From contig NZ_APJI01000010.1 in NCBI RefSeq assembly GCF_000497575.1, positions 310,001 to 374,000 on the forward strand: DNA of 64,000 bases, in the 5' to 3' direction. The position numbers and the translations under genes are program-made. Positions 1 to 64,000 of the stretch are shown in pieces. The DNA is from Afipia sp. OHSU_II-C1. Lineage in GTDB: Bacteria; Pseudomonadota; Alphaproteobacteria; Rhizobiales; Xanthobacteraceae. Below the pieces are notes generated by a model, which did not search any database, was not told the DNA's origin, and worked only from the letters and a program-made list of their open reading frames with translations. Numbering within the stretch: the first letter of the stretch is position 1; the number at the start of each line of letters is the position of its first letter.

Positions 1-416
1 CCCGAGAGCACGTAGTCCCCCAGGGAGATTTCCTCGAGCCCACGGGCCTCGATGACCCGCTGATCGATCCCCTCGAAGCGCCCGCAGACGATCAGCGGGC
101 CGGGCCCGGAGGCGAGTTCCATGACCTTTTTCTGGGTCAGGGGGGTGCCGCGCGGGCTCATCAGGAGGCGCGGGCGCTCCGGGGCGATCTGTGCGGCGTC
201 AATCGCAGTGGCCAGCACATCGGCGCGCAGCACCATGCCGGGGCCGCCGCCCGCCGGCGTGTCATCGACGCTGCGATGCCTGTCTGTGGCGGCGTCGCGA
301 ATGTCGCGGGCCTCCAGTGCCCAGACGCCCGACGCAAGCGCCTTCCCCGCAAGGCTGACGCCGAGCGGGCCGGGAAACATCTCCGGAAACAGCGTGAGCA
401 CGGTGGCGCGCCACAT
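1..416 (-). CDS. trmD: tRNA (guanine(37)-N1)-methyltransferase TrmD, partial
   Basis: SAM-dependent SPOUT methyltransferase that makes m1G at tRNA position 37 and prevents +1 frameshifting. Only about the first 138 codons are inside the window; the C-terminal half, including the catalytic Asp region, lies beyond base 1. The N-terminus reads [14 protein letters not shown], and the knot region shows GGGPGMV and later FEGIDQR and SLGDYVLSG, all family signatures. The ATG at 416 is the natural start. It is the last visible gene of a leftward ffh-rpsP-rimM-trmD operon, 16 bases after rimM. The family call is certain; completeness cannot be judged. Confidence 0.95.
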
Positions 417-432
417 GGTCGGGTATCCCGGT

Positions 433-966
433 TCAGATGTCCGCGTCGGACGGAGAATCGCCTTCAATCTCTTGCGGCATCACGATCACCACATGGCCGC
501 CGGCGAGATCCACCGTCGGCACCACCGCGTCGGTAAACGGCAGCAGCAATGTCGGCCCCTGCGGCGGCGCGATTTCAATGATGTCGCCTGCGCCAAAATT
601 ATGGATCGCGAGCACCTTGCCGATCGCGGTGCCTGCCGGATCGAGCGCGCGCAGTCCGATCAGGTCGGCGTGATAGTATTCGCCTTCGTCCGTCTCGGGC
701 AGCTTGTCGCGGGAAATATAAAGCTCAAGGCCATTGATGCGCTCGGCATCTTCGCGGGTCGTGATGCCCTTGAGCACCGCAACCAGATGATCCTTGGCAA
801 TCCGGGCGCGCACCACTTCAAACTGACGCAGGCCGTCTTTGGTCGAGAGCGGCCCGTAATCGATCACCGCCATCGGATCTTCGGTGAACGGCCACAGCCG
901 CACCTCGCCGCGCACACCGTGCGCGGCGCCGATTCTTGCAACGCAGATTTGCGCTGCTTTTGTCAT
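433..966 (-). CDS. rimM: Ribosome maturation factor RimM
   Basis: 16S processing factor that binds S19 and helps 30S head maturation. The N-terminal RimM barrel carries the motif [12 protein letters not shown] near residues 13-24, and the C-terminal PRC-barrel includes [15 protein letters not shown]. From the ATG at 966 (MTKAAQ) the protein is 177 residues, normal for the family. A longer reading from 981 (MQDTSMTK) would start inside a large palindrome, so I prefer 966. The sequence AGGA, 7 bases before this ATG, lies within one arm of that palindrome (967-1043). It lies between rpsP and trmD in the usual alphaproteobacterial order. Confidence 0.95.
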
Positions 967-1043
967 GCTAGTGTCCTGCATCCGAAGTTCGCCTCATGTG
1001 CGGCACCTTCCCCAGCGAACTTCGGATGCGAAAGGACACTAGC
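967..1043. repeat. Large palindrome (26-bp arms) at the rimM start
   Basis: The left arm 967-992 (gctagtgtcct then gcatccgaagttcgc) pairs with 1015-1043 (gcgaacttcggatgc, a 3-base bulge GAA, then aggacactagc). The loop is 22 bases. It abuts the rimM ATG and contributes its AGGA ribosome-binding sequence. It could be an intergenic palindromic repeat, an RNA processing signal, or a hairpin masking rimM translation. Confidence 0.85.
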
Positions 1044-1055
1044 CAAATATAATTA

Positions 1056-1131
1056 CAGTGTGGCTTTGGTTTACAAGTCCGCAAACGAAACGCGCTGCGC
1101 GAACGATGCGGAGTTGTAAACCGCCACACTG
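1056..1131. repeat. Second large palindrome downstream of rpsP
   Basis: The left arm 1056-1082 (begins cagtgtggc) pairs with 1108-1131 (ends gccacactg) apart from a 3-base insertion TTT in the left arm and one mismatch. The loop (1083-1107) contains a further small cgcg/cgcg hairpin. It begins 6 bases after the rpsP stop and has no following T-run, so it looks like a repeat or mRNA-stabilising structure rather than a classic terminator. Confidence 0.8.
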
Positions 1132-1136
1132 TTTGC

Positions 1137-1469
1137 TTACGCCTTGGCGGCGGCTTCAGCGTTGGCCTTGCGTTCCTTGCGCGGCACGGCTTTCTCCGGA
1201 TTCTTGCGCGGCTCACGCTTCTTCACGCCGGCGGCGTCGAGGAAGCGCATCACGCGGTCCGACGGCTGCGCGCCCTTGGCGAGCCAGGCCTTGACCTTGT
1301 CCATGTCGAGCTTGAGGCGGGTCTCGTTGTCCTTCGGCAGCAGCGGGTTGAAGTGGCCGAGACGCTCGATGAAACGGCCGTCGCGCGGAAAGCGCGAGTC
1401 GGCGACGACGACGTGATAGACCGGACGCTTCTTGGTGCCTGCGCGAGCAAGGCGGATAACGACTGACAT
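1137..1469 (-). CDS. rpsP: 30S ribosomal protein S16
   Basis: Small-subunit protein S16, which binds 16S rRNA and is needed for 30S assembly. The 110-residue product begins [19 protein letters not shown] and contains [20 protein letters not shown], both hallmark S16 segments. A basic Lys/Ala-rich tail of about 25 residues, normal for alphaproteobacteria, extends beyond the approximately 80-residue E. coli protein. It follows ffh by 45 bases and is followed by two tandem palindromes before rimM, which may adjust the ratio of this abundant ribosomal protein to the low-abundance rimM and trmD products. Confidence 0.97.
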
Positions 1470-1514
1470 TCTCTTCTCCGTTGGTGTGTTTGAATTTCGT
1501 GAAAACTGTTTCGG

Positions 1515-3044
1515 CTATTTCTTCTTGCCGATCCCCGGAAATCCGCCGAGGCCTGGCAGTGTCGGTTTTCCAAGACCCGGCAGGCCAGATCCTGGAAGAT
1601 TTGGAAAATCTTTCGGCAGCGTCGGTGCGCCTTGCGGAATTCCTCCGGGCATCTTCGCTGCCAATTCCTTCATCGCGTCGGCTGACGGCATGCCGCCTCC
1701 GCCGAAGCCCATCGCCTGCGCCATGCCCGCGAGCGGGCCGCGCTTGCCCTGACCCATGGCCTTCATCATGTCGGCCATGTTCCGGTGCATCTTGAGCAGC
1801 TTGTTGACTTCCTCGACCTTGAGGCCCGCGCCGGCGGCAATGCGCTTCTTGCGGCTGGCCTTGAGGATGTCGGGATTTTTGCGCTCCTCGCGCGTCATGG
1901 AGTCGATCACCGCCATCTGGCGCTTCACGACCTTGTCGTCGAGGTTCGCGGCCGCGATCTGGTTCTTCATCTTGGCGATGCCGGGCATCATGCCCATCAG
2001 GCCGCCGAGACCGCCCATGGTCTGCATCTGCTGCAACTGATCGCGCAGGTCGGCAAGGTCGAACTTGCCCTTGCGCATCTTCTCGGCGACACGCGCGGCC
2101 TTCTCGGCGTCGATATGCGCCGCGGCTTTTTCAACGAGCGAGACGACGTCGCCCATGCCGAGGATGCGGCCGGCGATGCGCGAGGGATGAAAATCTTCCA
2201 GCGCATCGGTTTTTTCGCCGGTACCGATCAGCTTGATCGGCTTGCCGGTGACAGCGCGCATGGAGAGCGCGGCGCCGCCGCGTCCGTCGCCGTCCACGCG
2301 TGTCAGCACGATGCCGGTGAGGCCGACACGCTGATCGAACGCGCGCGCGAGATTGACGGCGTCCTGGCCGGTCAACGAGTCCGCGACCAGCAGCACTTCA
2401 TGCGGCTTAGCGGCGGTTTTCACCTCCGCGGCTTCCGTCATCATCTCTTCGTCGAGGGTGGTGCGGCCCGCGGTATCGAGCAGCACGATGTCGTAGCCGC
2501 CGAGCTTGCCAGCTTGCAGCGCGCGCTGCGCGATCTGCACCGGCTTCTGACCCGCGACGATAGGAAGGGTTTCGACCGAGAGATCGCGGCCCAGAACTGC
2601 GAGCTGTTCCTGCGCAGCCGGGCGATAGACGTCGAGCGACGCCATCAGAACTTTTTTCTTGTCGCGCTGGGTCAGGCGGCGCGCCAGTTTCGCGGTGGTG
2701 GTGGTTTTGCCGGAGCCCTGCAGGCCGACCATCATGATGGCGACAGGCGCAGGCGCATTGAGATCGATCTGCTGGCCGTCGGAGCCGAGGGTCGCGACCA
2801 GTTCGTCGTGGACGATCTTCACGACCATCTGGCCGGGGGTGACCGACTTCACCACGGTGGCGCCGATCGCCTGCTCGCGCACCTTGTCGGTGAACGAGCG
2901 CACCACGTCGAGCGCGACGTCGGCCTCAAGCAGCGCGCGGCGCACTTCGCGCATGGCGGCGTCGACATCGGCCTCCGACAGCGCACCGCGCCGTGTCAGC
3001 CGATCGAGAATGCCTCCAAGCTTTTCCGACAAATTGTCGAACAT
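1515..3044 (-). CDS. ffh: Signal recognition particle protein Ffh (SRP54)
   Basis: GTPase that binds 4.5S RNA and signal sequences and delivers nascent membrane proteins to FtsY. The N domain is followed by the G domain with GLQGSGKTTTTAKL (from residue 107), DTAGR (about 190) and TRVDGDGRGG. The Met-rich M domain runs from about residue 300. The C-terminal tail after about 430 is rich in Gly, Pro and Leu and ends GKKK. At 509 residues it is longer than E. coli Ffh (453) because of that tail, as in related alphaproteobacteria. It is the first gene of the leftward ribosomal operon, with a good promoter about 155 bases upstream. Confidence 0.97.
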   Translation of the reverse strand: MFDNLSEKLGGILDRLTRRGALSEADVDAAMREVRRALLEADVALDVVRSFTDKVREQAIGATVVKSVTPGQMVVKIVHDELVATLGSDGQQIDLNAPAPVAIMMVGLQGSGKTTTTAKLARRLTQRDKKKVLMASLDVYRPAAQEQLAVLGRDLSVETLPIVAGQKPVQIAQRALQAGKLGGYDIVLLDTAGRTTLDEEMMTEAAEVKTAAKPHEVLLVADSLTGQDAVNLARAFDQRVGLTGIVLTRVDGDGRGGAALSMRAVTGKPIKLIGTGEKTDALEDFHPSRIAGRILGMGDVVSLVEKAAAHIDAEKAARVAEKMRKGKFDLADLRDQLQQMQTMGGLGGLMGMMPGIAKMKNQIAAANLDDKVVKRQMAVIDSMTREERKNPDILKASRKKRIAAGAGLKVEEVNKLLKMHRNMADMMKAMGQGKRGPLAGMAQAMGFGGGGMPSADAMKELAAKMPGGIPQGAPTLPKDFPNLPGSGLPGLGKPTLPGLGGFPGIGKKK

Positions 3045-3197
3045 CGCCGAACCGTATCCCGTTGCTCATGTCCCGTTGGGGACGTGAAATTCCAAACACG
3101 TTTACGCCCGAGGGCGCACAGCGCTGTCGGGCGTTGGCCTCCGGCATCCGGTGCCGGGCGGCGGGTCGAAAAGAACGTCTTTTCGAGAATTGCGGCG

Positions 3198-3226
3198 TTT
3201 AAACCGCTCAAAGCCCGAAAAGTCAA
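3198..3226 (-). promoter_or_regulatory. Probable sigma-70-type promoter of the ffh operon
   Basis: On the minus strand TTGACT (3226-3221) and TTTAAA (3203-3198) are separated by exactly 17 bases and match the -35 and -10 consensus at 5/6 and 4/6 positions. It lies about 155 bases before the ffh ATG in a 280-base divergent gap (3045-3324). I see no other gene in that gap. Confidence 0.55.
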
Positions 3227-3324
3227 GAAAAGACCGGAAAATGCTGATTCTGGGGCATGTTGCGGATGGTCTGTGGGGAACCTAAGTGTTGCCCACACCG
3301 GCCATTTCAGGCCAATCGAGGCCC

Positions 3325-4383
3325 ATGACCATTTCCCGCCGCCGCTTTTTTGCCCTGTTCGCAGGTGCCGCCCTCGCCGTGGGTCTGCCGTCCGTCTGGA
3401 TATCCCGCATGAAAACCTATGCCGGCCCCCCGTCCGATCATTTCGACGGCACCTATTTTTTTGACCCCGATGGTTCTCCGCCGAAGAAGCTCTGGGAGGT
3501 TCTGCGCTGGCAGATCACCAAGCAGGCGGCAAAATGGCCCGAACGCGCGCCTTCGCCCTATGCCGACACGCCGCCGCAGCAGGTGACGGGCAACAAGGTG
3601 CGGTTCTCCTATGTCGGCCACGCAAGCTGGCTGATCCAGACCGCGGGCCTCAACATCCTGGTCGATCCGGTATGGTCGGAGCGCGCGTCGCCTGTGAGCT
3701 TCGCGGGACCGAAGCGCGTCAACGATCCCGGTATCGATTTCGACAAGCTGCCGACCATTGATGTGGTGCTGGTCTCGCACGGGCACTACGATCATCTCGA
3801 TGCGCGAACCCTGTCGCGGCTTGCCGCGAAATTCTCACCGCGCGTCGTCACCCCGCTCGGCAACGATGTGACGATGGCGTCGAACGACCCGGCGATTCGT
3901 GCCGAAGCGTTTGACTGGAACGAGCGCGTCGAGATCGGCAACGGTGTCGCGGTCACCCTGGTGGCGACGCGTCACTGGACCGCGCGCGGGCTGTTCGATC
4001 GCAACAAGGCGCTGTGGGCGAGCTTTGTGCTGGAGACGCCGGCCGGAAAACTCTATCTCGTCGCCGATTCCGGCTATGGCACCGGCGCGCATTTCCGGCG
4101 TGTCCGCGACGCGCATGGCCCATTGCGCGCTGCGATCCTGCCGATCGGCGCCTATGAGCCGCGCTGGTTCATGCGCGAGATGCACATGAATCCTGAAGAT
4201 GCGGTGAAGGCGCTGGCGGATTGCGGGGCCGAGATGGCGCTGGCGCATCATCACGGCACGTTTCAGCTGACCGATGAGGCGATCGACGCGCCGGTCAATG
4301 ATCTAGCGACGGCGCTCGATACAGCAGGTGTTGCGCGCGACAGGTTTGTCGCGCTCAAGCCCGGTCAGGTGTTCGAGATATGA
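3325..4383 (+). CDS. Metallo-beta-lactamase-fold hydrolase (UlaG/NAPE-PLD-like), exported or anchored
   Basis: 352-residue metal-dependent hydrolase. Residues 1-25 contain a twin-arginine-like SRRRFFA and a hydrophobic stretch, so it is probably periplasmic or membrane anchored. The fold signature SHGHYDHLD (152-159) supplies metal ligands. Upstream, GHASWLIQTAGLNILVDPVW and SERASPVSFAGPKR resemble the NAPE-phospholipase-D/RomA branch, and later histidines occur in ATRHW, MHMNPED and AHHHGTF. I start at 3325 rather than 3286 because this places the signal sequence at the N-terminus. The substrate cannot be read from sequence; a phospholipid or lactone is possible. It is a lone rightward gene between two leftward operons. 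Confidence 0.85.
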   Translation: MTISRRRFFALFAGAALAVGLPSVWISRMKTYAGPPSDHFDGTYFFDPDGSPPKKLWEVLRWQITKQAAKWPERAPSPYADTPPQQVTGNKVRFSYVGHASWLIQTAGLNILVDPVWSERASPVSFAGPKRVNDPGIDFDKLPTIDVVLVSHGHYDHLDARTLSRLAAKFSPRVVTPLGNDVTMASNDPAIRAEAFDWNERVEIGNGVAVTLVATRHWTARGLFDRNKALWASFVLETPAGKLYLVADSGYGTGAHFRRVRDAHGPLRAAILPIGAYEPRWFMREMHMNPEDAVKALADCGAEMALAHHHGTFQLTDEAIDAPVNDLATALDTAGVARDRFVALKPGQVFEI

Positions 4384-4408
4384 AGCCGGCCACGTCGCAC
4401 ATCTGTCA

Positions 4409-4481
4409 TTGCCGGGCTTGACCCGGCAATCGATCTTTCAAGATTCGTTTTCAGATGGATGCCCGGGTCAAGCCCGGGCAT
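4409..4481. repeat. Composite palindromic repeat of the GGGCTTGACCC type
   Basis: TTGCCGGGCTTGACCCGGCAA (4409-4429, each arm itself palindromic) is followed after about 29 bases by an inverted, similar block centred on CCCGGGTCAAGCCCGGG (4462-4478). The whole can fold as two small hairpins or one large one. It fills the gap between the convergent hydrolase and SIMPL genes. A related element is at 51881-51990. Confidence 0.8.
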
Positions 4482-4523
4482 AACAATCGTTATCGGGGTG
4501 CGCCTCGCATTCATGCGCAGGAA

Positions 4524-5225
4524 TTACTGCGCCTTTTGCTTGAGCTCGTAAGACACGCTCACCGAGACACGCAGCGTTTCCTGGCCCTGTGCCACCGGCG
4601 CGGATGCGGCCATGTCGGCGGCCATCTTGCGATACGGCACCGGGCCCGGCGCGGTTTCTTCAGAGATGCTGATCGGTGCGCCGAGCGAGATGTTCGCGGC
4701 CTTCGCATAGATCTCCGCCTTGCGCCGTGCATCGGCGACGGCCTCGGAGCGTGCGTCGTCCAGCAGCTTCGAGGCTTTCGACACCATGAAGCTGATGCCG
4801 CTGATCTCGTTGGCGCCGGAGCCCACCAGCACGTCGATGGTGTCGGCAACCTTGGTGATGTCGCGAATGGTGACGGTGACACGGTTGCTGGCGCGGTAAC
4901 CGACGATCAGGAACGGCGCATTGGCATTGCGATTCGGCGCGCTCTGCGGCGACAGCGACAGGCGCGATGTCTGGATATCTTTTTCGGCGATGCCGGCGGT
5001 TTTCAGCGCCTGCAGGACGACGCCCATCGCCTTGTTGTTGGCTTCGGAGGCCTCGCGCGCAGTCTTCGCTTCGGTGGTGACGCCGCTGTCGATCTGCGCC
5101 AGATCCGGCGGCACCGAGATCGAGGCTTCGCCGGTGACTGAGACGGTCGGCGGCAGGGACTGTCCGGACGCGGACGATGCCATGGTGGCGATGGCGATCG
5201 CGGCGAAAACGGTGCGGGCACGCAT
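4524..5225 (-). CDS. SIMPL-domain (DUF541) periplasmic protein
   Basis: 233-residue exported protein of the SIMPL/DUF541 (YggE-like) family, associated in E. coli with lowering oxidative stress; the molecular activity is unknown. Residues 1-21 form a Sec signal ending SASG/Q. The mature part begins PPTVSVTGEASISVPPDLA, the usual SIMPL opening, followed by the alpha/beta repeats and the terminal strand LRVSVSVSYELKQK. It lies 33 bases downstream of the GyrI-like gene on the same strand, so the two envelope proteins are probably co-transcribed. Confidence 0.85.
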   Translation of the reverse strand: MRARTVFAAIAIATMASSASGQSLPPTVSVTGEASISVPPDLAQIDSGVTTEAKTAREASEANNKAMGVVLQALKTAGIAEKDIQTSRLSLSPQSAPNRNANAPFLIVGYRASNRVTVTIRDITKVADTIDVLVGSGANEISGISFMVSKASKLLDDARSEAVADARRKAEIYAKAANISLGAPISISEETAPGPVPYRKMAADMAASAPVAQGQETLRVSVSVSYELKQKAQ

Positions 5226-5258
5226 TATGAAACTCCAGATTCGATTTGAGCGGCAGTT

Positions 5259-6077
5259 CTACTTCAGCGGGACGTAGACATTGATGATGAGGTTGTCTTC
5301 GGTCGTCGTCAGTGGATCGGTGATGTACTCTTCGATGAACGTATCTTTGGCCTCCAGCTTCTTGTCATCGAGGTGGTTGGTGATCGCCTCATAGGTGTTG
5401 TCCATGTTGTCGTATGAACCGCGATGGACGAACTTCAGTGTCGGGCCTTCGGGCGATGTGCCGATGCTCATGCCCCTGCCAAGATTCTTCGGGTCCTGTT
5501 CGACCGGAATTTCAGCCTGATAGGTGAAACCTGCGTCGTCGGTTGAGGTGTAGACGATCAGCGACGATCCGGCGGGCTTGATGCCCTGCTTGTCGAGAAA
5601 GCCCGCTAGCGTTTTCAGGGATCCGACCAGCGTTTCGAACGCGTTATCCCAGGCCGCGCTGCCTCTCAGCATCACGACCTTTTTGGCGGTCAGGCTCTGT
5701 TGCTCCCCAAACGGATCGGCGGTTTTCACACTTGGCGCGGCTGGCGTCGCGGGTGCCTCTGCCGCAGGAGCCGATGGAGTCGCGGGCGGTGTTGCCGGTG
5801 CCTGCGCGCTGGCCGGCGGGGTTTCCGCGGCCGGCGCAGACGGGGCCGCCGGGCTTGCTGTTGAAGCCGGAGGAGTGGGGGGCGTCGGCGTGGCGGTCTC
5901 GGGCGCTGCGGGTGCGGCCGAAGGCGCCGGAGCCGGGGTTGCCGGGGGGACCGCCGTGGCTGCCGTATTTGCCGGCGGCGACTGGACCGGTACCGGCCCC
6001 ATCGGCAGCTTGATCCAGACCGCTGCCGCAACGACCAGCGCCAAGGCGACCAAAACGGCAACGCGGGTATTACTCAT
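5259..6077 (-). CDS. Membrane-anchored protein with GyrI-like (effector-binding) domain
   Basis: 272 residues in three parts. A single N-terminal membrane segment (about 5-24) is followed by an Ala/Pro-rich linker (about 30-115) with many APAPS/TPP repeats. The C-terminal domain (about 125-272) resembles the AraC effector-binding/GyrI fold: it contains FVHRGSYDNMDNTYEAITNH and ends with the strand INVYVPLK. The topology suggests the ligand-binding domain lies outside the cytoplasm, which is unusual because most GyrI-like domains are cytosolic. The ligand is unknown. It precedes the SIMPL gene in a likely two-gene operon divergent from dapF. Confidence 0.75.
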   Translation of the reverse strand: MSNTRVAVLVALALVVAAAVWIKLPMGPVPVQSPPANTAATAVPPATPAPAPSAAPAAPETATPTPPTPPASTASPAAPSAPAAETPPASAQAPATPPATPSAPAAEAPATPAAPSVKTADPFGEQQSLTAKKVVMLRGSAAWDNAFETLVGSLKTLAGFLDKQGIKPAGSSLIVYTSTDDAGFTYQAEIPVEQDPKNLGRGMSIGTSPEGPTLKFVHRGSYDNMDNTYEAITNHLDDKKLEAKDTFIEEYITDPLTTTEDNLIINVYVPLK

Positions 6078-6241
6078 TCATGGTCTCCGAGGCGTCAGCG
6101 GGGGTAAATCTTGTCCGGCGGCGAAGCAGACACAGTTTACCACGAACCGCTCGGAACTGGCATGCGTTCCAAACTTGGCAATCGCGAGGCAGGCGCTCAC
6201 TCTGGTCAAGTCGCTCTGCATTCGCCATATAGGCTGGGACA

Positions 6242-7114
6242 ATGAGCACACTCGCCAACCATAGCTTTGCCAAGATGAACGGCATCGGCAACGAAATCGT
6301 CGTGGTCGATCTGCGCGATTCTGCCGCAACCGTCACGCCGGATGAGGCTCGCGCGGTCGCGTCGCCCGCGGGCGTGCCCTATGATCAGCTGATGGTGCTG
6401 CATCCTCCGCGCGTTCAGGGGACCAGCGCCTTTATCCGCATTTACAACAATGACGGCTCGGAGGCCGCCGCCTGCGGCAACGGCATGCGCTGCGTCGCCC
6501 GGCAGGTGTTCGAGGAAACCGGCAAGAATGCGCTGACCTTTGAGACCCGTGCGGGCCTTTTGAATTGCTGGCAGGGACCGTCGCCCGGCCTCTATACAGT
6601 CGACATGGGCGTACCGAAGTTCGGCTGGCAGGATATTCCGCTGGCCGAGGAATTCCGCGACACACGTTACATCGAATTGCAGATTGGACCGATCGATGCG
6701 CCGATCCTGCATTCGCCGTCGGTCGTCAGCATGGGCAATCCGCACGCGATTTTCTGGGTCGACGACATCGAGGCTTACGATCTCGAACGGTTCGGCCCGC
6801 TGCTTGAAAATCACCCGATCTTTCCGGAGCGCGCAAACATCACGCTCGCCCATGTGGTCGACCGCGAGCATATCGTCATGCGCACCTGGGAGCGCGGCGC
6901 GGGTCTGACCCGGGCTTGCGGGTCGGCGGCGTGCGCAACTGCAGTGGCGGCGGCGCGGCTGAAGCGCACCGAACGTACTGTTCACATGACGCTGCCCGGC
7001 GGCGACCTCACCATCGAATGGCGTGCGCAGGACGATCATTTGCTGATGACCGGTCCCGCGGCCTTCGAGTTCGAGGGCCGCTTCGATCCGGCGCTGTTCG
7101 CCAACGTTGCATGA
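6242..7114 (+). CDS. dapF: Diaminopimelate epimerase
   Basis: Converts LL- to meso-diaminopimelate for lysine and peptidoglycan synthesis by a cofactor-free two-cysteine mechanism. Both catalytic cysteines are present: Cys78 in ACGNGMRC and Cys226 in RACGSAACA. The N-terminal [15 protein letters not shown] and [13 protein letters not shown] are also diagnostic. The length of 290 is slightly above E. coli (274). Its TGA (7112-7114) is one base short of the following mtaB ATG (7116), so the pair is translationally coupled, an arrangement common in this class. Confidence 0.97.
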
Positions 7115-7115
7115 T

Positions 7116-8375
7116 ATGTCCGTCGATGTCGTCACTTTCGGCTGCCGGCTGAATACGTTCGAGTCGGACGTGATCCGGCGCGAAGCAGAGGCTGCGGGCC
7201 TTCAGAACACTGTCGTCGTCAACACCTGCGCCGTCACCAATGAAGCCGTCGCGCAGGCCCGCCAGACCATCCGCAAGCTGCACCGTGAACGGCCGGGGGT
7301 GCGCATCGTGGTCACGGGCTGCGCCGCTCAGACCCAGACCCAGATGTTCGCGCAGATGAGCGAAGTCGATCGCGTGCTGGGCAATGACGACAAGATGCGC
7401 GGTGATGCGTGGCGCGAGACCCGCTCGGCGTTCGAGGTGCCGGGGGACAAGATCGCCGTCTCGGACATCATGGCGGTGACCGAAATGGCGCCGCATCTCG
7501 CCGCCGGTTTCCAGAGCGGGCTGCCGCGCGTGTTTGTGCAGGTTCAGAATGGCTGCGATCATCGCTGCACCTTCTGCATTATTCCCTATGGCCGCGGCAA
7601 TTCGCGCTCGGTCGCGATGGGCGCGGTGGTCGATCAGGTGCGCGCGCTGACCGAGGCGGGCCATGCCGAGATCGTGCTGACCGGCGTCGATCTCACGAGC
7701 TATGGCGCGGACCTGCCGGGTGCACCCCAACTCGGAAGACTGACGAAGCAGATTCTCAAGCATGTGCCGGACTTGAAGCGGCTGCGCATCTCGTCAATCG
7801 ATTCCATCGAAGCGGATCGCGATCTGCTCGACGTGATCGCAACCGACGACCGGCTGATGCCGCATCTGCATCTGTCATTGCAGGCCGGCGACGATCTCGT
7901 TCTCAAGCGCATGAAGCGGCGGCATACGCGCACCGACGCCATCGCGTTTTGCCAGCAGGTCAGGCGGTTGCGGCCGGACATCGCCTTCGGCGCGGATATC
8001 ATTGCGGGTTTTCCCACCGAGACCGAGGAGATGTTCGCGCGTTCGCAGGAACTCGTCGACGAATGCGACCTGACATTCCTCCACGTGTTTCCTTATTCAA
8101 AGCGTCCCGGCACCCCGGCGGCGCGCATGCCGCAGGTCGAGGGTCGCGTGATCAAGGAGCGCGCCAAACGGTTGCGCACAACGGGTGAGGCCGCGCTGCG
8201 ACGAAGGCTTGCGTCGGACGTCGGAACGACGCGCCATGTCCTGATCGAAAGCGCGACGCAGGGACGCACCGAACACTTTGTGCCGGTCGCAATCGCGGGC
8301 GGCGTGCAAGGTCATGTGACGGCGCTCAGGATCGCCGGCCATGACGGTGAGCGATTGCTTGCGCAGAATGCGTAG
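7116..8375 (+). CDS. mtaB: tRNA t6A37 methylthiotransferase MtaB
   Basis: Radical-SAM enzyme that converts t6A37 to ms2t6A in tRNAs reading ANN codons. The N-terminal MTTase domain has cluster cysteines C10 (TFGCRLN), C38 (NTCAV) and C69 (VTGCAAQ). The radical-SAM motif is NGCDHRCTFC (C147, C151, C154), and a C-terminal TRAM-like region is present. FGCRLN and GADIIAGFPTET distinguish the MtaB group from MiaB. I choose the ATG at 7116 over an in-frame TTG at 7107 that would overlap dapF. The length of 419 is normal. Confidence 0.93.
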   Translation: MSVDVVTFGCRLNTFESDVIRREAEAAGLQNTVVVNTCAVTNEAVAQARQTIRKLHRERPGVRIVVTGCAAQTQTQMFAQMSEVDRVLGNDDKMRGDAWRETRSAFEVPGDKIAVSDIMAVTEMAPHLAAGFQSGLPRVFVQVQNGCDHRCTFCIIPYGRGNSRSVAMGAVVDQVRALTEAGHAEIVLTGVDLTSYGADLPGAPQLGRLTKQILKHVPDLKRLRISSIDSIEADRDLLDVIATDDRLMPHLHLSLQAGDDLVLKRMKRRHTRTDAIAFCQQVRRLRPDIAFGADIIAGFPTETEEMFARSQELVDECDLTFLHVFPYSKRPGTPAARMPQVEGRVIKERAKRLRTTGEAALRRRLASDVGTTRHVLIESATQGRTEHFVPVAIAGGVQGHVTALRIAGHDGERLLAQNA

Positions 8376-8530
8376 TTGACGTGCCGATTGTGTTGTCTTC
8401 AATTTGCGTCGCAATTGATGTAATGAAGTAACCATGCATCAAGGCTGCACTCGCAAAAGCGCGGGATAACTTTTCAGAGCAACGATCGTCACGCCCGTTG
8501 CAAAGTATCTGATGCTTGAGGAGAAAATCC

Positions 8531-9511
8531 ATGTCGCTCGATTCCGATGTGATCGTTGATCGCCGCCGCATTCGCCGCAAGCTGACGTTCTGGCGTGTGG
8601 TGGCCGCGCTTGGCGTCATTGCCGCCGTGGTTGCGGTGGCCGTGCTGGCGTCACCGGCGAGCCGCAGCGCGATAACCGGATCGGGCGCGATCGCACGTGT
8701 AAAGATCGATGGTCTGATCCGCAGCGATCAGGCGCGTGTCGAAGCGCTCGAACGGCTGGAGAAGTCATCCGCCGCCGCCGTCATCGTGCACATCAATTCG
8801 CCGGGCGGCACGACAGCTGGTTCCGAGCAGCTCTTCGATGCGCTGACGCGCCTGAAGGCAAAGAAGCCGCTGGTCGTGGTGGTGGAAGGTCTCGCGGCAT
8901 CGGGTGGATACATCGCAGCGCTTGCGTCGGACCAGATCATCGCACAGCAGACGTCGCTGGTCGGCTCGATCGGCGTGCTGTTCCAGATTCCGAATGTGTC
9001 CGATCTGCTCAAGACCGTCGGCGTCAAGGTCGAAGAGGTGAAGTCGTCGCCACTCAAGGCGGCTCCCAATGGTTATGAGCCGACCAGCCCGGAAGCGCGT
9101 GCGGCGCTCGATGCGCTGGTGAAGGATTCCTACGCCTGGTTCCGCGGTCTGGTAAAGGATCGCCGCAACATGGATGACGCAACGTTGCAGACGGTGGCGG
9201 ATGGCCGTGTGTTCACAGGCCGTCAGGCGGTGGGTCTCAAGCTGGTGGACCAGCTCGGCGACGAGAAGACCGCCGTTGCGTGGCTCGTTGCACAAAAGAA
9301 GGTCGGGCCGGACGTGCCGGTGAGGGACTACAGGCTCGCCCCGCGCTTTGGCGACATGACTTTTTTGCGGGCAACCGCGTCGGTCGCTCTCGATGCAGTG
9401 GGCCTTGGAGCGATTTCACGGCGGCTTGAGCAGTCCGGCGTCACGCAGGCGGTCGATCGCTTCGGCCTCGACGGTATGTTGGCGCTTTGGCAGCCGTCAT
9501 CGGCGAACTGA
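8531..9511 (+). CDS. sppA: Signal peptide peptidase SppA, short form
   Basis: Membrane-bound serine protease of the S49 family that degrades cleaved signal peptides. Residues 20-42 form the membrane anchor. The catalytic Ser is Ser124 in LAASGGYIAALASD, and the general-base Lys is Lys176 in SSPLKAAP; INSPGG precedes them. At 326 residues it is the short single-domain form rather than the duplicated E. coli type. The ATG at 8531 has an excellent GAGGAG site 8-10 bases upstream, so the in-frame TTG at 8516 is rejected. The 155-base gap before it shows no gene. Confidence 0.93.
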   Translation: MSLDSDVIVDRRRIRRKLTFWRVVAALGVIAAVVAVAVLASPASRSAITGSGAIARVKIDGLIRSDQARVEALERLEKSSAAAVIVHINSPGGTTAGSEQLFDALTRLKAKKPLVVVVEGLAASGGYIAALASDQIIAQQTSLVGSIGVLFQIPNVSDLLKTVGVKVEEVKSSPLKAAPNGYEPTSPEARAALDALVKDSYAWFRGLVKDRRNMDDATLQTVADGRVFTGRQAVGLKLVDQLGDEKTAVAWLVAQKKVGPDVPVRDYRLAPRFGDMTFLRATASVALDAVGLGAISRRLEQSGVTQAVDRFGLDGMLALWQPSSAN

Positions 9512-9682
9512 TTGTCATGAATCCGCTTTCAGGTGTTTTTCGCCGCATTGCGGTTGCCGGTGCAACAACGAAACTGGACATTTGTCACGCGATTTAGCCA
9601 TCCTCCGATTTGAATTAGCGACTTGACAGTTCAAGGCTTTTTCACGGAAATGTCTCACCGCACGTCACGGGCACAGCATTCA

Positions 9683-9991
9683 ATGATCAAATCAGAACTC
9701 GTTCAGCGCATCGCCGAGCATAACCCGCATCTCTATCAGCGGGATGTCGAGAACATCGTGAACGCAATTCTCGACGAAATCGTTGCAGCGCTCGCACGCG
9801 GTGACCGCGTCGAACTGCGCGGTTTTGGGGCTTTTTCGGTCAAGCATCGCCCCGCGCGCGCGGGGCGCAATCCGCGCACCGGGGAGCATGTTCCTGTCGA
9901 GCAGAAGAGTGTGCCGTTCTTCAAGACCGGCAAGGAAATGCGCGAGCGGCTGAACCGCGAAGGCGGAGCGGATACGACCGCCGCGACCTGA
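9683..9991 (+). CDS. ihfB: Integration host factor beta subunit
   Basis: DNA-bending nucleoid protein, partner of IhfA. From ATG 9683 the product is 102 residues and begins [18 protein letters not shown]. The body contains [20 protein letters not shown], with the Pro that intercalates DNA, and [17 protein letters not shown], all IHF-beta features. A longer reading from a TTG at 9623 would add 20 residues not seen in the family. A perfect TTGACA at 9623-9628 upstream may be a -35 element, though no good -10 follows at the right spacing. The order sppA-ihfB-lapA-trpF is typical of related genomes. Confidence 0.95.
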
Positions 9992-10108
9992 TCCGGCTCC
10001 CTGTAACTCTTCCAGGGAGTGGCCGCTGATATCTGCGGACCGGCTTTTGAAGCAGACAGCGCCCGAAGCCGTCGTCCTCAAAACGGAAACCTGTCGCGAG
10101 GACGCACC

Positions 10109-10519
10109 ATGCTCCGCAAGATTTTCAACGCTCTCGTGATCCTGCCGCTTGCGATCCTGTTCGTCGTGTTTGCGGTCGCGAACCGTCATATGGTCACGCT
10201 GTCGTTTGATCCGTTCAACTCCAGTGATCCGGCGCTGGGCGTCTCGCTGCCGCTGTTCGTCGTCATTATCGCTGTCGCCATGTTCGGGGTGATTGCCGGG
10301 GGCATCGCGACCTGGTTCGGCCAGCACCGCTGGCGCCGGGCGGCCCGGCAGCATGAAGCGGATGCGCGCCATGCCCGCGCCGAACTGGCCGATTTGCGCG
10401 AACGGCTGCAGGTTGCGTCGCGCACCGGCGAAAACCAGGTTCCGGCGCTCGGCTCCGCCCCGGGCCTGACCCCCTCTTATCTGGCCATCGGGCGAGACAA
10501 GCACGGCGCGGCGTTGTAG
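10109..10519 (+). CDS. LapA-domain (DUF1049) inner-membrane protein
   Basis: 136-residue protein with two membrane segments (about 5-25 and 45-67) separated by a short periplasmic loop. A positively charged helix (FGQHRWRRAARQHEAD) and a probable coiled coil to about residue 110 follow. This matches the LapA/YciS family; E. coli LapA works with LapB in lipopolysaccharide assembly, but the role here is inferred only from the family. The ATG at 10109 is preceded by an AGGA site. It lies between ihfB and trpF in the same direction. Confidence 0.8.
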   Translation: MLRKIFNALVILPLAILFVVFAVANRHMVTLSFDPFNSSDPALGVSLPLFVVIIAVAMFGVIAGGIATWFGQHRWRRAARQHEADARHARAELADLRERLQVASRTGENQVPALGSAPGLTPSYLAIGRDKHGAAL

Positions 10520-10587
10520 AACCCGCCCGGCTGTTCCGAAGCCTGTTGTCCGGCCGCCGATCTGCGGCCCAACCACGCCATGAGACC

Positions 10588-11268
10588 ATGTCATTCGCGG
10601 TAAAGATTTGCGGCCTGTCCACGCGCGAGACCCTTGAGGTCGCGCTGGATGCTGGCGCGGATATGGTGGGCTTCGTGTTCTTCGAAGCATCGCCCCGCCA
10701 CCTCAGCCTGGGCACTGCACGCGAGCTTGGCCGGCTGGTCAGGGGCCGCGCCGTCAAGGCCGCGCTGACCGTGGATGCGGACGACGCGTCGCTCGAGAAC
10801 TGCATCGAGGCCTTGCAGCCTGGATTGCTGCAGCTTCATGGCTCCGAGAGCATCGCGCGGGTGCGGGACATCAAGCAGAAGTTCGGATTGCCGGTGATGA
10901 AGGTGCTGCCGGTGGCGACGGCGGCCGACCTCGCGGAGCTCCCGGGCTATGCGGCGGTGGCCGACCGCATCCTGTTCGATACGCGTGCGCCGAAGGATGC
11001 CACCCGTCCCGGCGGCCTTGGCGTACCGTTCGACTGGCATCTGCTTGAAAACATCAAGCTGGCAATTCCGTTCATGGTCGGCGGCGGGCTCAATGCCGGC
11101 AACGTTGCCGAGGCTGTTCGTGTCACCCGCGCGAATGGCGTCGATGTATCGTCCGGCGTCGAAAGCGCGCCGGGCATCAAGGACCCCGATATGATCCGTG
11201 CCTTCATCCGCGCGGCGCGTGAGGCGGAGCGTGCGATGACATCTTCCAGGATTGCGAGCAGCGTATGA
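10588..11268 (+). CDS. trpF: Phosphoribosylanthranilate isomerase
   Basis: Tryptophan pathway enzyme converting phosphoribosylanthranilate to CdRP. It is a TIM barrel with the catalytic Cys in VKICGLST (about residue 7) and the general-acid Asp in ILFDTRAP. The phosphate site is [12 protein letters not shown], and [15 protein letters not shown] closes the barrel. The length of 226 is slightly above average because of a C-terminal extension. The ATG 10588 (MSFAVKICG) is chosen over 10546. Its last bases overlap the trpB ATG by 4 (ATGA), so translation of trpF-trpB-trpA is coupled. Confidence 0.96.
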
Positions 11269-12482
11269 GCGTTCAACTTCCCAATTCCTTCCGTTCCGGC
11301 CCCGACGAGCGCGGACACTTCGGCATTTTCGGCGGACGTTACGTTGCCGAAACGCTGATGCCGCTGATCCTCGATCTGGAAAAGGCCTATGCGGAGGCCA
11401 AGGCCGACCCGTCGTTTCAGAAGGAAATGGACGGCTACCTGAAGGACTATGTCGGACGGCCGTCGCCGCTGTATTTCGCGCAGCGCCTGACCGAGCATCT
11501 CGGCGGCGCGAAGATCTACTTCAAGCGCGAAGAGCTGAATCACACCGGTTCGCACAAGGTCAACAACGTGCTGGGCCAGATCATGGTCGCGCGGCGCATG
11601 GGCAAGAAGCGCATCATCGCGGAAACCGGCGCGGGCCAGCACGGCGTCGCCACCGCGACGCTCTGCGCGCGCTTCGGACTTGAATGCATCGTCTATATGG
11701 GCGCGGTCGACGTCGAGCGGCAGCAGCCGAACGTGATCCGCATGGAAATGCTGGGCGCCAAGGTGGTGCCGGTGCAGTCCGGTTCGCGCACGCTGAAAGA
11801 CGCGATGAACGATGCCTTGAGAGATTGGGTGACCAATGTCGCGGACACGTTCTATTGCATCGGCACGGTAGCGGGTCCGCATCCGTATCCGATGATGGTG
11901 CGTGACTTCCAGTCGATCATCGGCACCGAGACGCGGGCGCAGATGATGGAGGCCGAAGGCCGCCTGCCGGATTCGCTGGTCGCCTGCATCGGCGGCGGCT
12001 CCAATGCGATGGGGCTGTTTCATCCGTTCCTCGACGATCCCGGCATCGAGATCTTCGGCGTCGAGGCCGCGGGTCATGGCCTGACACAGCTTCATGCAGC
12101 ATCGATCGCGGGTGGGCGTCCCGGTGTGCTGCACGGCAATCGCACCTACTTGCTGATGGACGACGATGGCCAGATTCAGGACGCGCATTCGATTTCAGCA
12201 GGTCTCGATTACCCCGGCATCGGCCCGGAGCATTCCTGGCTTCATGAGACCGGCCGCGTAACGTACCTGTCGGCGACCGACGATGAAGCGCTGGCGGCGT
12301 TTCAGTTGCTCTCCCGCCTTGAAGGCATCATCCCGGCGCTGGAGCCCGCGCATGCCATCGCGAAAGTCATGGACCTCGCGCCGAAGCGGCCGAAGGACCA
12401 TCTGATGGTGGTCAATATGTCGGGCCGCGGGGACAAGGACGTGCCGCAGGTGGGCGATATTCTGAAGGGCAAGAAGAAGTGA
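11265..12482 (+). CDS. trpB: Tryptophan synthase beta chain
   Basis: PLP enzyme condensing indole and serine to tryptophan. The PLP lysine is Lys98 in [18 protein letters not shown] provides the catalytic Glu, and GGGSNAMG binds the PLP phosphate. The N-terminal [17 protein letters not shown] is the TrpB1 signature. At 405 residues it is full length. It overlaps trpF by 4 bases and trpA by 4 bases (GTGA), the expected coupling for a channelled alpha-beta complex. Confidence 0.98.
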
Positions 12483-13315
12483 CCACGCGCATCGACACAC
12501 GTTTCGCCGAACTGAAGAAGGAAGGCCGCGCGGCCTTCGTCACCTTTGTGATGTGCGGCGACCCGGATCTGGCGACCTCGCTCGAGATCATCAAGGCACT
12601 GCCGAAGGCGGGCGCCGACATTATCGAGATCGGCATGCCATTCACCGATCCGATGGCCGATGGTCCCGCGATTCAGGCGGCGGGTCTGCGTGCGTTGAAG
12701 GCTGGCACCACGCTGAAGAAAACGCTCGGCGTTGTGCGCGATTTCCGTGCGGGCGACAACACCACACCGATCGTGTTGATGGGTTACTACAACCCGATCT
12801 ACATCTACGGCGTCGACAAGTTTCTTGCGGATGCAAAGTCCGCCGGTGTCGATGGCTTGATCATCGTCGACCTTCCGCCCGAGGAAGATACCGAACTCTG
12901 CATCCCTGCGATGCAGGCCGGGCTGAATTTTATTCGCCTTGCCACGCCGACCACCGACGACAAGCGGCTTCCGGCCGTGCTCGCGAACACTTCGGGCTTC
13001 GTTTATTACGTCTCGATCACCGGCATCACTGGCTCGGCGAGCGCGGACACCGCACAGGTGTCGGCCGCTGTGGCCCGCATCAAGCGTCATACCCAGTTGC
13101 CGGTCTGTGTCGGCTTCGGCATCCGCACGCCGGACGCCGCGCGCGGCATCGCGCAGGCGGCGAACGGCGCCGTGGTAGGTTCGGCATTGATCGATGCCCT
13201 GCGTGCGACGCTTGATCCGGATGGCCGCGCCACGGCGAAGACGGTTCCTGCGGTCGCCGATCTTGCGGCGGCACTGGCGCAGGGCGTACGGGGCGCAAAG
13301 CAGGCGGCGGAATAG
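12479..13315 (+). CDS. trpA: Tryptophan synthase alpha chain
   Basis: Cleaves indole-3-glycerol phosphate to indole, which is passed to TrpB. The catalytic residues are Glu50 ([11 protein letters not shown]) and Asp61 (MADGPAIQ), equivalent to E49 and D60 of the enteric enzyme. Later motifs are [13 protein letters not shown] and [11 protein letters not shown]. The start is a GTG at 12479 overlapping the trpB stop. The length is 278. A strong 13-bp hairpin follows before accD. Confidence 0.97.
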
Positions 13316-13338
13316 CGCGGCTTTCAACAGCGATATTT

Positions 13339-13367
13339 GGGCGAAGCCGGGTTGCCCGGCTTCGCCC
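13339..13367 (+). other. 13-bp perfect hairpin between trpA and accD
   Basis: GGGCGAAGCCGGG (13339-13351) and CCCGGCTTCGCCC (13355-13367) form a perfect stem with a 3-base loop. No T-run follows, so I read it as an mRNA stability or partial termination structure separating trpFBA from accD-folC rather than a strong terminator. Confidence 0.7.
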
Positions 13368-13406
13368 GGACGTCCATATATCCATTTCACCGAGGCGGAG
13401 CCCGTC

Positions 13407-14324
13407 ATGAACTGGTTGACCAACGTTGTCCGGCCGAAGATTCGCAGCATCCTTAAGCGCGAAACGCCGGAGAATCTCTGGATCAAGTGCCCGGATTCCG
13501 GGCAGCTCGTGTTCTACAAGGATGTCGAACAGAATCAGTTCGTGATTCCGGGTTCGAATTATCACTTGCGTATGGGCGCGACGGCGCGGCTGAAGTCGAT
13601 CTTCGACAACGAAACCTGGTACGATGTCGCGCTTCCGGAAGTGACTGCCGATCCGCTGAAGTTTCGCGACGAGCGGAAATATGTCGACCGCATCAAGGAT
13701 GCACGCGCCAAGACCGGCATGAACGACGCGGTGAAGGTCGGCTACGGCAAGCTGGAAGGCAATGCCGTCGTGGTTGCCGTGCAGGATTTCGATTTCATGG
13801 GCGGGTCGCTCGGCATGGCGGCGGGCGAAGCCGTCGTAAAGGGCCTCGAACTCGCGGTCGAGAAGAAGTCGCCCTTCATCATCTTTGCTGCTTCCGGCGG
13901 CGCACGCATGCAGGAAGGAATTCTCTCGCTGATGCAGATGCCGCGCACCACGGTCGCGATCCAGATGCTGCGTGAGATCGGTCAGCCCTACATCGTGGTG
14001 CTGACCAATCCGACCACCGGCGGCGTCACCGCCTCGTATGCAATGTTGGGCGACGTGCAGATCGCCGAGCCGGGCGCACTGATCGGCTTTGCCGGCGCGC
14101 GCGTGATCGAGCAGACCATCCGTGAAAAGCTCCCCGAGGGCTTCCAGCGGGCCGAATATCTGAAAGAGCACGGCATGGTGGACATGGTGGTCCATCGCCA
14201 TGATCTGCGCGCGACTCTGGGGCGGCTCTGCCGGCTGCTGACCAAGGCGCCTGCCGCCGAAGGCTTTGAATCGCGGACCGCGCCGCTCCCCGTCGATCTG
14301 CCTGCGGCTGCGTCGCCCGCGTGA
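13407..14324 (+). CDS. accD: Acetyl-CoA carboxylase carboxyltransferase beta subunit
   Basis: Beta subunit of the carboxyltransferase that makes malonyl-CoA, the first step of fatty acid synthesis. It is 305 residues from ATG 13407 ([10 protein letters not shown]). The crotonase-fold CoA-binding core includes [29 protein letters not shown] and [17 protein letters not shown]. The N-terminal zinc ribbon found in the E. coli protein is degenerate: Cys28 is retained, but the other three cysteine positions read Ser31, Ile47 and Ser50. The accD TGA overlaps the folC GTG by 4 bases. The trpFBA-accD-folC order is common in alphaproteobacteria. Confidence 0.96.
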
Positions 14325-15667
14325 CGTCGCCTGCGGCCAGGGAACCATCGCGCTCCTACGACGACATTCTCGCGCGTCTGGCGTCGCTGCATCCCAAGCG
14401 CATCGATCTGACGCTGGACCGGATGTGGCGCATTCTTGAGCGCCTTGATCATCCCGAACGCCGCATTCCGCCTGTCATTCATGTCGCCGGCACCAACGGA
14501 AAGGGTTCGACGGTCGCGTTCCTGCGCGCCATTCTCGAAGCTGCGGGCCTGCGGGTTCACGCCTACACTTCGCCGCACCTTGTGCGGTTCAACGAACGCT
14601 TCCGCCTCGGCAGGGTCGGCGGCGGCGCCCTTGTAACGGACGATCAGTTGCGCGCCGCGCTCGATCACTGCGAGCGTGTCAACGGCGGCGAGCCGATCAC
14701 GATTTTCGAGATCGAGACCGCAGCGGCGTTTCATCTGTTCGCTGAGCATCCGGCTGATGTTGTGCTGCTCGAGGTCGGCCTCGGCGGGCGGCTCGATGCG
14801 ACCAACGTGATCAATGCACCGCTCGCCAGTGTCATCACGCCGATCGGCATGGATCATGTCGAGTTTCTCGGTGACACACTGATCAAGATCGCCACCGAAA
14901 AGGCGGGCATCATCAAGAAGAACGTTCCGGTGATCTGCGCGGAACAGATTGCCGAAGCAACCGCCGTGATCGAGCAGACGGCAAAGCGCGCCCGTGCGCC
15001 GCTGCACGCTGCGACCCAGGACTGGCACGTCAATGTGGAGCGCGGGCGGCTGGTGTATTCGGACGAGCGCGGTCTGCTCGATCTGTCCGCTCCGCGCCTG
15101 TTCGGGCGGCATCAATTCGACAATGCCGGGCTCGCGATTGCGGCGCTGCGCGCCATCGAGTCCCTCAAGATTGAACCGTCGGCATTTGAGCAGGGTATCG
15201 CGCGCGCCGAATGGCCGGCGCGGATGCAGCGTCTGACATCGGGCAAGCTGGTCGACGCCGGACCGAAGGACGCCGAGGTGTGGCTCGACGGCGGTCACAA
15301 TCCCGACGGTGGGCGCGTGGCGGCTGCCGCACTCGGCGATCTTGAAGAGCGGGTGTCGCGTCCGCTCGTGGTGATCGCAGGCATGATGGGCAACAAGGAC
15401 GCCGGCGGTTTTCTTGCCAATTTTGCCGGGCAGACCCGCCACATCATCGCGGTGAAGATTCCCGATCAGGATAATGCCATGCCGCCGGATGTGCTGGCCG
15501 ACAGCGCACGGCAACTCGGCATGCGGGTCGAAACCGCTGCGAGCGTCGAGACGGCGCTGCGTGCCATTGCTAAGCTTGCCTATGATGTCCCGCCGCGCAT
15601 CCTCATTACCGGCTCGCTCTATCTGACCGGGCATGTGCTGGCGGAAAACGGAACGCTGCCGCAGTAG
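14321..15667 (+). CDS. folC: Bifunctional folylpolyglutamate/dihydrofolate synthase
   Basis: Mur-ligase-type enzyme that adds glutamate to dihydropteroate and to folates. The ATP loop is GTNGKGST (about 57-64), followed by [13 protein letters not shown]. The central domain carries [13 protein letters not shown] and [12 protein letters not shown], and the C-terminal domain [10 protein letters not shown]. The length of 448 is normal. The start is a GTG inside the accD stop, giving coupled translation. The metallophosphoesterase gene follows 11 bases later. Confidence 0.95.
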
Positions 15668-15678
15668 ACGGAATTCTC

Positions 15679-16422
15679 ATGATGCGCTTTGCCGCCATCG
15701 CGGATGTTCATGGCAACTATCTCGCGCTGGAAGCGGTGATCGCCGATATTCGCGCGCAGCGGATCGACAGGATTGTCAATCTCGGCGACATGGCGAGCGG
15801 CCCGCTCGACGGGCGGCGGACGATGGACATGCTGATGGCGCTCGATGCCGTCCATGTTCTCGGCAACCACGATCGTTACCTGATGGATCGCGCGCCGGAA
15901 GAGATGGGATCGTGGGATCGGCCTGTTCACGCGCAACTGGATGCGGGTCATCTCGCCTGGCTGCGGAATATTCCGTCAACGCAGGTGGTTGAGGATGCGG
16001 TTTACCTCTGCCATGCGACGCCGTCGAACGATGAAACCTACTGGCTCGAAACTGTCCGGCCCGACGGGACGGTCTGCATGTCGGCCATCGCGGATATTGA
16101 GCGCGCTGCCGCAGGCATCCCGCAGTCGCTGATCCTGTGCGGGCATACGCATGTCGCGCGGGCAGTGCGCCTTGGCGATGGACGTATGATCGTCAATCCC
16201 GGTAGCGTGGGATCGCCCGGTTATCGCGACATCGTGCCGTTTCGCCATATGATGGAGGCAGGGTCACCCGATGCGCGCTATGCGATCCTCGAACAGCGCG
16301 GAGGCCAGTGGCATGTGACATTCCGTCATGTGCCGTATGACCACGAGGCGATGGCGGCATTGGCGCGGCAGAACGGTCATCCCGACCTGGCGAACGCGCT
16401 GGCGACCGGCTGGATCAGGTAG
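15679..16422 (+). CDS. Calcineurin-like metallophosphoesterase (YfcE/MJ0936-type)
   Basis: 247-residue two-metal phosphoesterase. The five motifs are in order: DVHGN (9-13), NLGDMASG, LGNHDRYL, LCHATPSND and CGHTHVARAVRL, with VNPGSVGSPGY after them. This is the compact cytosolic group acting on phosphodiesters or nucleotides; the true substrate is unknown. It follows folC closely and probably ends the trp-acc-fol transcript. It converges on trxA, with a hairpin terminator in the 64-base gap. Confidence 0.85.
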   Translation: MMRFAAIADVHGNYLALEAVIADIRAQRIDRIVNLGDMASGPLDGRRTMDMLMALDAVHVLGNHDRYLMDRAPEEMGSWDRPVHAQLDAGHLAWLRNIPSTQVVEDAVYLCHATPSNDETYWLETVRPDGTVCMSAIADIERAAAGIPQSLILCGHTHVARAVRLGDGRMIVNPGSVGSPGYRDIVPFRHMMEAGSPDARYAILEQRGGQWHVTFRHVPYDHEAMAALARQNGHPDLANALATGWIR

Positions 16423-16439
16423 GGCTTTCACCCAACAAA

Positions 16440-16463
16440 AGCGGCCAGCTTTCGCTGGCCGCT
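16440..16463 (-). terminator. Terminator of trxA, possibly bidirectional
   Basis: AGCGGCCAGC and GCTGGCCGCT (16440-16449 and 16454-16463) form a 10-bp stem with a 4-base loop. On the minus strand it is followed by TTTTG, so it should terminate trxA and the upstream operon. Confidence 0.8.
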
Positions 16464-16486
16464 TCGGCATCCACTGAAATGTGCAA

Positions 16487-16807
16487 TCAGACCGCAGCGG
16501 TGATCCACTGCTGCAGCTTGGCCTTCGGCGCGGCACCGACCTGACGCGAAGCCATCTCACCGCCCTTAAAGATCATCAGGGTCGGGATCGACATCACGCC
16601 GTACTTCGAAGCGGTCTTCGGGCTCTCGTCGACATTGAGCTTCACGATCTTGACCTTGTCGCCCATGGCACCGGCGATCTCGTCGAGTGCGGGCGCGATC
16701 ATGCGGCACGGGCCGCACCATTCCGCCCAGAAATCGACCACCACGGGGCCGTCCGCCTTGAGAACTTCCGCATCGAAATCGGTGTCCGAAACCTTACCCA
16801 CACTCAT
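16487..16807 (-). CDS. trxA: Thioredoxin
   Basis: Cytosolic disulfide reductase with 106 residues, the standard length. The active site is WCGPC at residues 30-34 in [14 protein letters not shown]. The cis-Pro is in [13 protein letters not shown]. The start [17 protein letters not shown] is unambiguous. It is downstream of addA, with a separate promoter in the 203-base gap and a terminator after the gene, so it can be expressed independently of the repair genes. Confidence 0.98.
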
Positions 16808-16870
16808 GTGATCTGCCTCGTTGGATGAAAGGCGCGGGATCTGAGAATCGCGCGCTGAAAACGTAGGATC

Positions 16871-16899
16871 AACCTATGAATGCACCCTTGCGCGGTCAA
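16871..16899 (-). promoter_or_regulatory. Probable trxA promoter
   Basis: On the minus strand TTGACC (16899-16894; 5/6 to consensus) is separated by 17 bases from TAGGTT (16876-16871; weak). It lies about 65 bases before the trxA ATG. Confidence 0.45.
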
Positions 16900-17010
16900 G
16901 GCTGGTCACCGGGACGTGTTCCATCGGCTGCGAAGCGGGAGCCTCGGGAATCGGTCCCGATTCAAGGGGTTAGCTCCTGACCACGACGAAGGTTGGACGG
17001 CAGGTGACGC

Positions 17011-20000
17011 TCAGGAAACAAGCGATTGCAGCTCTGCGTCCAGCGCGGAGGCCGGAATCTCCATCAGGGCGGACGTCTCTGTCCACAGCAATGCACAGCG
17101 CACCGGCCGGCCGGGGTAGAGCCGCTGCAAAACGTCGCGATAAAGCGCGAGCTGCCGGACATAGGCCTGGGGTGCCTCGGCGGCGGCCTGCGGCGGAGCG
17201 TGGTTGGTCTTGTAGTCGACGATCAGTACGCCATCCGGCGTCACCACCAGACGGTCGATCTGGCCTGACACCAGTGCGGGCGGCCGTCCCTGTCTGGCGA
17301 CACGGCCCGCGATCGAGACTTCGGCGCGGCTGCCCTCGGCAAACAGCGGCGCGAATGCGGGCGTTGCGATCAGCGCCGTGACCTGCCGCGCCAGCGCGGT
17401 GCGCTCGTCGTCCGTGAACCATTGCTGCGCATTGCGCTGGAGAAAATCGCGCGACGCACCTTCGCGTCGCTCAGTGGTGACGTCCGGCAGCGATTGCAGC
17501 AGCCGGTGGATCAGCGTTCCGCGCTTCCGCGCTCGCTCGCGCGCAAGGCGCGTTTCGTCGGTTACGGTTGCGTGTCCTTCGGTATCGTTCTCCGCGGCAT
17601 CGGATGGACGCAGCAGGATATCCGCAGGCGTTTCCCTCGGTGCATCGGTTCTCAGCCAGCCAGGGAAGTGCTCCAATGCCAACGCACCCTGAATCGGTGC
17701 GGCTGTGTCCGCCGGGAATTGCGCGTCCTCCGGTCGCGAATAGCGCTTCACCGGCCCGAAACCGGTCTCGATCGTTTCGCATTTCAGGCTCAAATCCGGA
17801 TGCGTCAGGCCCTTTTGAATAAGGTCGTACCAGGACAACGGGCGCACCGCATTGCGGCCTCCGGGCAGCACGCCGCCGACAATCAGGCGATCCGCCGCGC
17901 GGGTCATCGCGACATAGAGCAGCCGCCGGTATTCGTCTTCGGTGTCTTTCTTCATGGCCGTGCGCGCGGCGGCCACCACGGGAAGATCGCTCGCCTTCTT
18001 GCCGGCCCAGAGCACGACCGCCGGCGCGTTCGGCGCGGCGTTGCCTTGCGGCAGGCGAATGAGATTCATGCGCTGGGTGTCTGCCGGTGAAGTGGTGGTG
18101 TCGACGAGGAACACCACGGGGGCTTCGAGTCCCTTCGCGCCATGGACGGTCATCACGCGAATCTCGTCGCGGGCAATTTCCATGTCGCGTTTGACTTCAG
18201 TATCTGCGGCACGCAGCCACGCCATAAAGCCCTGCAATGAGGCGGGCGCCTTTCGCTCATAGGTCAGCGCGAGTTCAAGAAACTCGTCGAGTGCGTCGTC
18301 GGCCTCCGGTCCCATCCGTGCGAGGATGCGCGCACGGCCGCGATCGCCGCCGAGCAGCCACGCATAGAACGTGAACGGCGTTTCACGGGCGAAGCGCCGC
18401 TCGCAATCCTCCAGCCGCCTCATTGCCCCCGACAGCCTGTCGCTGGTCTTGGCGTGCTCGGTCAACGCGTCGCGCAACGTGCCCTTGCGATGGGGCGCGA
18501 GGATCTGAAGGTCGTTGTCATCGAGGCCGAACAACGGGCTCTTGAGTGCGGTCGCCAAAGCCAGGTCGTCGCGCGGAAGCAGCAGCGCATCGGCCAGGTT
18601 CATCAGATCGATGACCGCGATATGCTCGGTGAGCTTCAACCTGTCGGCGCCGGCGACGGGAAGGCCGGCATGCTTGAGCGCCTGAATGATAGCGTCGAAG
18701 GCCCTGCCGCGCCGCCGCACCAGCACCAGCATGTCGCCATAGCGCAGCGGCCGGCGTTTGCCATGCGGACCGGTCATGGTGCGGTTCGCGATCAGCGATT
18801 TGATCTCGGCCTGGATGCGCCGCGCCAGCCGCACTTCCGGGCTTGTTTCGGAAATATGATCGAGTGCGGCTCCCCAGCCCTCGACATCTTCCCGATCGTC
18901 GGGCGTTTCAATATCCCACAGGTCGACCAGCGCCGGTGCGGCATCGCTGAGCGCATCATGGATGGGGTGCGCGTTCTCCAGTGCATGAATGCTCTCGTAG
19001 ATCGCCGGATCGCGGAACACGAAGTCGACGGACTGAAGAATCGTCCAGCCGGACCGGAACGAATGTTTGAACGAGACCGGCTCGAAGGCGAGCCCGGCGC
19101 CCCTGAACCGCCTTTCGATGTCACGCCTGCGGCTGTCGAATTCACGCGGCGCTGCGCCCTGAAACGAGAAGATCGACTGCTTCTCGTCGCCGACCGCGAA
19201 GATCGTGCGCTTGATACCGTCGCGTGCGCCCGCGCCCGAGGTGAATTCCGAGGTGAGCCGCTCGATGATGTCCCATTGCCGCGGGCTGGTGTCCTGCGCC
19301 TCGTCGATCAGGACATGATCGATGCCGCGGTCGAGTTTGAAATGAACCCAGCCGGACGAGACGCTGGTGAGCATCTCGTAAGTCTTGTCGATCAGGTCGT
19401 TGTAGTCGAGCAGGCCTCGCTCGCGCTTTTCGCGACGGTAATTCGCGGCCACGGCGCTGGCGATGACAAGAAGCGCATAGGCGCGGTCGCGCTGCATGAC
19501 CGCGCGGCGCTTTTCATCCAGAGCGACGATTCTCGTCTGTTCTGCATCGAGCCGTGCTGCGAAGACAGACTGCAGCTTGGCGAGCGGTTTCGTCATTAAC
19601 GTCTTGCGCGGGCCGATCACGCCTTTGTTCTCGGTCAGGAAAACATCAAGATAGGCTTCGACCTGCGCGCGGTCGGTCACGCCGTCGGCAATCCGGAAGC
19701 GCTCGGCCTGGGAGATATCGGCGGCGCTGCCGCCATCGAATGCCGCTGCTATCGCCGGCCAGTCGCGGCGGGGCAGATTTGGCCCGTCGACGATCTCGCG
19801 CTCGATATCTTCAATCCGCTCATTGGCGCCGACCCCGAGCGCGGCCGTGATCTGCGCCATCGCCGCCTCAGTGGTGCCTGCGCTGTCGGACCATTCCATG
19901 AAGTGGTCACGGCTCAGACAGGCCTCGCGCACCACATCCTTGAACGTGACGTCGGCGGCGGCGGACATCGCGATATTGAGAGCGCGGCCTGTCTCGCTGT

Positions 20001-20526
20001 CCGGGGCGCGGGCGGCTTCCAGCAGAACCGCGAGGTTGGCGCGCTCCATCATGTCGTTCTGGTCGCGGTCGTCGAGCACCGAAAAACGCGCCGGCACATT
20101 GGCCTCGAACGGAAACTGCTGAAGCAGTCGGGTGCAGAGCGCGTGAATGGTCTGCACCTTCAGGCCGCCCGGAGTTTCCAGCGCACTGGCGAACAGCTTG
20201 CGTGCCCGCAGGCGTGTGCTGGCGCTGATCGGCGCGCCCACATTGCGGATTGCCTCATCGAGTTGCCGGTCGGGCAGCGAAACCCAGCGGCCGAGCGTCT
20301 CGAACACACGCTGCGCCATGTTGGCGGCCGCAGCCTTGGTGAAGGTGATGCAGAGAATCTTTTCGGGCGGTACGCCGTTGAGCAACAGGCGGATGACGCG
20401 GTTGACCAGCACATGGGTCTTGCCCGACCCGGCATTGGCCGCCACGAAGGCGGACGCTTCCGGATTGGAGGCGCGCGCCTGTGCGTCGCGCACGGCATCG
20501 GGAATGTTGGGGCGCGGTGAACTCAT
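17011..20526 (-). CDS. addA: Double-strand break repair helicase-nuclease AddA
   Basis: Helicase-nuclease subunit of AddAB, the alphaproteobacterial counterpart of RecBCD, which resects double-strand ends for RecA. From ATG 20526 (MSSPRPNIPD) it is 1171 residues. UvrD-type motifs include the Walker A NAGSGKT (31-37), LIDEAQDTSPRQWDI, AVGDEKQSIFSFQGA, VMTVHGAKGLEAP and LLYVAMTRA. The C-terminal PD-(D/E)XK nuclease shows LIVDYKTNHAPP. The ATG overlaps the addB TGA by 4 bases, so the 27-residue upstream extension is rejected. Confidence 0.97.
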   Translation of the reverse strand: MSSPRPNIPDAVRDAQARASNPEASAFVAANAGSGKTHVLVNRVIRLLLNGVPPEKILCITFTKAAAANMAQRVFETLGRWVSLPDRQLDEAIRNVGAPISASTRLRARKLFASALETPGGLKVQTIHALCTRLLQQFPFEANVPARFSVLDDRDQNDMMERANLAVLLEAARAPDSETGRALNIAMSAAADVTFKDVVREACLSRDHFMEWSDSAGTTEAAMAQITAALGVGANERIEDIEREIVDGPNLPRRDWPAIAAAFDGGSAADISQAERFRIADGVTDRAQVEAYLDVFLTENKGVIGPRKTLMTKPLAKLQSVFAARLDAEQTRIVALDEKRRAVMQRDRAYALLVIASAVAANYRREKRERGLLDYNDLIDKTYEMLTSVSSGWVHFKLDRGIDHVLIDEAQDTSPRQWDIIERLTSEFTSGAGARDGIKRTIFAVGDEKQSIFSFQGAAPREFDSRRRDIERRFRGAGLAFEPVSFKHSFRSGWTILQSVDFVFRDPAIYESIHALENAHPIHDALSDAAPALVDLWDIETPDDREDVEGWGAALDHISETSPEVRLARRIQAEIKSLIANRTMTGPHGKRRPLRYGDMLVLVRRRGRAFDAIIQALKHAGLPVAGADRLKLTEHIAVIDLMNLADALLLPRDDLALATALKSPLFGLDDNDLQILAPHRKGTLRDALTEHAKTSDRLSGAMRRLEDCERRFARETPFTFYAWLLGGDRGRARILARMGPEADDALDEFLELALTYERKAPASLQGFMAWLRAADTEVKRDMEIARDEIRVMTVHGAKGLEAPVVFLVDTTTSPADTQRMNLIRLPQGNAAPNAPAVVLWAGKKASDLPVVAAARTAMKKDTEDEYRRLLYVAMTRAADRLIVGGVLPGGRNAVRPLSWYDLIQKGLTHPDLSLKCETIETGFGPVKRYSRPEDAQFPADTAAPIQGALALEHFPGWLRTDAPRETPADILLRPSDAAENDTEGHATVTDETRLARERARKRGTLIHRLLQSLPDVTTERREGASRDFLQRNAQQWFTDDERTALARQVTALIATPAFAPLFAEGSRAEVSIAGRVARQGRPPALVSGQIDRLVVTPDGVLIVDYKTNHAPPQAAAEAPQAYVRQLALYRDVLQRLYPGRPVRCALLWTETSALMEIPASALDAELQSLVS

Positions 20527-23500
20527 TCCTCGTCCTCCCCGTTGCCGCCGGCGGACCACTCCTTGATGCGTGCGAGATCGTCGTAGTTGCCGTAACGGTT
20601 TTCCCACATCGGCAGCACCACAGAGCGATAGGGCGTGTCCTTGTCCTCGAACATGCGGATCAGGCCTTCGAGCTTTTGCAGGGCTTCGTCTGCGGCTTCA
20701 TCGGGTTGCTGCGGCGTGTCGCCCTTGTTGACCTTAAGCTCCAGAACGGTCGCCTTGCCGGGCGGATTGTTGCCGCTCAGCCTGACATAGACCAGTTCGC
20801 TGACGGAGGAGCCCGCAGCAATGGTTTCGAATCCGCCTTTGCGCAGGATCGCGCCTTCCAGCGTCAACTGCGGCGAGAGGCCGAGGCGCACCTGCTTGGC
20901 GCTTGGCGGCTGGCCGGTCTTGTAGTCGAGAATGGCGTAGGTGCGATCGGAGCGATGCTCGATACGATCGGCGCGGGCTGAGAGAGCGAAGGCGCGGCCG
21001 TTGCCGAGCTGAATGGAAATCTCGCCGCGTGTTTCGGCATCGACCCGCAACACATCGAGCCGCCGCCGCGCCTCCCAGCCGGCAAACCAATCGGCGATGC
21101 GCAGGAATCGCGGCCACCACAGCGCACGCGCTTCCGGGCGCTCCATCAGGGGCGCGAAGTGCTTGTCGCCGATCTTCCGCAAGGCGTCGGCAATATCGTC
21201 CGGGAGTTCGGCTGCGAACCGCGTGGTGAATTCGCCCAGCGCTTCGTGGATCGCGGAGCCGCGATCCGCCGCCGTCAGCGGCATGTCCACGGGGTCGAGC
21301 GGGGTCAGCCTGAGAATGCGTTTTGCATAGATCGTGTAAGGATCGCGCAGCCAATCTTCGATCTCGGTGACCGACATCCTGAGCGGGCGCAGCGCGACAT
21401 CCGGCTTTGGCTCCGGTCGCGGCGCTGGCATGACATGTTGGGGCCGGTCCAGCTCATTGGCGTAGCGAACATAGGTCGCGCCCTTGTCCGTAGCGTTCTT
21501 CCACGAATCCGCTCCGGCCACAGCTTCGAGCCGGTGCAGGAAGCGCGACGCCACCGCCGGCGCGCCGCCGACCTTCGCGGCACGCGACAGGATCACCTCA
21601 CGCGTGCCAAGGAGTTGCGCGAAATCGTGCGCCGACAGTCCGATGCGCCGCTCCGGCAGATCGAGCCCAAGTTGATGCCGCATCGGGCGACTCAGCCACG
21701 GATCGATGCGCGGCGCCGGCGGCCAGACGCCCTCGACAAGTCCGCCGAGAATGACACGGTCACATTCGGTGAGGCGGGCTTCGAGCGGGCCATAGATGCG
21801 AAGACGCGATGCCGCCAGTTGCGGCCGCCGCACCATGCGGTCGCCGAATGCCGTCTGAAAGACGTCCGGATACTCGCTGAGGTCGAGAACGAGCCCGCTC
21901 GGCAACGGCTTGTCACTGTCCGCGGGTGCGCTCGCCTGAAACAGATCATCGAACGCCTTCGACAGCCCATTGCCGTCGGGGCCATCGAACGCAACGAGCA
22001 TGCCGGTGTCGTCGGCCGAGAGGCGCTTGATGACTTCGTAGTGGCATGCAGCGAAGTCGGTGAGATCATGCGGCCTGCCGCGCCGGATGGCTTCAAGTGG
22101 CGACAGTGCGGCTGACAGTTGTCCGATCAGGGTGCCGACCGCATCGAGATCGGCATCGGTCAGTTTCCGCCGCGGGTCGGAATGATGCAGATTGGTGATG
22201 CTGTTGCGAAACGCGGCAAGATCCTGCTTCAGCCCGGCGCTCCCCGGCGCAGGCCGTGTACCGCGCAGCAGGGCCAGTTCAAGGTCGCCGATTGTCTTTG
22301 CAAAAGCGCCTTGCGCCTGGCCGAGGCGGAACAGCGGATGTTTCAGCAGCGCCAGCAGGGCTGGAGGAGCCAGTTCCTCTGCAACTGTTTGTGCTGCAAG
22401 CCGCGCGAAAATTCCGGCCGGCGTGTCCATCAGGGAATCGCCGCCGGAGTCGTCGTATTCGAGTTTCCAGCGATCGAGCGACGCCATCACGCGGCGCGCC
22501 AGCGCGCGGTCCGGCGTCACCAACGCGGCGGTGAGATTTTGTTCGCGCGCCTCGCGCATCGCCACTGCGATCGCCAGCGCCTCCATCTCGGGATTGGCGG
22601 CCTCGATCAGCGTCACGCCTTCCATGCCGGAGGCAATTCGCTGCGCGACAGCCTTGTCGCCAAGCCTTGCGTGCCATTGCTCGCTCGATGTGGCAGGACG
22701 CATCGCTTCGGATGCAAGCACCTCGCGGCCATGTCCGGCAGGAACCGCCAGCGGCTCCACGTCGCGCCGCGTGATGCCGAACCGCGCAAGCAATCCGTGC
22801 AGCGCCACTTGGGGATGGCTCCAGGCCGCGGGTGTCGCAATGAGATCGCCGGCCGCAACAGCGCCGCCGATCGAGTCCCACGCAGCATCGTCAAGATCGG
22901 TGTCGAGGCCGGGCAGCACAACCGCACCTCGCGGAAGCTGCGCGATGGCATGCAGAAATGTCGCCGTCGCCGGCATCGAGCCCGTCGAGCCCGCAGCGAT
23001 CACCGGACCCTTCTGCTGCGCTCTGAGCCGCTTTGCCTCGGCCGCGATCAGCATGTCGCGCCGGGCAGCCGGCTCGATTCTATCGATGGCTTTCAGATAA
23101 TCCGGCCAGGTTTCCTTCGCGATCTTGAGAAACTTCAGCGTGTGCTGCCAGTAGATATCGAGGTCGTCGGGCACGATGCCGTCCAGGGCGTCCCAGCCGA
23201 CGCCGCGCGTCACCATGTCGTCCATCAACCGCGCCAGATCGCCCGCCAGCGCCAGTGTCGAAGCGGGGCTCCCGACAACAAGCGACGATGGTTGAAGTTT
23301 GGCCCAGGCAGCCACCAGTTTCGCCAGGGTCAGCCTGCGTTCGAGATCGTCCAGTTTCGGCGGAAGCACGAATGCATCCGGGCCGCCAAGTTGCCCATCG
23401 GCGGAAAACTCCAGTTCGTCCTCGTCGACGCTGCCGAGCGCGACGATGCGCGGCAGCACCGCGGCGTCGGTTTGCAGTACGTCGAGAAATACCTCGCGCG

Positions 23501-23660
23501 CCATGCGGCCCGCGCGGCGGGTTGGCAGATAAAGCGTGACGTCGGCCAGCCGTTCGGGAGCCGTTCGCGCGTCAAATCCTTCGACGAGCCGGCCGTCGAC
23601 TAGCGCTGCGATGACCGTGTGGAGAAACGGCGCAGACGGGGGAACGTTGAAAACGCGCAT
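20523..23660 (-). CDS. addB: Double-strand break repair protein AddB
   Basis: Second subunit of the AddAB helicase-nuclease. It is 1045 residues, starting MRVFNVPPSAPFLHTV, the usual alphaproteobacterial N-terminus. An inactivated helicase-like fold (LYLPTRRAGRMAREVF, GLVEGVWPPAPRIDPWLSR) precedes a C-terminal RecB-like nuclease with YAILDYKTGQPPSAKQ. I do not see the four-cysteine iron-sulfur arrangement of Bacillus AddB, consistent with the alphaproteobacterial type. It lies 71 bases after murU and is coupled to addA by ATGA. Confidence 0.96.
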   Translation of the reverse strand: MRVFNVPPSAPFLHTVIAALVDGRLVEGFDARTAPERLADVTLYLPTRRAGRMAREVFLDVLQTDAAVLPRIVALGSVDEDELEFSADGQLGGPDAFVLPPKLDDLERRLTLAKLVAAWAKLQPSSLVVGSPASTLALAGDLARLMDDMVTRGVGWDALDGIVPDDLDIYWQHTLKFLKIAKETWPDYLKAIDRIEPAARRDMLIAAEAKRLRAQQKGPVIAAGSTGSMPATATFLHAIAQLPRGAVVLPGLDTDLDDAAWDSIGGAVAAGDLIATPAAWSHPQVALHGLLARFGITRRDVEPLAVPAGHGREVLASEAMRPATSSEQWHARLGDKAVAQRIASGMEGVTLIEAANPEMEALAIAVAMREAREQNLTAALVTPDRALARRVMASLDRWKLEYDDSGGDSLMDTPAGIFARLAAQTVAEELAPPALLALLKHPLFRLGQAQGAFAKTIGDLELALLRGTRPAPGSAGLKQDLAAFRNSITNLHHSDPRRKLTDADLDAVGTLIGQLSAALSPLEAIRRGRPHDLTDFAACHYEVIKRLSADDTGMLVAFDGPDGNGLSKAFDDLFQASAPADSDKPLPSGLVLDLSEYPDVFQTAFGDRMVRRPQLAASRLRIYGPLEARLTECDRVILGGLVEGVWPPAPRIDPWLSRPMRHQLGLDLPERRIGLSAHDFAQLLGTREVILSRAAKVGGAPAVASRFLHRLEAVAGADSWKNATDKGATYVRYANELDRPQHVMPAPRPEPKPDVALRPLRMSVTEIEDWLRDPYTIYAKRILRLTPLDPVDMPLTAADRGSAIHEALGEFTTRFAAELPDDIADALRKIGDKHFAPLMERPEARALWWPRFLRIADWFAGWEARRRLDVLRVDAETRGEISIQLGNGRAFALSARADRIEHRSDRTYAILDYKTGQPPSAKQVRLGLSPQLTLEGAILRKGGFETIAAGSSVSELVYVRLSGNNPPGKATVLELKVNKGDTPQQPDEAADEALQKLEGLIRMFEDKDTPYRSVVLPMWENRYGNYDDLARIKEWSAGGNGEDEE

Positions 23661-23731
23661 GAACTATCCGATTCGCGATCGGCGGCATCATGGCACGCGG
23701 AGGGGGAATGAGGGGAGTCTCGACCCCGGCT

Positions 23732-24454
23732 TCAGGCGACGCTGGCGAGCAGTGCTTCTTCGGCCGCCTGCACCGCATCGGGGGTCCCGACATGCATCCA
23801 CAGGCCGTCAAGCCGCAGTCCGAACAGCCGTTCCTGCTCGTTGGCGGCGTCAAATATCTTCGTCAGCGAGAATTCGCCGGCCGGCGCATTCCTGAAGATC
23901 GCGGGCGACATGATCGCAGCGCCGGCATAGACGAACGGCACCACCTGGTGCTCCTTGCGCTTGCGCAGTGCGCCATCGGTCAGCATGGCGTAGTCGCCGC
24001 AGCCGGAATAGCCAATGCTGTGCGAGGTCGGCGCCATCAGCAGCAGGATGTCCATCCGCGCGGGATCGAACGCCTCCGCGAGGCGCGCGAGGTTTGACTG
24101 CACGCCATCGATCCACATCGTGTCCGAGTTCAGATGGTAGAACGGCGCGTCGCCCAGCAGGGGCAGCGCCTTCACAACGCCGCCGCCGGTGCCGAGCACC
24201 ACGTCGCGTTCGTCGGAGATGATGACGCGGGGGGCGGTCCGGTCTTTGACATGCTGAACGATCTGATCGGGGAGATAGTGGACGTTGACCACTGCGGTGG
24301 TCACGTTCACCTCCGCAAGCCGGTCGAGCACATGATCGAGCAGTGGCTTTCCGGCGACCGAAACGAGAGGCTTTGGCATTTTTTCCGTCAGCGGCCGCAT
24401 CCGAACGCCGAGACCGGCGGCAAGAACCATGGCAGAGACGGGTTTGGTGGGCAT
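23732..24454 (-). CDS. murU: N-acetylmuramate-1-phosphate uridylyltransferase MurU-like
   Basis: Sugar-1-phosphate nucleotidyltransferase of 240 residues. The N-terminal loop VLAAGLGVRMRPLTEKMPKP binds the nucleotide, HLNSDTMWID carries the metal Asp, and GTGGGVVKAL and LWMHVGTPDA complete the pattern. With the AmgK kinase encoded just upstream, the likely reaction is MurNAc-1-P + UTP to UDP-MurNAc, the recycling route that bypasses de novo MurA. Generic annotation would be mannose-1-phosphate guanylyltransferase; the neighbour is the reason for preferring MurU. The order kinase-pilZ-murU-addB is leftward. Confidence 0.82.
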   Translation of the reverse strand: MPTKPVSAMVLAAGLGVRMRPLTEKMPKPLVSVAGKPLLDHVLDRLAEVNVTTAVVNVHYLPDQIVQHVKDRTAPRVIISDERDVVLGTGGGVVKALPLLGDAPFYHLNSDTMWIDGVQSNLARLAEAFDPARMDILLLMAPTSHSIGYSGCGDYAMLTDGALRKRKEHQVVPFVYAGAAIMSPAIFRNAPAGEFSLTKIFDAANEQERLFGLRLDGLWMHVGTPDAVQAAEEALLASVA

Positions 24455-24622
24455 CGGCGCGTTATCTCAATTGGTCCGCAGCAGCCCAAGGCCGGCCGCG
24501 AAGTCTGGCGGATGCCGAGCATAGCATCCGAATCGGCGCCGCGCGCCGGCGGCTCAGGCTGTAGTCGCACTTTGTGACATCGGTGCGACTCACGGGGGCG
24601 CGGTTCCGGCCGCCCGGCGCAA

Positions 24623-24949
24623 TCAGACTTCCACAATCTGCGAGCCGGCGGAGCGGCGTGCAGGCTTTTTCTTGGCATCCGGCTTCAGGAAGCCCGCGCC
24701 AATCTGTTCACCATTGACCCATGCCAGTTCGCAGCGGCGGTATGCCAGGCCGGTCGAGGACAGCAGCAAAAAGAATTCCTTGAGGTTCAGGCCTTCGACC
24801 GAGCCTTCGACGGTCAGCTTCGCACCGGTCTCGGAAATATCCTCGACCAGGCAGTTGCGCCGCCATGTTCCGTCAATGCCCATCAGGTGAGCTGCAAAAC
24901 CGCGCTCGAAAACCACGCGGTCGCCCACGCGTCGTTCCGTTGCCATCAA
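24623..24949 (-). CDS. PilZ-domain protein (putative c-di-GMP binding)
   Basis: 108 residues comprising one PilZ domain. The c-di-GMP motif is present in both parts: an N-terminal RR-x-x-x-R type segment (ERRVGDR, residues 5-11) and DISETGAKL (about 37-45), the D/N-x-S-x-x-G box. The core ends near VNGEQIGAGFLKPDAKKK, with a short basic tail. It lies between the AmgK fusion and murU on the same strand, separated from each by 135 to 170 bases, so it may be an insertion with its own expression. The start could be either of two adjacent ATGs (24949 or 24946). Confidence 0.85.
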   Translation of the reverse strand: MMATERRVGDRVVFERGFAAHLMGIDGTWRRNCLVEDISETGAKLTVEGSVEGLNLKEFFLLLSSTGLAYRRCELAWVNGEQIGAGFLKPDAKKKPARRSAGSQIVEV

Positions 24950-25084
24950 TTGTTACTCCGCTCGCTGCTTTCGATGTCGTGCGTTGCATCGCCGGGGCTG
25001 AGCGCCGCACAGTCGTCGGAACCCAAATTACGAGAGGGCTGGCTAACAACCGGTAAAGGCAATGGTCTCAAGTGGCGGCTTTGC

Positions 25085-26608
25085 CTAGGCCGCCGGCGGC
25101 GGGACATGGGCCATGCACCATTCCCGATAGGTCTCAAGCGAGGGATGGGCGAGGGCCCGGTTGAGATACGTCCAGATTCTCGGCTGATGTCGCAGATACT
25201 GCGGCTTGCCGTCGCGGCGGTTTAGCCGCGCGAAGGTCCCCAGCAGCCGCGTGTTCCGCTGCGCCGACATGATGGCATATTGCTGCACAAAGGCGGCTGG
25301 ATCGAAGGTGTCGTCCGCAGCCCGCCGTGCACCGGCGTAGCGGGTCAGCATCGCGATCTCGGTCTTCTCCGGGATGTCGATCCGGGCGTCCTGCAGCAGC
25401 GAGACCAGATCATAGGCCGCCGGACCCATCACGGTGTCCTGAAAATCGAGGATGCCGACGCGGCCGATGTCCTTGCGGTGTTCGAGCCAGATCAGATTGG
25501 GCGAATGGAAATCGCGCAGCATCCAGGTTCTCGGAGCGTCGGCGAGCTTTGCCAGCAGGTCACGCCAGATCAGCAGGAAGTCCGCCTGCATGTTGCTGGA
25601 CAACGTGACGCCCTTGTCGGGCAGATACCATTCCAGCATCAGGCCGACTTCGATCATCATCGCCTCGTCATCGAACGGCGGGATGATGTAGTCGAGGTGC
25701 GGCGCCAGAGGAAGCACCTCGGGTAATTGAGTCCGATGGAACGCCGCCAGCATATCGACCGCGGCCTGGTAGCGTTCGGCGATCGGCTTCGGCGGATCGC
25801 CTTCGATGAAGGTGACGCGGCCGAAGTCTTCGGTAATGAGAAAGCCTTCATCCAGATCGGCATGATGGATCGCAGGCGCCGAGTAGCCGCGCTCGCGCAG
25901 CCCGTTGGCGATGGCGACGAACGGCTTGACGTCTTCGGCCAGATGGACGGCCTCGCTGTAAGACTTGCCGTCATACAGCGACGGCCCGTCAGGGCGGCGC
26001 GGCGAATTCATCAGGATGGTGGATTGCTCGCCCTTGATCAGCCGCGCGTAGGAGCGCGTTGAAGCGTCGCCCGGCATGCGCTGCCGCCTCGCGTCAAGGC
26101 TGCCCGAGAGTTCGAGAAAATGCCGAAGCGCGGCCAGGCGCTCGACCTTCGCAGCCAGCCTGCCGAATCCTGTGATCTCGGCCGCGCGTGCGCTGGTGCC
26201 GAGCGACGGCCGGTGGCTGAATGCAATGTCGATCCGGTCAGGCGGCAGCATGTCCGGCGCACGCTCCGGCCATTCGATCAAGGCCACGGTGCCGTCGGGC
26301 AGCGGCGACAATCCGATCTCTTCGAGCTCATCAGGATCGTTGACGCGATAGAGATCGGCATGCAGCAGTGGAAACGATGGAAGGTCGTAAGTCTGTGCCA
26401 GCGTAAAGGTCGGACTCGGAACCTCAAGTTCGTCGTCCTGCGCGAGATAGCGGATCAGTGCGCGGGCGGCAGCGGTTTTTCCGGCGCCAAGGTCTCCGGA
26501 CAACGTGATGACATCGCCTGCGTTCATCAGCAGCGCGAGGTCCGCCATCAAATGGCCGGTTGCGGCCTCATTCGCCAGCGCGACATGGAATGTCGAGAGA
26601 TCGCTCAT
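25085..26608 (-). CDS. tsaE-amgK: Fusion of TsaE (t6A ATPase) and AmgK-type MurNAc/GlcNAc kinase
   Basis: 507 residues with two domains. Residues 1 to about 150 are TsaE, the P-loop ATPase of the tRNA t6A complex: Walker A SGDLGAGKT (37-45), then SPTFTLAQTY and HADLYRVNDPDELEEIG. Residues about 165-507 are an aminoglycoside-phosphotransferase-fold kinase: catalytic loop RDFHSPN (365-371) and metal motif ILDFQDTVMGPAAYDL (from 386). With murU nearby this fits AmgK, which phosphorylates MurNAc/GlcNAc at C1. The ATG overlaps the kinase gene divL by 4 bases. Such fusions occur in other alphaproteobacteria. Confidence 0.9.
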   Translation of the reverse strand: MSDLSTFHVALANEAATGHLMADLALLMNAGDVITLSGDLGAGKTAAARALIRYLAQDDELEVPSPTFTLAQTYDLPSFPLLHADLYRVNDPDELEEIGLSPLPDGTVALIEWPERAPDMLPPDRIDIAFSHRPSLGTSARAAEITGFGRLAAKVERLAALRHFLELSGSLDARRQRMPGDASTRSYARLIKGEQSTILMNSPRRPDGPSLYDGKSYSEAVHLAEDVKPFVAIANGLRERGYSAPAIHHADLDEGFLITEDFGRVTFIEGDPPKPIAERYQAAVDMLAAFHRTQLPEVLPLAPHLDYIIPPFDDEAMMIEVGLMLEWYLPDKGVTLSSNMQADFLLIWRDLLAKLADAPRTWMLRDFHSPNLIWLEHRKDIGRVGILDFQDTVMGPAAYDLVSLLQDARIDIPEKTEIAMLTRYAGARRAADDTFDPAAFVQQYAIMSAQRNTRLLGTFARLNRRDGKPQYLRHQPRIWTYLNRALAHPSLETYREWCMAHVPPPAA

Positions 26609-29133
26609 TCAGCGGCATTGCGATAGGTCTGATCGACGGGAAACTCGCAGATCACCGTCGTGCCCTTGCCGACAACCGAGTCGACATGGACCTTGCCGCC
26701 GTGCAGCTCGACGAACGAGCGGACCAGCGACAGGCCGAGCCCGGCGCCGCGATGGCGCGAGCCGTTGGCATGGCTTTCGAACCAGTCGAACACCTTGTCC
26801 CTGACCTCTTCGGGAATGCCGGGGCCAGAGTCGGAGACAGAGAAAACCACGCTTGAATCGTTGCGGCGGGCACGCAGCGTCACGGTGCTGTTCTGCGGCG
26901 AGAAGCCGACGGCGTTGGCAAGGAGATTGTAAAGCACTTGGACGATGCGGCGTTCGTCGGCAACGAAGTCACCGATCGCAGGATCGATCTCGACATCGAG
27001 GCGGATCTGTTCACGGGCGAGCCGGTCCTGAATGCCTGCGGTGGCATCCGAGACGGTCTTCTGCACATCCACCGGCCCCAGATTAAGCGTCATCGCGCCG
27101 GCGTCGATGGTGGCGAGATCGAGAATGTTGTTGATGATGGCGAGCAGGGCGTTGGTCGAGGTCGTGATGTAGCTGAGGTATTCGCTCTGTTTCAGCGTCA
27201 TCGGTCCGGTCGACGGATCGCTGAGGAAATGCGCGAAGCCGATGATGGTGGTGAGCGGCGAACGCAGTTCGTAAGAGACGTGATGGACGAAATCGACCTT
27301 CATCTGGTCGGCGGCTTCCAGGGCTTCGTTGCGCTCGCGCAAGGCGCGCTCGACATTCACGGTGTCGGTGACGTCCTGGAACGTCAGCATGGTCGCACCA
27401 TCGGGCAGCGGCATTGTGGTGCAATCGATCACGCTGCCGTCCTTGCGCTCGAGCTTGAGCGGAACGGAAATGCGGTCGTCGATGCCGGTAATCGCTGCGC
27501 GCAGCGTCTGCCAGGTCGCGTTATCGTCGAACAGCGGCCGGCACAATTTTTCGATGGTCTCGATATGCGGTTGCTGTGCCAGTGCTTCGGGGGACAGCTT
27601 CCACATCCGCGCGAACGGCGGATTGAACAGTTGCGCGCGGCCGTTGCTGCCGAACACCGCGACGGCCTCCGACAGGTTGTCCAGCGTTTCACGCTGGACC
27701 CGGATCAGGCCGTCGTTCTGCCGCGCCAGCTTCAGGCTTTCGGTGACATCGTCGAATAGATAGGTGACGCCGCCTTCCGGATTCGGCGTGGTGACGACGC
27801 TGAGGGCGCGTCCGTCCGGCAGATACCAGGTGTCTTTCGCCGGCTCGATGGCGCGGTAGGCTTCGAACAGCTTGTTCTTCCAGGCACGGAAGTCCGGCTG
27901 TTCGGGAATCTTGCGCGCGACGCGCAGTCGGTCGATGACGCTCGAATCGTCGGGATTGTCGTCGAGGAATGCGCGGTCGAAGTCCCAGAGCCGGCGGTAT
28001 GAGTCGTTGTAGAAGGTCAGCCGCCGGGACGCGTCGAACACCGCGACGCCGGACGAGAGCTGATCGAGCATGCGGCGATGGGCTTCCGCCATCCGCTCAA
28101 GCGATGCGCGCAGATTGGCGGCTTCCGTTGCGTCGACAGCGATCCCGGCACTGCCGCCCGCAACGGTCAGCGCATGAATATCGAGGATACGGCGCTGACC
28201 GCCGGTCACGACCGGAACGCGCGCCTCGAACACGTTCTTCTCCGCGAGCGCACGCGCCATGGTGGCGCGGTCGTCATGGTCGAGCAGTTCGAGGCTGCGT
28301 TCGATGGCGTCAGGGACCGAAGCTGCATCGGTTGCCTGCGCATAGGCCGCGTTGGCGAAGCTGAGCGTGCCATTGCTCCGGCGCGCCCATACCGGCAGCG
28401 GAACAGCCGCAGCGAAGGCCCGAAGCGCCCCGGTTTCTTCCAGCAATTGATTGTGCCGGATGTTGACCTCGGCGAGTTCCATCCTCACGCCGGACAGTTC
28501 GCGAATCCGGACGATGGCCTGCCCGCCGATGGCGCGTCCCATCGCTTCGATGGTGCGGCCGGTTGCGGTGGTGAGATTGAGCTGGAAGCCTTCACCTGCC
28601 TCACGCAACTTGTCGACGGCATGATCCATCGTCAGCGCCTGCTCGGGCAGCAGCCAGCTTCCGAATGCAAGGATTCGCTGCGGACTGAAATGGTCCGCAC
28701 CGTGCGGCATCAGCAGCGCGACATCGCCGCTGATGTCCGGACGATCTTCGCCCGCAGCCCACGAGATCAGAACCTGCGGCTCGGCGAACAGCAGCGCGCG
28801 GAAACGATCCGCCTCAAGCTGGAGCGCTTGGTTGTCCGACAGAAGACGGGATTCGATCCGCGCGGCGCGAAGGCGGGTGCGCATCAGCAGGATTGCCGAG
28901 ACCACCGAAAATCCCAGCACCGCCGCTGCGACACTGAGCGCCGCAATTTCCTGCCGGTCGAGGGCCGGGAAGAGGGACAGTGCGCTGTCAATGAATCCGT
29001 CGCGCGCGAATGCAGGCGCAGCCCCGAACAGGGCCGTCGCGCCAAGACACGCGCCAAGGCCAATCGCCCCTCCGCGCACAATCGAAGTGCACGACAGCAA
29101 GGTCCGCCGCATCCCCTCGATCACGCCTGACAT
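26605..29133 (-). CDS. divL: DivL-type PAS sensor kinase with Tyr in place of the phospho-acceptor His
   Basis: 842-residue membrane protein: two hydrophobic segments (about 18-40 and 62-82), a run of PAS-like domains (about 235-600), a dimerisation helix region and a HATPase domain (about 700-835: NLLANAVGF, DSGPGIPEE, GAGLGLSLVRSFVELHGG). The H-box reads FVHHVSYELRSPLT, so the normally phosphorylated His is Tyr621. Caulobacter DivL, the essential regulator of CckA, has this same substitution. The gene overlaps tsaE-amgK by 4 bases. I infer a DivL role in the CckA-CtrA cell-cycle pathway; generic annotation would be PAS histidine kinase. Confidence 0.85.
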   Translation of the reverse strand: MSGVIEGMRRTLLSCTSIVRGGAIGLGACLGATALFGAAPAFARDGFIDSALSLFPALDRQEIAALSVAAAVLGFSVVSAILLMRTRLRAARIESRLLSDNQALQLEADRFRALLFAEPQVLISWAAGEDRPDISGDVALLMPHGADHFSPQRILAFGSWLLPEQALTMDHAVDKLREAGEGFQLNLTTATGRTIEAMGRAIGGQAIVRIRELSGVRMELAEVNIRHNQLLEETGALRAFAAAVPLPVWARRSNGTLSFANAAYAQATDAASVPDAIERSLELLDHDDRATMARALAEKNVFEARVPVVTGGQRRILDIHALTVAGGSAGIAVDATEAANLRASLERMAEAHRRMLDQLSSGVAVFDASRRLTFYNDSYRRLWDFDRAFLDDNPDDSSVIDRLRVARKIPEQPDFRAWKNKLFEAYRAIEPAKDTWYLPDGRALSVVTTPNPEGGVTYLFDDVTESLKLARQNDGLIRVQRETLDNLSEAVAVFGSNGRAQLFNPPFARMWKLSPEALAQQPHIETIEKLCRPLFDDNATWQTLRAAITGIDDRISVPLKLERKDGSVIDCTTMPLPDGATMLTFQDVTDTVNVERALRERNEALEAADQMKVDFVHHVSYELRSPLTTIIGFAHFLSDPSTGPMTLKQSEYLSYITTSTNALLAIINNILDLATIDAGAMTLNLGPVDVQKTVSDATAGIQDRLAREQIRLDVEIDPAIGDFVADERRIVQVLYNLLANAVGFSPQNSTVTLRARRNDSSVVFSVSDSGPGIPEEVRDKVFDWFESHANGSRHRGAGLGLSLVRSFVELHGGKVHVDSVVGKGTTVICEFPVDQTYRNAAE

Positions 29134-29156
29134 GATCTATCCCAACCGCCGCACAC

Positions 29157-29265
29157 GAATCGAACGACAATATCCTCAAGAGGAGTCGCCGGGTAAGAGT
29201 CCAGACCGTGAACGTGAATCGCGCTGCAAAATAATGACTAGTTCAGCGATTGTGCGGTGCGATTC
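29157..29265. promoter_or_regulatory. GANTC sites and inverted repeat upstream of divL
   Basis: The 152-base gap before divL contains three GANTC (CcrM-type) sites at 29157-29161, 29216-29220 and 29261-29265. The last two lie inside an inverted pair GAATCGC (29216-29222) and GCGATTC (29259-29265). No clear promoter boxes are visible; regulation is only suggested. Confidence 0.35.
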
Positions 29266-29285
29266 GCCTCTAACGAGGGATCGAT

Positions 29286-29744
29286 TTACCGTCCGGTGGA
29301 ACCAAACCCGCCGCTGCCCCGATCGGTGGACGACAGCGATGCGACAACCACCAGATTTGCCTGTGCCACCGCGGCGATGACAAGCTGGGCGATGCGTTCT
29401 CCGCGCCGGATCATGAATGGCTCGTCGCCATGATTGATCAAAAGCACTGAAACTTCGCCGCGATAGTCCGCGTCGACGGTTCCCGGCGCATTGAGAACCG
29501 TCACACCATGCTTGAATGCGAGACCGGACCGCGGCCGCACCTGTGCCTCATGGCCCGGCGGCACGGCGATCATGAGTCCGGTCGGCACGAGGGTGCGTTG
29601 CCCTGGCTGCATCGTCAGCGGCTGACTCTCGGGAACGGCCGCCAGCAGGTCGAGACCCGCGGCATGTGCTGTCTGATAGGCAGGTAGCGCCAGCCCTTCG
29701 GCATGAGGCAGGCGCTGGACCTCGACGGTGATGGCGGATGTCAT
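29286..29744 (-). CDS. dut: Deoxyuridine 5'-triphosphate nucleotidohydrolase
   Basis: Trimeric dUTPase that hydrolyses dUTP to dUMP, limiting uracil in DNA and feeding dTMP synthesis. It is 152 residues with the five motifs: [43 protein letters not shown] and [11 protein letters not shown] (the C-terminal arm). It is downstream of coaBC, separated by a palindromic repeat, in the conserved ubiE-ubiB-coaBC-dut direction. Confidence 0.97.
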
Positions 29745-29765
29745 TCGGGCTGATCTTTTCGTTTG

Positions 29766-29812
29766 GGCATGATCCTTTCCGAAAACCGGCGGCCACTTTT
29801 CGGGATCATGCC
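29766..29812. repeat. Palindromic repeat overlapping the 3' end of coaBC
   Basis: GGCATGATCC (29766-29775) and GGATCATGCC (29803-29812) flank a core resembling CCGAAAACCGG and CCACTTTTCGG. The same family occurs at 36618-36661 with GAGCATGATCC arms. The right arm supplies the last Ala codon and the TGA of coaBC (29806-29808), so the repeat appears to have been captured as the gene's end. Confidence 0.8.
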
Positions 29813-31215
29813 GTGGTGTCGGCGATTTTTGCCACGAGGGCGTCGGCGACTTCCTCTTTCGTCATCACCGGCCAGGAATCAACAGCAACATTCGCTTTGT
29901 CCAAGGTCAGAACGTGGACGGTGTTGCGGTCCCCGCCCATCACGCCGGAGGCGGGCGACACATCGTTGGCGACGATCCAGTCGCACCCCTTGCGCTTCAG
30001 CTTAGAGGTCGCGTTCTCGATCAGGTTTTGCGTTTCGGCCGCGAAGCCGATCACGAGGCTTGGCCGGTTTTGCTTGAGCTTCGATATGGTCGCCAGAATG
30101 TCGGGATTTTCGACCAGTTGCAGCGGCGGCATGCCCGCCGAGGTCTTCTTGATCTTCTGCGCGCCGGCGTTGGCAATGCGCCAGTCGGCCACGGCGGCGG
30201 CGAAAATCGCGATATCCGCCGGCAGCGCACGCTCCACTTCCGCCAGCATATCGCGCGCGGATTCCACGCGAATGACGCGCACGCCGGCGGGATCGTCGAG
30301 ATCGACCGGGCCCGAAATGAGTGTCACCTCCGCGCCGGCCTCGGCGGCCGATACGGCAATGGCAAAGCCCTGCTTGCCGGAGGACCGGTTGGCGATATAG
30401 CGCACCGGATCGATCGGCTCATGGGTCGGGCCTGCGGTGATGAGAATCTTTTTCCCCGCGAGCGGTCCCGTGGCCGGCGGGCGCAGCATCGCATCTGCCG
30501 CGATGGCAATTTCGGTCGGCTCGGACATGCGCCCGACACCGGCCTCGTTGGCCTCGGCCATCTCGCCGGAATTCGGGCCGATGAAGGCGACGCCGTCGCG
30601 CGCAAGCTGCGCCACGTTGCGTTTGGTCGCGGCGTTGGCCCACATTAGCGGGTTCATCGCGGGCGCGACCAGAACCTGCCGGTTGGTCGCCAGCAGGATC
30701 GCAGTGGCGAGATCGTCGGCCTGGCCCTGCGCCATCTTGGCCATCAGGTCGGCGGTGGCGGGCGCGACAATAATCAGATCGGTATCGCGGGCGAGACGAA
30801 TATGCCCGGCGTCGAATTCGCTCTGGGCATCGAACAAATCTGTGTAGCAGCGCTCGTCCGCCAGCGCCCCGGCGGTGAGCGGGGTCACGAACTGCTGCGC
30901 GGCGCGGGTCATCACGCAGCGGACATGGATGTCGCGTTCCTTGAGGCGGCGGATCAGGTCGAGCGCTTTGTAGGCGGCAATGCCGCCGCCGATGATGAGG
31001 GTAACGCGAGGAAGGCCTTTGACCTCCGGCGCCCGGCTGCGATGGGGCTGGTGGGTGCTGCGTACAGGACTTACGGCGGCCGCGACCGTGCCTTCTGTCG
31101 CCTCCCGCAAGATCATCCGCACCTCGTCCTCGACCGAGCGCCCGGCCTTTGCCGCGCGCAGCCGGAGGCTGGCCTTGAGGTCTTCATCGAGCTTGCGGAC
31201 AGTCAGACTGGCCAT
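29806..31215 (-). CDS. coaBC: RHH-CoaBC: ribbon-helix-helix domain fused to phosphopantothenoylcysteine decarboxylase/synthetase
   Basis: Makes 4'-phosphopantetheine from phosphopantothenate and cysteine in CoA synthesis. From ATG 31215 it has 469 residues. Residues 1 to about 42 ([20 protein letters not shown], then [16 protein letters not shown]) look like a FitA-type antitoxin DNA-binding domain, joined by a linker to CoaC (about 70-245; AGHIRLARD with the His, APAMNPLMW) and CoaB (255-469; [20 protein letters not shown]). The CoaC ACG-x-x-G-x-GR segment reads [11 protein letters not shown] here, without the usual Cys. Upstream sits a promoter with repeated FitA-like half-sites, suggesting self-repression. 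The longer start at 31287 runs into those repeats and is rejected. Confidence 0.9.
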
Positions 31216-31240
31216 GGCGGGGGTCCCTTGAGGCTGGGTG

Positions 31241-31290
31241 ATCCTACCAAATGCTATCAATGCAATCAAATCATGACTGCAATGCAATCA
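31241..31290 (-). promoter_or_regulatory. coaBC promoter overlapped by repeated operator-like half-sites
   Basis: On the minus strand TTGATT (31269-31264) and TAGGAT (31246-31241) are 17 bases apart, each 4/6 to consensus. On the plus strand TGCTATCA (31252-31259), TGCAATCA (31261-31268) and TGCAATCA (31283-31290) repeat, with TGACTGCA (31274-31281) as an inverted near-match. The sites cover the spacer, the -35 box and upstream DNA, an ideal position for a repressor. Confidence 0.65.
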
Positions 31291-31292
31291 TT

Positions 31293-32861
31293 TTAGCGAA
31301 TGGACCAGAGTATCCCGATAAAGGTCAGGGCAATCACCCACAGGGCCGCCGTCTGCCAGCGGTTGCGTTTGGCTTCGGCCTTGCCGATGGCGGCGACCGT
31401 TTCGGGGGACAGCACCAGCCCGTCACGGGTCATCTGGTCGAACTGGTTCAGGACGGCGACCGACCGCGCGGCAATCGCCGGCAGCCCGGCCAGCACCTTG
31501 CCGAGATCGCCGGCGCCGTGCACCGCGCCTTCGATCTGGCCGATCGGTCCGAGATTGCGCGCGATCCATTCGCGCACCACGGGATCGGCGGTGGTCCAGA
31601 TGTCGAGCTTGGGGTCGAAGCCCCGTGCGACGCCTTCCACCACCACCATGGTCTTCTGCAGCATAATCAGTTCGGGGCGCGTGCGCATATCGAACAGGCC
31701 GGTGACTTCGAGCAGCAGCGACAGCAGCTTCGCCATCGAGATTTCGTCAGCCGCGCGGTTGTGGATCGGCTCGCCGATGGCGCGAATGGCCTGCGCGAAA
31801 TTCTCCACCGAGTGATGCGCAGGCACATAGCCTGCTTCAAAATGCACCTCGGCGACACGGCGATAGTCGCGCGTGATGAAGCCGAGCAGAATTTCCGCAA
31901 GGAAGCGGCGCTCCTTCAGGCCGAGCCGTCCCATGATGCCGAAATCGACCGCGACCAGCCGTCCGGTGTCATCGACGAACAGGTTGCCCGGATGCATGTC
32001 GGCGTGGAAGAAACCATCGCGCAGCGCGTGGCGCAGGAAATTCTGGATCACCTTGCGGCCGAGATCGGGAAGATCGATCTGCGCGGCTTCGAGCTTGGCA
32101 CGATCGTTCAGCGCGATGCCGTCGATCCATTCCATCGTCAGCACGTGATGGCTGGTGCGGTCCCAGTCCACCGAGGGCACGCGGAAATCAGGATCGTCGC
32201 GGGTGTTCTCCGCCATCTCGGAAAGCGCGGCGGCTTCCAGCCGCAGATCCATTTCCATCGCCACGGAGCGCGACAGCGTATCGACGATCTCGATCGGGCG
32301 CAGTCGCCGGGCCTCGACAGAAATCGCCTCGATCTTGCGCGCCGCGAACATGAAGTCGCTGAGGTCGTGGCGGAAACGGCCGCCGACATTGGGCCGCAGC
32401 ACCTTCACCGCGACCGTCTTGCGGACGCCGTCCTTCTCCACCTCGGCGCGATGCACCTGCGCGATGGACGCTGCGGCGACCGATTCACCGAAGCTCGCAA
32501 ACACCTGTGCCACAGGTTTCTCGAAGGCATCGGCAACCACGGCCTCGGCCTGCGCTTGCGGAAACGGCGGCAGACGATCCTGCAGATTCTCAAGATCGCG
32601 CGCCATCGTCACGCCGACGACGTCGGGACGAGTGGCGAGAAACTGGCCGAGCTTGACGTAAGTCGGACCGAGCCGTGTCAGTGCGCGGGACAGCCGCCCG
32701 CTGGTGGCCGCGCCGCGGCGCTCGATCAAGCGCGCCATGCGGACCGCGAACTGCGCCTGCGGCGGCATGGTGGATGGATCAGCGAAGCCGAACACACCTT
32801 CGCGCGCGAACACATAACCCGCGCGGGCCAGTCTCAGGGTATGAGTGATGGCAGAAATCAC
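31293..32861 (-). CDS. ubiB: Ubiquinone biosynthesis protein UbiB (ABC1/ADCK family)
   Basis: Atypical kinase/ATPase required for ubiquinone synthesis, membrane associated. It is 522 residues: the N-terminal KxGQ-like segment [15 protein letters not shown], the Ala-rich nucleotide loop [13 protein letters not shown], the catalytic loop [13 protein letters not shown] and DFGIMGRLG. One or two C-terminal hydrophobic segments ([18 protein letters not shown]) anchor it. The start is a GTG that overlaps the ubiE stop by 4 bases. It is annotated in many genomes as 2-polyprenylphenol 6-hydroxylase, but UbiB is an accessory protein rather than the hydroxylase. Confidence 0.95.
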
Positions 32862-33619
32862 AAACGCCAGCCTGAATGGAGCGCGACGATGCCACCGGAC
32901 ATGATGTCGTATTTGACGCGGGAAAAACCTGCGGCGCGGATCATGTCGGCGAAGGCGTTCGGTTTCGGAAACTGTCGGATGGATTCGACCAGATAGCGAT
33001 AGGATTCAGCGTCGCCAGTGACAGCGCGGCCGAGCTGCGGGATCACGTTGAACGAGAACAGGTCGTAGATCCGGTCGAGGCCGGGCACATCGACCGACGA
33101 GAATTCCAGACACAGGAATCGCGAGCCGGGCTTGAGCACGCGATACGCTTCGCCCAGCGCGGTCGGAATGCGCGGCACATTTCGGATGCCGAATGCGATG
33201 GTGTACGCATCAAAGCTCCTGTCGGGAAACGCGAGCGCTTCAGCATTGCCTTCGACAAACGAGACCTGATGATCGAGATGCTGGGCGGCCGCGCGTTCGC
33301 GGCCGACGGCAAGCATCTCGCCGTTGATGTCGCAGACGGTGGCCTGAAATCCATGACCCGCAGCCTTGGCGGCGCGGAAGGAAATGTCACCGGTGCCGCC
33401 GGCGACATCGAGCAGCGCGAACGGCGCATCGGAGCGCGGCGGGTTGAGCGCGGTAATCATCGCCTCTTTCCAGAGCCGGTGCATGCCGCCTGACATCAGG
33501 TCGTTCATCAGGTCATAGCGTTTCGCCACGCTGTGAAACACCTCGTTCACCAGCGTCTGCTTCTCGCCAAGCTCCACATCCCGGAAGCCGAAATGCGTCG
33601 TTCCGTCAGGCCGTTCCAT
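32858..33619 (-). CDS. ubiE: Ubiquinone/menaquinone C-methyltransferase UbiE
   Basis: SAM-dependent methylase converting 2-methoxy-6-polyprenyl-benzoquinol to the 5-methyl form. It is 253 residues, with UbiE signature 1 [17 protein letters not shown], the SAM loop [14 protein letters not shown], and signature 2 [15 protein letters not shown]. The first gene of ubiE-ubiB-coaBC-dut, it is divergent from the glyoxalase-mutM pair across a 138-base gap. Confidence 0.97.
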
Positions 33620-33757
33620 ACTCTTCCAATCCAGGCGGCTTTTCGCGGCGGGACCATAGCCTGCCGCGCGGCAGTAAGCTACATACCATGCGCATGCACG
33701 CGCGGACCGAAAGCCGCGGACTCAGGGTTAACACGCAGGCCGTCGAGGAAGGTGCCG

Positions 33758-34138
33758 ATGCCGATCGAATTCAACCGCGTCATTCCGTCCTTAAGGATAT
33801 TCGACGTCCGCAAGGCGCGCGAATTCTATCTCGACTATCTCGGCTTTCAGGTCGATTTCGAGCACCGCTTCGAGCCGGACCTGCCGTTGTTCATGGCCAT
33901 CTCGCGCGGCGCGATCCAGCTCTATCTGACCGAACATCATGGCGGCGGTTCGCCGGGAGTTCATATCAACGTCGAGACGATAGGCCTTGCCGACTATCAC
34001 GCCGAACTGGCCGCCAAAGGCTACAACTACATGCGCCCGGGCCTCGAGAAGCAGCCTTGGGGCGCTACCACCATGACGGTGTACGATCCGTTCTCCAATC
34101 ACATCATCTTCAGCGAAGAAGACAAGGCCTTGGCATGA
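33758..34138 (+). CDS. Glyoxalase/bleomycin-resistance superfamily protein
   Basis: 126-residue vicinal-oxygen-chelate fold protein, two beta-alpha-beta-beta-beta modules. RIFDVRKAREFYLDYLGFQV and TMTVYDPFSNHIIFSE are typical, and candidate metal ligands include GVHINVE and the final Glu. It may be a dioxygenase, glyoxalase or binding protein; no substrate can be assigned. The ATG at 33758 has an AGGAAGG site, so the longer upstream reading from 33533 is rejected. It precedes mutM by 9 bases and is likely co-transcribed. Confidence 0.85.
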   Translation: MPIEFNRVIPSLRIFDVRKAREFYLDYLGFQVDFEHRFEPDLPLFMAISRGAIQLYLTEHHGGGSPGVHINVETIGLADYHAELAAKGYNYMRPGLEKQPWGATTMTVYDPFSNHIIFSEEDKALA

Positions 34139-34147
34139 GAGCAGCCG

Positions 34148-35029
34148 ATGCCTGAATTACCCGAGGTTGAAACCGTCCGGCGCGGCTTGCAGCCGGTGAT
34201 GGAGGGGCAGCGGATCGCGCGCGTCGAGACCCGTCGCGACGGCCTGCGATTTCCGTTCCAGAAGGATTTTGTCGCGCGCCTGGAGGGCAAAGTGGTGAGC
34301 GGCCTTGGCCGCCGTGCGAAGTACCTCATGGCCGACATGGAGAGCGGCGACGTGCTGCTGATGCATCTCGGCATGTCGGGATCGTTTCGCGTCATGCTGC
34401 CGGAAGGCGAAAACACGCCGGGCGACTTTCACTATCCGCGCAGCGAGAACCGGACGCACGATCACGTGGTGTTTCACATGGCGTCAGGTGCGACGATTTC
34501 GTTCAACGATCCGCGCCGCTTCGGCTACATGAAAATCGTGCCGCGCACGGACATGGAGGCCGAGCCGCTGCTGCGCGGTCTGGGACCGGAGCCGCTCGGC
34601 AACGAATTCGACGCGGCCATGCTGGCGCGGTCCTGCGCCGGCAAGAAGACGTCACTGAAAGCTGCGCTGCTCGATCAGCGCGTGGTCGCAGGCCTTGGCA
34701 ATATCTATGTCTGCGAGGCGTTGTTTCGCTCACATCTGTCGCCGAAACGGCAGGCGTCTACCCTCGCCGATCGCAAGGATGCGCCGACCGATCATGCCAA
34801 GCGGCTGGTGAATTCAATTCACACTGTGCTGAACGCGGCCATCAAGGCGGGCGGTTCGTCGCTGCGCGATCACCGCCAGACCGACGGCGAACTTGGCTAT
34901 TTCCAGCATTCGTTTCTGGTCTACGACCGCGAGGGCGAACCCTGCAAGACTCCGAAATGCAAGGGCACGGTGAAGCGGTTCACGCAGAACGGACGCTCGA
35001 CGTTCTGGTGTCCAACCTGTCAGAAGTGA
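34148..35029 (+). CDS. mutM: Formamidopyrimidine-DNA glycosylase
   Basis: Bifunctional glycosylase/lyase removing 8-oxoguanine and Fapy lesions. MPELPEVE gives the catalytic Pro and Glu after Met removal. The DNA-wedge and H2TH region includes [20 protein letters not shown], and the terminal zinc finger has two Cys pairs (CKTPKC and CPTC), the first with an X4 spacing. At 293 residues it is slightly longer than E. coli MutM (269). It is followed by a 163-base convergent gap with no gene. Confidence 0.97.
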
Positions 35030-35192
35030 TGCCGCCGCGACCATGAATTGAGTTCGGAATCGCCGCGCGGACGAAATGTCAAAACGGTGACGAACTTCGG
35101 CGCATAAGGCGAGACTGTGACGCAGCCGCGCATGGCCCCGGTTTGAGCCGAGAGACCCAGTGATGCATTGCAATCGCAGGTCTGTAACCGGA

Positions 35193-36578
35193 TTACTTCC
35201 GCACACACACCAGCCGCAGCACTGACGTCTTGGCGTCGGATGGGCCTGATGCAACCGTCACGCCCTTGGCCTTCAGAAAATCGCGCACCGAATCGGCGGA
35301 GACCAGCAGCGCCTGCGCGGGCAGCGGCGTGCCCGCTGGTCCGGCCACGGCTGCGGGCTTGAGCCGCGCGATGCCGGCGAACCTGCCGCCACTGTCGATG
35401 GCCGCCGCGCCGGAGAAACCAACGGCGGGCTCGGGCGACAGCGTCACGTCGGTGCCCATGGGCGCGGCAACGGCGGCGGCGCTGGTCACGGCATTGCGTC
35501 CGCCCTGGTTTTGCGGATCGGAGATGCCGGTAAGGCTGACGTTGGGGTTCGTTGCGCCATTGCCTGCCATCGCCAGCGGTTTCAAACCGGTCGCTCCGTA
35601 GATGCGCAGCAGCGCCAGTTCGCGCGCCTCGTCGTCGGCGATGCGGGTGGCGTTGCCGTAACCCGGCACCGCGATGGTTATGCAGCCGTCGGTCGCCTGA
35701 CGATCGGCAACGATGGCGCCATCCGCGCTGGCGATGATGCCGGTGGAGTATTCGACCTTCTTGCGCGGCGGCGGGCTGGCCTGCGCGACGCCATTGCCGG
35801 GGAACGGATTGTAGGCGCTCGACATCGCCACCGTCACCGGGATCATGGTGCCTTCGGTGGCCTGATCGTACAGAATGGTGAGAACGCGCACTTCGTCATT
35901 CCGCGTCTGGCCGCGGATATAGAACTTCTTCAGGCCCTGCGATCCGGACAAGACAAAAAAATCAGGCTTCACCACGCTGTAGTCCGCCTTGCGTGCGTTC
36001 AGCTTCTTCTCGCTGGCGGCAACCGTCGCGGTGGTTGCGCCGGGTTCCTTGCGGCGTGCGTATTCGATCTGGATGGTGCCGGTGGCGGATGACCATTTGG
36101 TGCCGCTCACGTCGCTGACGATCAGCGGCACCAGCTTCGACGGCAGGCCGATGCGCGCGCCGCTGGTCGCATCGCTGACGATCTTCCAGCCGACATTGTC
36201 CTGCAATTTTTTCGCGGCGGCGCTGAGTGCACTGCGCTCCTGTGCGTTCAGCACACCGGTTTCCTTGGCGCCGTGATCCTTCTGGAAGGCCTTGATGGCG
36301 GCGACCATCCGGTCGCTGGCCTCGCCGTTGATGACGCCGTTGTAGAGGCTGACCCAGGCCAGATCCGACTGGATGGCAAGACGCTCGGCCTGCTCCATGG
36401 CCTTGGCGGTATCGAGCGGAGCCTGCACGGCCGGACGGATCGGCACCGTCGTCACCGGCTTCGGCTTGATCTGCGTTGGCGCCTGCTTGGCCTGCGGCTG
36501 CTGTTTGGCCGGGGCCTGCGCGACGGCGGAGCTGGGCAGGGCCGCCAATATTGCGGCAATGACGAGCGGCAATTTCAT
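35193..36578 (-). CDS. Exported trypsin-like protein with degenerate catalytic triad
   Basis: 461 residues from ATG 36578. A Sec signal (about 1-20) is followed by a Pro/Lys/Gln-rich linker, a peptidoglycan-binding-like helical segment (about 60-125; AIKAFQKDHGAKETGVL) and a C-terminal trypsin-like beta-barrel. The triad appears mostly lost: the His position in IVADRQATDGC (289-299) has no His, the Asp region reads DEARELALLRI with Glu, and only Ser389 in GFSGAAA remains. I infer a periplasmic pseudoprotease or binding protein. The earlier start at 36608 is possible but weakens the signal peptide. Confidence 0.7.
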   Translation of the reverse strand: MKLPLVIAAILAALPSSAVAQAPAKQQPQAKQAPTQIKPKPVTTVPIRPAVQAPLDTAKAMEQAERLAIQSDLAWVSLYNGVINGEASDRMVAAIKAFQKDHGAKETGVLNAQERSALSAAAKKLQDNVGWKIVSDATSGARIGLPSKLVPLIVSDVSGTKWSSATGTIQIEYARRKEPGATTATVAASEKKLNARKADYSVVKPDFFVLSGSQGLKKFYIRGQTRNDEVRVLTILYDQATEGTMIPVTVAMSSAYNPFPGNGVAQASPPPRKKVEYSTGIIASADGAIVADRQATDGCITIAVPGYGNATRIADDEARELALLRIYGATGLKPLAMAGNGATNPNVSLTGISDPQNQGGRNAVTSAAAVAAPMGTDVTLSPEPAVGFSGAAAIDSGGRFAGIARLKPAAVAGPAGTPLPAQALLVSADSVRDFLKAKGVTVASGPSDAKTSVLRLVCVRK

Positions 36579-36617
36579 GATTGGTCTCGTAGCTGGTAAT
36601 AAGCCCACTCAAGCATA

Positions 36618-36661
36618 GAGCATGATCCCGAAAAGTGGACACCGGTTTTCGGATCATGCTC
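36618..36661. repeat. Palindromic repeat between divergent genes
   Basis: GAGCATGATCC (36618-36628) and GGATCATGCTC (36651-36661) flank GAAAAGTGGACACCGGTTTTC, near-palindromic itself. It is the same family as 29766-29812. A perfect TATAAT follows at 36665-36670, towards moeB, but no -35 at suitable spacing. Confidence 0.85.
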
Positions 36662-36752
36662 CAGTATAATGATCTTTGTCCGCGACAGCGCCGCCGCGGT
36701 TCGATCTGTTCGGCAAAAATATCTGGAAGCGGCGGCTGACGTGGATACAGGG

Positions 36753-37553
36753 ATGCTGACATCTGAAGAACTGGAGCGCTACGCGCGCCATATCGTGTTG
36801 CGCGAGGTCGGCGGCCCCGGCCAAGCCGCGCTGAAAGCCGCCCGGGTGCTGGTGATCGGTGCGGGCGGGCTCGGAGCCCCGGCGCTGATGTATCTGGCCG
36901 CGGCGGGCATCGGCACCCTCGGGGTGGTCGATGATGATGCGGTGTCGCTGTCCAATCTGCAGCGCCAGATCATTCATGCGACGCCGGATGTGGGACGTCC
37001 GAAGGTCGAGAGCGCGGCGGACAGGATTCGCGCGCTCAATCCGCACGTCGGGCTGCGCACCCATGCAGTGCGCCTCAATGCGGCCAATGCTCTCGACATT
37101 CTCGGTGACTACGATGTGGTGGTCGACGGCTCCGACAATTTTTCCACGCGCTATCTGGTGTCGGACGCCTGCTATCTGGCGAAGAAGACGCTGGTCGCAG
37201 GCGCGCTCGGTGTGTTCGATGCCTCGCTGACCACGATCCGCGCGCATGGAACGGATGCGAACGGCAATCTCAATCCAACCTATCGCTGCCTGTTTCCGGA
37301 AGCGCCGCCGCCGGGCACCACGCCGACCTGCGAGGAAGCGGGCGTGCTTGGCGCGCTGGCCGGTGTGCTCGGGTCGATGATGGCGCTGGAGGCGATCCGC
37401 GAGATCGTCGGTTTCGGCGAGAGTCTCGTCGGGCGGCTGGTGATGATCGATGCGCGCGCGATGCGGTTCGAGACGCTGCGTTATGCGCGCGATCCGTCAA
37501 ACCCGCTGAACGGCGACAAGCCGACCATCGTGGATTTGAGCGGGCATAAGTAG
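36753..37553 (+). CDS. moeB: MoeB/ThiF-family adenylyltransferase lacking the zinc cysteines
   Basis: E1-like enzyme that adenylates the C-terminus of a ubiquitin-like sulfur carrier (MoaD or ThiS). It is 266 residues: ATP loop VIGAGGLGAPALMYL (34-48), DDDAVSLSNLQRQIIH, DGSDNFSTR, and TPTCEEAGVLG with Cys193. The usual MoeB zinc site needs two CxxC pairs; only Cys179 (YRCLF) is seen and the C-terminus has none. No rhodanese domain follows. Start uncertain: ATG 36753 or a GTG at 36741. MoeB versus ThiF cannot be settled without the carrier gene. Confidence 0.8.
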   Translation: MLTSEELERYARHIVLREVGGPGQAALKAARVLVIGAGGLGAPALMYLAAAGIGTLGVVDDDAVSLSNLQRQIIHATPDVGRPKVESAADRIRALNPHVGLRTHAVRLNAANALDILGDYDVVVDGSDNFSTRYLVSDACYLAKKTLVAGALGVFDASLTTIRAHGTDANGNLNPTYRCLFPEAPPPGTTPTCEEAGVLGALAGVLGSMMALEAIREIVGFGESLVGRLVMIDARAMRFETLRYARDPSNPLNGDKPTIVDLSGHK

Positions 37554-37592
37554 CTTCTGCGTTTCAGACACTAGGTCCGTTTCAAGCACCAT

Positions 37593-37618
37593 GTCGTCCC
37601 CGCCTTCGCGGGGACGAC
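37593..37618. terminator. Perfect 11-bp hairpin between convergent genes
   Basis: GTCGTCCCCGC (37593-37603) and GCGGGGACGAC (37608-37618) with a CTTC loop. It lies between the convergent moeB and dehydrogenase genes. No long T-run flanks it, so it is either a bidirectional terminator or a dispersed palindromic repeat. Confidence 0.55.
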
Positions 37619-37655
37619 GAGATAAAACCCGATCGGTTGCAGACCAGACGCGTAA

Positions 37656-38660
37656 CTACGCCACACCCGGCAGCACGCGGTCCGGCGGCTTGTGGCCGTC
37701 GAGGAAGGTGCGGATGTTGATCATCACCTTCTCGCCCATCTCGACGCGGCCCTCGAGGGTGGCCGAGCCCATATGCGGCAGCAGCACGACCTTGCCTGCC
37801 TTGGCCAGCCGCACCAGTTTCGGATTCACCGCCGGCTCGTTCTCGAACACATCGAGCGCGGCACCCGCGATCTCGCCGTCCTCGATCAGTTTGGTCAGCG
37901 TCGCCTCGTCGATCACCTCGCCGCGCGCGGTGTTGATGACGTAGGCATCCTTGCGGATCAGCTTGAGCCGCCGCGCCGACAACAGGTGGAACGTCGCCGG
38001 CGTGTGCGGGCAGTTCACCGAGATGAAATCCATCCGCGCCAGCATCTGATCGAGGCTGTCCCAGTAGGTCGCGCCCAATTCTTCCTCGATCTGCGGCGCC
38101 ACCGGGCGGCGATTGTGATAGTGAATCTGCAGCCCGAAGGCGTGGGCGCGGCGCGCCAGCGCCTGACCGATGCGGCCCATGCCGATGATGCCGAGCCGTT
38201 TGCCGCCGATGCGGTGGCCGAGCATCCAGGTCGGCGACCAGCCCGGCCAGTCCTTGCCTTCGGTCAGGACCGATGCGCCCTCGATCAGACGGCGCGGCAC
38301 GGCGAGCAGCAGCGCCATGGTCATGTCGGCGGTGTCTTCGGTCAGAACCTTCGGCGTGTTGGTCACCATGATGCCGCGCGCAATCGCCGCAGCCACATCG
38401 ATGTTGTCGACGCCGTTGCCGAAGTTCGCAATCAGCTTGAGGCGAATGTCCGGCTGGCTGAGAAGCTCGGCGGTGATCTCGTCGGACACCGTCGGCACCA
38501 GGATATCGGCGGTGCGGATGGCTTCGGCGAGCTGCTCCGTCGTCATCGGGGTATCGTCGAGATTGAGACGGGTGTCGAAAAGCTCGCGCATGCGCGTTTC
38601 GGTGCTGTCAGGCAGCTTGCGCGTGACCACCACCAGAGGCTTTTTCTTACCCGCAACCAT
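37656..38660 (-). CDS. D-2-hydroxyacid dehydrogenase (glyoxylate/hydroxypyruvate reductase-like)
   Basis: 334-residue NAD(P)-dependent dehydrogenase. The nucleotide loop is GMGRIGQALARRAHAFG with HYHNRRP after it; Arg and Arg/Lys in that position hint at NADPH use. Catalytic Arg, Glu and His are in NFGNGVDNIDV to NTARGEVID, ALDVFENEP and LLPHMGSAT. It resembles the GyaR/GhrB group more than PGDH because no ACT domain is present. A single leftward gene between moeB and a 330-base gap. Confidence 0.88.
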   Translation of the reverse strand: MVAGKKKPLVVVTRKLPDSTETRMRELFDTRLNLDDTPMTTEQLAEAIRTADILVPTVSDEITAELLSQPDIRLKLIANFGNGVDNIDVAAAIARGIMVTNTPKVLTEDTADMTMALLLAVPRRLIEGASVLTEGKDWPGWSPTWMLGHRIGGKRLGIIGMGRIGQALARRAHAFGLQIHYHNRRPVAPQIEEELGATYWDSLDQMLARMDFISVNCPHTPATFHLLSARRLKLIRKDAYVINTARGEVIDEATLTKLIEDGEIAGAALDVFENEPAVNPKLVRLAKAGKVVLLPHMGSATLEGRVEMGEKVMINIRTFLDGHKPPDRVLPGVA

Positions 38661-38990
38661 TCTTCCAGAGGCCCTTCGATATTGAGCGGAGTCACCGTTT
38701 CCGGACAGTTTGGTCCGGCCGTTCAGTTCACATTAACCGGCCTGTTCGAAGGTAGAAATTCGTTGTCGGTCCGGTAAGCTTTTCGCAGCTTTTCAGGCGC
38801 TTGGCCCGTGGTCCCTCTCTAGCAGAAGACCGCGCCAAGACAAGAACCCCAGGGGGCGCGTGGCGGGTCTTCAAGGCTCCCCGCAGACCCTTCAGAGGTT
38901 CCTGAAAGTGCGGTCGCGGTGCTCGGGGATGCCGCTGGCGCGACGGACGGCGGGGACGCGGCATTGGGGGCCGCACGAAGGAACGTTGCT
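38661..38990. other. Intergenic gap with no supported gene
   Basis: 330 bases between the divergent dehydrogenase and SH3 genes. An 82-codon leftward ORF (38728-38976) has an Arg/Pro-rich shadow composition. I see no tRNA or clear RNA gene. It must contain both promoters; only the AAGGA site at about 38978-38982 before the SH3 gene is clear. Confidence 0.6.
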
Positions 38991-39524
38991 ATGGGATTTG
39001 CTCGGAATTTTGCGTTGCTTGCGGGGATTTGTGCGCTCTGGCTCGCGTCGTCCGCGACCGGTTTCGCGGCGAAGGACAAGGATGCCGTGGCGACCGCCAG
39101 CGGTCTGCCGGTGCCGCGCTATGTCAGCCTCAAATCAGACCACGTCAATGTCCGTGCCGGACCGACCAAGGACCAGGATGTGACCTGGATCTACACGCGC
39201 TCCGGCCTGCCGGTGGAGATCACCGCCGAGTTCGAGAACTGGCGGCGCGTGCGCGATTCGGAAGGCGCGGAAGGCTGGGTCTATCATTCGCTGCTGTCGG
39301 GCAAGCGCACCGCGGTCGTCACCATGAAGAAGAAGGACGATCTGGCGCCGATCTATGACAGCGCCGATGCCAGCAGCGCCGTCGCGGCGAAGCTTCAGGC
39401 CGGCGTGGTCGTGACCGTCAAGCGCTGCAACAACGGCTGGTGCCGCGTTGCCGGCAGCGGTTTCGACGGCTGGATCGAACAGCAGCGGCTGTGGGGCGTC
39501 TATGCCGACGAGAAGGTGAACTGA
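38991..39524 (+). CDS. Exported SH3-domain protein
   Basis: 177 residues from ATG 38991. The signal peptide is about 1-27 (LLAGICALWLASSATGFAAK). Two bacterial SH3-like domains follow: PRYVSLKSDHVNVRAGPTKD to GWVYHSLLSGKR (about 40-110) and APIYDSADASSAVAAKLQAG to SGFDGWIEQQRLWGVY (about 120-172). Such proteins bind peptidoglycan or cell-wall peptides; the function is not defined. A good AAGGA site 9 bases upstream decides the start; the longer reading from 38919 lacks a signal peptide at its N-terminus. A terminator follows. Confidence 0.85.
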   Translation: MGFARNFALLAGICALWLASSATGFAAKDKDAVATASGLPVPRYVSLKSDHVNVRAGPTKDQDVTWIYTRSGLPVEITAEFENWRRVRDSEGAEGWVYHSLLSGKRTAVVTMKKKDDLAPIYDSADASSAVAAKLQAGVVVTVKRCNNGWCRVAGSGFDGWIEQQRLWGVYADEKVN

Positions 39525-39537
39525 CGTCCAAAAGCAG

Positions 39538-39564
39538 ATCGCCGGGCAGGGCCCGGCGATTTTG
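39538..39564 (+). terminator. Terminator of the SH3 gene
   Basis: ATCGCCGGGC (39538-39547) and GCCCGGCGAT (39551-39560) with loop AGG, followed by TTTG. It lies between the SH3 gene and the convergent irr. Confidence 0.8.
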
Positions 39565-39587
39565 TATTCAAGACAATGAAGAGCGGC

Positions 39588-40088
39588 TTAGCGCTTCTTG
39601 CGCAGGCGCACGACCATGTCGATACGGCTGATCTCGTAGCCTTCCGGCACGTCCGGCATCTTCTGCAGCACGAGGTTCGGGTCGGGAATATCGACCAGCT
39701 CGTGGTTGCCTTCCATGTAGAAGTGATGATGCGCGCTGGTGTTGGTGTCGAAATAGGTCTTGGTGCCGTCGACACTGACCTGACGCAGCAGACCGGCTTC
39801 GGTGAGCTGGTTGAGCGTGTTGTAGACGGTGGCCAGCGACACCGGCACCTTGGCGTGGGTCGCTTCCTCGTAGAGCATTTCGGCGGTCAGGTGGCGCCCG
39901 CCCTTGCCGAACAGCAGCCAGCCCAGCGCCATGCGCTGACGGGTCGGACGCAGCCCGACCGATTGCAACATTTCGTTGACGTCATGCCACGGACATCCGG
40001 TGAGCGCCGGCGCATGCCCATGGTGGGCGCGCTCGTCGTGCTTGGTCTCGTTGGTTACAACGTCATCCATCAGAACACTCGTACGCAT
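39588..40088 (-). CDS. irr: Iron response regulator Irr (Fur family, heme-sensing)
   Basis: Fur-superfamily repressor/activator of the alphaproteobacteria that controls heme synthesis and iron genes and is degraded on heme binding. It has up to 166 residues. The heme-regulatory motif GCPWHD (Cys32 in this numbering) lies in the N-terminus, the winged helix spans about 35-110 (RPTRQRMALGWLLFGKGGRH, PVSLATVYNTLNQL), and a His cluster SAHHHFYMEG forms the second heme site. The ATG at 40070 is an alternative start. Its presence with the GCPWHD motif points to the Bradyrhizobium group. It is divergent from fabA. Confidence 0.95.
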   Translation of the reverse strand: MRTSVLMDDVVTNETKHDERAHHGHAPALTGCPWHDVNEMLQSVGLRPTRQRMALGWLLFGKGGRHLTAEMLYEEATHAKVPVSLATVYNTLNQLTEAGLLRQVSVDGTKTYFDTNTSAHHHFYMEGNHELVDIPDPNLVLQKMPDVPEGYEISRIDMVVRLRKKR

Positions 40089-40132
40089 TGGAGCAGCCGG
40101 TGACCGCCCGCTGAAAAGGCTTGTTGCCCCCA

Positions 40133-40161
40133 GTTATAGGAAAGGATGCAGTTACATGCAA
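40133..40161 (-). promoter_or_regulatory. Probable irr promoter with palindromic elements
   Basis: On the minus strand TATAAC (40138-40133; 5/6) lies 17 bases from a weak -35 TTGCAT (40161-40156). TGCA-N6-TGCA (40147-40160) and a longer AGTT/AACT imperfect palindrome overlap the -35, consistent with an operator; the regulator is not identifiable. Confidence 0.45.
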
Positions 40162-40303
40162 GTTTTTCGCAACTGGCGGGGGGCGTTTTAGGTTAAAAAC
40201 GGCCTCGAATCGGGCTGTTCCAGCCACTTTGACCCTCGGTGGGCCTATGTTAGAGGTCCCGCGGAGTTGCCGCAGAACCGGCATGTCAAAATAAGGGATC
40301 CAG

Positions 40304-40834
40304 ATGAAAGACCGCCGGAACAGCTACGCCTATGAAGAGCTCCTGGCCTGTGGCCGGGGCGAGCTGTTCGGAGCGGGCAATGCCCAACTCCCGCTGCCGC
40401 CGATGCTGATGTTCGACCGGATCACGGAGATCACCGATACCGGCGGTGAGTACGGCAAAGGTCTCGTTCGCGCCGAACTCGATGTGAAATCAGACCTGTG
40501 GTTCTTCGGATGCCATTTCAAGGGAGACCCGGTGATGCCGGGCTGCCTCGGGCTCGATGCGCTGTGGCAAATGGTCGGCTTTTTTCTCGGCTGGTCCGGC
40601 GGGCCGGGGCGAGGCCGCGCGCTGGGACTGAGCGAACTCAAGTTCACCGGTCAGGTTCTGCCGGGCGTCACCAAGGTCGTGTACACTATCGATGTGAAAC
40701 GCGTGATGCGCTCCAAGCTCTGGCTGGGCATTGCCGACGGCACGCTGTCGGCCGATGGCGAGATCATCTATCGCGCCAAGGATTTGAAAGTTGGCCTGCT
40801 GCCGCGTGATGCCGCATTGCAGCCGGGAACATAA
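40304..40834 (+). CDS. fabA: 3-hydroxydecanoyl-ACP dehydratase/isomerase
   Basis: Introduces the double bond of unsaturated fatty acids anaerobically by dehydrating 3-hydroxydecanoyl-ACP and isomerising trans-2 to cis-3. It is a 176-residue hot-dog fold. The active-site His is in [19 protein letters not shown] and the Asp in the same segment (LGLDALWQ); [10 protein letters not shown] is at the N-terminus. The start has an AAGGGA site. First gene of fabA-fabB-fabV. Confidence 0.97.
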
Positions 40835-40945
40835 TGCAGGATCGATAGGCTCACGCAAATTGAGCTTCGGAATTGCCGGTTACAGAACCGGCGCGGGCAA
40901 TAGAAGGCGCAAGTTTCAAGGCGCAGCAACTAAAGGCGAGGAATT

Positions 40946-42169
40946 ATGAGGCGAGTTGTGGTCACGGGGATGGGCATTGTCTCTTCCATCGGAAACAACA
41001 CTCAGGAAGTGCTTGCGAGCCTCTACGAAGCCAAGCCAGGCATCACCCATTCGGAAGACTATGCCAAGCTCGGCTTCCGGTCGCAGGTGTTCGGCAAGCC
41101 GACGCTGAATCCAGCGGATGTTGTCGATCGCCGTGCGATGCGTTTTCTCGGCGAGGGCGCTGCGTGGAATCACGTCGCCATGGAGCAGGCGATCCGCGAC
41201 TCAGGCCTGGAAGAAACCGACATCGTCAATCCGCGCACCGGCATCATCATGGGCTCGGGCGGTCCGTCCGCGCGCGCCATCGTCGATGCCGCCGACATCA
41301 CCCGCACCAAGGGACCGAAGCGTGTCGGTCCGTTCGCGGTGCCGAAAGCGATGTCGTCGACCGCGTCCGCGACATTGGCCACCTGGTTCAAGATCAAGGG
41401 CGTCAACTATTCGATCTCGTCGGCCTGCGCCACGTCCAACCATTGCATCGGCAATGCCTATGAGACGATCCAGGTCGGCAAGCAGGACATCATCTTCGCC
41501 GGCGGCTGCGAGGATCTCGACTGGACCATGTCCGTGCTGTTCGATGCGATGGGCGCGATGTCGTCGAAATACAACGACACGCCGGCGACCGCGTCGCGCG
41601 CCTATGACGTCAGCCGCGATGGCTTCGTCATCGCGGGCGGCGCTGGCGTCCTCGTGCTTGAGGAGCTTGAACACGCCAAGGCGCGCGGCGCGCGGATTTA
41701 CGGCGAGATCGTCGGCTACGGCGCGACCTCGGACGGCTACGACATGGTTGCGCCATCGGGCGAGGGCGCCGAGCGCTGCATGAAAATGGCGATGTCGACC
41801 GTGAACGTCCCGATCGATTACATCAATCCGCATGCGACTTCGACGCCGGCCGGCGACCCGCCGGAAATCGGCGCCATCCGCGCGGTGTTCGGCACCGGCG
41901 ACAAGTGCCCGCCGATCGCGGCGACCAAATCGCTGACCGGCCATTCGCTGGGCGCGACCGGCGTGCAGGAGGCGATCTATTCGCTCCTGATGATGAACAA
42001 CGGTTTCATCTGTGAGAGCGCCAACATCACCGAACTCGATCCGGCGTTCGCCGACATGCCGATCGTGCGCAAGCGCATCGACAACGCCAAGATCGGCGCG
42101 GTGCTGTCGAACTCGTTCGGCTTTGGCGGCACCAATGCGACGCTCGTGTTCAAGCGGCTGGATGCGTAA
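40946..42169 (+). CDS. fabB: Beta-ketoacyl-ACP synthase I
   Basis: Condensing enzyme that elongates cis-3-decenoyl-ACP, acting with FabA for unsaturated fatty acids. It is 407 residues. The catalytic Cys is in [12 protein letters not shown], and the two His are in [12 protein letters not shown] and [26 protein letters not shown] closes the active site. It follows fabA by 111 bases with its own strong AGGCGAGGA ribosome-binding site. Confidence 0.97.
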
Positions 42170-42241
42170 TATCATTTTGCCTCTCCCGCGCGTGATGGAG
42201 AGGCTGGCAGAACAATTGCAACGATTTGAAATGGGGTGGGC

Positions 42242-43414
42242 ATGATTATCGAACCGCGCGTGCGAGGCTTCATCTGCACGACGGCACATCCCGAAGGTTG
42301 CGCCAGAAACGTTCGCGAGCAAATCGACTACGTTCTCAAGCAGGGCGCGCTTGCTCAAAGTCCCAAGCGCGTTGCCGTGCTGGGCTGCTCGACGGGTTAC
42401 GGCCTTGCGAGCCGCATCGTCGCGACCTTCGCCGGCGGCGCGGACACCATCGGCGTGTCGCTGGAGCGGGAGCCTACGGCGACCAGGACGGGCAGCGCCG
42501 GGTGGTACAACAATCGTGCGTTTGAAATCGAAGCTAAAAAAATTGGCCGAGATCCTGTCACGCTGGAAGGCGATGCCTTCTCCAACGAATTGAAGGATGC
42601 CTTTATCGAGCGTGTGCGCGAAAAATTCGGACAGCTCGACCTTCTGGTCTACAGCATGGCCGCCCCGGTGCGGACGGACCCCGACACGGGCATCACGTAT
42701 CGTTCGGCGATCAAGCCGCTCGGCGCCCCTGTCGAGATCAAGACCCTCAACACGGAAAGCGGCGAGGTTTACGAGACCGTCATTGCGCCTGCCACGGAAG
42801 ATGAGGCGACGGCGACGGTCGCGGTGATGGGCGGCGATGACTGGAAGCGCTGGATTGACCGGCTCGCGGATGCAGGCGTTCTGGCGCCCGGCTTCCGCAC
42901 GCTCAATTACACCTATATCGGCAGCGAACTGACCTGGCCGATCTACTGGAAGGGCACGCTCGGCCGCGCCAAGGTCGATCTCGACCGCAAGGCGGACGAC
43001 ATCCGCAGCCGCCTCGGGCGCGACGCAGCGCGCGTGGTGGCGCTGAAGGCCGTGGTCACACAGGCAAGTTCAGCCATTCCGGTGGTGCCGCTTTATGGGA
43101 CGGTGCTGTTCAAGGTCATGAAGCAGCTCGGACTTCATGAAGGATGTATCGAACAGATCGATCGCCTGTTCCGGACCAGCCTCGGCCCCGATGCCAAGGT
43201 CGATGACGCGCTGCGTCTTCGGCTCGACGACTGGGAGCTCTCGGACAATGTTCAGAAAGAGGTGCTGCGCCGCTGGCCGCTGCTGACCACCGAAACCCTC
43301 GGCGAACTGGCGGACCTGCCGGAATACAAGAGTCAGTTCCTGCGCCTGTTCGGGTTTGGCCTCGACGGCGTTGACTATGCCAAGGACGTCGATCCGCGCG
43401 TCGTGCCCGGCTAG
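42242..43414 (+). CDS. fabV: Enoyl-ACP/enoyl-CoA reductase FabV
   Basis: NADH-dependent trans-2-enoyl reductase, the last step of each fatty acid elongation cycle. It is 390 residues, much larger than FabI (about 260-270). The N-terminus MIIEPRVRGFICTTAHPEGC and the nucleotide loop VAVLGCSTGYGLASRI are FabV-specific. The catalytic Tyr235 and Lys244 form the Y-x8-K motif in PIYWKGTLGRAK, and WYNNRAFE is also present. The ATG 42242 (MII) fits the family better than the GTG at 42236. FabI is the usual third gene in this irr-fabA-fabB neighbourhood, so this is probably a displacement. FabV enzymes are typically insensitive to triclosan. Confidence 0.93.
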   Translation: MIIEPRVRGFICTTAHPEGCARNVREQIDYVLKQGALAQSPKRVAVLGCSTGYGLASRIVATFAGGADTIGVSLEREPTATRTGSAGWYNNRAFEIEAKKIGRDPVTLEGDAFSNELKDAFIERVREKFGQLDLLVYSMAAPVRTDPDTGITYRSAIKPLGAPVEIKTLNTESGEVYETVIAPATEDEATATVAVMGGDDWKRWIDRLADAGVLAPGFRTLNYTYIGSELTWPIYWKGTLGRAKVDLDRKADDIRSRLGRDAARVVALKAVVTQASSAIPVVPLYGTVLFKVMKQLGLHEGCIEQIDRLFRTSLGPDAKVDDALRLRLDDWELSDNVQKEVLRRWPLLTTETLGELADLPEYKSQFLRLFGFGLDGVDYAKDVDPRVVPG

Positions 43415-43436
43415 TCGGTCTGAAGTCTTCTGGACC

Positions 43437-44033
43437 TCACCCCGCGGCAAGTTCCTGCGCACGCTGGAACGCGGGACGTTCGGCGCAGCGATCGAGATAG
43501 CGATCAAACGCCGGACGCGCCGGCACCATCTTGAACGAACGCACGGCGAAGTTCAGGCCCGAGCCGATGGCGATATCGGCGGCGGAGAAATTCTCGCCGA
43601 GAATCCACGGACCTTCTTCCAGCGCAGCTTCCAGCACGTCGAATACGCGCTGCGCATCGCCCCATCCGGCGGCGACCGGATTCAATTCCATCTTGGTGGC
43701 GATCTGGGCGATGGCGGGTTCGATGCAGCCCGGCGCGAAAAACAGCCAATACAGATATTTCGCGCGATGCGAGTCACCGAGGTCCGGCGCGAGCTTCGCC
43801 TGCGGATAACGTTCGGCGACATACGCGCAGATCGCAGCGGCTTCCGCCAGCGTCGCATCGCCATCCGCAAGAGCCGGAACCTTGCCCATCGGATTGACGG
43901 CAAGAAACTCGAGCGTGCGCTGCGAGCCCTTGTGAATGTCGATCAGAACACGCTCATACGGAACGCCGGTCTCCTCCATCAGCCACAGCGTGGTGAACGA
44001 CCGCGTGCGCGGTGACCAGTAGAGTTTCATCAT
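43437..44033 (-). CDS. Glutathione S-transferase family protein
   Basis: 198 residues from ATG 44033. The thioredoxin-like N-domain shows KLYWSPRTRSFTTLWLMEE with a Ser as the possible active residue. NPMGKVPAL carries the cis-Pro, and DATLAEAAAICAYVAERYP the Glu/Ala glutathione loop. The helical C-domain contains GPWILGENFSAADIAIG. Exact substrate unknown. The ribosome-binding site GGGAGG lies 7 bases before 44033. The longer reading to 44150 crosses the katG terminator and is rejected. It is convergent with fabV, separated by 22 bases. Confidence 0.88.
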   Translation of the reverse strand: MMKLYWSPRTRSFTTLWLMEETGVPYERVLIDIHKGSQRTLEFLAVNPMGKVPALADGDATLAEAAAICAYVAERYPQAKLAPDLGDSHRAKYLYWLFFAPGCIEPAIAQIATKMELNPVAAGWGDAQRVFDVLEAALEEGPWILGENFSAADIAIGSGLNFAVRSFKMVPARPAFDRYLDRCAERPAFQRAQELAAG

Positions 44034-44110
44034 GGTCATGCCTCCCGGAGGAATATTTTTCCCCTTTGTGCGGGGATTCGAGGCATGGCGCAAGCGCGCG
44101 AGATCAAAGG

Positions 44111-44139
44111 AAAACCCCGCGACATTGTCGCGGGGTTTT
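44111..44139. terminator. Strong bidirectional terminator after katG
   Basis: AAAACCCCGCGAC (44111-44123) and GTCGCGGGGTTTT (44127-44139) form a 13-bp perfect stem with a 3-base loop and T-runs on both strands. It isolates katG from the downstream GST gene. Confidence 0.92.
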
Positions 44140-44162
44140 TGTTTTCGCAATGCGGCCTTTGC

Positions 44163-46654
<2,492 letters not shown>

Positions 46655-46681
46655 AAAGGGCGGCTAAAAAGCCGCCCTTTT
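46655..46681. terminator. Terminator of sod
   Basis: AAAGGGCGGC (46655-46664) and GCCGCCCTTT (46671-46680) with a 6-base loop; on the minus strand the stem ends in a T-run. It terminates sod before katG. Confidence 0.9.
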
Positions 46682-46701
46682 GTCTTTTCCCGATACAGAC
46701 G

Positions 46702-47457
46702 TCAGATGGTCAGCGTTCCGGCCTTCGCCGCCGCATAGCGCTCGGAAACCTTCGCCCAGTTCACCGTGTTCCACCACGCCTTGAGATAATCGGGGCGGCG
46801 GTTCTGGTAGTTCAGATAATAGGCGTGCTCCCAGACGTCGTTGCCCATCAGCACGCGCTTGCCGTCCATGATGGGCGAGTCCTGATTGGGACGCGTCTCG
46901 ATGGCGAGCTTGCCGTCCTTGGTAACGGTGACGAACACCCAGCCCGAGCCGAACTGGCGTCCACCGGCCGCATTGAAATCGGTCTGGAATTTTTCGAGAC
47001 CGCCGAGGTCCTTGTCGATCGCGGCGAGCACCTCGCCCTCCGGCTTGCCGCCGTTCGGGCCCATGATGCTCCAGAACATGGTGTGGTTGGCGTGGCCGCC
47101 GAGGTTGTTGCGCACGGTGAACTTGATCGAGTCATCCAGCGCGTTGAGGTTGCCGAGGATGTTCTCGATCGGCATCGTCCCGAGTTGCGGATTGGTCTTG
47201 GCGACGTTGTTCATGTTGGCGACGTAGGCTGCGTGGTGCCTGTCGTGGTGGATTTCCATCGTCTTGGCATCGATATGCGGCTCAAGCGCGTTGGCAGCGT
47301 AAGTCAGTGGCGGCAGCGTGAAGGGGCCGGTGGCGGGCGCGGCGGCTGGAGCAGCGGGAGCCGGCGCAGCCTGTGCGAACACGAAGCGCGGGGCGGCGGC
47401 TGAGACCGCGACCCCGGCGGCAGCGGTGACGAGATGGCGTCGGGATATCGATGTCAT
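46702..47457 (-). CDS. sod: Exported Fe/Mn superoxide dismutase with Tat signal
   Basis: 251 residues from ATG 47457. The N-terminus has a twin-arginine signal (SISRRHLVTAAAGVAVS), then an Ala/Pro-rich linker, so the enzyme is probably periplasmic, folded with its metal before export. The SOD core has the metal ligands in EIHHDRHHAAYVANMN, NLGGHANHTMFW and DVWEHAYYLNYQNRRPDYL. Metal specificity (Fe, Mn or cambialistic) cannot be assigned confidently. The start has GGGAGA 7 bases upstream; the longer reading to 47559 overlaps the terminator of pnp. Confidence 0.92.
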   Translation of the reverse strand: MTSISRRHLVTAAAGVAVSAAAPRFVFAQAAPAPAAPAAAPATGPFTLPPLTYAANALEPHIDAKTMEIHHDRHHAAYVANMNNVAKTNPQLGTMPIENILGNLNALDDSIKFTVRNNLGGHANHTMFWSIMGPNGGKPEGEVLAAIDKDLGGLEKFQTDFNAAGGRQFGSGWVFVTVTKDGKLAIETRPNQDSPIMDGKRVLMGNDVWEHAYYLNYQNRRPDYLKAWWNTVNWAKVSERYAAAKAGTLTI

Positions 47458-47564
47458 GGTGGTCTCCCTGATGTGGCAGCGTGATGCGATCCGGTACGAA
47501 TGCAGCCGAGCCATGACAGGGCTACGCTGCGGGCACAAAACGAGTTTCGCATGAGGCAAACAAA

Positions 47565-47589
47565 AAGGGGCGGCAAAATGCCGCCCCTT
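47565..47589 (-). terminator. Terminator of the rpsO-pnp transcript
   Basis: AAGGGGCGGCA (47565-47575) and TGCCGCCCCTT (47579-47589) with loop AAA; on the minus strand TTTTTG follows. It lies 29 bases after the pnp stop. Confidence 0.9.
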
Positions 47590-47617
47590 CGGGTCGTCAC
47601 ACGGGTTTGTGAGACAA

Positions 47618-49762
47618 TTACTCGGCGGCGGAAACGCCCTCGGCCTTCTGCTTGGCCTCGAGGTCCTCGCCGGTTTCCTGATCGACCACCTTCATCGACA
47701 GGCGCACCTTGCCGCGATCGTCCAGCCCGAGCAGCTTGACCTTGACCTTGTCGCCTTCCTTGACGACGTCGGAGGTCTTCTGCACGCGGTTGGCGGCGAG
47801 CTGGCTGATGTGAACCAGACCGTCCTTCGGCCCGAAGAAGTTCACGAACGCGCCGAACTCCATCACCTTGACCACGGTGCCGTCGTAGATCTGGCCGACT
47901 TCCGGATCGGACGCGATCGACTTGATCCACTTGATCGCCGCGCGGATCGATTCGCCGTTGGCGGATGCGACCTTCACGGTGCCGTCGTCCTCGATGTTGA
48001 CCTTGGCGCCGGTCTTTTCGACGATCTCGCGGATCACCTTGCCGCCGGTGCCGATCACTTCGCGGATCTTGTCGGTCGGGATCTGCAGCACCTCGATGCG
48101 CGGCGCATGTTCGCCGAGCTCGGCGCGGGCGTTGGTGAGCGCCTTGGCCATTTCGCCGAGGATGTGGATACGGCCGTCCTTCGCCTGCGCGAGGGCCTGC
48201 TTCATGATCGCTTCGGTGATGCCGGCGATCTTGATGTCCATCTGCAGCGAGGTGATGCCGTTTTCAGTGCCGGCCACCTTGAAGTCCATGTCGCCGAGAT
48301 GATCCTCGTCGCCGAGAATGTCGGACAGCACGGCAAAACGGTCGCCCTCGAGAATGAGGCCCATCGCGATACCCGCGGTCGGCCGCTTCAGGGGAACGCC
48401 TGCGTCCATCAGCGCCAGCGAAGCGCCGCAGACCGAGGCCATCGAGGATGAGCCGTTCGACTCGGTGATCTCCGAGACGACGCGCAGCGTGTACGGGAAT
48501 TCATGGTGAGCCGGGAGCACCGGATGGATCGCGCGCCAGGCGAGCTTGCCGTGGCCGATTTCGCGGCGCTTGGTGCCGCCGAGGCGGCCGGTCTCGCCAA
48601 CCGAGTAGGGAGGGAAGTTGTAATGGAGCAGGAAGCGCTCCTTGTACGTTCCCGACAGCGAGTCGATGTACTGCTCGTCTTCGCCGGTGCCGAGCGTGGT
48701 GACAACCATCGCCTGGGTCTCACCGCGGGTGAACAGCGCCGAGCCGTGAGCGCGGGGCAGCACGCCGACTTCGGCGACGATCGGACGAACCGTCTTCACG
48801 TCGCGGCCGTCGATGCGCTTGCCGGTGTCGAGGATGTTGTTGCGAACGACGTCCGCTTCCAGCTCCTTGAACACGCCGGCGACGCGCAGCTTGTCGTACT
48901 TCGGCTCCTGACCTTCCGGGAAGAAGTGGTCCATGACCTTCTTCTTCACTTCGCCAACGGCCGCGTAACGATCCTGCTTGACCGGGATGGCGTAGGCCTT
49001 GCGCAGTTCGGCCTCGCCGACGCTGCGCATGTCCTTCTCGATAGCGCTGTTGTCCACGGAGGAAACCTCGCGCGGCTCCTTCGCGGCTTTCTCTGCCAGT
49101 TCGATAATCGCCTTGATCACCGGCTGGAAATGCCGATGACCGAACATCACGGCGCCGAGCATGACCTCTTCGTTCAGTTCCTTGGCTTCCGATTCCACCA
49201 TCAGAACGGCGTCGGCAGTGCCGGCGACGACCAGATCGAGATTGGTGTCGGTCATTTCGTCGAGGGTCGGGTTGAGAACGTATTCGTCGTTGATGAAGCC
49301 GACGCGGGCTGCGCCGATCGGGCCCTGGAACGGTGCGCCGGAGAGGGTCAGCGCAGCGGAGGAAGCCACCAGCGCGAGAATGTCCGGATCGTTTTCCATG
49401 TCGTGCGACAGAACCGTCACGATGACCTGGGTTTCGTTGCGCCAGCCGTCAACGAACAGCGGACGGATCGGACGGTCGATCAGGCGGGAAACCAGTGTTT
49501 CCTTTTCGGTGGGCCGGCCTTCGCGCTTGAAGTAGCCGCCGGGAATGCGGCCGGCCGCGTAGGTCTTTTCCTGATAGTCCACAGTGAGCGGCAGGAAGTC
49601 GACACCTTCACGCGGCGCCTTGGCGGCGACGACGGTGGCAAGCACGATGGTCTCGCCATAGGTGGCGACAACGGCGCCGTCGGCCTGACGCGCGATCTTG
49701 CCGGTTTCGAGTTTGAGTGGACGTCCACCCCAGTCGATCTCGACTGAATGAGCATTAAACAT
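47618..49762 (-). CDS. pnp: Polyribonucleotide nucleotidyltransferase
   Basis: 3'-5' phosphorolytic exoribonuclease, part of the degradosome. It is 714 residues: two RNase PH domains (about 1-220 and 310-545; [20 protein letters not shown] and [15 protein letters not shown]), an alpha-helical linker, the KH domain [20 protein letters not shown] and the S1 domain ([20 protein letters not shown]). The gap to rpsO (298 bases) contains several hairpins that could form an RNase III-type autoregulatory leader. It is the last gene of the rimP-nusA-infB-rpsO cluster. Confidence 0.98.
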
Positions 49763-49831
49763 TGTCTTCGTCTTTCATGGGTTCACGAAAGAACGGACGC
49801 CTGAAACACAAAAACCATGCGCAAGATTGCG

Positions 49832-49864
49832 GGACGCTGATTGCGCGAATGCGCGTCAGCGTCC
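49832..49864 (-). promoter_or_regulatory. pnp leader hairpin, possible autoregulatory site
   Basis: GGACGCTGA (49832-49840) and TCAGCGTCC (49856-49864) pair perfectly and the loop contains GCGC/GCGC, giving a compact 33-base hairpin about 70-100 bases before the pnp ATG. E. coli pnp is autoregulated by RNase III cleavage of a leader hairpin; the parallel is inferred. Confidence 0.5.
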
Positions 49865-49968
49865 GGCGATCCTGCCATGGTCCTTGAATTTCGAATGGCG
49901 TCCATCCTTTCGATGGTACGGGCATGTCACCCGTTATCGCCCAGCCGCCGGATTGCTGCTGGACACGC

Positions 49969-49995
49969 CGCGTGGACATTTCAGAGGTCCACGCG
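49969..49995. other. 9-bp hairpin in the rpsO-pnp gap
   Basis: CGCGTGGAC (49969-49977) and GTCCACGCG (49987-49995) flank a 9-base loop. It follows the rpsO terminator on the minus strand and precedes the pnp leader hairpin. No function is assignable. Confidence 0.6.
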
Positions 49996-50027
49996 TTGGA
50001 AATGCGTGGCGTATTCCCACGCCACAC

Positions 50028-50053
50028 AAAAACGCGCGCAAACCTGCGCGCGT
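50028..50053 (-). terminator. Partial terminator after rpsO
   Basis: ACGCGCGCA (50032-50040) pairs with TGCGCGCGT (50045-50053); on the minus strand the stem is followed by TTTTT (50032-50028). It starts 8 bases after the rpsO stop and separates rpsO from pnp, probably with readthrough or a pnp-specific promoter. Confidence 0.85.
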
Positions 50054-50060
50054 GTATTTC

Positions 50061-50330
50061 TTAGCGGCGAATGTTGTGCTTCTCGAGCAGCGCCTTGTAA
50101 CGCGCCTCGTCCTTCTTCTTGACGTAGTCCAGAAGGGAACGGCGCGTGGAGACGAGCTTCAAAAGGCCGCGGCGGGAATGGTTGTCCTTGCCGTGGGTCT
50201 TGAAATGCTCGGTGAGGTTGGCGATGCGTTCCGACAGGATCGCGACCTGGACCTCAGGCGAACCGGTATCACCGGCCTTGGTTGCATTCGTCTTGATGAC
50301 TTCCGCTTTGCGTTCTGCGGCAATCGACAT
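50061..50330 (-). CDS. rpsO: 30S ribosomal protein S15
   Basis: Primary 16S-binding protein of the platform. From ATG 50330 ([16 protein letters not shown]) it is 89 residues, the standard length; the ORF start at 50336 is a TTG and is rejected. The conserved segment [20 protein letters not shown] and [20 protein letters not shown] are unmistakable. The AAGGTG site is 8 bases upstream and lies inside the truB end. It is followed by a strong hairpin and then pnp, the typical rpsO-pnp arrangement. Confidence 0.98.
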
Positions 50331-50332
50331 CG

Positions 50333-51433
50333 TCAAACACCTTCTTTGCGGCCGGGATGAGCTGTCAGCCCGGTCAGGTTGAACACACGCTTGGGGATGA
50401 GTTCGCCATTGCCAATCTCGGCGAGGGCCAGAAGCCTTCCTCCGACGGTGGCATAGACTGTGCCGTTTGAAATTGGCGCATCCCGTCCGCGCAACAAAAC
50501 CGCCTGGCCCCGGTGGAGCCTTGCGGCATCCGCCCGTGTGACGGCCAGTGCCGGGATGTCGTCCAGCGCGGTCTCAACGGGCAAAAGCGCGTCGGCGAGG
50601 CTGCCCTCGCCAGACGCGGCTCTATCGCACAAAGCCTCCAGATCTGCCAGCGGAATCATGTCTTCTTCGGTAAAAGGCCCGCAAATCGTGCGCCGGAGCG
50701 CGCAAATATGGCCAAAACACCCCAGAATCCGGCCCATATCGCGGGCCAGCGCCCGGACATAGGTCCCTTTGCCGCATTCGGCCTCGAACACCGAGCGGTC
50801 GCCATCTAGTTGTTCGACAAGGATTAATTCGTGAATTTCGACCGGCCGGGGCTGCAGGGGAACCACCTCGCCATCGCGGGCCATGTCATAGGCCCGCTCG
50901 CCCTGGATCTTGATCGCCGAATACTGCGGCGGGATCTGTTCGATGGTGCCGGTGAACTGCGGTAGCAAGGCCCGGATCGCCTCGACGGAAGGCCGGGCCG
51001 GGCTGGTCTCCGTCACACGGCCCTCGGTGTCGTCGGTGTCCCGCTCCTCGCCCCACTGCACCGTGAAGCGGTAGCGCTTGCGGCCGTCCATCACGAACGG
51101 AACGGTCTTGGTGGCTTCGCCGAGCGCAATCGGCAGTCCGCCGGAGGCGAGCGGATCGAGGGTGCCGGCGTGGCCCGCGCGCTTGGCATTGAACAGGCGC
51201 TTGAGCACGGCGACGGCGTGGGTCGATGTCATGCCGATCGGCTTGTCGAGAATCACCCATCCATGAACGTCGCGGCGATCACGCTTCTGCTGACCGCCCT
51301 GCTGACGTTGCTTTCCGCCTTGCTGGCGCGGATCGTTATGCCGCGTGCGGGCATCAGAAAATTTATTTTCGGCAGGCGCGTTCGAATCGGCTGTTTGCTG
51401 TTCGATCACGCGGTCTGGGGTCATCACATTCAT
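50333..51433 (-). CDS. truB: tRNA pseudouridine(55) synthase
   Basis: Makes pseudouridine 55 in tRNA. It is 366 residues. A Gln/Arg/Lys-rich N-terminal extension of about 55 residues ([16 protein letters not shown]), perhaps RNA binding, precedes the catalytic core [17 protein letters not shown]. The catalytic Asp is in [33 protein letters not shown] and [12 protein letters not shown] follow, with a PUA domain at the end. The ATG overlaps the rbfA TGA by one base. Confidence 0.96.
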
Positions 51434-51855
51434 CAGTCTTGGTCCGAATCTGTCTTGAGGTCTTTTTGAACCGCGGGTGTTCTCAGTAATTTCTCGATCC
51501 GTTCTGCTTCGTCGAATCGTTCGTCAACGCGGAAGCGAAGATCAGGCGCAAATTTTAAGTTAACGCGATGCGCGACCTCGCCGCGGAGAAACTTCTTGTT
51601 GCGATCGAGCGCTGCGATCACGTCCTCGATGCCGCGGCCGCCGAGCGGCATTACATAGATGGTCGCGAGCTTGAGGTCCGGCGACATCCGCACCTCGGGC
51701 ACAGTGATGATGTGACCCTCGAGCGCGGGATCGTGCACGCTGCCCTGTGAAAGGAGATCGGAGATGGCGTGGCGCACAAGCTCGCCGACCCGCAACTGCC
51801 GCTGCGATGCGCCGGACGATGAGCCTTGTGACTTGCCGCGTTGTTGGCGGGGCAT
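51433..51855 (-). CDS. rbfA: Ribosome-binding factor A
   Basis: Cold-adaptation 30S maturation factor with a KH-like fold. It is 140 residues: [34 protein letters not shown], and [20 protein letters not shown], followed by [17 protein letters not shown]. The N-terminus is basic and Ser/Gln rich (about 20 residues). Its stop overlaps the truB start. A palindromic repeat separates it from infB. Confidence 0.96.
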
Positions 51856-51880
51856 GAAACAGTCCTGAAAAATTCAGACG

Positions 51881-51990
51881 ACATGGCCGGGCTTGGCCCG
51901 CCATGGACATCCTTGCTGTGAACTTAATGAAGACGTGGATGCCCGCGAGATCCCCGGTCACGCCGGGGACAGGCTCGCGGGCATGACGTC
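51881..51990. repeat. Composite palindromic repeat between infB and rbfA
   Basis: A left palindrome CATGGCCGGGCTTGGCCCGCC (truncated; from 51882) is followed by a long hairpin: ATGCCCGCGAG (51939-51949) with CTCGCGGGCAT (51974-51984), enclosing CCCCGG/CCGGGG. It resembles the repeat at 4409-4481. It interrupts the otherwise tight operon and could alter infB-rbfA mRNA processing. Confidence 0.75.
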
Positions 51991-52024
51991 CCGTCTTAAT
52001 TCAACGCGCCCTGAAGACTTGGAC

Positions 52025-54625
<2,601 letters not shown>

Positions 54626-54678
54626 TCAACAGTCCCAATCTCGTTCGTTGCTCGCATGCCGTATCAGACGGCCATGCC

Positions 54679-55362
54679 CTAGTTATTCTGATCAATCCCG
54701 CCATCGTGACCGCCACCCGTCCCCCGAAACCGGGAGAGCGTCTGGCAACGTGCGAGGAAGGTCTTGCTTGCCGGGCCCGCGAGCAGGGCAGCATGTACCA
54801 CATTTGCCCGCCCGAGTGCCAAATCCAATTCATCGGTGGTCAGGACGCCGATCACGGGGAAATCCGCTGATTTCGCACCGTTTTCCCGCATTACGGCGGC
54901 AAGTCTGGCATTCAGCTTGCGGATTCCGTCCGGAGCGCCGTCCGTGGCGTGGATCAGGGCGACCGCCTGCCGCCCCTCGATGGCGCCTTCAACCTTGGAA
55001 AAACCCGACACCACCTGGCCGGCCTTCGCGGCCATGGCGAGGGCTTCGGAGGCCCCCCGGACCATCATGCGGTCGACGTCGTCGGCCAGGGTCTTCGACA
55101 CCCGGACGTCGCGCTTGAAGCTGCGTGCAAACACGTTGCGCTTCGCGGCTTCCGTCACGGCGGCATGCGACAGCGAAACCCATAGCCCGCGTCCCGGCAG
55201 CTTGCGCTTCAGGTCGGGAACGGTTTCGCCGGTCGGGGAGAGGACGAAGCGGATCAGGTCATCGATCGGCGCGACTTGCCGCGTGACCGCGCACATCCGC
55301 TCGGTCCCGGATTTTGTCCGGGGTCCGTTGTCGAGATCTGCGTGATCAGCGATGGCAAGCAT
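54679..55362 (-). CDS. ylxR: YlxR/DUF448 RNA-binding protein fused to an L7Ae/L30e-like domain
   Basis: 227 residues with two domains. Residues about 15-90 are YlxR/DUF448: GTERMCAVTRQ, LIRFVLSPTGETVPDL and KLPGRGLWVSLSHAAV. Residues about 105-215 look like the L7Ae/L30e fold (YlxQ-like): DRMMVRGASEALAMAAKAGQ and FPVIGVLTTDELDLALGRAN. In Gram-positive bacteria the two are separate adjacent genes, so the fusion is a class feature. It lies between nusA and infB and probably binds RNA; the cellular role is not established. Confidence 0.9.
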   Translation of the reverse strand: MLAIADHADLDNGPRTKSGTERMCAVTRQVAPIDDLIRFVLSPTGETVPDLKRKLPGRGLWVSLSHAAVTEAAKRNVFARSFKRDVRVSKTLADDVDRMMVRGASEALAMAAKAGQVVSGFSKVEGAIEGRQAVALIHATDGAPDGIRKLNARLAAVMRENGAKSADFPVIGVLTTDELDLALGRANVVHAALLAGPASKTFLARCQTLSRFRGTGGGHDGGIDQNN

Positions 55363-55434
55363 GCGCGGGTCATTTCCTTCAACTCTTGCGGAACATGATG
55401 TTGTCCGTACGTCGCTTCATCGGCTTCGTTCTGC

Positions 55435-57039
55435 TTAGGCCGGGTTTTCTTCGGAAGCCGCGGCTTCCTCGGACGGCTTGGCAAGATCGGCTTCGGTGAT
55501 CCAGCCGGCGACGACGCGCGCCTGCATGATCAGGGCTTCGGCGTCTTCGCGCGAAATCTCGTTGGCGTCGAGAATGCCTGCGTGCTTGGTGGTCTCGCCG
55601 TCCTTGCGCTCCACCCAGCCGACCAGATCGTCGGTGGCGCAGCCGGCCAGATCCTCGACGGTCTTGATGTCGTTCTCGCCGAATTTCACAAGCATCTTGG
55701 CGGTTACGCCCGGCACAGTCGTCAAAGCGTCTTCCACGCCCAGTTCCTTTCGCTTCGCTTCGAGTTCTGCCTCGAGCTGTTCAAGATATTCGCGGGCACG
55801 GCTTTGCAGCTCGTTGGCAGTTTCCTCGTCGAAGCCCTCGATGCTGGTGAGTTCCCGCGGGTCCACCAGCGCCAGATCCTCGACCGAACCGAAACCTTCG
55901 GACGCCAGCAACTGGCCGACGACTTCGTCGACATTGAGGGCTTCCATGAAGACGCGGGTCGAATTCTCGAAGTCGGCCTGACGGCGCTCCGATTCTTCCT
56001 GCTCGGTCAGAATGTCGATGTCCCAGCCGGTGAGCTGCGAGGCGAGGCGCACGTTCTGTCCGCGGCGGCCGATCGCAAGGGATAGCTGGGTATCGGGCAC
56101 CACGACTTCAATGCGCTCGCGGTCTTCATCGATCACGACTTTCGCGACTTCGGCAGGCGCCAGCGCGTTGACCACGAAGGTGGCGATATCCGGCGACCAC
56201 GGAATGATGTCGATCTTTTCGCCCTGCAGTTCGTTCACCACGGCCTGCACGCGCGAGCCGCGCATGCCGACGCAGGCGCCGACCGGATCGACCGAGGAAT
56301 CCCGAGAGATCACGCCGATCTTCGCGCGCGAGCCCGGATCGCGGGCCACCGCCTTGATCTCGACGATGCCGTCATAGATTTCGGGAACTTCCTGCGCGAA
56401 CAGCTTCGCCATGAACTGCGGATGGGTGCGCGACAGGAAAATCTGCGGCCCGCGGGTTTCGCGGCGGACATCGAAGATATAGGAGCGGACGCGGTCGCCG
56501 TTGCGGAACACCTCGCGCGGCAGCATTTCGTCGCGCCGCACGATGGCTTCGCCGCGGCCGAGATCGACGATGACACTGCCGTATTCGACGCGTTTGACCA
56601 CGCCGTTGACGATCTCGCCGATGCGGTCCTTGAATTCCTGATACTGCCGGTCGCGCTCGGCCTCGCGCACCTTCTGCACGATCACCTGCTTGGCGCTCTG
56701 TGCGGCGATGCGGCCGTATTCCAGCGGCGGCAGCGTGTCGGCGATGGTGTCGCCGATCTGGGCGCCGGGGTTGGCGCGCTGCGCGTCCTTCAGCGAAATC
56801 TGGTTCGAGGAATTCTCGACCTGCTCGACAACGAGCATGTGGCGCGACAGCCGCAACTCGCCCTTCTTGGCGTCGATCTCGGCATGCACGTCGGTCTCGG
56901 AGCCGTAGCGGGCGCGGGCCGCCTTGGCGATGGCGTCCTCCATTGCGGCGATCACGATCGAGCGGTCGATCGACTTTTCGCGTGCGACGGCGTCGGCGAT
57001 CTGCAGCAATTCGAGTTTATTGGCGCTGACAGCGGCCAT
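55435..57039 (-). CDS. nusA: Transcription termination/antitermination factor NusA
   Basis: RNA polymerase-associated factor for pausing, termination and rRNA antitermination. It is 534 residues: the N-domain ([16 protein letters not shown] to about 130), S1 ([20 protein letters not shown]), KH1 and KH2 ([40 protein letters not shown]), then two C-terminal helix-hairpin-helix repeats and an acidic tail. It starts 3 bases after rimP. The leader upstream of rimP has a terminator-like hairpin, a plausible feedback site for NusA. Confidence 0.98.
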
Positions 57040-57042
57040 GGC

Positions 57043-57834
57043 TCAGTCTCCTTCGTGGTGGTCCGGTTTGCCTGCGCGCTTTTTCGCTTCGGCGGCGAGG
57101 CGGTGAGCTTTCGTATTCTTCGGAGGGGCTTTGGCCGAAGCTTTCGGCTTCGGCTTGTTGCTTTTGGTCAGGTCGCGCTTTTCACGCGCGCGGCGGGCAT
57201 GTTCCGGGGGCTGCGGCAGTGCGCCGGATTGCTCGAGCTGCTCGCGCTCGACGTCGCGGCCGCGACGCATCGATTCCGCGATCAGGGCGTTTGTCAGAAC
57301 GAGATTTGCTCCGGCAATATCCTCGATCGGAAGCAGCACGTCCTGTTCCTGCGCGCCCTTGTGATCCGGCTTGGCGTCTTCGCGCACGATGCGGACGGCG
57401 TTGCCTTCGAGGCCCTGGATCAAGCCACGGAAACGTTTGCGTCCATCATGCGGATTGGCCATCTCTATTTTGACGAGATGGCCGATGTAACGCTCGAAGT
57501 CGGAACGCCGCACCAGCGGCCGGTCGATGCCGGGAGACGAAATCTCAAGGCGGTAGGCGCGCTGGATCGGATCGGCGATATCCATCACCGGCGACAGCGC
57601 TTTCGAGATTGCTTCGCAATCCTCGATCAGCATGGTGCCGTCGGGCTTCTCTGCCATGATCTGCACAGTGCAGCCTGCTTCGGCCGTGACCTTGATCCGC
57701 ACCAGCCGGTAGCCCATGCCCTGCAATACAGGCGTGGCAACCGCGGCCACGCGCGCGCCGACGCCCGGCTCGACCACGAGGCGCGGTTCGGCAAGCAGTT
57801 CGGCGTCAATGGCAACGTCGGCAGGATCGCTCAT
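57043..57834 (-). CDS. rimP: Ribosome maturation factor RimP
   Basis: 30S assembly factor. From ATG 57834 ([12 protein letters not shown]) it is 263 residues. The N-domain has [11 protein letters not shown] and [18 protein letters not shown], then [23 protein letters not shown], the family core. The C-terminal Sm-like barrel is followed by a long basic Lys/Pro/Ala-rich tail (about 190-263), typical of the class. An in-frame upstream extension to 57930 crosses the leader hairpin and is not needed for the fold. First gene of the rimP-nusA-ylxR-infB operon. Confidence 0.95.
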
Positions 57835-57901
57835 GTCCAGGGTCAAAAGTGCTCTTATGGTTATCGGTCCGCCGCTGCATGCGGCACGGGCCATCAAGTA
57901 A

Positions 57902-57933
57902 TAAAAAAGAGCGGGTCCCGGGGGGCCCACTCT
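57902..57933 (-). terminator. Terminator-like hairpin in the rimP leader
   Basis: On the minus-strand RNA, AGAG-U-GGG and CCC-G-CUCU arms (57933-57926 and 57915-57908) pair with a G-U wobble that favours this strand. U6 follows (57908-57903), so the shape is that of an intrinsic terminator. It lies 68-100 bases before the rimP ATG and could attenuate the operon or end a short leader RNA. Confidence 0.6.
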
Positions 57934-57969
57934 CCTACGTGTGCGTATGAGAATTTATCAGTTGCTGCG

Positions 57970-57998
57970 GATATAGACGTTTTTGGCCTGTGCGGCAA
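57970..57998 (-). promoter_or_regulatory. Possible rimP operon promoter
   Basis: On the minus strand TTGCCG (57998-57993; 4/6) and TATATC (57975-57970; 4/6) are 17 bases apart. The predicted start is about 35 bases before the terminator-like hairpin. The rest of the 411-base gap to the DUF2336 gene (to 58245) holds no gene or tRNA that I recognise. Confidence 0.4.
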
Positions 57999-58245
57999 GG
58001 GCTTCCCGCGCGAGCGGACCGCCTGCGGAACCCGTTTTAAGGCCGCCAGGGTGCCGATTTGCCGAACGGGCGTAGGTCTTGCGGTCAAACTCCCGGCATC
58101 CGGACGCCAGCGCGGCCGCATTTCAGGCATCTGTCCTCAAAGTGACCTTTCCGGCTAACCGTTCATTCATCTGGCGTGACCTACAGTCCCGAACGCTTCG
58201 AGGCCTGCGGTAAAACCGCAGTGCCAGCGGCGACCAGAGACGCTT

Positions 58246-59337
58246 ATGGCAGCTGCCCTTTCCCTGATTCCCGAACTTGATGACATCGTCAAAAACGGCA
58301 CCGCTGAAAGGCGGGCGGCGGCGATCGAGCGGATTTCCGACCTTTTTCTTCAGGGCGCCGCGCACTTCGAGACCCGGCATGTCGCGCTGTTCGACGACAT
58401 TCTGGTCGGGCTTGTGCCGGCAACCGAAATCGAGACACGCGTGGAACTGGCGGAGCGGCTGTCCAAGCTGGACAACGCCCCGCCGACGCTGGTCAAGCAA
58501 CTGGCGCACGAAAACGAAATCAAGATTGCCGGTCCGATCCTGAGCCGGTCGCCGCTGCTCGACGATCCGACACTCATCGAAATCGCGCGCGCCAAGGGTC
58601 AGGAACACCTGGCGGCGATCTCAGGGCGCCCGGCACTGTCTCCGTCCGTGACCGATGTGATCGTCCGCCGCGGCGACCGCGATGTGGTGCGCCATGTCGC
58701 GGCCAATACCGGTGCGGAATTTTCCGAGTACGGCTATTCGGGGCTGGTCAAGCGCGCCATCGACGACGGCATGCTGGCGCTCACCGTCGGCCAGCGCGAG
58801 GATCTCCCCGCAGCGTCGTTGAAGCAGCTGCTGGCAAAGTCCGTCGATCTTGTCCGCCGCCGGATGTTCGATACGGCGAAGCCGAAGCAGAAGGCGGCGA
58901 TCAATCAGGCGATGATCGAGATTTCCGGCGCGCCGAAGACGCAGCCACAGGTGCGCGATTTCGAGCCGGCCCAGCGCGCCATCCTGGCGCTGCATCAGGC
59001 GGGAGAACTCAACGAGGCAGCCTTGCTTGGTTTCGCCAAGCCGCACAAGTACGAGGAATCGATCGCGGCGCTCGCAGCGCTGACAGGCATGCGGCTGTCG
59101 GTGGTGCACCAGTTGATGCTCGGCGATCGCTACGATCCCATTCTGCTGCTCGGAAAATCGATCGGGCTGGAATGGGCGACGGTGAGGGCCCTGGTGGTGC
59201 TGCGGCTGGGACCGGGACGCGTGCCTGCCGGCCCGGACATCGAAGAAGCCCGCATCAACTATGAGCGTTTGTCGCCCGCGACGGCGCTGCGGGTGCTGAC
59301 GTTCTGGCGCCTGCGCGACAAGGGTTTGCCGGCCTAA
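58246..59337 (+). CDS. DUF2336 domain protein
   Basis: 363 residues, predicted mostly alpha-helical, probably HEAT-like repeats (units such as LFDDILVGLVPATEIETRVE and LAHENEIKIAGPILSRSPLL). It matches the alphaproteobacterial DUF2336 family, for which I know no established biochemical function. The N-terminus MAAALSLIPELDDIV and the ending LRVLTFWRLRDKGLPA are intact; no signal peptide or membrane segment. It is the only rightward gene in the last 20 kb, and its stop overlaps the trmB end by 4 bases. Confidence 0.8.
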   Translation: MAAALSLIPELDDIVKNGTAERRAAAIERISDLFLQGAAHFETRHVALFDDILVGLVPATEIETRVELAERLSKLDNAPPTLVKQLAHENEIKIAGPILSRSPLLDDPTLIEIARAKGQEHLAAISGRPALSPSVTDVIVRRGDRDVVRHVAANTGAEFSEYGYSGLVKRAIDDGMLALTVGQREDLPAASLKQLLAKSVDLVRRRMFDTAKPKQKAAINQAMIEISGAPKTQPQVRDFEPAQRAILALHQAGELNEAALLGFAKPHKYEESIAALAALTGMRLSVVHQLMLGDRYDPILLLGKSIGLEWATVRALVVLRLGPGRVPAGPDIEEARINYERLSPATALRVLTFWRLRDKGLPA

Positions 59338-60062
59338 GAACGCGCATGCCGGAAGATGAGATAGGCCGCCTTGCGTCCTTCGCGGTCGGCCTTTCTGCCG
59401 TAACGCGTCATGGTGTAGTTCGGCCATGGCAGCCGCCAGTCGTCGGCGCGCTCCGCTGTCCAGATGAAATCCGCAGAGCGCTGCATGTGCATCAAGGTCC
59501 ATGCACAGTAATCGTCGATGTCGCAGACAAAGCGAAATTCGCCGTTCTGTTTGAGGATGCGCGACATCCCGGCGATGGTGGCGTCCTGAACGAAGCGCCG
59601 CTTCCAGTGCCGCCGCTTCGGCCACGGATCGGGATGAATGAGGTCGATGCGTGCAAAGCTCGACGGCTGCGCCCACGCGAGCAATTCGGCGGCGTCGCCC
59701 GCGAACAGACGGATGTTGGCGATGTTGTGCGCTTCGATCTGCGCGAGAATTTTCGCCATGCCGTTGACGTAAGGCTCGCAGCCGATGAAGCCGGTTCGCG
59801 GAAATGCGAGTGCTTCTGCGATCAGGTGTTCACCGCCGCCGAATCCGATCTCAAGGCGCATCTCGTCGACGGGCGCCTGGAACAGCGCGCCCGGATCGGA
59901 GGCGTCCGCGCGATCGAGGTCGAGCGCGAGATGCGGCAGCAGATTTTCGATCAGGTCGGCCTGATGATTGCGGAGCTTGTGCCCCTTGCGCCTGCCGAAA
60001 AACGAGCCCTGCCCGTGCTCGGCATTCTGCCGGTGTGAAGAAGTTGGGTCGTTCGCGGTCAT
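59334..60062 (-). CDS. trmB: tRNA (guanine(46)-N7)-methyltransferase TrmB
   Basis: SAM-dependent enzyme making m7G46 in tRNA. It is 242 residues from ATG 60062. The SAM-binding core reads MRLEIGFGGGEHL, then FIGCEPYVNGMAKILAQ. IDLIHPDPWPKRRHWKRRFV carries the Asp and the conserved PWPKxxH. The N-terminus (about 35 residues, SFFGRRKGHKLRNHQ) is basic and typical for the class. A GTG at 60095 would add 11 residues. Neither start has a good ribosome-binding site, so the exact N-terminus is uncertain. Confidence 0.93.
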   Translation of the reverse strand: MTANDPTSSHRQNAEHGQGSFFGRRKGHKLRNHQADLIENLLPHLALDLDRADASDPGALFQAPVDEMRLEIGFGGGEHLIAEALAFPRTGFIGCEPYVNGMAKILAQIEAHNIANIRLFAGDAAELLAWAQPSSFARIDLIHPDPWPKRRHWKRRFVQDATIAGMSRILKQNGEFRFVCDIDDYCAWTLMHMQRSADFIWTAERADDWRLPWPNYTMTRYGRKADREGRKAAYLIFRHARS

Positions 60063-60174
60063 CGTAATTACCGGCTGGGGCGATCCATCGCTCACGCGGA
60101 ACGATCTGGGTGAAGTCGATCATGGGCACGTCCGGCGATCCTGCCAGATCCGCACGCCCGTCGGTGCGTTCAGG

Positions 60175-60591
60175 TTATGAAGGGTCGGACTGTTCGCGCG
60201 CCGCCATCTGCTCGACGAGTTCCACAATGCTGCGGCGGAGCTTGGCATCCGTAATCCGTGTAAAGGCCCGCGTCAGCGCGAGTCCTTCGGAGGTCGCGAG
60301 AAAATCTGAAACATAGGCGGGGGACTGCGCTTCGCTCAATCCCGCCAGCGCGTTCGGACCGGCCGGGCCGCCTTCGAACAGAAACGAGACGGGAACCTGA
60401 AGAATGTCCGAGATCTGCTGCAGCCGACTCGCACCGATGCGGTTGGTGCCCTTCTCGTATTTCTGCACCTGCTGAAATGTCAGGCCGAGCGCTTCGCCGA
60501 GCTTTTCCTGGCTCATGCCAAGCATGATCCGGCGCATGCGCACGCGGCTGCCAACATACTTGTCAACAGGATTGGGCGCCTTGGTCGTCAT
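60175..60591 (-). CDS. XRE-family helix-turn-helix regulator
   Basis: 138-residue regulator of a conserved alphaproteobacterial family. The Cro/CI-like HTH is at about residues 14-70 (RVRMRRIMLGMSQEKLGEAL, TFQQVQKYEKGTNRIGASRL). A C-terminal helical part follows (FLATSEGLALTRAFTRITDA), and the protein ends QMAAREQSDPS. It normally neighbours lnt, metK and trmB. Here it lies between lnt and trmB with no metK. Targets cannot be read from the sequence. Its upstream gap (60592-60822) shows no gene. Confidence 0.9.
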   Translation of the reverse strand: MTTKAPNPVDKYVGSRVRMRRIMLGMSQEKLGEALGLTFQQVQKYEKGTNRIGASRLQQISDILQVPVSFLFEGGPAGPNALAGLSEAQSPAYVSDFLATSEGLALTRAFTRITDAKLRRSIVELVEQMAAREQSDPS

Positions 60592-60822
60592 CTACAAGCT
60601 CCGCGTCATCGGCAAAAAATGGAAAACGATGGTGAACCTGTTGGCGATGACCAGTCCGGAATACGCTTCTTGCGCCAGCATCGTCAAATCCTTGTCGCGT
60701 CCGTGATGAAGAATTTAGGTTAAACCCTGTGACCGCATTGAGGCCAATTGAACCCCTCGAATAGCGATGGACGATCTGGACACATGTCCAGAATACCGCG
60801 CATCAGAAGAGTTACGGCGATG

Positions 60823-62420
60823 TCAGGGCTTTTGTTTCGTGCGGCGGCGAATAACGATAACTGTCGACAATGCTACCGCCAGCGCCACCGGGATATCGCG
60901 AACGCGCGAGAACAGCGTCGGAGAGGCTGGCTTGGGCAAGGCTGAATCGAGCACGCCTTCGGTGCCAAGCCCCAATCGCGCGATGATGCGACCGAACGGA
61001 TCGATCACCGCGGAGATGCCTGTGTTCGCAGAGCGGACTATGGGCAGGCCCTCTTCAACAGCGCGCAGGCGAGCCTGTTGCAGATGCTGATAGGGGCCGG
61101 TCGAAATGCCGAACCATCCGTCGTTGGTCAGGTTGACGATCCAGCCGGGACGATCGTCGCCGGGAACAATGTCGCCCGGGAAGATCGCCTCGTAGCAGAT
61201 CAGGGGCAGCATGCGCGGGGCGTTCGGCACCGTCATCGTCCGGCGCCGGTCCCCCGGAATGAAGCCGCCGCGCACCTTGGTGATCTGCACGAAGCCGAGT
61301 TTTTCCATCGCGGACTGAAACGGCAGGTACTCGCCGAATGGAACCAGATGCAGCTTGTCGTACATCGACAGGATCGTTCCATCGTGATCGATGACGTAGA
61401 TCGAATTGTAGGCGCGCGTGATCTGCGTTCCGGCAGGCTGGTCCGGCGGGCGGATCGCACCGGTGACCAGCACCGTTCCCGGCGGCAGCAGGTTCGCGAT
61501 CTGCGCCATCGCGTCGGCTTCGCGCGTCAGGAAAAATGGAAACGCGGATTCCGGCCAGATCAGGATGGTGGAGTCGCGCACGCCGCTCGATTGCGGGCCG
61601 GTCGCGCGATCCGACAGCGACAGATACTTGTCCATCACCATCTGCTTTGCGGCGTAGTTGAACTTCACATCCTGCTGCAGGTTCGGCTGCATCAGCCGCA
61701 GCTTGACCTTGTCGGCGAATTGAGTCGGCTGCCGCGCAAGCCTGCTTGCGCCATAGCCGCCCATCACCGCAAGCACGAGAAGAGAGGCAACAAGCGGAAT
61801 CCATGGACGGGGCGTGACGTGCCGGTCGTCGATCAGCACGGCGGGAGATGCAAATACGGCGACTGCGATAAACGTCAAACCCCACAGGCCGATGAGCGAG
61901 GCGCTCTGCGCGAGCGCCAGCGGTTCGGTCAGGGCGTAGCCGAACGCATTCCAAGGGAAACCGGTCAGGATATGTCCGCGCAGCCATTCACTGACGGTGA
62001 GCGCACAGGCGAGGCTCAGGATGCGAAACGAATCCGGCGTCCAGATCAGCCGCGCAAGCGCGAAGCCGAACGCCATAAACAGCGCGAGGCCTGCCGGCAG
62101 GCCCATGACCGCGAACGGGAGCAGCCACGCAAAAGTCTGGGCGTCGACGAGGAAGGCGTAGCCCACCCAATAAAGTCCCGCGACGAAATAGCCGAAGCCG
62201 AACCACCAGCCGCTCATCGCCGCAGCGGGAATGCCGCCGAGACGTCCCGCGCCCGCGCCGTCGATCAGCCAGACCGCGACCGGTACCGTCAGAAAGAGAA
62301 TCGGCCACGCATTGAATGGCGCCATCGCCAGCGCGGACAGGGCGCCCGCGGTGAGCGCGATCATCGCGCGCTTCCATCCCCATGACAGGATGATGCCGGA
62401 GCTGAGCGCGCGGAAGGATT

Positions 62421-62424
<4 letters not shown>
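60823..62424 (-). CDS. lnt: Apolipoprotein N-acyltransferase
   Basis: Inner-membrane enzyme adding the third acyl chain to lipoproteins. It is 533 residues with about six or seven membrane segments in the first 210 residues and one at the C-terminus. The nitrilase-like periplasmic domain has the Glu of LIWPESAFPFFL, the Lys of YDKLHLVPFGEYLPF and the Cys of PLICYEAIFPGD. The start is MKSFRALSSGII; its ATG overlaps the corC stop by 4 bases, so the pair is coupled. Confidence 0.96.
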
Positions 62425-63554
<1,130 letters not shown>

Positions 63555-64000
63555 TTAGTTCACCTGGTCGTCGTGCGCGTAAGGATCGGGAATTCCGAGC
63601 TGCGCAAGAATATCACGCTCGAGACCTTCCATGATCTCGGCGTCGTTATCGTTTTCGTGATCGTAGCCGATCAAATGGAGAAAACCATGCACCGCCAGAT
63701 GGCTGAGATGGTGCTCGAACGGCTTGTGCTCGGCATCGGCCTCGGAGCGTGTGGTTTCATAGGCAATTGCAATATCGCCGAGCATGCGCGGGGTGTCGTC
63801 GTCGGCGCGCTCCGATTGCTGCGCGGGAAACGACAGCACGTTGGTCGGCTTGTCGATGCCGCGCCAGTTCTTGTTGAGCGTGCGGATGCCTGCATCGTCG
63901 GTCAGCATGATCGCCAGTTCGGCATCGGCGGTGTCGGCGTCGACCATGACGGCGGCCGTTTCGATGGCGCGATGAATCGTCGTCTCCGCGTCGCTTTCGC
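63555..64000 (-). CDS. ybeY: Endoribonuclease YbeY, N-terminus outside the window
   Basis: Zinc-dependent rRNA-maturation endoribonuclease. The zinc motif H-x3-H-x5-H is present as [11 protein letters not shown]. The core segment [20 protein letters not shown] is intact. The reading frame continues open past base 64000 (..[17 protein letters not shown] before Met), so the start lies beyond the window; the ATG at 63947 is internal. The gene ends in TAA immediately before the corC GTG. The 3' end is complete. Confidence 0.95.

Follow-up and report, generated by a model that had tools for sequence, protein, structure and literature searches.

A ribbon-helix-helix domain fused to CoaBC and twin palindromes in the coaBC promoter: a probable self-repressing enzyme derived from a toxin-antitoxin operon

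In Afipia sp. OHSU_II-C1, the bifunctional enzyme CoaBC carries a FitA-like ribbon-helix-helix (RHH) domain at its N-terminus, and its gene is preceded by two palindromes resembling those found upstream of free FitA antitoxins. Both features lie within the window, by which we mean the whole 64,000-nucleotide stretch of DNA that was analysed. An RHH domain fused to CoaBC, together with a matching DNA switch in front of coaBC, indicates that the protein very probably controls its own production. Judging from sequence, we consider it highly likely that RHH-CoaBC is a self-repressing trigger enzyme which descends from a toxin-antitoxin operon that has lost its toxin, and which binds the two palindromes in its own promoter.

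The fused protein and the operator in its promoter

The window coaBC runs on the minus strand from an ATG at 31215 to a stop at 29806 (29806..31215) and encodes 469 residues. Its match to TIGR00521 (coaBC_dfp, E=4.6e-116) scores 388.1 bits against the NCBIfam equivalog cut-off of 219.7, which identifies it as a bifunctional CoaBC. Specifically, the catalytic portion comprises a CoaC flavoprotein (phosphopantothenoylcysteine decarboxylase) domain at residues 70-230 (30526..31008, minus strand; PF02441 Flavoprotein, E=6.4e-30) and a CoaB (phosphopantothenate-cysteine ligase) domain at residues 252-435 (29911..30462, minus strand; PF04127 DFP, E=9.6e-73). It is the sole CoaBC match in the genome at E<=1e-60.

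A preliminary description of this DNA had likened the N-terminus to a FitA-type RHH antitoxin, and the Pfam profile search bears this out. PF22513 matches residues 2-39 (31099..31212, minus strand) with E=4.5e-16 and 59 bits, the gathering cut-off being 27, and phmmer matches residues 2-41 to the Neisseria FitA chains 2h1o and 2bsq of the PDB (E=0.003). With this N-terminal RHH, a DNA-binding domain and an enzyme share one chain, as in a trigger enzyme. The domain is the only FitA-like RHH above the search threshold in the 5.08-Mb window genome, which is rated 100% complete. AlphaFold monomer models place helices at the N-terminus, with the RHH strand not formed. A variable linker at residues 41-69 (31009..31095, minus strand), recognised by sequence identity, the start-codon list and low pLDDT at residues 43-66, separates the RHH from CoaC. 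The window gene contains no in-frame ATG, GTG or TTG from residue 37 to the CoaC core, so CoaBC devoid of its RHH would not readily be made; this situation is not general, a start codon between residue 41 and about the start of the core being present in 47 of 78 fused loci.

In a comparison of 73 fused family-f1 proteins, the RHH (mean pairwise identity 0.72) is almost as well conserved as CoaC (0.77) and CoaB (0.75), and linker residues 42-68 are far more divergent (0.15). Among nine own-genus genes (35 of 36 pairs usable), the RHH has a dN/dS of 0.066, indicative of strong purifying selection. Residues T5 and R7, which from known RHH structures we take to sit in the DNA-facing strand, are invariant in a 22-row alignment of fused domains. 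This invariance, the purifying selection and the retention of the operator in nearly all fused loci argue against the domain being a relic of a decayed toxin-antitoxin pair that is either functionless or serves only in oligomerisation. Relic forms are real, as seen in one genome (G257, locus L113) in which the decayed pair before coaBC has an internally deleted toxin, no remaining operator and a change of the otherwise invariant RHH residue Arg7 to His. For the fused protein itself, we regard such an explanation as very unlikely.

With respect to a toxin, no PIN gene was found near coaBC, in agreement with the preliminary description; the single PF01850 match of the genome lies on another contig (C18). 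The PIN gene that follows the antitoxin directly in a toxin-antitoxin operon is consequently missing from the window, and it is present in some relatives. The toxin-binding C-terminal tail of such antitoxins is also missing, and residues 41-69 form the unconserved linker in its stead. This replacement speaks against RHH-CoaBC acting in trans as the antitoxin of a PIN toxin encoded elsewhere, a role for which one could cite the antitoxin family of the domain and the lone PIN match on the other contig, and which we hold to be quite improbable.

The upstream neighbour, UbiB-like as judged by eye, ends at 31293, which leaves a 77-base gap before the coaBC ATG at 31215. Within this gap lie four half-sites, which read on the plus strand TGCTATCA (31252-31259), TGCAATCA (31261-31268 and 31283-31290) and TGACTGCA (31274-31281). 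The gap and all four half-sites are as previously described, and the matching operator is conserved, but the half-sites are not loose: they combine into two 17-bp palindromes. These imperfect palindromes are 22 bp apart and close to TGATWGCA-N-TGCWATCA. Predicted operator palindrome A (31274..31290) reads TGATTGCATTGCAGTCA on the minus strand, with one mismatch to TGATWGCANTGCWATCA, and predicted palindrome B (31252..31268), 22 bp from A, reads TGATTGCATTGATAGCA, with two. The gene is thus preceded by an operator palindrome of the antitoxin family, as in FitAB/VapBC modules. The span originally assigned to the feature, 29806..31290, has the stop and the gene right and extends at its 31290 end into DNA upstream of coaBC. 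The half-site of Neisseria FitA is TGCTATCA. As a word, TGCTATCA is absent from two reviews (PMC4803016 and PMC3920265).

Palindrome B overlaps a candidate -35 element (TTGATT; 31264..31269, minus strand) that is conserved in an alignment of 12 own-genus loci. A candidate -10 element (TAGGAT; 31241..31246, minus strand) follows 17 nt past it, and this position reads TATAAA in three same-genus relatives (L047, L049 and L050). The 17-bp-spaced promoter overlapped by the sites, as described earlier, is therefore present but weak: TTGATT-17-TAGGAT (31269-31241) has 8 of 12 consensus bases, and a promoter scan demanding at least 9 listed none in the coaBC gap. As the sequence does not give the direction of control, RHH-CoaBC might be imagined to bind the operator and activate, or merely to tether the enzyme to DNA. 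Against both stand the overlap, in own-genus loci, of palindrome B with the -35 and spacer and the negative autoregulation of VapBC-type modules, FitAB included, set out in passages of PMC3920265 and PMC3384007, and we give these options very little weight.

Palindrome A is also listed as terminator-like by a simple scan (31291-31273; 8 pairs, 3 of them G-C, against a mean of 0.1 for shuffles), as might be expected if, instead of binding protein, it formed a hairpin in RNA or a weak terminator after ubiB. The stem has few G-C pairs and lacks a clear T run, and like palindromes both precede toxin-antitoxin genes with other upstream neighbours and are missing before coaBC genes without an RHH. 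That palindrome A is an RNA element instead of a binding site is most improbable. As regards specificity, the window genome has five sites within 2 mismatches of TGATWGCANTGCWATCA, of which A alone has 1 and B is among the four with 2; the reversed consensus has 0 sites in the same 5.08 Mb. The three remaining 2-mismatch sites all fall inside ORFs and were rejected as second targets.

Co-occurrence of domain and operator among relatives

The family sample comprised 198 genomes, 195 of them with CoaBC. At least 115 CoaBC matches begin at residue 1 or 2, including those of all 12 own-genus genomes; the figure is a lower bound because some fused genes align only from later residues (G260, L129). 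Among the matches listed for the order sample (249 genomes, 237 with CoaBC), fusions occur in two groups, family f1 and genus g65 (family f24). This genus is Mesorhizobium, where 84 of 118 CoaBC are fused. No fusion was seen beyond these two groups among the short, antitoxin-sized frames that make up most matches in class and phylum samples of 385 and 398 genomes; a few matches lie in longer frames (for example, 397 aa in G481 and 371 aa in G196, the latter on a different contig from the G196 coaBC). Among 71 CoaBC matches in plasmid records, the alignment begins at residue 53, 70 or 71 in the 20 listed, which therefore show no RHH, and no relative was confirmed in viral contigs. Named hosts of fused genes among the matches listed are Bradyrhizobium, Mesorhizobium, Afipia and Pseudolabrys, in addition to unplaced MAGs; the host bacteria are soil bacteria. 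In Afipia sp. 1NLS2 (L211), the first 40 RHH residues are those of the own-genus genome G394.

Upstream regions were compared at 128 loci by searching 160 bp and accepting sites with up to 3 mismatches. Such a site is present in 75 of 78 fused loci (35 exact), and the best sites of 50 unfused loci (from 49 genomes, G077 being counted twice) all have at least 5 mismatches. Base-shuffled controls reach 3 mismatches in 3 of 1,560 cases, and none does better. The consensus was fixed after viewing 37 fused loci; 38 of the 41 fused loci unseen at that point pass, as do 0 of 19 new unfused family loci. The three exceptions consist of two loci with the twin operator further upstream (L079 at -291/-268 and L080 at -202/-180) and one with two 4-mismatch sites (L108). 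Of the 36 loci with two sites, 32 space them by 22 or 23 bp, about two helical turns. The start of coaBC and the twin operator are separated in L079 and L080 by some 100-200 bp of GC-rich, repeat-like DNA.

In a set of 130 loci, the search was extended to 310 bp before the start of the RHH or of coaBC, and the RHH was counted whether fused or encoded just upstream. RHH and operator occur together at 84 loci and are both missing at 44; the RHH occurs alone at 2 (L108 and the decayed L113) and the operator alone at 0. The half-sites claimed for the window are thus conserved in orthologs, and the operator accompanies the RHH (84/86 vs 0/44). Phylogenetically independent pairs on well-supported branches number 4, too few to reach significance, with a mean of 3.4 in the expected direction and 0 against (median p 0.25).

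Of the 198 family genomes, 52 contain the exact palindrome, each in a single copy, and none contains the reversed control; there is essentially one target per genome. A fused coaBC immediately follows 45 of the 52 sites, 2 precede an antitoxin-toxin-coaBC operon (G323, G414), 1 is at a contig edge beside a ubiB-like end (G404) and 4 are elsewhere (G437, G309, G305, G337). In G437 and G309, an extra exact palindrome sits 4.1-4.3 kb upstream of coaBC (L136:5637, L137:1621); as a second target it was set aside, there being only a doubtful 79-aa ORF, after the end of a peptidase-like gene. In two genomes, exact palindromes (L138:1507 and L139:1473) have flanking inverted repeats, and the 3 kb fetched around them hold no CoaBC match.

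A scan of the genome collection for the palindrome with an M-A-x reading-frame start behind it returned at least 120 stretches, of which 80 loci were classified. Fused genes account for 45 of these listed loci, and 5 more encode RHH plus CoaBC in a shorter frame (locus edge or early frame end). Another 24 are FitA-PIN pairs (Acidobacteria, Caldilineaceae, Gemmatimonadetes, Rhodobacter and others), 4 have an RHH close to the end of the locus and 2 were scored as RHH-less; of this last pair, L275 begins like the Mesorhizobium domain and is then cut, and L220 looks like chance. When free FitA antitoxins were picked by protein similarity, a site with at most 2 mismatches was present at 6 of 8 loci, and none within 3 at the other 2. 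These palindromes before free FitA antitoxins, found by either route, weigh against the operator belonging to another regulator with the RHH unrelated to it, as does the lack of a second FitA-like RHH above the search threshold in the window genome. Co-occurrence alone would be compatible with another regulator, nothing else was found in its favour, and we think it scarcely likely.

Toxin-antitoxin forms at the ubiB-coaBC locus and the origin of the fusion

In some unfused relatives, the interval between ubiB and coaBC holds a palindrome, a PF22513 antitoxin gene and a PIN toxin gene, in that order, closely followed by coaBC; Pfam detected PF22513 and PIN in nine proteins tested from such operons. 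The arrangement was found in G323 and G414 of the own family, in 3 of 8 g38 genomes examined (G235, G034 and G215) and in Mesorhizobium. No toxin-antitoxin pair was found before coaBC at 34 further loci (32 from other families and 2 from genus g27 of family f24), among which L187 had only 488 bp upstream. The length of the gap from ubiB to the next gene fails to separate the classes, with medians of 70 for fused loci, 70 for those without an RHH and 51 for those with the pair (UbiB found in 66/82, 46/83 and 8/9, respectively).

Of the 34 non-fused loci in Mesorhizobium, 22 were examined; 20 of them carry an RHH antitoxin and a PIN toxin ahead of coaBC, and the remaining 2 lack both (one fused locus, L333, was left out of the parsed Mesorhizobium set). 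The toxins form two similarity groups, of 7 and 13 loci, and tandem RHH antitoxin genes precede a single PIN toxin and coaBC at 7 of the 20 loci (L351, L353, L354, L356, L359, L365 and L037). At 18 pair loci, the sites before the RHH have 1 to 3 mismatches, several being TGACAGCA-N-TGCTGTCA, and at L362, where the pair is absent, a broken palindrome persists before coaBC.

Given an antitoxin-PIN pair at the same place in relatives, the fusion looks like a toxin-antitoxin operon minus its toxin, and the domain looks captured from an antitoxin, as the preliminary description had proposed. In a tree of 130 CoaBC cores built by a quick method, the fused state requires 5 changes, at least 3 of them on well-supported branches, and non-fused rows separate the Mesorhizobium fusions from those of family f1. 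Toxin loss leading to fusion thus apparently happened at least twice. In the Mesorhizobium tree, which has 15 changes over 53 rows and few well-supported branches, a second fusion subtype (L033) and both toxin-antitoxin types are interspersed with the fused gene, which suggests cassette swapping. Gain and loss are indistinguishable by change count, so the order of events, with the toxin-antitoxin operon probably first and the fusion later, rests on the decayed forms and on the wide distribution of free FitA-PIN pairs that share the operator.

Proposed mechanism and relation to known systems

In the mechanism that we propose, a FitA antitoxin-PIN operon between ubiB and coaBC would have lost its toxin and the toxin-binding tail of its antitoxin, a loss that would have joined the DNA-binding domain of the antitoxin to CoaBC and left the operator in place. 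The resulting protein, with an active-looking CoaBC, would dimerise through its N-terminal RHH domains and bind the two 17-bp palindromes in the coaBC promoter. When CoaBC is abundant, protein bound over the -35 and spacer region would block transcription of coaBC, and probably that of the dut-like gene downstream of it as well. Binding, repression and scaffolding by RHH-CoaBC are all predicted here from sequence. Counting somewhat against the mechanism are the imperfect sites and weak promoter of the window gene, the terminator-like listing of palindrome A, the 4-mismatch sites of L108, the small number of independent pairs and the lack of an RHH strand in the monomer models. Any responsiveness of DNA binding to CoA or a substrate is a guess, ligand sensing being without support in the sequence.

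The closest comparison for domain and operator is the VapBC-type module FitAB of Neisseria gonorrhoeae, whose antitoxin has an RHH of the same family (PF22513) and whose complex binds an operator upstream of its own genes. As described in passages of PMC3920265 and PMC3384007, FitAB occupies operator DNA as four FitA-FitB heterodimers, and the toxin stabilises the antitoxin dimers. In RHH-CoaBC, by contrast, toxin and toxin-binding tail are absent, and an essential metabolic enzyme is the fusion partner of the RHH. Here, two 17-bp palindromes lie 22-23 bp apart; the FitAB operator spans 36 bp.

The CoaBC oligomer may substitute for the toxin as a scaffold, holding several RHH dimers on the twin operator. 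Mycobacterial CoaBC (M. smegmatis, M. tuberculosis), according to portions of PMC7794376, is a tetrahedral dodecamer whose CoaB is inhibited by CoA thioesters. It has the same two catalytic domains, but those portions describe no RHH and deal with regulation of activity, not of the gene. By analogy, were an oligomer of this kind to stand in for the toxin, several RHH dimers would once more be available to the twin operator.

PutA is a flavoenzyme of proline utilisation whose N-terminal RHH represses its own operon. It shares with RHH-CoaBC the presumed logic of a metabolic enzyme controlling its own gene through an N-terminal RHH, and differs in being another enzyme, and a catabolic one; here the pathway is biosynthetic and the RHH comes, to all appearances, from a toxin-antitoxin operon. 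The distinguishing feature is the route through a toxin-antitoxin operon, the logic being that of PutA. Searches of the open literature returned no paper on CoaBC with ribbon-helix-helix, on phosphopantothenoylcysteine with antitoxin or on a fusion of antitoxin and metabolic enzyme, and passages of the broad toxin-antitoxin survey PMC2701414 contain no such fusion. Among the papers found on coaBC transcriptional regulation and coenzyme A biosynthesis, none concerned control of the coaBC gene, as judged by title.

More tentatively, the ubiB-coaBC gap may be a landing place that retains RHH-PIN modules because an essential CoA gene has come to depend on the operator and promoter of the antitoxin for its switching. 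On this view, the toxin would repeatedly have given way to the enzyme as structural co-repressor, and an addiction module would have become a homeostatic circuit responsive to the level of CoaBC and perhaps of CoA; we offer this as a possibility that falls somewhat short of an even chance. Several stages are visible in these bacteria, namely the toxin-antitoxin operon, the decayed pair and the fusion, with operator and domain kept or lost together. Taken together, relatives of Bradyrhizobium, Mesorhizobium and Afipia provide a concrete, conserved and directly testable candidate circuit with essentially one target, in which a selfish module may have become the regulator of an essential enzyme.
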